A stretch of 9,077 nt of DNA from an uncultured Bacteroidota bacterium. Lineage in GTDB: Bacteria > Bacteroidota > Bacteroidia > Chitinophagales > Chitinophagaceae. Within the stretch, counting starts at the first letter, position 1; each line of letters opens with the position of its first letter. The position numbers were made by a program, and so were the translations under genes. This document shows positions 1 to 9,077 of the stretch, piece after piece. The stretch spans positions 1 to 9,077 of the forward strand of contig CAMLGR010000170.1 of assembly GCA_946479615.1 (NCBI GenBank), written 5' to 3'. The notes beneath the pieces are model-generated. The model ran no database searches. It had not been told where the DNA came from and saw nothing but the letters and a program-made list of their open reading frames with translations.

Positions 1-1209
1 GAAGTACCCAGCACAGCAGCGGGTACGGTGGAAGAAGTATTATTCAAGGTAAATGATGTCGTACCCATTGGTTCTGTTATCGCCCGCATAAAAACAGGAA
101 GCAGCGAAACGGTTTCTTCACAACCCGTCGCGCCCGCACAGAAACCGGAAACCGCAGAAGTGGTGGAAACCATCCGTCACGAAGCGCCGGTTTATGAACA
201 GGTACAGGCATCGGTCAAACAATCTTCTGCGAATGGATCAGCCAACCGCTTTTATTCACCGCTGGTATTGAACATCGCCGCGAATGAAGGCGTGAGCATG
301 AGCGAACTCGAGCATATCACTGGTACAGGCAATGAAGGCCGCGTTACCAAGAAAGATATTCTTCAGTATGTAAGCGAAAGAGGCAATCAACCCGCGGTTA
401 GCAATAAATCTTCGGTGCAAACTGCTGTCAGCAACTCATCACTTACTACCCATAGTTCAACACTGACAAATCACCAGTCACAGATCACTACTTATTCGGG
501 CAATGTGGAGATCATCGAAATGGACCGGATGCGCAAACTGATCGCCGATCATATGGTGAGAAGTAAACATACCAGTCCGCATGTGACCAGTTTTACCGAA
601 GCCGATGTGACCAACCTGGTGATGTGGAGAGAGAAGGTGAAGAAGGAATTTGAAAAAAGGGAAGGAACCAAAATAACGTTCACTCCTCTGTTTGTAGAGG
701 CTATTGTAAAATGCATCAAGAAATTTCCATTGATCAATAGTTCGCTCGATGGCGATAAGATCATTGTAAAAAAAGATATCAATATCGGTATGGCCACGGC
801 CCTCCCTACCGGCAACCTGATCGTTCCAGTGATCAAAGGCGCTGACCAGTTAAACCTGGTGGGTTTGGCCAAACAGGTAAACAACCTGGCGGATAATGCC
901 CGTAATGGCAAACTGAAAGCTGATGATACAATGGGCGGCACATTTACCCTGACCAATGTCGGTACATTCGGCAGCCTGATGGGCACACCGATCATCAACC
1001 AGCCGCAGGTCGCTATCCTTGCCGTTGGCGCGATCAAGAAAAGACCCGTTGTACTTGAAACCCCGCAGGGTGATAGTATTGCAATCCGCCATATGATGTA
1101 CCTGAGCATGAGCTACGATCATCGTATCGTGGATGGAAGTTTGGGTGCTACTTTCCTGAGTGCTGTAGCGAAAGAATTGGAGAATTTTAATGGAGAAAGA
1201 GATTTTTAA
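1..1209 (+). CDS. 2-oxo acid dehydrogenase E2 (dihydrolipoamide acyltransferase), 5'-truncated by window edge
   Basis: This is the acyltransferase core subunit of a 2-oxo acid dehydrogenase complex. It moves an acyl group from the lipoyl arm to CoA in the cytoplasm. The frame is open from base 1, so the gene starts upstream; a GTG at 28 is internal. Residues 1-30 of the fragment are the second half of a lipoyl domain (EVPSTAAGTVEEVLF); the lipoylated lysine should lie just outside the window. A peripheral subunit-binding domain spans about 84-124 (SPLVLNIAANEGV, GRVTKKDIL). A Ser/Thr/Asn/Gln-rich flexible linker covers about 130-168, and the catalytic domain about 170-402. The catalytic signature DHRIVDG is intact (His374, Asp378 of the fragment). 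The overall type fits the branched-chain or generic E2 of Bacteroidota, but sequence alone does not settle pyruvate versus branched-chain substrate. It ends 6 nt before palindromic element copy 1. Confidence 0.95.
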   Translation, partial: EVPSTAAGTVEEVLFKVNDVVPIGSVIARIKTGSSETVSSQPVAPAQKPETAEVVETIRHEAPVYEQVQASVKQSSANGSANRFYSPLVLNIAANEGVSMSELEHITGTGNEGRVTKKDILQYVSERGNQPAVSNKSSVQTAVSNSSLTTHSSTLTNHQSQITTYSGNVEIIEMDRMRKLIADHMVRSKHTSPHVTSFTEADVTNLVMWREKVKKEFEKREGTKITFTPLFVEAIVKCIKKFPLINSSLDGDKIIVKKDINIGMATALPTGNLIVPVIKGADQLNLVGLAKQVNNLADNARNGKLKADDTMGGTFTLTNVGTFGSLMGTPIINQPQVAILAVGAIKKRPVVLETPQGDSIAIRHMMYLSMSYDHRIVDGSLGATFLSAVAKELENFNGERDF

Positions 1210-1214
1210 ATAAT

Positions 1215-1311
1215 AAATAAGAAATAAGGAACAAAAAATAAGGAATGAGAAAGTGCAGCCTTAGTACTGCTATTTTCTCATTCCTTATTTTTTGTTCCTT
1301 ATTTCTTATTT
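1215..1311. repeat. Palindromic element copy 1 (perfect 38-bp arms), putative bidirectional terminator
   Basis: The arms 1215-1252 and 1274-1311 are exact reverse complements, separated by a 21-nt loop that holds a further GCAG/CTGC pairing. The arms are AT-rich and contain AATAAGGAA twice. The element starts 6 nt after the E2 stop codon, and its right arm contains two bases of the stop codon (1310-1312) of the convergent VOC gene. The position between convergent genes and the strong hairpin suggest a bidirectional terminator. The same family recurs at 3165-3258 and 4574-4669, so it is also a dispersed repeat. Termination is inferred. Confidence 0.9.
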
Positions 1312-1708
1312 ACATCCCCTTTTCAATCAGCAATACATTAAACCGGTGACCATCGGGATCGGCAAAACCAAAGCTATAATGACCGGTCTTGTCCCGTCCT
1401 GCTTCCTGGAAAATGGTGCCGCCGGCAGCTTTTATTTTATCCGCCCATTCTTTTATTTCCTCTTCTGTATCAGCAGAAAGACTAAAAATGATTTCATTAC
1501 TATTCTTTGAACCGGGTGTCAGATATTCATCGATCTGTGAACCCTGTTCAAAAAAATGAATCACAAAATCATCATCACCAAAAAGATAACTTGCCAGTTT
1601 AGGATAATCGTTGGTCCCATTGGGTTTGAAGCCCAGTTCCGTATAGAATTGATTCGTACGCTTTATATCCTTCACACTAAAATTCGCCCAGATTTTTTTT
1701 GCTTTCAT
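1310..1708 (-). CDS. VOC (glyoxalase/bleomycin-resistance fold) family protein, 132 aa
   Basis: This is a small cytoplasmic protein of the vicinal oxygen chelate superfamily, whose members are metal-dependent lyases, dioxygenases or resistance binding proteins. Two beta-alpha-beta-beta-beta halves can be read: WANFSVKDIKRTNQFYTELGF at the N-terminus and the second half from about residue 70, ending FADPDGHRFNVLLIEKG, a typical VOC C-terminal strand. The length is normal for a single-domain VOC protein. I chose the ATG at 1708, giving MKAKKIWANF. A longer open frame to 1861 exists, but its extra 51 residues are translated from the hairpin repeat and intergenic DNA and are not protein-like. Asn9 and Asn124 occupy places where metal ligands (His/Glu) often lie, so metal binding may be altered or absent; this is inference. 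The substrate is unknown. The stop codon lies in the arm of palindromic element copy 1. Confidence 0.85.
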   Translation of the reverse strand: MKAKKIWANFSVKDIKRTNQFYTELGFKPNGTNDYPKLASYLFGDDDFVIHFFEQGSQIDEYLTPGSKNSNEIIFSLSADTEEEIKEWADKIKAAGGTIFQEAGRDKTGHYSFGFADPDGHRFNVLLIEKGM

Positions 1709-1756
1709 AATGTTGAATATTAATATATAATATGAAATAATTGTGCCAGCATTAAT

Positions 1757-1791
1757 CATCAGGGTCGGCTTCGCCAGACCCTGATGGGACA
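1757..1791 (-). repeat. REP-like hairpin 1 with TGTCC box (minus orientation)
   Basis: Read on the minus strand: TGTCC box (1791-1787), 5' arm CATCAGGGTC, bulged T, inner stem GGC/GCC around a GAA triloop, 3' arm GACCCTGATG. The 10-bp outer stem is perfect. Compared with hairpin 2, the fifth outer pair is A-T instead of G-C, and the outermost inner pair is G-C instead of C-G. Both are compensatory changes. It lies about 49 nt upstream of the VOC gene start and points away from the transposase gene, opposite to hairpins 2-4. Confidence 0.88.
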
Positions 1792-1908
1792 CTGAACTTA
1801 TCAGCTTTACTATGTCCTGTCTGTATCTCGCGAAGAGAATGTTCCGATAGGAATGTCTCATCAGGGTGTCCTATCGGGGAGCCTCAAGCAGCAAATGTCT
1901 CAGCGGGG

Positions 1909-1943
1909 TGTCCCATCGGGGTCTCGCGAAGCGGACCCCGATG
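1909..1943 (+). repeat. REP-like hairpin 2 with TGTCC box
   Basis: TGTCC box at 1909-1913, then 5' arm CATCGGGGTC (1914-1923), bulged T (1924), inner stem CGC/GCG around GAA (1925-1933), and 3' arm GACCCCGATG (1934-1943). The outer stem is a perfect 10 bp. The core GCGAAGC is known as an exceptionally stable DNA mini-hairpin. The layout (short conserved box 5' of an imperfect palindrome) matches that of REP sequences recognised by RAYT transposases, although the box differs from the GTAG of E. coli REPs. Confidence 0.92.
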
Positions 1944-2041
1944 TATCAACCTCTTCAACAAATCTCCCTCCGAAAAAAAAACATTTCTCCCTGTCTTTTC
2001 CTCCTTGATCTACTTTTCAATACCCGTTACATTTATAGATA
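1914..2041 (+). repeat. Tandem leader repeat, copy 1
   Basis: The first of three related blocks, each made of a REP-like hairpin plus about 90 nt of leader. Shared landmarks are CTTCAACAAA, a CCGAAAAAA run, a pyrimidine-rich tract (CTCCCTGTCTTTTCCTCC), TTTTCAATA and TTACATTTATAGATA. Copies 2 and 3 are at 2167 and 2356. Copy 3 runs directly into the transposase start codon; copy 1 has ATAGCG where the gene has ATGGCT, so it cannot start translation there. The copies differ by point changes and small indels, so the duplications are not recent. Confidence 0.85.
2005..2035 (+). promoter_or_regulatory. Candidate Bacteroidota-type promoter in leader copy 1
   Basis: TTG (2005-2007), a 20-nt spacer, and TACATTTA (2028-2035). 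This approximates the Bacteroidota primary-sigma pattern of TTG at about -33 and TAnnTTTG at about -7, with the final G replaced by A. The same arrangement and spacing recur in leader copy 2, which supports a conserved element. Transcription would run through the REP array towards the transposase gene. Sequence pattern only. Confidence 0.35.
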
Positions 2042-2161
2042 GCGCTGCCTCAACGAAGAGCAGATATCCCATCAAAGCCTCACCAAGCGAATGTCCAAAT
2101 GAAAATGTCTCATCAGTGTCTCGCGAAGTAAATGTCCCACCGGGGAGCCTCGAGCAGCAAA

Positions 2162-2196
2162 TGTCCCAGCGGGGTCTCGCGAAGCGGACCCCGATG
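2162..2196 (+). repeat. REP-like hairpin 3 with TGTCC box
   Basis: TGTCC box at 2162-2166, 5' arm CAGCGGGGTC, bulged T at 2177, inner CGC/GCG around GAA, 3' arm GACCCCGATG ending at 2196. One G/A mismatch (2169 against 2194) interrupts the otherwise paired 10-bp stem. A half-unit begins 29 nt upstream, at the box at 2133. Confidence 0.9.
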
Positions 2197-2293
2197 TATC
2201 AGCCTCTTCAACAAACTTTCCGAAAAAACATCTCTCCCTGTCTTTCCTCCTTGACCTGCTTTTCAATATCTGTTACATTTATAGATAACTATA
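2167..2293 (+). repeat. Tandem leader repeat, copy 2
   Basis: The second hairpin-plus-leader block, with the same ordered landmarks as copy 1, ending TTACATTTATAGATAACTATAAA. This end aligns with the start of the transposase gene (ATGGCTATAAAA), with ATA in place of ATG. The duplicated block therefore reaches into the first codons of the gene. Copies 2 and 3 have their hairpins 189 nt apart; copies 1 and 2 are 253 nt apart because more half-units lie between them. Confidence 0.85.
2251..2281 (+). promoter_or_regulatory. Candidate Bacteroidota-type promoter in leader copy 2
   Basis: TTG (2251-2253), a 20-nt spacer, and TACATTTA (2274-2281): the same elements and spacing as in leader copy 1. 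In copy 3, next to the gene, the TTG has become ATG (2446-2448) and TACATTTA (2469-2476) sits only 3 nt before the start codon. Copy 2 may therefore be the working promoter, with hairpin 4 falling in the 5' leader of the mRNA. This is inference. Confidence 0.38.
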
Positions 2294-2350
2294 AATCGCC
2301 GCACTGTCCCAACAAAGAGCAAATGTCCCACCAAGACCTCACGAAGCAAA

Positions 2351-2385
2351 TGTCCTATCGCGGTCTCGCGAAGCGGACCCCGATG
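2351..2385 (+). repeat. REP-like hairpin 4 with TGTCC box
   Basis: TGTCC box at 2351-2355, 5' arm TATCGCGGTC, bulged T at 2366, inner CGC/GCG around GAA, 3' arm GACCCCGATG ending at 2385. This copy has decayed slightly: a T/G pair at the base and one C/C mismatch. It is the full hairpin closest to the transposase gene, 94 nt before its start codon. Confidence 0.88.
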
Positions 2386-2488
2386 CATCAGTCCCTTCAA
2401 CAAAGATCTCTCCGAAAAAAAACATTTCTTACTGTGTTTTCCTCCATGACCTGCATTTCAATACCTCTTACATTTATAAATGGCTATA
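2356..2488 (+). repeat. Tandem leader repeat, copy 3 (native leader of the transposase gene)
   Basis: The third hairpin-plus-leader block, which continues into the transposase coding sequence: TTACATTTATAA is followed directly by the ATG at 2480. No Shine-Dalgarno sequence is present, as is usual in Bacteroidota. Its -33-like TTG is changed to ATG compared with copies 1 and 2. Confidence 0.82.
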
Positions 2489-3040
2489 AAATTTAAACAC
2501 GAAGATATTTATTCCATGTACTTCTGTACATTCTCCTGCTATGAATGGATTCCTCTATTTGCACTGACAAACGGATATGACCTTGTTTACAAATGGTTCG
2601 ATGTCCTGAGACAGAAAGGACATGATACGATTGCTTATGTTATTATGCCTAATCACCTGCATACGATTTCCTATTTTCCCGAACCCGGGTTTAATCTGAA
2701 CACCATTATCAGTAACGCCAAGCGGTTTATGGCTTATAAAATCGTCGAACGGCTGAAAGCCGATAATCAATTCCAATTATTAAACCGATTGAGCTCAGCT
2801 GTCTCCCCGCGAGAAAAATCACGCGGACAATTGCATAAGGTATTCAATGCTTCTTTTGATGCAAAAAGCATCTACTCGAACTATTTTTTCCAACAAAAGC
2901 TAAACTATATTCATCAGAACCCTGTAAGAGGGAAATGGCAATTAGCGGATCATTATACAACATACGAACATAGCAGCGCTTCGTTTTATGAACTGGGGAT
3001 AGTAAATAGATTTCAACCGCTTGATTACAGGTTATTATAG
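2480..3040 (+). CDS. REP-associated-type HUH (Y1, IS200-like) transposase, 186 aa
   Basis: This is a small single-strand DNA transposase of the Y1/IS200-like HUH superfamily. It is best read as a RAYT (REP-associated tyrosine transposase) because it is flanked by hairpin repeats and not by IS200 ends. The HUH motif is clear in YVIMPNHLH (His59, His61). The YIHQNPVRGKW block at 143-153 is typical of RAYT-type proteins. The length is normal. The ATG at 2480 is supported by the family-like N-terminus (MAIKFKHEDIYSMYFCTFSC). In the region where RAYTs usually carry the nucleophilic tyrosine just before an Asp (WQxxYxD type), this protein has NASFD (124-128) with no tyrosine. Tyr132 and Tyr135 are possible substitutes, or this Bacteroidota subgroup may place the residue elsewhere. 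The role of RAYTs is to nick and join REP single strands, and they are usually domesticated, single-copy genes. Upstream are the leader repeats; downstream is an inverted REP cluster. Confidence 0.88.
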   Translation: MAIKFKHEDIYSMYFCTFSCYEWIPLFALTNGYDLVYKWFDVLRQKGHDTIAYVIMPNHLHTISYFPEPGFNLNTIISNAKRFMAYKIVERLKADNQFQLLNRLSSAVSPREKSRGQLHKVFNASFDAKSIYSNYFFQQKLNYIHQNPVRGKWQLADHYTTYEHSSASFYELGIVNRFQPLDYRLL

Positions 3041-3052
3041 AAGATACCTATT

Positions 3053-3087
3053 CAGCGAGGTCCGCTTCGCGAGACCTCGCTGGGACA
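3053..3087 (-). repeat. REP-like hairpin 5 with TGTCC box (inverted, downstream of transposase)
   Basis: Read on the minus strand: TGTCC box (3087-3083), 5' arm CAGCGAGGTC, bulged T, inner CGC/GCG around GAA, 3' arm GACCTCGCTG. The 10-bp stem is perfect. Compared with hairpin 2, two outer stem pairs are changed on both strands (T-A to G-C near the base and G-C to A-T in the middle), so pairing is kept. It starts 12 nt after the transposase stop codon and points towards the gene. Confidence 0.92.
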
Positions 3088-3140
3088 GCAGCTTCGCGAG
3101 ACCCCGCTGGGACAGCCGTCCTGCAAGACCCTCATGGTGA
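3088..3140 (-). repeat. Downstream REP half-units
   Basis: On the minus strand, a TGTCC box at 3114-3110 is followed by CAGCGGGGTCTCGCGAAGC and then the box of hairpin 5, 27 nt on. This is a half-unit: the 5' arm and GAAGC core are present but the 3' arm is missing. A more degenerate unit lies at about 3115-3140 (ATGAGGGTCTTGCAGGAC). The pattern mirrors the half-units of the upstream array. Confidence 0.75.
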
Positions 3141-3164
3141 AAGAGCTGGAAAGGGGATTGCTAT

Positions 3165-3258
3165 ATAAGAAATAAGGAATAAAAAATAAGGAATGAGAAA
3201 GTGGTAGCCTGAGTACTGTTACTTTCTCATTCCTTATTTTTTATTCCTTATTTCTTAT
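3165..3258. repeat. Palindromic element copy 2 (perfect 38-bp arms), putative bidirectional terminator
   Basis: The arms 3165-3202 and 3221-3258 are exact reverse complements around the 18-nt loop GGTAGCCTGAGTACTGTT. Compared with copy 1, the outer arm has AATAA/TTATT where copy 1 has AACAA/TTGTT, so both arms changed together. It lies between the convergent transposase gene (stop 125 nt upstream) and the histidine phosphatase gene (stop 24 nt downstream). A terminator role is inferred from position and structure. Confidence 0.9.
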
Positions 3259-3282
3259 TTAAAAAACCAACGAAACAACAGT

Positions 3283-3768
3283 CTAATAAACCGTCTTCTC
3301 AATAAACTCCTTCCTCTTTCCCTTTACTTTTATTTCATAAAATTTATTGAACTCATCATCCGGAAGATCGCCGGGCACCTTCTTCTCCCCCATCAACCCA
3401 TTGACAATATCATCAAGGGTATTACTATGCCCCACGATCAATGTATTCTTTTTGGCTGCAAGAAGCATTGAAAAGAAAGCTGTATCTGGTACCGGTTTAT
3501 AATTTTGAACCGGGAGGGAAAACAGATCGGCCGTTGGTTGTGCAGTTGATTTAGCCCTGATTGTATTGGTCGCATAAACGGCAGCAATTTTTTTAGTTGC
3601 CAGTAACTCTTTGATCCTTTCCGCCCGGGCCTTCCCCGCATCTGTCAGGGCCACATCATCATTGGTATTCGGAGCAGCCGTAGCTTTTTCTGCATGCCTG
3701 ATGATATAATAAGAATAACGACTGCAGGAGACACAAAACAACAGAATGACAATGATAAATAGCTTCAT
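3283..3768 (-). CDS. Histidine phosphatase superfamily lipoprotein, about 161 aa
   Basis: This is a phosphohistidine-dependent phosphatase of the SixA/phosphoglycerate-mutase-like branch, probably anchored in the cell envelope. From the ATG at 3768 the N-terminus is MKLFIIVILLFCVSC, a short type II signal peptide with its lipid-anchored Cys at residue 15. The catalytic RHAEK motif follows at 24-28 (His25 the nucleophile). A conserved Arg sits in NTIRAKSTAQPTA (Arg71), and the second catalytic His is in IVGHSN (His114). All core residues are present and the length suits a minimal SixA-like domain. An upstream ATG at 3810 would add 14 residues (MKEKFIFSVLKHIK). I prefer 3768 because it gives a compact lipoprotein signal, but 3810 cannot be excluded. 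The substrate is unknown. The gene is divergent from the 3855 gene, with a shared 86-nt upstream region. Confidence 0.85.
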   Translation of the reverse strand: MKLFIIVILLFCVSCSRYSYYIIRHAEKATAAPNTNDDVALTDAGKARAERIKELLATKKIAAVYATNTIRAKSTAQPTADLFSLPVQNYKPVPDTAFFSMLLAAKKNTLIVGHSNTLDDIVNGLMGEKKVPGDLPDDEFNKFYEIKVKGKRKEFIEKTVY

Positions 3769-3854
3769 TTTTATATGTTTTAACACGCTAAAAATAAACT
3801 TCTCTTTCATTTTACAAGTCTTTTTATTAAATTAGGTTAACAAAATTCGCCACT

Positions 3855-4568
3855 ATGAAGTCACTATCCGAAACCTGGTTCGCCGAAGGGTATATCGATT
3901 TTGAGCTGAAAAAATACACTCTTCTCGCCTATTTACAGGAGATCAATAAGCAATTCAACGAGCAAAAGCTCTATCCACAGCTTGCAGATGTGATCTTTCA
4001 TTACCATAATATCGTGGCCTTCCGGGAAAATAAAAAATATTTGCAGGAACATTTTCCTAAAAAACTCACCGGTGTGCAACTGCAGAAATTACAACTACTG
4101 TATGAGCAACTGATCGCCGATAACGAATTGATGCAGGAGTTGGAAGACATCATTCATTATTCTGCCGATGTGATGAAGAAAACCATTTCCGATGGAGCAG
4201 AGATCTACGAATTTGTAGAAGAAAAGATCAGCATCAATCCCGTCGGCATTATTCCACTCGATACGCAGGAAGGCTATTTCTTTTTGAGCACCGGCACATT
4301 CAACAACACCTGCGTGTATCATTACCGGCTTTCTATCTTTGAAAAACATGATGAAAAATACCGGAGTATCAAAACTAGATTTGTCGATAACCGGCAACGC
4401 AGCATCAGTAATACTTACGAACACATCAAATCGGAGTTGATCCGCCACTCACGCGACCTTCCCAACCCCGCTGTATACTCTATCGAAACCAACCTTCAAT
4501 TCCCTGTTGATGAAACCCTGTTACCCATAGCGAAAAGAAGCCTGGTGAAATTCCTGACCGCAGCCTAG
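3855..4568 (+). CDS. Conserved-looking hypothetical protein, 237 aa
   Basis: I do not recognise this family. The protein has no signal peptide and no membrane segment, so it is probably cytoplasmic. Residues 1-125 look alpha-helical, rich in Leu, Glu, Gln and Lys (LTGVQLQKLQLLYEQLIADNE around 71-91). From about 126 to 180 it looks like a beta-rich domain (VGIIPLDTQEGYFFLSTG, VYHYRLSIFEK). The C-terminal 185-235 is mixed, ending in a helix. Codon use and composition resemble its neighbours, and the whole reading frame gives a well-behaved protein, so I regard it as real. The ATG at 3855 follows an AT-rich leader without a Shine-Dalgarno sequence. It is divergently paired with the histidine phosphatase gene, and both lie between oppositely oriented palindromic elements. 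Its stop codon is 5 nt before copy 3. Confidence 0.8.
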   Translation: MKSLSETWFAEGYIDFELKKYTLLAYLQEINKQFNEQKLYPQLADVIFHYHNIVAFRENKKYLQEHFPKKLTGVQLQKLQLLYEQLIADNELMQELEDIIHYSADVMKKTISDGAEIYEFVEEKISINPVGIIPLDTQEGYFFLSTGTFNNTCVYHYRLSIFEKHDEKYRSIKTRFVDNRQRSISNTYEHIKSELIRHSRDLPNPAVYSIETNLQFPVDETLLPIAKRSLVKFLTAA

Positions 4569-4573
4569 AAAGT

Positions 4574-4669
4574 AATAATAAATAAGGAACAAAAAATAAG
4601 GAATGAGAAAGTAACAGTACTCAGGCTACCACTTTCTCATTCCTTATTTTTTGTTCCTTATTTATTATT
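4574..4669. repeat. Palindromic element copy 3 (perfect 39-bp arms), putative bidirectional terminator
   Basis: The arms 4574-4612 and 4631-4669 are exact reverse complements around the 18-nt loop AACAGTACTCAGGCTACC. That loop is the exact reverse complement of the loop of copy 2, so this copy is inserted or flipped in the opposite sense. The outer arm carries TAAATAAGG where copies 1 and 2 have GAAATAAGG, again matched on both arms. The right arm contains the whole stop codon (4665-4667) of the S9 peptidase gene. Confidence 0.9.
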
Positions 4670-7589
4670 TATCAATCTCCAACCCCCAATCCCTTCCTTT
4701 ATTCACAGCCGGTACCCCTTCGGTGATCCAGTGTGCCGGTCTTTCATCTTTCAATAGCCAATCGAAATATTGCTGTTCTCTCACCTGGATATCTTTCCGG
4801 TTTCTTCTTTCAATTAGATTATGTGCTTCACCATTATAATTCAATAACCATACTTTCTTTCCCAACCGGCGCATGGCAGTAAACAATTCAATTCCCTGGT
4901 ACCAGGGAACAGCACCATCCGCATCGTTGGACATGATCACTAACGGTGTTTTTACTTTGGGCAACCGGAATAACGGAGAGTTATCGATATACAATTGCGG
5001 TTTCTCCCATAAAGTAGCGCCGATACGACTTTGTGTTTTCTCATATTGAAACTGCCTGTTCAATCCGCTTTCCCAGCGGATACCACCATAAGCGCTGGTC
5101 ATATTGGCAACCGGCGCACCGGCCCAGGCTGCTTTAAAAAGATTGGTAGCAGTAATAAGATAAGCCACCTGGTAACCACCCCAGCTTTGCCCCTGGATAC
5201 CAATACGCGTACTGTCAACAAATCCTTTTTTCACCACAGCCCTCGCGCCGCTGACAATATAATTATACGCATCATTACCCGGGTGACCGGTGGTATAATG
5301 AATATCAGGCGCAAACACAATATATCCGCGGCTGACAAAGAAAGGAATATTGAGCCGGCTTGGCGTAGGCGCCGGAGCCTGGTAAGTATAAAGCCCGTTA
5401 CTCAGCGTTTCATAGAAATAACAGATCATCGGGTATTTTCTGGAAGGATCAAAGTTCTCGGGCTTGTACACGATCCCTTCCGATTCTTTCCCGCTATACG
5501 CTTTCCATGTAAACAATTCGGCTGTACCCCAGTTATAATCACCCTGCTGTGAATTGATCGAAGAAAGTTTGGTTTCCACACCGGCCGCGTTCAGGATATA
5601 TATATCCGGTGAAGACGTATAATTCTCTTTGGTATAAATAAGACAGTTGCCATCTTTCGCCCTGTCGACGAAATTATAGGTGAATTTTGTATACACCGGT
5701 GAAACGGCTGCCCCCGAAGCAGACGCATTACCGGAAAACAATACCGATGTTTTTGCTGTATTATCGAACCCGCGTAGCAATAAGGATTGATCCCTTTTTA
5801 TAAAATATTCATCAGGTTCGGTTCGGATATAACGAAATGTATTTTTTGTTTCCCGGCCTTTGTATGTGAATCGCGAAGGATTTCTTTTCGCAGCCGGATC
5901 GACCGTCCAGATATCATACCGGTCATAGATGAATACCGTGGAATCACCTTCTGCCCAGGCCATCACCCCATAAGGAGAAGGATCTGTGGGTGAATCATTC
6001 TCTTCATCATACAAAGGCACTTTAATCTTTTCCGTAATATTTTTTACACCGTGACCATCCCAGCAGAAATAATTCTTTGCCTTGAAATCATACCATATGA
6101 TATACTTACCCGTTGATGAAACATACCCTGGTGTTATGATCCCATCCAGGTCCTTTTTGATCAACCGCATAGAATCATTTTCCGGGTCAATAGCATAAAC
6201 ATCTTTGCGGGTGTCTCCTGCCCACTGGCTTTCGATACGTTTACCAAAATCCGTTATTCCTGCAAACTGATCGCCATCACCTTCATTGGTGATAATGATC
6301 TGTGGAATTTCCCTGGAACCCAGTTGCACCAGTTTGTTTTGCTCCAGCAGGTAAACAGCCTGGTAATTTCTTTGCAGATCGGTACGCAAGCGGTTCAGTT
6401 GTGCTGTCTGCAAATAATCATCATTATAATGCCATACATCTACTTTAGCAAGATCCATATCAACCAGGGTTGTATCCTTCGGAGGCTTGATCGGTGCTGT
6501 ACCAAAGAATAAACGTTTACCGCTTTTGCTGAAAGACAATACCCCGAATTCACTTATCGTAGACCCCATCGGCATGCCGGCTGTATTTTTATCGGCCAGT
6601 AAAACAGCCGAATCCATTCCTTCTTTATAATACCATACCTTATAAAACTTCTGCAACTGTTTAGGCTTTGCTTCTCTTTCTGCTACCCAGGCGGCCTGCT
6701 GCCCGTCTTCTGCCATAGCGAAATACCGGAAGTCGTTGATACCACGGCTGATCGTATCTGCAAATCCTTTGTGCAGATCGAAATACAATACCGATACTTT
6801 ACTTGAAGAATCTTTGGGATTACGTGATTGGGCCACTAACAATTTTTGCCCGTTTTTACTGAACCCGTAATCCAGTACATACCTGAACCATGTTTCTTCA
6901 CCGGTACGCAGGTTGTGCAGGACAAGATCGGTACCCGTCTTTGTTACAGAGGAAGAAGTATCCGTTTCATCGGCATCTCTTGCAATGCTATACATTTCAT
7001 CATCGCGGTTATTACTATTGCTTACTTTCTTTGCGGGTATCGATTCTATATAAGCGCGGAGTGAATCGATCACGCGTTGAAGACTATCTGCTTTCTTATC
7101 CGTTGCTTTGGTTTTTGCAGCGGGCTCCGGTTTCTTATCAAGATGATACGCGACCCATCCATAACTTTTCTCTGGTGTCTTATAACTTTTCACCTTCGCT
7201 GTTTTCCATACCGTATCTTTTCCCAGTTCGATGATCGCCAGGGAATCACCGGTAAGCTCTTCCGGTTTTTTCTTTTTGATCTTTGCCTCGCGGGTATCCT
7301 TGAAAAAAGGTTTGATCCTGAAAATAAGATACCGGCTGTCTTCCGTGATCAGCGCATTATATCCCCGCGAAACTGTTTTCTTATACTTCGTATCGGCTGA
7401 CTGGATCACGAGTTCATTATCGCCTTCCTGCGGATTGATCGTATACACGACCCATTTTCCATCGTTACTGATCAATTTTTCTGTAATGCTTTGCCAGCCA
7501 TCATACACTGTATGATCAAGAGGTTTTTTCTGGGCAAAAGAAAATATAGCTGTTAGTGTCAGCAAAGGGAGCAAACCGATTTTTCTCAT
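4665..7589 (-). CDS. Exported prolyl oligopeptidase (S9) family serine peptidase, 974 aa
   Basis: This is a secreted or periplasmic alpha/beta-hydrolase peptidase of the S9 family, expected to trim peptides in the envelope. The N-terminus MRKIGLLPLLTLTAIFSFAQ is a Sec signal peptide with a likely cut after SFA. Residues about 25-690 carry repeated beta-propeller-like strands (SNDGKWVVYT, SKNGQKLLVA, SKSGKRLFFG, SSTGKYIIWY). The catalytic domain follows at about 695-950. The nucleophile Ser802 is in GQSWGGY, the acid is probably Asp891 in NDADGAVPW, and His923 is in GEAHNL, so the triad is complete. A Lys/Ala/Asp-rich stretch at 153-185 (KKPEPAAKTKATDKK, then a short heptad-like helix) looks like an insertion in the propeller. 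No second hydrolase domain is present. The ATG at 7589 is supported by the signal peptide. It lies on the same strand as the methyltransferase gene, but 96 nt downstream and past a possible terminator. Confidence 0.93.
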   Translation of the reverse strand: MRKIGLLPLLTLTAIFSFAQKKPLDHTVYDGWQSITEKLISNDGKWVVYTINPQEGDNELVIQSADTKYKKTVSRGYNALITEDSRYLIFRIKPFFKDTREAKIKKKKPEELTGDSLAIIELGKDTVWKTAKVKSYKTPEKSYGWVAYHLDKKPEPAAKTKATDKKADSLQRVIDSLRAYIESIPAKKVSNSNNRDDEMYSIARDADETDTSSSVTKTGTDLVLHNLRTGEETWFRYVLDYGFSKNGQKLLVAQSRNPKDSSSKVSVLYFDLHKGFADTISRGINDFRYFAMAEDGQQAAWVAEREAKPKQLQKFYKVWYYKEGMDSAVLLADKNTAGMPMGSTISEFGVLSFSKSGKRLFFGTAPIKPPKDTTLVDMDLAKVDVWHYNDDYLQTAQLNRLRTDLQRNYQAVYLLEQNKLVQLGSREIPQIIITNEGDGDQFAGITDFGKRIESQWAGDTRKDVYAIDPENDSMRLIKKDLDGIITPGYVSSTGKYIIWYDFKAKNYFCWDGHGVKNITEKIKVPLYDEENDSPTDPSPYGVMAWAEGDSTVFIYDRYDIWTVDPAAKRNPSRFTYKGRETKNTFRYIRTEPDEYFIKRDQSLLLRGFDNTAKTSVLFSGNASASGAAVSPVYTKFTYNFVDRAKDGNCLIYTKENYTSSPDIYILNAAGVETKLSSINSQQGDYNWGTAELFTWKAYSGKESEGIVYKPENFDPSRKYPMICYFYETLSNGLYTYQAPAPTPSRLNIPFFVSRGYIVFAPDIHYTTGHPGNDAYNYIVSGARAVVKKGFVDSTRIGIQGQSWGGYQVAYLITATNLFKAAWAGAPVANMTSAYGGIRWESGLNRQFQYEKTQSRIGATLWEKPQLYIDNSPLFRLPKVKTPLVIMSNDADGAVPWYQGIELFTAMRRLGKKVWLLNYNGEAHNLIERRNRKDIQVREQQYFDWLLKDERPAHWITEGVPAVNKGRDWGLEIDK

Positions 7590-7627
7590 TTATCGAATTT
7601 TGATGCTTAAAGTTAAGGAAATTGAGA

Positions 7628-7686
7628 AGAGTGGTGAGCGATGAATAGTCAATGGTGAATAGTGAATTTGCTCCGCTCACCGCTCT
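7628..7686. terminator. Inverted repeat just after the methyltransferase gene, possible terminator
   Basis: Arms of 13 nt (7628-7640, AGAGTGGTGAGCG; 7674-7686, CGCTCACCGCTCT) pair with one T/G position around a 33-nt loop that contains the near-repeats GAATAGTCAATG and GAATAGTGAATT. The arm at 7674-7686 touches the methyltransferase stop codon. It may end the EamA-methyltransferase transcript before the S9 peptidase gene. No T-tract follows on the minus strand, so the terminator call is weak. Confidence 0.4.
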
Positions 7687-8540
7687 CATTCTTTCCTTCC
7701 CACTATTATTCCATACCCCCACAATCCCCTCTTCATTCCCAGGCGCTGGTATTTGCAGGCGCGGATATTCCCTTTTTGTACAGGCGTTGCAGGGCGGGAA
7801 AAGTTGATCTTTTTCCATAATAAGTAGAGGGAGGCCAGGAAATAAAACCGATATAGCCGCCGCGAAGAATGAGCCGTTTCCCTGGAGATATCACGGTATT
7901 GTATATTACTAAAACCTGCATCCTTCATAAAAGAAGTAAACCGATCCGGCGTTTCCAGGTAATTCACCTGCCATCCATCGAGCCATTGACGGATGACAGG
8001 ATGATCATTGTTCTCATACCGGCTGACAAAACCGTCTGCTACGATCAATCTACCACCCGGTTTTAACAACCGCCATGCTTCCTTTATAAATGTTTCTTTG
8101 CTATCGGCATAACAAATGCTTTCACATCCCCATACTACATCAAAACTTTCAGCTGGAAAATCAGTTGCACAATAATCCATTCGTTTAAAATCAACCAGCT
8201 CCGTTACTTTTTTTATGCCTGCATTCTTATTAGCCTGGGCGACCTGTTTATCACTAAGCGTAATGCCCATCACTTTTGCTCCTGTTGCAGCCGCTATAAA
8301 GATCGAACTGCCTCCTACTCCGCAACCGGCATCCAGAACCTTATCGCTGGAACTGATCCCTGCGGTTTCAATCATGATTTCATTCATACGCAATAAAGAA
8401 GCGGGAAAGGAATTGACCTTTTCATCCCAGTATCCATAATGAATAGCAAGACTGTTATCGAGGTCCCAGGAATCACGATACGCATGCTCCGTTGTATTAT
8501 AATATTCAATTATTTTATTATGATATTCCTTTTTGTCCAT
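7686..8540 (-). CDS. Class I SAM-dependent methyltransferase, 284 aa
   Basis: A cytoplasmic methyltransferase with the Rossmann-type SAM-binding fold. Motif I is VLDAGCGVGGSS at 68-79. The acidic end of the second strand lies in GAKVMGITLSDKQ, and DFKRMDYCATDFPAESFDVVWGCESICYA holds the motif II/III region. LLKPGGRLIVADGF (about 159-172) is the usual post-III motif. The HYGYWDE segment near residue 34 resembles tocopherol-, sterol- and small-molecule N/C-methyltransferases, but the substrate is not clear. I chose the ATG at 8540 (MDKKEYHNKIIEYYN). A frame extending to 8597 adds 19 residues that lie inside the upstream transporter gene. The start overlaps the end of the EamA gene by 23 nt, which suggests one transcript and coupled translation. 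The C-terminal 60 residues are basic and aromatic (RRLYRFYFLASLYLLWKK) and could touch membrane lipid. Confidence 0.9.
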   Translation of the reverse strand: MDKKEYHNKIIEYYNTTEHAYRDSWDLDNSLAIHYGYWDEKVNSFPASLLRMNEIMIETAGISSSDKVLDAGCGVGGSSIFIAAATGAKVMGITLSDKQVAQANKNAGIKKVTELVDFKRMDYCATDFPAESFDVVWGCESICYADSKETFIKEAWRLLKPGGRLIVADGFVSRYENNDHPVIRQWLDGWQVNYLETPDRFTSFMKDAGFSNIQYRDISRETAHSSRRLYRFYFLASLYLLWKKINFSRPATPVQKGNIRACKYQRLGMKRGLWGYGIIVGRKE

Positions 8541-9077
8541 GCGAGAGTTTGCGTTCCTGTTTAATGAGTAAAAATATATGGATAAGCAAGGCCACACCGA
8601 TCACGGCAAAACCATAATAAAAAGAAGTACTGAGAAATTTATTTTCCTTGTAAATAATAAATGCGAGCAGAATGCCATAGACGGGCTCGAGATTATAAGT
8701 CAGGTTGACAGTAAACGCCGATAATTTTTTCAGGGCATAACTGGAAAGCTGGAAAGCGAGCACCGAACAAAAAAGCGCCAGCACCAACAACCATAGCAGG
8801 TTCATTTTATCCGGTAAAAAATCAGTGACAGGAAAACGCTGCAGATAAAAAGGAAGGAAGGCCGACAAACTGATAAAACCACCTGTTTGTTGCCAGGCCA
8901 GCATGGTTTGCACATTGGTTCTTTTCAAAAACTCACGGTTATAGATCGGGAATAATGATCCGAGCATGGACGATATCACACCAAAGATGATCCCGTTTTT
9001 ATACTGTGTATCGAAATGAAAGATGATATAAATACACAGGATGGTTATCAATCCCAATACCAATTCTGTTTTATGAA
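8518..9077 (-). CDS. EamA/DMT-family transporter, C-terminal part (5' end outside window)
   Basis: A drug/metabolite transporter of the EamA type, acting in the inner membrane to export or exchange small metabolites. About 185 residues are present. The frame is open to the window edge (HKTELVLGLITIL...), so the TTG at 9061-9063 is not the true start. Hydrophobic segments can be seen at ELVLGLITILCIYIIF, GIIFGVISSMLGSLFPIY, LLWLLVLALFCSVLAFQL and GFAVIGVALLIHIFLLI, with a shorter one at LEPVYGILLAFIIY. The NLTYNLEPVYGILLAFIIYKE pattern is typical of the second EamA repeat. The C-terminus is short and basic (KQERKLSHGQKG). It overlaps the start of the methyltransferase gene by 23 nt. The transported substrate is unknown. 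Confidence 0.9.
   Translation of the reverse strand, partial: HKTELVLGLITILCIYIIFHFDTQYKNGIIFGVISSMLGSLFPIYNREFLKRTNVQTMLAWQQTGGFISLSAFLPFYLQRFPVTDFLPDKMNLLWLLVLALFCSVLAFQLSSYALKKLSAFTVNLTYNLEPVYGILLAFIIYKENKFLSTSFYYGFAVIGVALLIHIFLLIKQERKLSHGQKGIS

Follow-up and report, generated by a model that had tools for sequence, protein, structure and literature searches.

A probable REP/RAYT system of Bacteroidota type: one transposase gene among boxed hairpins with an unpaired T

RAYTs are domesticated transposases. Several related systems have been described. In REP/RAYT systems, a tetranucleotide 5' of the hairpin is needed for cleavage of single-stranded DNA by the cognate protein. According to a paper of 2021, experiments on RAYTs concern groups 2 and 3 (PMC8266576). 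In the E. coli REPtron (group 2 / subclass 2.2), the HUH gene lies amid 5'-boxed hairpins, and each REP combines a GTAG box with a two-mismatch bulge that must remain unpaired (PMC8266576, PMC6006769). TnpAREP subclass 2.6, which is the same as RAYT group 5, has mostly Bacteroidetes as hosts and is defined by NH[LIV]H, YIH[QN]NP, WQ and a conserved SS; its median HuH-to-Y distance is 82 aa and it carries a 21-aa insertion between alphaC and beta4 (PMC6006769). The hairpins of this subclass lack GT[AG]G, have copies elsewhere in the genome and were described after manual inspection as atypical and of weaker structure (PMC6006769). The CGTC REPs, some of them in Bacteroidetes, are short palindromes whose stems of 8-9 bp have A-T pairs at the start; most loops are of 4-5, a CCA tail is present, and TGTC is a frequent variant of the tag (PMC3733652). 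Finally, IS608 and ISDra2 share the Y1 transposase fold and place a guide tetranucleotide 5' of a hairpin, their hairpins being the ends of mobile insertion sequences (IS); in IS608 the hairpin has an unpaired T that is held by the protein (PMC8266576).

The locus studied here lies in a stretch of 9,077 nt (hereafter the window) from an uncultured member of the Bacteroidota. A preliminary description reported a single HUH transposase gene surrounded by structured repeats, which is what we find: an ORF of 186 aa, five full hairpins and truncated copies. It also proposed a REP/RAYT-like system in Bacteroidota. This is probably right. Judging from the sequences compared below, we hold it very probable that the locus is a REPtron of Bacteroidota type, that is, a RAYT of TnpAREP subclass 2.6 / group 5 together with its cognate REPs.

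By sequence, the putative catalytic residues of the transposase are H59/H61 (NHLH at 58-61) and Y143 (YIHQNP at 143-148), with WQ at 153-154 and HSS at 164-166 (SS at 165-166). All the motifs of subclass 2.6 listed above are present, and the distance from H61 to Y143, 82 aa, equals the median of the subclass. Since the tested motifs are present, the system belongs to an already known kind. The AF2 model (pLDDT 94.3) has helices at 98-114, which, together with the HuH-Y distance, are compatible with the 21-aa insertion between alphaC and beta4. The best PDB match to this model is 4er8, a RAYT bound to a REP hairpin and a likeness shared with the E. coli REPtron; ISDra2 and IS608 come next. NCBIfam NF047646 scores 69.4 bits, under its cut-off of 80, and a Pfam search gave no match at E<=0.01. 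All 20 genome relatives belong to genera of the Bacteroidota. The suggestion that the pairing of transposase and repeats might be undescribed has to be withdrawn for the class itself: it is in print as subclass 2.6 / group 5, and its repeats are reported there to form 'atypical secondary structures' (PMC6006769).

The repeats were searched with R1, a covariance model of the repeat with the box included. The features of the locus are listed by position in the window, with the labels REP and RAYT putative:

1757..1791, minus strand: full REP, TGTCC-CATCAGGGTC-T-GGC-GAA-GCC-GACCCTGATG (R1 47.6 bits, E 6.6e-9; R1 training row)
1813..1908, plus strand: array of truncated units, head to tail, that leads up to the full REP starting at 1909 (segmentation; direct-repeat families D1, D7, D9, D11)
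1909..1943, plus strand: full REP, TGTCC-CATCGGGGTC-T-CGC-GAA-GCG-GACCCCGATG (R1 48.3 bits; R1 training row)
About 1944-2043, 2197-2289 and 2386-2484, plus strand: three diverged copies of the gene leader (direct-repeat families D2, D4)
2092..2161, plus strand: second array of truncated units, 5' of the full REP at 2162 (direct repeats, segmentation)
2162..2196, plus strand: full REP with one stem mismatch (R1 41.3 bits)
2305..2350, plus strand: third array of truncated units, 5' of the full REP at 2351 (direct repeats, segmentation)
2351..2385, plus strand: full REP with a weaker stem, TATCGCGGTC (R1 36.2 bits)
2480..3040, plus strand: HUH transposase gene (RAYT / TnpAREP), ORF of 186 aa
3053..3087, minus strand: full REP 3' of the gene, CAGCGAGGTC/GACCTCGCTG (R1 46.9 bits; R1 training row)
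3088..3114, minus strand: truncated unit TGTCCCAGCGGGGTCTCGCGAAGCTGC adjoining the downstream full REP (direct repeats, segmentation)

The full repeats share one design: TGTCC precedes a 10-bp stem, above which the 5' side has an unpaired T, and a 3-bp stem with a GAA loop forms the top. The preliminary description of TGTCC 5' of an imperfect 10-bp hairpin was accurate for the box, present in 5/5 full repeats, and for the imperfection, since two of these five have a mismatched position in the 10-bp stem; the hairpin itself is longer, with the unpaired T and three more base pairs. Both minus-strand copies show paired changes, CAGCGAGGTC/GACCTCGCTG in one and CATCAGGGTC-T-GGC/GCC-GACCCTGATG in the other. 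The truncated units (11 in our own segmentation, 13-29 nt each) stand head to tail directly 5' of full copies and consist of the box and the 5' arm, some extending to the loop. Each leader copy, roughly 95 nt long, stands behind a full REP, and the last one enters the start codon of the transposase. Hairpins of the GTCT form, counted with a 10-nt arm and no more than one mismatch, occur five times in the window, against a mean of 0.035 and a maximum of 1 in 200 dinucleotide shuffles; the combination of box and hairpin far exceeds chance. Taken alone, the TGTCCC motif shows weak enrichment (9 occurrences where 3.6 are expected, with 9 reached in 4/200 shuffles), and we set it aside. An Rfam search gave no match at gathering thresholds, and a known RNA family was likewise discarded as the identity of the hairpins. 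REPIN-type inverted doublets were absent from the window.

We surveyed the flanks of 40 relatives' genes outside the R1 training set, leaving out duplicates (L115 = L075, L124 = L052) and gathering stems without any motif condition. Stems with GTC before the unpaired T (GTC-T stems) made up 52 of the 76 collected, whereas 30 flank shuffles gave 0.07. Counting from the unpaired T, the box has T at -13 and C at -12, each in 27/31 arms, a strict [GT]TC in 23/31, and C or T as the fourth letter in 22/31 (G in 7); box counts on copies selected with R1 are favoured by that selection, since R1 includes the box. The shared unit is about 34-35 nt long: behind a [GT]TC[CT]-like box come a 10-nt arm with GTC at its end, the unpaired T, a variable apical hairpin, and then GAC with the second arm. 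Constant among relatives are the distance from box to T, which is fixed, and the core GTC-(unpaired T)...GAC; a conserved 5' box is present in their flanking repeats. The apical part measures 6 to about 41 nt (search range 6-45). At 7/40 RAYT loci there is neither an R1 match nor a perfect GTC-T stem. TGTCC and the GAA loop, which had been put forward as family traits, hold in the window and differ between relatives, whose box is mostly [GT]TC[CT]. We therefore dropped them as defining features; they are local forms of a wider design.

This design can be set against the published ones. As in subclass 2.6, the hairpins lack GT[AG]G and have copies elsewhere, here in relatives' genomes; unlike the hairpins reported there, they follow one architecture with strong stems (PMC6006769). 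The uniform hairpin design seems to be what is new here. With the E. coli REP, the repeats share an irregularity of the stem. Here one T, left unpaired on top of a 10-nt arm, stands in place of the two-mismatch bulge, and the GTC/GAC below this T is a feature of these repeats, unlike the E. coli REP (PMC8266576, PMC6006769). Neither GTAG nor GTGG was found at the hairpin foot, which bears out the earlier statement that box and stem differ from those of GTAG REPs. One could also assign the repeats to the CGTC superfamily, with TGTC as a variant tag and no RAYT-linked family of their own; the occurrence of CGTC REPs in Bacteroidetes and the frequency of TGTC among them speak for this (PMC3733652). 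We give it hardly any probability. The repeats have 10 bp, an unpaired T and an apical hairpin in place of an 8-9 bp stem opening with A-T and a loop of 4-5, the box is mainly [GT]TC[CT], a CCA tail occurs in none of the listed copies, and no unpaired T figures in the cited description of CGTC REPs (PMC3733652).

Several observations concern the folded form of the repeats and their placement. Among 16 hand-picked repeats, 92.8% of cells are paired (66.9% in shuffles), and 11/13 pairs have changes on both sides, a figure reached by 3/500 shuffles. G-T pairs exceed A-C pairs by 12 to 0 in genome G229 and, more weakly, by 19 to 6 (p=0.015) in 102 many-locus repeats, counts that include copies of shared descent and come from a model that scores G-U above A-C. 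This excess points to the box strand as the folded strand. Upstream copies lie mostly 45-330 nt 5' of the gene (a few at 500-570) on the gene's own strand, whereas 23/26 downstream copies are on the opposite strand; the two hairpins flanking a gene are mostly inverted, with boxes facing outwards on both sides. The sampled copies are mostly intergenic: for all 99 R1 matches, which correspond to 97 distinct places, midpoints fall inside ORFs of >=200 aa in 4/97, though 62.6% of the DNA is in such ORFs, and inside ORFs of >=120 aa (75.5% of the DNA) in 16/97. Finally, the first letter of the box (G or T) tracks the RAYT tree, with 7 changes against a shuffled mean of 13.3 and 0/500 shuffles as low (51 proteins, the 10 without a clear label not counted; labels from a looser stem rule).

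Part of this would suit RNA elements that work in the transcript, as a terminator, an attenuator or a 5'-leader structure would, and that stand near a RAYT gene by positional accident. The upstream copies are on the gene's strand, mostly at 45-330 nt, the sampled copies are mostly intergenic, and the pairing and wobble asymmetry fit folded RNA as well as folded single-stranded DNA. We nevertheless accord this explanation little probability, as copies start sharply at an unpaired 5' box, downstream copies are on the opposite strand, a T-run follows the stem in few of the listed copies (by eye), and the repeats track both the RAYT tree and, as described next, RAYT presence.

Across genomes, the repeats are far commoner in those with a RAYT, not exclusively so. 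With presence in the family sample defined as a close homologue at E 1e-30, repeats occur in 41/60 genomes with a RAYT and 34/234 without. The table for this sample is 41 with both, 34 with the repeat only, 19 with the RAYT only and 200 with neither (p=1.3e-15), and for the phylum sample 5, 4, 1 and 365 (p=1.2e-8), Fisher p-values that overstate the evidence because related genomes are not independent and the samples overlap (at least in G018, G052 and G087); the absences are soft because 23 or 18 RNA and 11 or 9 protein candidates were scored per genome (family/phylum). The idea that the repeats accompany only a close homologue of the transposase thus survives as a strong association, not as a rule, as 34/75 repeat-bearing genomes of the family sample are without one. 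Of these 34, 27 have weaker RAYT matches and 7 have none at E 1e-5. Distant RAYTs were considered as owners of the orphan repeats and rejected: 30 weaker-RAYT loci in the 34 genomes gave one R1 match (E 0.05), about 900 nt from the gene, and a different repeat stands at 4 of the 30. When the threshold is relaxed to E 0.05, 11 of the 19 RAYT-only genomes give R1 matches, which were left out of the table, and 8 have no repeat even then.

Many extragenic copies per RAYT gene are found in relatives, with 93/97 places outside ORFs of >=200 aa. R1 copies number 91 in G229, 65 in G240, 26 in G175 and 22 in G188, where RAYT matches number 1, 1, 1 and 2. This bears on another explanation, in which the hairpins are the ends of an IS200/IS605-type IS whose gene is mobile, the other copies being decayed ends. 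The transposase does belong to the same HUH-Y1 superfamily, and ISDra2 and IS608 are its next structural matches. Still, very little probability attaches to it: positive genomes have 1-4 RAYT matches (E<=1e-30, with no more than 11 candidates scored), compared with repeat numbers of up to 91, and the two flanking hairpins are mostly inverted, facing each other. The ends of IS200/IS605 elements are not known to be arranged as inverted facing hairpins. Moreover, YIHQNP is a class 2 signature and the class 1 Y---Q motif of IS200/IS605 was not found (PMC6006769); the unpaired T is a point of agreement with IS608, whose hairpins are mobile ends, while here the gene is low-copy and only the hairpins are abundant (PMC8266576).

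If the locus is a REPtron, the RAYT would recognise the single-stranded hairpin formed by the strand that bears the box, reading the stem and the unpaired T, with the box as the guide for cleavage. Cutting and rejoining would proceed through H59/H61/Y143, and the hairpins would spread as tiny non-autonomous elements while the RAYT gene stays low-copy.

The edges of the copies were examined in 40 of the 91 copies of G229, which have sharp ends at the box and the stem foot and no common flank profile. No conserved flanking dinucleotide was seen around these 40 copies; the best upstream base is a T in 26/40, four bases 5' of the five-base box region in the alignment. As no base around the copies is strongly conserved, a fixed cut site in the flanks was discarded. 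In six genomes, direct repeats of 14-95 bp bracket 11/80 copies read, and these are possibly a trace of insertion.

A wider reading, which we offer tentatively and at somewhat less than even odds, is that these repeats form a REP superfamily of their own, the third after GTAG and CGTC. Here, the group 5 RAYTs of Bacteroidota would read a [GT]TC[CT] guide fixed 10 nt from a flipped-out, IS608-like T, the cut would be predicted at GG or AG and not CT, and flank duplications of 14 to 95 bp or more could accompany insertion. The guide rule behind the predicted GG/AG cut was shown for one Marinomonas RAYT (PMC8266576).

In practical terms, one consensus, open to sequence searches and gel tests, now stands for a repeat class that was vaguely described and recognised by eye. 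The fixed distance from box to T makes a geometric prediction for the protein's grip on the hairpin. That the box letter follows the transposase tree hints at proteins matched to their DNA, and the direct repeats in the flanks provide a handle on how repeats enter new sites. As for doublets outside the window, 3/40 G229 copies have a second R1 copy within 200 nt (L144, L145, L148), at least one of them inverted (L148), and inverted pairs also occur in some relatives (L106, with pairs 134 nt apart; G513; G401).

The window's single RAYT gene (TnpAREP, a HUH transposase) lies amid structured repeats, as the preliminary description had it: five full hairpins surround the gene (200 dinucleotide shuffles gave a mean of 0.035 and a maximum of 1), together with 11 truncated units by our segmentation. 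A full repeat consists of TGTCC, a 10-nt arm, an unpaired T, a 3-bp stem with a GAA loop and a second 10-nt arm. Of the TGTCC followed by a 10-bp hairpin first proposed, the box and the 10-nt arm stand, but the hairpin is longer, with the unpaired T and the 3-bp apical stem. Paired changes distinguish the two minus-strand copies. The truncated units (13-29 nt) run head to tail ahead of full copies, and the leader of the RAYT gene is present in three copies in the window; judging from their arrangement in the DNA, we read both as local amplification.

Features of the window
1214-1312: A/T-rich long inverted repeat, intergenic gap
1813-1908: head-to-tail array of truncated units (box and 5' arm), leading up to a full copy
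2092-2161: head-to-tail array of truncated units (box and 5' arm), leading up to a full copy
2305-2350: head-to-tail array of truncated units (box and 5' arm), leading up to a full copy
2480-3040, plus strand: RAYT open reading frame, 186 aa
3088-3114: truncated unit(s) (box and 5' arm) adjoining a full copy
3155-3268: A/T-rich long inverted repeat, intergenic gap
4574-4669: A/T-rich long inverted repeat, intergenic gap

The neighbouring genes encode ordinary domains (dehydrogenase E2, glyoxalase, histidine phosphatase, peptidase S9, methyltransferase and EamA). The three A/T-rich inverted repeats (arms of 39-48 nt, 92-100% complementary, spacers of 18-21 nt) make up a second, MITE- or terminator-like repeat family, and one lies directly behind the RAYT unit; an exact 19-nt piece of this family was absent from all 172 loci examined.

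The protein gave no Pfam match at E 0.01 and scored 69.4 bits with the NCBIfam model for REP-associated tyrosine transposases, under the cut-off of 80. A database search returned 1749 relatives at E 0.001, several of which, among the best 120, are named RayT by their source. Its AlphaFold2 model (pLDDT 94.3) comes closest to 4er8, the structure of a RAYT in complex with a REP hairpin (TM by query 0.65), followed by ISDra2 and IS608. The protein carries NHLH, YIHQNP, WQ and SS, with an H-to-Y distance of 82, which are signatures given for TnpAREP subclass 2.6 (RAYT group 5) in the text available of PMC6006769.

We retrieved 20 genome relatives, which we take to be Bacteroidota (identity 45-65% over the best segment), and the same order of hairpin parts stands beside many of their genes. 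Sixteen hairpins picked by hand showed 92.8% pairing, compared with 66.9% in shuffles, and two-sided changes in 11 of 13 pairs; they became the training set of R1, a covariance model of the repeat. Because these 16 were chosen by eye, we recounted at 40 other genes with a rule blind to box and motif (any perfect stem of 8 bp or more that includes 5 or more G/C, within ~600 nt). An arm ending in GTC followed by the unpaired T occurred in 52 of 76 stems, and at least once at 27 of the 40 genes, whereas the same flanks shuffled 30 times gave 3.8 stems, 0.07 of them of this type. Counted from the unpaired T, T at -13 and C at -12 are each present in 27 of the 31 distinct arms, strict [GT]TC at -14 to -12 in 23, and C or T at -11 in 22. 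Measured from the stem foot the box signal falls to 0.60 and 0.70 bits, from 1.18 and 1.61, so the box holds its distance to the unpaired T and not to the foot. Upstream copies lie on the gene's strand in 22 of 26 cases and downstream copies on the other strand in 23 of 26. Among the 13 genes without a perfect stem of this type, R1 matched at six (L010, L051, L053, L063, L065, L073) and found nothing at seven (L016, L056, L058, L060, L069, L071, L072).

Longer apical parts at L007, L010 and L013 have AGCC and GCGCAGC-like pieces in common, weaker in L001 and L020, which are a possible extra sub-structure. RAYT frames are interrupted in Terrimonas pollutisoli, a Niabella genome and Pollutibacter soli (L018 5001-5577; L038; L036). 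In Terrimonas hairpins GTT/AAC replaces GTC/GAC, a paired change beside the unpaired T.

The suggestion that this pairing of transposase and repeat is undescribed holds only in part. Subclass 2.6 and its hairpin copies in host genomes are already in print (PMC6006769, as far as its available text goes), the hairpins being termed atypical, weaker in structure and found by hand, but that text, its supplementary table aside, gives no box, unpaired T or spacing for them. Nor did we meet the architecture in the accessible parts of PMC3733652, PMC8266576 and PMC11194056, by term searches of PMC8049555 and PMC2817692, or in any title or abstract start of the literature searched, which covers few subscription papers.

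The repeats are not confined to the window. In 294 genomes from the family of G018, the Niabella genome, R1 matched in 75 (E 0.001) and a close RAYT in 60 (E 1e-30): 41 had both, 34 the repeat only, 19 the RAYT only and 200 neither (odds ratio 12.7, p=1.3e-15). The expected restriction to genomes with a close homologue is therefore a strong association but not an exclusive one. Of the 23 genomes in this sample that carry five or more copies, 19 had the RAYT. A phylum sample of 375 genomes gave 5, 4, 1 and 365 in the same order (p=1.2e-8).

Among the 34 genomes with the repeat alone, a weaker RAYT match exists in 27, and seven have none at E 1e-5. R1 repeats do not adjoin the weaker genes (one match on 30 loci, ~900 nt from the gene), and L076, L077, L080 and L083 carry another palindrome instead, GTTGTTGGTC or a close variant together with its complement; RAYT lineages thus seem to own separate repeats. 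This palindrome, near distant paralogues, lacks an unpaired T, closes on a short loop, is often preceded by GCC, and is possibly a further REP type. Orphan R1 repeats may persist after loss of the gene, or gaps in assemblies may account for them. At L110 and L113 they adjoin Vsr endonuclease and Mrr restriction genes, with no RAYT match in genome G228 and only a weak one in G080.

When 15 genomes were recounted with more candidates scored, copy numbers were highest in G229 (91), G240 (65), G175 (26) and G188 (22), which have 1, 1, 1 and 2 RAYT matches. In the first 40 of the 91 G229 copies to be read, the unit extends from TTC[CT] to the foot of the stem; the letters T-T-C-Y are present in 40, 39, 40 and 40 of these 40 R1-selected copies, no common flank profile surrounds them, and 37 are solitary within 200 nt. 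The fourth pair below the unpaired T varies (A-T, T-A, C-G, G-C, T-G). Since G-T wobbles occur 12 times and A-C never, the box strand is suggested as the strand under selection to fold; when 102 distinct repeats of many loci are pooled, this excess shrinks (19 to 6, p=0.015). The RAYT-adjacent G229 copy keeps box and arm with a longer apical part, as if the latter were irrelevant. Over all 97 distinct places in the retrieved stretches, ORFs of 200 aa or more, which take up 62.6% of the DNA, contain 4 copy midpoints, and those of 120 aa or more (75.5%) contain 16.

Six of the 40 G229 copies have matching sequence in both flanks, with a local score >11, a level set at the 99% point of 1560 pairs of mismatched flanks. 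Another 40 copies, 13 of them from G229 and 27 from G240, G188, G401, G513 and G601, gave 5, compared with 9 of 1560 mismatched pairs. In nine of these 11 (L133, L138, L142, L150, L156, L171, L184, L185, L203), direct repeats of 14 to 95 bp, the longest filling the stretch searched, bracket the copy: the first stops 0-13 nt before the box region, the second starts 0-18 nt behind the stem, and no further hairpin follows it. The other two differ: L199 is a tandem array that includes a further copy, and at L195 the direct repeats lie ~50 nt off. Going by these flanks, the pattern looks like REP insertion or repair duplicating the flank; tandem duplication with later loss could also be the source, and none of the sites was met in an empty form. 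Such duplications are not known from IS200/IS605-type insertion.

E. coli TnpAREP requires GTAG and an unpaired bulge, whereas the window's repeat has TGTCC and a single unpaired T; the IS608 transposase holds an unpaired T, which the window's hairpin likewise has (PMC8266576, in the part available). By analogy with these and with RAYT groups 2 and 3, the protein would measure between box and unpaired T, which fits their fixed distance. The box of a Marinomonas RAYT determines which dinucleotide is cut (same source), and this guide rule would place the cut at GG or AG; no conserved flanking dinucleotide is visible around the 40 G229 copies, so this site is a prediction only. A tree of 51 RAYTs, of which 41 have a box label, is in line with co-diversification, although many of its forks have low support and near copies favour clustering: the box letter (G or T) needs 7 changes, compared with 13.3 for shuffled labels, none of 500 shuffles being as low.
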